A stretch of 6,742 nt of DNA, taken from contig WRBZ01000047.1 in NCBI GenBank assembly GCA_009784305.1, positions 1-6,742 on the forward strand, written 5' to 3'. A program made the translations under genes and the position numbers. The notes under the pieces were generated by a model. That model was given only the letters and a program-made list of their open reading frames with translations, did not search any database and was not told where the DNA came from. This document shows, in pieces, positions 1-6,742 of the stretch (position 1 is its first letter; every line of letters starts with the position of its first letter). This DNA comes from Synergistaceae bacterium (GTDB lineage Bacteria > Synergistota > Synergistia > Synergistales > Aminobacteriaceae).

Positions 1-398
1 CGCAAACCATACCGCTTCGCAGAGTACTTCGCGCGGGTCAGGAGGTTTTGGCTCCCCCCGCTTGCGAGTATCACCGATCGAAGCCCATGCAGCTCATCTG
101 TCGAGGTACACGCGCCCAAGTGTATTATCTCCGCCGCGCCCAGCCCCGCAAGCCCCTCGCAGCACGACAAAACCGCGCCGCTCCCGAAACCGGATGATAC
201 AACGGCGATCGCCACATTTTTATAGCTGCCTGAGTAAGCCAGGACATCCCCCAGCTCGTAAACCAGAGTATTGCACTCCAGGTGGTGGGCGGCGAGCATC
301 TTCGCGCGCAGGGGGTCGTCGGTAAGTATTATGCGCCCAGGCAGGGTTTCCGGGAGTTTGTTCAACCCGTGATCGCACCTCTCATGAAAAAATCGCAC
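1..398 (-). CDS. DeoD-family nucleoside phosphorylase, divergent (3' end outside window)
   Basis: The minus frame from 398 to the left edge encodes about 132 residues that align without gaps to the N-terminal half of hexameric purine nucleoside phosphorylase (DeoD), which splits purine nucleosides with phosphate. Landmarks are DDPLRAK (family GDPLRAK), YSGSYK (family FTGTYK), SSGFGSG (family G-GMG-PS) and IIHLGACTS (family IIRVGSCGA). Of the phosphate ligands of E. coli DeoD only Arg24 is kept; Gly20 is Asp, Arg43 is Gly and Arg87 is His. It may therefore be a non-phosphorolytic or altered-specificity paralogue. The start is uncertain: GTG at 398 has a weak Shine-Dalgarno site, while TTG at 365 has GAGAGG 12 nt upstream and gives a length nearer the family norm. 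A stop (TAG) precedes both. It has its own promoter at 435-463. Family membership is firm; substrate is not inferable. The catalytic Asp204/Arg217 region lies outside the window. Confidence 0.8.
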   Translation of the reverse strand, partial: MRFFHERCDHGLNKLPETLPGRIILTDDPLRAKMLAAHHLECNTLVYELGDVLAYSGSYKNVAIAVVSSGFGSGAVLSCCEGLAGLGAAEIIHLGACTSTDELHGLRSVILASGGSQNLLTRAKYSAKRYGL

Positions 399-434
399 AC
401 TTTGCCAGCCCTATATGATGATAGCGCAGCAGTT

Positions 435-463
435 ATTATACACTGCATGTGTCCCTTATACAA
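435..463 (-). promoter_or_regulatory. Sigma-A-type promoter of the nucleoside phosphorylase gene
   Basis: On the minus strand TTGTAT (458-463) and a perfect TATAAT (435-440) are separated by exactly 17 bp. Transcription would begin near 428, about 30 nt before the GTG candidate start and about 63 nt before the TTG candidate. The site lies in an AT-rich gap after dxr, so the phosphorylase is probably not solely dependent on dxr read-through. Confidence 0.6.
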
Positions 464-504
464 TATAGTTCGCAGCGCGGCCGCGAATTTCTGTCATGAT
501 TTTC

Positions 505-523
505 GACATTATTCTATAATGTC
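505..523. repeat. Perfect 8-bp inverted repeat between dxr and the phosphorylase gene
   Basis: GACATTAT (505-512) and ATAATGTC (516-523) are perfect reverse complements around a 3-nt centre. The stem is AT-rich and no T-run follows on the minus strand, so it is a poor intrinsic terminator for dxr. It could be an operator: it sits about 40 bp upstream of the -35 box of the phosphorylase promoter. The remainder of 464-572 shows no other feature I can support. Confidence 0.45.
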
Positions 524-572
524 ATTAAAGCGTTGGGCGAAACCCGCGCGCTCGTGTGCCGGCCTCGGCTTA

Positions 573-1715
573 TTATACCGCCACGTTCACCATGCGCGTG
601 TAGAGCCGGGCCTCCGCGTCCGCTTCCAGGATATCGCCAAGCGACAAATGATCCCCCGAAGGGACGCGCGCGAGCGCAGATTCCACACATTTCGCTATGT
701 CGGTGAACCGTATCTCCCCGTTTAGGAAACGCGCCACCGCCGTCTCCCCCGCCGCCGCAAGCACCGCCCCCGCAAGCCCCCCCCGACCGGCCGCTTCCAG
801 CGCAAGCGCGAAGCATGGGAAAGCGCGCTGATCCGGCGGCTCCTCCGCAAACGAGGGCAGAGCGCTCAGATCGAGCGGCTTAACAAGCGGAGGCCGGACT
901 TCCGGGTACGTCAACGCGAATTGGATCGGCAGCCTCATGTCCGCCGCCGTCATATAGATGTACGGGCTTTTGTGGACATACTCGACGACCGCGTGGATTA
1001 TGCTTTCCCTGTGGATGCTGACCGAGATACGCTCCAGGGGCATCCCGAAATAATGCATCGTCTCTATGACCTCGTACCCCTTGTTCAGCAGCGTAGCGCT
1101 GTCAATCGTGATTTTTCTGCCCATTTTCCAGCTGGGGTGCTTGAGCGCGTCTTCTATCGTCACATCATACAAACTCTCCGGGCTCCGCCCATAGAACGGC
1201 CCGCCGGAAGCCGTGAGTATTACCCTCCGCACAAGCTCGCGCGGGACGCCCTCCAGGCAGAGGAATACAGCGGATAATTCCGAATCCACAGGCAACAGCA
1301 GGGTCTTGCTCGCACCCATCCGCTTCATAACGAGCCGCCCCGCGGACACCATGGATTCCTTGTTGGCAAGCGCCAGCCGGGGTACGGCGCCGATCGCGGC
1401 AAGCGTGGGCAGGAGCCCGGAAATACCGGGCGACGCCACCAAGGTCGTCACCGCGCGCGGGTGGGCAGCGGCCTCGCAAACGGAGTCAGGCCCTCCGAGC
1501 ACTTTTACCGGCGTGTCGGACAATCTGACGCGCAGGTCGCTTGCGGCGGCCGCATCGGACATCACGGCCATTTCGGGCCGGTACTTGCGGCACTGGTTTT
1601 CAAGCTCCGACACATTTCTTCCGGCCGCAAGGGCCACCGGGCGCTCGCCGAGGTGGTCGAGCACGTCGAGGGCTTGCTTTCCGATCGAACCTGTCGAACC
1701 GATCAGTGAAATCAT
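573..1715 (-). CDS. dxr: 1-deoxy-D-xylulose 5-phosphate reductoisomerase
   Basis: The 380-residue product rearranges and reduces 1-deoxy-D-xylulose 5-phosphate to 2-C-methyl-D-erythritol 4-phosphate with NADPH and a divalent metal, the committed step of the cytoplasmic MEP isoprenoid pathway. The N-terminus carries the NADPH loop GSTGSIG (5-11). LANKES (116-121) follows, then metal ligands Asp144 and Glu146 in PVDSE, the substrate-side HPSW (193-196) with the flexible-loop Trp, and NKGYE (211-215) whose Glu215 is the third metal ligand. Length is normal for the family. ATG at 1715 is chosen because GGAAGGGG lies 7 nt upstream and the NADPH loop begins at once; an in-frame ATG at 1775 would add 20 unmatched residues. 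One stretch is odd: where B. subtilis has DKSVIAQLG before the PDMR motif, this protein has HKSPYIYMT before ADMR (248-261). The usual neighbours uppS, cdsA and rseP are not adjacent, and a leader promoter at 1858-1886 gives independent expression. Confidence 0.96.
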   Translation of the reverse strand: MISLIGSTGSIGKQALDVLDHLGERPVALAAGRNVSELENQCRKYRPEMAVMSDAAAASDLRVRLSDTPVKVLGGPDSVCEAAAHPRAVTTLVASPGISGLLPTLAAIGAVPRLALANKESMVSAGRLVMKRMGASKTLLLPVDSELSAVFLCLEGVPRELVRRVILTASGGPFYGRSPESLYDVTIEDALKHPSWKMGRKITIDSATLLNKGYEVIETMHYFGMPLERISVSIHRESIIHAVVEYVHKSPYIYMTAADMRLPIQFALTYPEVRPPLVKPLDLSALPSFAEEPPDQRAFPCFALALEAAGRGGLAGAVLAAAGETAVARFLNGEIRFTDIAKCVESALARVPSGDHLSLGDILEADAEARLYTRMVNVAV

Positions 1716-1720
1716 TTTTT

Positions 1721-1731
1721 TGCCCCTTCCA
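1721..1731 (-). promoter_or_regulatory. Ribosome binding site that fixes the dxr start
   Basis: The minus strand reads GGAAGGGG, seven bases, then ATG at 1715. This purine-rich site decides for the 380-residue form over the longer open frame from 1775. Confidence 0.75.
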
Positions 1732-1820
1732 AAGCGGGCTGCGCCCACGAACCAATGTGCGGCGCCGGAATTCAAATGTCAGACGCCAGAAAAAAGAATT
1801 CATATTGATAGAAACAAGTT

Positions 1821-1847
1821 GCGGGAGAGCTTGCAGCGCTCTCCCGC
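1821..1847 (-). terminator. Strong hairpin in the dxr leader; terminator of the island or 5' mRNA hairpin
   Basis: GCGGGAGAGC (1821-1830) pairs perfectly with GCTCTCCCGC (1838-1847) around a 7-nt loop. On the minus strand it is followed by AACTTGTTTCT, a broken T-tract, so termination of transcripts arriving from gene A is plausible but not ideal. Because the dxr promoter lies just upstream at 1858-1886, the same hairpin would form within about 5 nt of the dxr transcript 5' end, where it could stabilise the mRNA or act as an attenuator. Both roles are possible. Confidence 0.55.
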
Positions 1848-1857
1848 AGGCGCGGTC

Positions 1858-1886
1858 ATTGTACCACATTTTAACCATGCAGACAA
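1858..1886 (-). promoter_or_regulatory. Extended -10 promoter of dxr
   Basis: On the minus strand TTGTCT (1881-1886), a 17-bp spacer and TACAAT (1858-1863) form a sigma-A-type promoter; the spacer ends in TGG, giving an extended -10 (TG-N). Transcription would start near 1851, leaving a leader of about 136 nt. The -35 box begins 28 bp after the stop of gene A, so dxr can be expressed independently of the island upstream. Confidence 0.6.
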
Positions 1887-1914
1887 TACTTTCCCGTATT
1901 ACCATGGGTGCAGA

Positions 1915-2619
1915 TCAACTACCAGACATTCGGATAAAGTATTCTTGCTTTATGCTCTCATACGCTTCCTGAGTTATGGGCTCAAAGAGTTTCAGTTCTT
2001 CGAAATAGTTTTCCTCTGGCATAAATCCGGGATTTTCACGGACGAACTGCGCAAGTTCGATCCTCTCTTCAGCCGTCAACTCGCCATATTGCCATCTGCC
2101 CTTGTATAACCCGTATTCCTGGTCATAAACCGATTTTGCTGTTCTTAGCGCATTTTCATAACTCCAGAAATAAAAATACAAATAATATGCCCATCTGGAA
2201 AAATCAGTAAATCTGTCAAACAAGTAGTCGTTATATGACTGATATAACCTGATAATATCCTCCTTCGTAGGCGGAGTAAGCAAATCGTTATCAAATGAGG
2301 CCCTATACGTTGAATACAGGCTCAATAACAGTTCCAGCTTGTCAGAATAGATAAGATGCCCGTCGCCGATATCCTCCTCCCGCTCCACGCTATCGTATGT
2401 AAACTCGTTAACGCCTACGTGGATGGCTTCAAGCCCCTGAAAAACATATTTTCTACTTTTTTTATTCAACCTCTCGCTTTCTTCCTTACGCATTTTAATA
2501 TTCTCAGTGATCGGACCTTTTAAGCCAATAACTGTAGTAACCAGTGCGACTAATGCCATTACGTAAACAACACAACGACGTATTGTCTCTTTTTTTCTTG
2601 CCCTTAATTCCGTTTCCAT
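1915..2619 (-). CDS. Membrane-anchored protein of unknown family, paralogue A
   Basis: I do not recognise this 234-residue protein. A basic N-terminus (residues 4-15, rich in Arg/Lys) precedes one hydrophobic segment (about 16-33), which by the positive-inside rule suggests N-in/C-out topology with a charged, probably helical region of about 200 residues outside. No lipobox or cleavage site is evident. Conserved with paralogues B and C are IYSDKLEL (90-97), YENALRTAK (154-162), YDQEYGLYKG (165-174), ELTAEERIELA (180-190) and NPGFMPEE (196-203). Residues about 112-150 differ strongly from the paralogues. ATG at 2619 has GAGGG six bases upstream and lies 12 bp after the stop of the 170-residue gene, so the two are one transcription unit. 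The first 90 bp or so are nearly the same as in C (about 10 differences by eye). An immunity-type or partner protein for the upstream product is a guess from gene order. Confidence 0.85.
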   Translation of the reverse strand: METELRARKKETIRRCVVYVMALVALVTTVIGLKGPITENIKMRKEESERLNKKSRKYVFQGLEAIHVGVNEFTYDSVEREEDIGDGHLIYSDKLELLLSLYSTYRASFDNDLLTPPTKEDIIRLYQSYNDYLFDRFTDFSRWAYYLYFYFWSYENALRTAKSVYDQEYGLYKGRWQYGELTAEERIELAQFVRENPGFMPEENYFEELKLFEPITQEAYESIKQEYFIRMSGS

Positions 2620-2631
2620 TATTTTCCCTCA

Positions 2632-3144
2632 CTACTTTTGATTGTGTACTGATCTGTACCAATCCACATACTTCTTAATTCTATCGTTATTAATTTCATC
2701 ATCTTCTGTCAGCAAGAAGCTTATGAAGTCTTGCACATCCAGGCTAATACCGGTTTCAACCTTGTATACTTCCAGATCCTCCTCGAGTTTATCCACTTCT
2801 ATGATGATATGATTAAATAGTATTCCGCCTGATGAAGTAAATGTGATCGCTGCTCCAATATAAGCTACGTCTGAAAGCTTGTCATAATCAGACATTTTTA
2901 AAGCACGATCCACTTTCTTATTTTTTTCTTCATTTTTAACGAGAGCATTAACCAGGTCAAAAGCAGCAGTACCAGCTTTAAATATTCCTTTTAGTGCAGG
3001 GTTTATGCTTGTAATAGCGTCCGTGATTTGTTTGATCGCATATTTATTAAACCATTCTTGCGCCGCCTCAATCTGTCCTAATTGCATTGACCGTAATTCT
3101 TTGTCATGATACTTTTTGGGGACATTTGCTTGATGAAACACCAT
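2632..3144 (-). CDS. C-terminal-domain paralogue of the large island protein (truncated form)
   Basis: The 170-residue product matches only residues about 330-485 of the large protein encoded at 5242-6742. Shared blocks are the LGQI/MGQI start, GAAxTxTSSGGI (97-108 here, 416-427 there), LEE-L--Y-V-TG-SL-VQD (120-139) and a late WY (162-163). The first dozen residues match nothing, and the roughly 330 N-terminal residues of the full form are missing. There is no Shine-Dalgarno site before ATG 3144, and the start codon sits at the edge of an inverted-repeat element, so the gene looks cut at that junction. The body of the frame is intact with conserved positions, which argues for a functional domain or a recent truncation. 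Glycine/alanine-rich hydrophobic stretches (50-66, 92-108) might meet a membrane. Gene A follows after 12 bp. No family recognised. Confidence 0.72.
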   Translation of the reverse strand: MVFHQANVPKKYHDKELRSMQLGQIEAAQEWFNKYAIKQITDAITSINPALKGIFKAGTAAFDLVNALVKNEEKNKKVDRALKMSDYDKLSDVAYIGAAITFTSSGGILFNHIIIEVDKLEEDLEVYKVETGISLDVQDFISFLLTEDDEINNDRIKKYVDWYRSVHNQK

Positions 3145-3297
3145 TTCTGAAAAATACCATCATTTTTTACACAAATCTTAAGTAAAGTACGATTTTCATG
3201 CGGATTTTGGCTGATTATCGAGAAAAACAGACGTTTTTCACTTAAAATTCGTACTCTACTTGCATTTTGTGCTAAAAACCGGATGTTTTTCTGGAAA
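3144..3297. repeat. Imperfect inverted repeat of about 155 bp (MITE-like or hairpin element)
   Basis: The left arm (3144-3196) and the reverse complement of the right arm (3244-3297) align along their whole length with a few small gaps, roughly three quarters identical by eye. The best block is AAGTAAAGTACGA against AAGTAGAGTACGA. The centre holds a perfect hairpin, GAAAAAC (3222-3228) and GTTTTTC (3233-3239). No transposase is encoded. The size and palindromic form suit a non-autonomous miniature element, though a transcribed long hairpin is equally possible. The left edge coincides with the start codon of the 170-residue gene. Terminal repeats and target duplication could not be defined. 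Confidence 0.5.
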
Positions 3298-3421
3298 TCT
3301 TATAAGTCCGGGCGTAATTAGTCGAACAATCATAATGACGAATCCGCTTCTGTGTTAATTCACACTAAATCCGTTCATTCGCTTCTGTACGCAAACAACT
3401 TATGCTAATAGCCACGCAAAA

Positions 3422-3589
3422 ATGGCTGTCCGGGAAGTCCCGGTTGCTGGATTGCAGCAAGCAGGGCAGTGGGTTGGCGTCATGCGTCCGGGCGGGGCTT
3501 ATGTGGTTAAGTCCTCCTCTGCAGATGGCAGGGGCGTGACGCCGTTGCAGGGGCGCATTTTTCGGGGTTTTGCCTGTTCTACCTGCTAA
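3422..3589 (+). other. GC-rich block with open plus-strand frame (55 codons) and tight hairpins; small gene or structured RNA
   Basis: Within the 562-bp gap this stretch is far more GC-rich than the flanking AT-rich DNA. Two hairpins stand side by side: CCGGGA-AG-TCCCGG (3430-3443) and TTGCTG-GATTG-CAGCAA (3444-3460). A GCAGGG (near 3547) and CCCTGC (3591-3596) followed by GTTTTTG could close a larger stem. The plus frame from ATG 3422 to TAA 3589 encodes 55 residues, including AYVVKSSSADGRGVTPLQGR; the frame is open back to 3359 without another ATG. No ribosome binding site precedes the ATG and the composition (Gly, Val, Ser, Arg) resembles no family I know. It may be a dispersed repeat, a structured RNA or a short gene; I cannot choose between them. 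Confidence 0.3.
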
Positions 3590-3706
3590 TCCCTGCGTTT
3601 TTGGGGGCGATATTAATTTAGGGGGTCTGGCATCCCTTGGAACGGCTGACCTTTTAAACTAACGATATGATTCGAATTTACCATGGACGCAGATTATCCA
3701 TCCCTG

Positions 3707-4378
3707 TCAGTTATTGCATTCTTGCTTTATGCTCTCATATGCATCCAGAGTTATAAGCTCAAGATTTTTCAATACTTCGGAATAGATGTCCTCAGGCATG
3801 AAATCCGGGTTATTACGGACGAACTGCGCAAGTTCGATCCTCTCATTGGCTGTCAAGTCACCATAATGTAATTTGCCCTTATACAGCCCATATTCCTCGT
3901 CATAAGCTATTTTCGCTGTTCTCAGAGCGTCTTCGTAATTTCTGATGTACTCCCTTGAGATTTCTGCCCAACTACAGAAATGATTAAACCTTTTTAAAAG
4001 GGTCGGCCTTATGGCGTTATACATTTTTTTAATGCCATTCTTTGTCGGCGCTCTGTACCCATTGTCGTAGTATGTGGCAATAAAGGTTGAATACAGGTGT
4101 AACTGCAGTTCCAGCTTGTCAACATAGATAAAATCCCCGTCGCCGATTTCCTCTATCCGCCCTTCGTTGTCGCACGCATACTCATTGACGTATACCCCAA
4201 TATCGTTCAGTTTAGTTCTGATCGCGCGTTTTATTGGTATGAGTGCCTCTTCAACTCTTTTCTGATCCTCGATATACCCTTCCATAGAGTCATGGACAGT
4301 GGCAAGTAATACGCTTAATGCCATAATAACAGCGAAAGAACAACCAACTATCGTTTTTGCTCTTGAACTCTTTTCCAT
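3707..4378 (-). CDS. Membrane-anchored protein of unknown family, paralogue B (orphan)
   Basis: Unrecognised family, shared with A and C. ATG at 4378 (223 residues) is preferred over the in-frame ATG at 4435 because GGGAG lies five bases before it and the paralogues begin just ahead of the membrane segment. That hydrophobic segment (about 9-27) is unlike the nearly identical ones of A and C. The outer region matches them: IYVDKLELQLHLYSTF (84-99), NYEDALRTAK (147-156), YDEEYGLYKGKLHYGDLT (159-176), ERIELAQFVRNNP (179-191) and FMPED (193-197). The final AYESIKQE block resembles A, the centre resembles C, suggesting a mosaic history. No large-protein partner lies upstream: the preceding gene is C, so B is an orphan copy. 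It has a possible promoter of its own at 4455-4485. Sequence similarity to A continues past the stop codon. Confidence 0.83.
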   Translation of the reverse strand: MEKSSRAKTIVGCSFAVIMALSVLLATVHDSMEGYIEDQKRVEEALIPIKRAIRTKLNDIGVYVNEYACDNEGRIEEIGDGDFIYVDKLELQLHLYSTFIATYYDNGYRAPTKNGIKKMYNAIRPTLLKRFNHFCSWAEISREYIRNYEDALRTAKIAYDEEYGLYKGKLHYGDLTANERIELAQFVRNNPDFMPEDIYSEVLKNLELITLDAYESIKQECNN

Positions 4379-4454
4379 TGCTGCTCCCGGTTTATCATGT
4401 TTTTTGCTAAATACGCGCCGAAAAACCAAACACATTTCGATGCGGCATGAAATT

Positions 4455-4485
4455 AGTATAATGTATCGAGTAACTTGAAGGTCAA
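4455..4485 (-). promoter_or_regulatory. Candidate promoter of paralogue B
   Basis: On the minus strand TTGACC (4480-4485, five of six -35 bases) precedes TATACT (4455-4460, five of six -10 bases) with a 19-bp spacer, slightly long for sigma-A. It lies 77 bp upstream of the B start codon and downstream of the C stop, so B could be transcribed apart from the large-protein/C unit. The short stretch 4486-4528 shows only a weak imperfect dyad. Confidence 0.4.
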
Positions 4486-4528
4486 TAGGTACTACATTCC
4501 TAAATCCGAACGGAATATCCGGCTTTGA

Positions 4529-5242
4529 TCAAAATTCGGCCATTTCGCGTTTCCACTCAAGTAATAGGCGCTCAAATTCTTCATATCTCAATGGCTCAAG
4601 ATTTTTCAGCTCTTCAAAAAATATGTCTTCGGGCATGAATTCCGGATTATTACGGACGATTTTCGCAAGCTCAATTCTCTCTTTACCCGTCAGTTCACCA
4701 TAATGCAACTTGCCCTTGTACAGTCCATATTCCTCGTCATAAACCAGTTTTGCTGTTCTAAGAGCGTCTTCGTAATTCTGTATATAATCCTTTGTTAGCT
4801 CTGCCCAAAGACAAAACTGTAGGAGTCTTTCAGCTGGCTTCATATTATTATGTAAAAATATTTTTTTTATATCATTCATCTCAGGTGCTTTGTTTTTATT
4901 AATATACGAGGCCAAAAAAGATGAATACAAGCTCAACTGAAGTTCCAGTTTGTCAGAATAGATATACTCACCATCGTAGATTTTCTCCTTCCGCTCATAG
5001 CTATCGTACGTATACTCCGTAACGACTACTCCTATTCTGGCGAGCCGACTAATCATTACATCTTTATTAAACTTCATTTGCTCATCACGTTTTTCCTCCT
5101 CCGCCTCACGTCTTTCCTTACGTTTTTCCATATTCTCAGTGACTGGACCTTTTAAGCCAATAACTGCAGTAACCAGGGCGATTAACGCCATTACGTAAAC
5201 GATAGAACGACGTACTGTCTCTACTCTTGCTTTTTTTCCCAT
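4529..5242 (-). CDS. Membrane-anchored protein of unknown family, paralogue C, coupled to the large protein
   Basis: Unrecognised family. Two ATGs stand in tandem at 5245 and 5242; AAGGAG lies two bases before the first and five before the second, so the second (237 residues) is the likelier start. Either way translation is coupled, the stop of the large gene (TGA, 5244-5242) overlapping the start. A basic N-terminus, a hydrophobic segment (about 13-30) and a charged Lys/Glu stretch (38-60, possible coiled coil) are followed by the family core: YTYDSYERKE (77-86), IYSDKLELQLSLYSSF (94-109), NYEDALRTAK (156-165), YDEEYGLYKGKLHYGELT (168-185) and NPEFMPED (199-206). Predicted single-pass with C-terminus outside. 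Residues about 116-150 are the part least like A and B. The tight coupling indicates that it acts together with the large protein, for instance as membrane partner or immunity protein; that role is inference. Confidence 0.88.
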   Translation of the reverse strand: MGKKARVETVRRSIVYVMALIALVTAVIGLKGPVTENMEKRKERREAEEEKRDEQMKFNKDVMISRLARIGVVVTEYTYDSYERKEKIYDGEYIYSDKLELQLSLYSSFLASYINKNKAPEMNDIKKIFLHNNMKPAERLLQFCLWAELTKDYIQNYEDALRTAKLVYDEEYGLYKGKLHYGELTGKERIELAKIVRNNPEFMPEDIFFEELKNLEPLRYEEFERLLLEWKREMAEF

Positions 5243-6742
5243 CATAGCTCCTTTTTCTGCGGGACGGCAAAGACCTGAATGTAAAATTTATCGTACCAGC
5301 GTGCAAAATCTCGCAGTTTGTTGTTTGCGAAGTCTTTGTCCTCTAGGAGAGCTATTATGTCTTGTACATACAAACTAACCCCGGTTTTGACCCTGTATTC
5401 AGCAAGAATCTCTTCAAGTTCAACCTCAAAAACGTACCACTCATTAATGCAAATTCCGCCACTGGAAGTCAAGGTGAGAGCTGCCCCAAGGCAAGCTGCA
5501 TTTGAGAGTTGAGTATAATAAGACAGAGCCAATGCCTTGTCTGCGATCTCGTTTCTTCCATCATTTTTCTTATATGCATCCACCAGTTCATAGATAGCAT
5601 GACCCACCTCAGCGCATGCCGCCATTCCTGGGATACCTTTGACAAATGCATTTATGGCTTTTTCAATCCCTTTTTCCATAAACCAGGTTGCTACCACACT
5701 GATCTGCCCCATCTTCAGGGACCACAACTCATCTTCCAGATGCTCTGCGGAAAAAAAGTTCAATTTCGGGCGGTATTGATACATATCGATCGATCCAGCA
5801 GAAGATAAGTTGATACTCAAGTTATAATCCCAGGGCCATTTATCATACTCGTCACCAGGCTCAATATGAGTAAGCCTTACCGTGAGCTTCTGCTTCCCAG
5901 CAAACTGTGTATTCCCCATCATTGGACCTAGTTGGGGCACGGAACTCCAAGGAGGAATCGCACTCATCGATGCGGCGTAACCTATAATCGCTGTTAGAAG
6001 CTGATTGATGAATACTGCCCTATTTATTTCGTCATCCACACTTTCGGGAGGAGCCTCAGCAAAGATACCCTTTCTTAGCATTAGCCCTGCCATTGTTAAA
6101 AAGACTGGACTCAAGTTGTGACGGAATGATTCCGCGTCAGGTATAGAAAGGACGCCAGACGGCAATATCTCTTTTTCGAGTAAATATGATAACTCTATAA
6201 ACTTTTCAACTTCACCCATGTCCCCGTTGAGATTCCCCCGTTGTATAAGCCCGTCGAATACGCCTATGAGGACCATCATTTGGATTTCATTTATCTGCTC
6301 GACGTCCATTTCCATGACGTCAGTTATAAATTGTACCCAACTGCCGTCCGCAAGATAAGATTTTGTAAGGAAGTCCACAGCCTGCTCCACGGTTATACTC
6401 TCGGTTGATAAACATGGTACAGGATCATATATCATCTTGTTCTCAAACCAGTTTTCTCCGCTCAGATCGCACCATATACCTATCAGGCCGCTGTTTGCAC
6501 CGTCAGTATATGAGATCAACTGCGCATTCCTCACTACTCTGCCGTTTTGAACAAACTCGCCGGACGCAGCATTGAGACTGATCGACACATCGGGAGAAGT
6601 GTTTTGTTCCAAAGAACTCGAGGTTATCAACGCGCAAACCTCTTCTTCGCTCTTCCTTTGTTCTTTAATTGCGTTATCCATGCCATCAGCCATGTCGTCA
6701 ATCACTTGTATGACCTTATTTTTCCACGCCAAAAAATCATAA
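5242..6742 (-). CDS. Large two-part protein of unknown family (5' end probably outside window)
   Basis: The minus frame is open to the right edge. The first possible start inside the window is TTG at 6732 (496 residues), without visible ribosome binding site, and codons upstream of it (Tyr-Asp-Phe) remain open, so the true start probably lies beyond 6742. I recognise no family. Numbering from the TTG: residues 1-35 are a charged helix; 48-105 look beta-rich; 115-255 are mainly helical; 280-325 again beta-rich with a WPWDY motif (299-303). Residues 330-485 form the domain repeated alone in the 170-residue gene, with Gly/Ala-rich stretches (363-380 and 407-420) and TSSGGI (422-427). No signal peptide, clear transmembrane helix, Walker motif, HNH or other catalytic signature is visible. 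The stop overlaps the start of C. The arrangement of conserved tip domain plus membrane partner recalls a polymorphic toxin with its immunity protein, without direct evidence. Confidence 0.85.
   Translation of the reverse strand, partial: YDFLAWKNKVIQVIDDMADGMDNAIKEQRKSEEEVCALITSSSLEQNTSPDVSISLNAASGEFVQNGRVVRNAQLISYTDGANSGLIGIWCDLSGENWFENKMIYDPVPCLSTESITVEQAVDFLTKSYLADGSWVQFITDVMEMDVEQINEIQMMVLIGVFDGLIQRGNLNGDMGEVEKFIELSYLLEKEILPSGVLSIPDAESFRHNLSPVFLTMAGLMLRKGIFAEAPPESVDDEINRAVFINQLLTAIIGYAASMSAIPPWSSVPQLGPMMGNTQFAGKQKLTVRLTHIEPGDEYDKWPWDYNLSINLSSAGSIDMYQYRPKLNFFSAEHLEDELWSLKMGQISVVATWFMEKGIEKAINAFVKGIPGMAACAEVGHAIYELVDAYKKNDGRNEIADKALALSYYTQLSNAACLGAALTLTSSGGICINEWYVFEVELEEILAEYRVKTGVSLYVQDIIALLEDKDFANNKLRDFARWYDKFYIQVFAVPQKKEL

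Follow-up and report, generated by a model that had tools for sequence, protein, structure and literature searches.

An island of five colinear genes, all carried on the minus strand of a contig binned as Synergistaceae (WRBZ01000047.1), probably encodes a polymorphic antibacterial toxin predicted to be exported by a type VII secretion system (T7SS), together with an array of TipC-like, outward-facing immunity proteins and a cassette bearing an orphan toxin tip. The stretch of DNA analyzed here ("the window") is 6,742 nt long and comprises the entire contig C47 of bin G000, within which the island occupies positions 1915..6742 (Table 1). In the proposed mechanism, the large protein would exit the cell through the T7SS by means of a WXG-like front end, and its C-terminal domain of ~165 residues would be the toxin. 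The three partners, A, B, and C, which are predicted to be membrane-anchored, would be immunity proteins, whose outer domain would bind toxin from a neighboring sister cell before its membrane or cell-wall target is reached. Partner C, encoded together with the toxin, would be the toxin's own immunity protein; B would guard against a toxin variant not made by this strain; and the stand-alone tip plus A would constitute a spare tip/immunity cassette, serving as a source of new tips through recombination. The toxin and immunity families are best read as new and the kind of system as one already known. If this is right, both the toxin domain and the immunity proteins of the island are additional families that the searched libraries do not recognize, and recombination among paralogues of a surface-anchored immunity protein has a second, independent example in unrelated proteins.

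Gene layout, paralogy, and selection

A preliminary description of the island had placed all five genes in line on the minus strand, with an overlap between the large gene and C and a 12-bp spacing in front of A, and the ORF coordinates agree on each point. The overlap between the large gene and C is 4 bp (ATGA, 5242-5245), and the gap between the stand-alone tip and A spans 2620-2631. The island displays a trait of polymorphic toxin loci: a candidate immunity gene (C) lies directly downstream of the large gene, and an orphan tip is followed after 12 bp by A. The start of C is preceded by AAGGAG; inspection of the bases upstream of the stand-alone tip reveals no visible ribosome-binding site. 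The open frame of B reaches 4435, and its database copy, P0005 (223 aa), starts at 4378. A tblastn search for a decayed large gene in 3145-3706 gave no match. The terminator-like hairpin that follows A is weak (4 sites of such kind vs. 3.8 expected in shuffles), and promoter-like sites are uninformative (14 vs. 11.7 expected).

Table 1. Features of the island, with positions in the window
Feature	Positions	Strand	Remarks
Large protein gene	5242..6742 (ORF 5242-6741)	-	5' end open at contig end; 499 residues visible
Large protein residues 1-36	6634..6741	-	Second helix of the P0002 WXG-like hairpin, by alignment
Large protein residues 3-200, conserved front	6142..6735	-	62-68% identity to P0002
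Large protein residues 333-499, tip (putative toxin domain)	5242..5745	-	37% identity to stand-alone tip; 39% to P0002
Partner C (putative cognate immunity protein)	4529..5245	-	Overlaps large gene; N-terminal hydrophobic segment
Partner B (putative extra immunity protein)	3707..4378	-	48-49% identity to C; hydrophobic segment
Stand-alone tip (orphan C-terminal domain)	2632..3144	-	37% identity to large protein residues 333-489
Partner A (putative immunity protein of orphan tip)	1915..2619	-	51% identity to C; mosaic
Terminator-like hairpin after A	1820..1848	-	11 pairs, 8 G-C; pattern scan

Partners A, B, and C share pairwise identities of 47-51%, and a search of the whole protein database links C to A at E 1.2e-57 and to B at E 7.5e-54. 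The stand-alone tip matches the end of the large protein at E 5e-29. Thus, the paralogy of the partners and the duplication of the tip, both noted previously from the letters of the window, lie far beyond chance. Values of dN/dS are 0.28-0.47 for the partners and 0.35 for the tips; being below 1, they place both under purifying selection. Partner A is a mosaic, its 5' end being C-like and its 3' end B-like (0 of 5000 permutations were as extreme), a pattern that points to recombination between partner paralogues. Mosaic genes and recombination have likewise been published for the T7SS immunity genes tipC and esaG (PMC9484751). The protein database holds no partner relatives beyond the window's own A, B, and C, so it offers no help to the proposed pairing of partner and toxin; its entries for A, B, and C each name an 8,681-bp contig.

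Purifying selection on all copies would also suit a complex that is not a toxin but acts in adhesion or at the surface and gains variety through duplication, with the partner as a membrane anchor or receptor. Such a complex would fit with the lack of matches to toxin families and with the finding that no His, Lys, Arg, Glu, or Cys is invariant across the three tips. However, toxin/immunity loci are usually laid out in this way, with a stand-alone tip next to its partner and extra partners that have no tip, and for tspA an incomplete copy of the toxin is reported within an immunity cluster (PMC9484751). We regard a surface complex as quite unlikely.

The WXG-like N-terminus and the predicted route of export

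Among 5.8 billion proteins, the sole relative of the large protein found is P0002, which is 583 aa long and 47% identical. Identity is higher in the front than in the back (Table 1); thus, between these two proteins, a conserved front is joined to a divergent C-terminal domain, which is another trait of polymorphic toxins. The database contains no partner relative from the 3,104-bp contig of P0002. The alignment begins at P0002 residue 60, and the extra ~60 N-terminal residues reveal that the window's large protein, previously called full-length, is in fact cut by the contig end. In P0002 this N-terminus is predicted to form a helical hairpin (helices 2-44 and 48-100; pLDDT 34-62, low confidence) with W-N-G (residues 45-47) at the turn, and the modeled hairpin resembles WXG100-type T7SS substrates. 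The W-N-G turn is not seen in the window because the contig end cuts the gene before it. Consequently, the earlier remark that the island has no T7SS motif is true for the window's letters; it is misleading for the protein, since the WXG-like stretch known from P0002 falls past the contig end. If the T7SS reading is right, the island illustrates how a contig end can conceal a secretion tag, since nothing in the window by itself pointed to type VII export. The absence of an LXG motif, also remarked on before, holds for P0002 as well: a Pfam scan at E values up to 1 detects no LXG domain and returns WXG100 alone.

In NCBIfam, P0002 residues 4-91 match ESAT6_2 (E 2.4e-4) and residues 7-90 match WXG100_ESAT6 (E 5.9e-4). 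Its scores fall below every curated cut-off (15.3 vs. 27.3 bits for Pfam WXG100, 20.0 vs. 44.85 for TIGR03930, and 21.3 vs. 100 for NF035934). Four weak WXG-like matches in relatives (~590-680 residues), at first taken as kin of the large protein, were rejected; from their sequence, we take them to be chemotaxis receptors. A fifth (in G063) sits in an unrelated 253-residue open frame. Because chemotaxis receptors give such weak matches, shuffle and decoy tests were performed with a custom profile built from 30 WXG proteins, using 3 x 20,000 shuffles and decoy windows as controls. The P0002 N-terminus scores 15.2-15.5 bits, compared to shuffle maxima of 13.4, 14.3, and 13.4 and to 13.3 for the best decoy window; the full-length protein reaches only 10.8.

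It is unlikely, in our estimation, that the island is a toxin/immunity array without a T7SS, in which the hairpin is a generic helical one and the large protein is exported by another route. This would account for the scores below the curated cut-offs and for the nearness of coiled coils such as chemotaxis receptors, which with the best decoy come to 13.3 vs. 15.5 bits and in relatives score 20.9-24.4 bits with the WXG100_ESAT6 model. It would also account for the lack of a secretion gene beside the island on the contig and of EssC above cut-off in the bin. However, the custom model aligns W-N-G of P0002 onto W-x-G, exactly at the turn between the two predicted helices, and all 60,000 shuffles score below the P0002 N-terminus.

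Bin G000 also yields no WXG100, and its one partial TIGR03928 match (114 bits vs. a cut-off of 778) is read as FtsK. The contig is probably misbinned and derived from another organism, since its dxr end does not fit this bin. A dxr scan of named genomes gave one locus, at 35% identity, and did not point to a host. Because of the misfit of the dxr end, a host within the bin's own clade carrying its own T7SS was set aside. Within the family, EssC is present above cut-off in 12 of 81 genomes. Searches for a plasmid, phage, or viral origin (the large protein against plasmids, partner C against phages, and either alignment against viral contigs) gave no match.

Predicted membrane partners and searches of known families

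Each partner contains one predicted N-terminal membrane segment, with a mean hydropathy of 2.2-2.5. The net charge before this segment is +4, +3, and +2 across the three partners; C also carries +1 on the far side of its anchor, which makes its topology signal weak, the weakest of the three. Since a single N-terminal hydrophobic segment is preceded by positive charges, the helical domain of the partners is predicted to face outward. The structure model of the partner is helical, with low confidence (pLDDT 64). Its best Foldseek match has an E value of 1.2, and alignment to 610 chains gives a top Z of 4.7, mostly over the long N-terminal helix. The model of the large protein has a mean pLDDT of 36.

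The preliminary description recognized no known toxin motif, and the family libraries concur. Pfam, PHROGs, and PADLOC give no acceptable match for the island proteins, nor does NCBIfam for the partners and the stand-alone tip (in the NCBIfam and PADLOC scans, P0002 was used in place of the large protein). In neither Pfam nor NCBIfam does any toxin or immunity family reach its curated cut-off, and nothing exceeds the gathering score in Rfam. The best weak matches are to DUF3879 (E 0.12), Pepsin-I3 (E 0.13-0.16), and a PHROG of unknown function (E 0.038); in PADLOC, B weakly matches C3a156 (E 0.023). Sequence searches of solved structures return chance-level matches for the large protein (L7/L12, E 0.17; S100-A9, E 0.22) and for the partners (complement C7, E 0.08).

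For the stand-alone tip, PADLOC also provides a weak CARF match (E 0.0021, 15.9 bits). This match, together with the repeated two-gene modules in which one partner is predicted to lie in the membrane, would be consistent with an intracellular conflict or anti-phage system having a membrane-bound effector. Yet the CARF match does not recur on P0002, the protein scanned instead of the window's large protein; the WXG-like front end implies export; and the partner domains are predicted to face outward. Such a system is very improbable. The best-supported reading is the toxin/immunity array suggested previously, given the conserved front and divergent tip, the adjoining partners, the orphan tip cassette, and the recombining paralogues; within it, toxicity, the export route, the pairing, the topology, and the target compartment are inferred.

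A more detailed proposal is possible, if doubtful. Tip and partners may each be a new family: the tip a T7SS toxin domain that acts on the envelope without being an enzyme, and the partners helical immunity proteins that have a single anchor and face outward. The tip cassette, lacking a ribosome-binding site, might then be a silent store for tip swapping, the immunity genes might diversify by mosaic exchange, and the whole might be a convergent, unrelated solution of the TelC-TipC kind.

Comparison with known T7SS toxins and immunity proteins

Like members of the WXG100/ESAT-6 family, P0002 is predicted to form a hairpin of two helices that turns at W-x-G; unlike them, it carries the hairpin fused to ~480 more residues and scores under the curated cut-offs. 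The glycine-zipper toxins EsxX and TelE are exported by T7SSs and act on the membrane through their C-terminal part (PMC12744356, PMC10434224), and EsxX has membrane immunity proteins (PMC12744356). However, GxxxGxxxG is absent from P0001, from P0002, and from the stand-alone tip, and ExiC and ExiD are polytopic. TspA-TsaI of Staphylococcus aureus is similar in layout, in that membrane-bound immunity paralogues are arrayed after the toxin gene and enclose a partial toxin copy (PMC9484751). TsaI differs in being polytopic and in showing little recombination among paralogues, whereas the island partners have a single segment and a clear mosaic.

In TelC-TipC of Streptococcus intermedius, TelC is a T7SSb lipid II phosphatase and TipC is the immunity protein against it (PMC6193138, PMC9484751). 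The island differs in that its proteins match no NCBIfam or Pfam family and its large protein has no LXG domain in Pfam; TipC folds into a crescent built from three helices and seven strands, whereas the low-confidence partner model is helical. Nevertheless, TipC has an N-terminal membrane segment with its inhibitory domain outside, the same layout that is predicted for the partners (PMC6193138), and it likewise occurs as tandem paralogues with a variable center and recombination between paralogues (PMC6193138, PMC9484751).

Gene layout and the putative toxin tip

The best reading of the island, and a moderately probable one, is that it encodes a polymorphic toxin exported by type VII secretion (T7SS), together with outward-facing, membrane-anchored immunity paralogues (partners A, B and C) and an orphan tip cassette. 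Contig C47, whose 6,742 bp make up the whole window, belongs to G000, a fragmented bin of 1.38 Mb in 272 contigs (78% complete). Both the 4-bp overlap (ATGA) of the large gene with C and the 12-bp gap between the stand-alone tip and A are exactly as the preliminary description gave them.

Features of the window, listed in minus-strand order
Feature	Coordinates	Strand	Remark
Large gene	5242-6741	minus	truncated by contig end
C	4529-5245	minus	partner gene
B	3707-4435	minus	partner gene; start in database copy 4378
Stand-alone tip	2632-3144	minus	copy of the large protein's tip
A	1915-2619	minus	partner gene
dxr	573-1775	minus	next after A in gene order
PNP_UDP phosphorylase, partial	3-398	minus	E 8e-4, under its cut-off

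Pairwise identity is 51% for A with C, 49% for B with C and 47% for A with B. In the large protein, residues 333-489 align with the stand-alone tip (37%, E 5e-29). Inspection of the bases before each start reveals Shine-Dalgarno-like sequences for all three partner genes (for B, at the 4378 start); the stand-alone tip has none. The gap before the tip contains an imperfect inverted repeat (window 3218-3295; 21-nt arms, 81%), and the DNA of this gap has no other match across 80 family genomes.

A search of 5.8 billion proteins recovers, besides the large protein itself, a single relative, P0002 (583 aa, 47%). Identity between the two is 0.68, 0.62 and 0.64 in residues 3-36, 37-62 and 63-200, and falls to 0.39 in both 201-332 and 333-499. 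A conserved front with a divergent back that also occurs as a separate gene is, judged on the sequences of two proteins, a polymorphic-toxin pattern. Across the three tips, 30 positions are invariant; one of these is Asp, and His, Lys, Arg, Glu and Cys do not occur among them. Thus, no catalytic site is evident, and a binding or membrane-acting domain appears no less likely than an enzyme. GxxxGxxxG is absent.

The front end and type VII-like loci

The large protein begins to align at P0002 residue 60, and therefore about 60 of its residues fall beyond the contig. The corresponding N-terminal stretch of P0002 contains W-N-G. Library models for WXG100/ESAT-6 substrates match P0002 under their curated cut-offs: ESAT6_2 (residues 4-91, E 2.4e-4), WXG100_ESAT6 (residues 7-90, E 5.9e-4, 20.0 bits) and Pfam WXG100 (E 0.025). 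Since these scores lie below the cut-offs and chemotaxis receptors of relatives score higher than P0002 with WXG100_ESAT6 (20.9-24.4 bits), the match was tested directly. With a model built from 30 WXG proteins encoded at EssC loci, whose selection by a W-x-G pattern biases it toward the motif, P0002 scores 15.2 bits (residues 1-110), 15.5 bits (1-100) and 10.8 bits (full length). The best shuffled sequences in three runs of 20,000 reach 13.4, 14.3 and 13.4 bits, and the best decoy window, from a chemotaxis receptor, 13.3 bits. An AlphaFold2 model places helices at residues 2-44 and 48-100 around a turn at 45-47 (pLDDT 34-62 there). Thus, the front end of P0002 is likely WXG-like.

The T7SS ATPase EssC scores above cut-off in 12 of the 81 genomes of the bin's family, which we take to belong to Synergistota. 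The loci concerned are L058 (G060:C5, 6890-17879), L060 (G040:C36, 3183-15896), L059 and L061. In L058, EssC lies alongside a YukD-like gene (under cut-off), several WXG-like genes, a PP2C phosphatase and a Ser/Thr kinase (eight hydrophobic segments); L060 has two CsgG-like genes upstream. BamA-like matches, every one below cut-off, are present in 20 of 20 relatives. A type VII-like system within an outer-membrane phylum would be notable if true. In the literature searched, no paper covers both Synergistota and type VII secretion, and some papers mention Synergistetes and EssC together.

Partner proteins and their mosaic evolution

A single hydrophobic segment occurs in every partner, with a mean hydropathy of 2.2-2.5 over 19 residues; values do not exceed 1.5 in the two large proteins or 1.3 in the stand-alone tip. 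Net charge is +4 (C), +3 (A) and +2 (B) ahead of the segment, and +1, -1 and -3 in the 15 residues after it. By the positive-inside rule, the remainder of each partner would face outward, C least clearly. A structure model of C is helical (mean pLDDT 64). TipC is described in excerpts of PMC6193138 as using an N-terminal segment as anchor and acting in the inner wall zone. The dN/dS values (C-A 0.47, C-B 0.28, A-B 0.38, tips 0.35; dS 0.85-1.60, partly near saturation) make the partner and tip copies look constrained, not decaying.

When A, B and C are aligned by codon, 278 sites split two versus one (AC 104, BC 93, AB 81). A groups with C at nt 60-120 (AC 29, AB 0, BC 2) and with B at nt 660-720 (AB 18, AC 5, BC 3). 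The maximum chi-square, computed from AC and AB sites only (the 93 BC sites excluded), is 39.3, a value reached in 0 of 5000 permutations. Selection that is uneven along the gene could contribute to this pattern; alone, it would not reduce synonymous change, and the A-C synonymous difference is minimal in the first 40 codons (0.19 versus 0.34-0.71 elsewhere). The A-B similarity extends beyond the stop codons (window 1899-1929 and 3678-3706; 3678-4190 aligns with 1899-2413, 70%), and thus the duplicated unit contained 3' flank. According to excerpts of Garrett et al. (PMC9484751), tipC and esaG paralogues recombine via conserved end blocks, and the tsaI cluster contains a tspA fragment.

Origin, distribution and known systems

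The dxr end (window 1-1780) has a GC of 0.60, compared with 0.41-0.47 in eight other G000 contigs. Its tetranucleotide usage correlates with that of three large bin contigs at 0.009, against 0.64-0.89 for 16 control chunks of equal length taken from five other contigs. For the island (1800-6742), GC is 0.42 and the correlation is 0.906, inside the 0.85-0.96 range of whole contigs outside the reference set. G000 carries a second dxr, located on contig C73, with 52-58% identity to the dxr of six relatives; the dxr of the window shows 38-43% identity to all seven. Most simply, this is read as a misbinned contig of a GC-rich organism with an AT-rich island; a foreign dxr within G000 or a chimeric contig is possible. 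Because the contig is probably misbinned, the lack in G000 of EssC above cut-off and of WXG100 says little.

Whole-genome searches hit G000 and no other genome: 1 of 81 in the family (large protein), 1 of 180 in the order (partner C) and 1 of 185 in the phylum (tip alignment). With P0002 residues 1-210 as query and E up to 10, the same two proteins are recovered; the partners have no protein-database relatives beyond the window's own three, in a search that depends on 5-residue words in common and on similar length and may thus miss distant or much longer relatives. No matches were found in viral contigs, in plasmids (large protein as query) or in phages (partner C as query), and 0 of the 209 stretches matched in a one-genome-per-species search were confirmed. 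The locus seems to have been assembled a second time, since A, B and C (P0003-P0005) are each listed on an 8,681-bp contig, longer than the window, and the large protein on 6,742 bp only.

What is new here is a pair of unrecognised protein families of very narrow distribution. By sequence, the island proteins are not members of the LXG or TipC families, but the layout of the island is like that of TelC-TipC.
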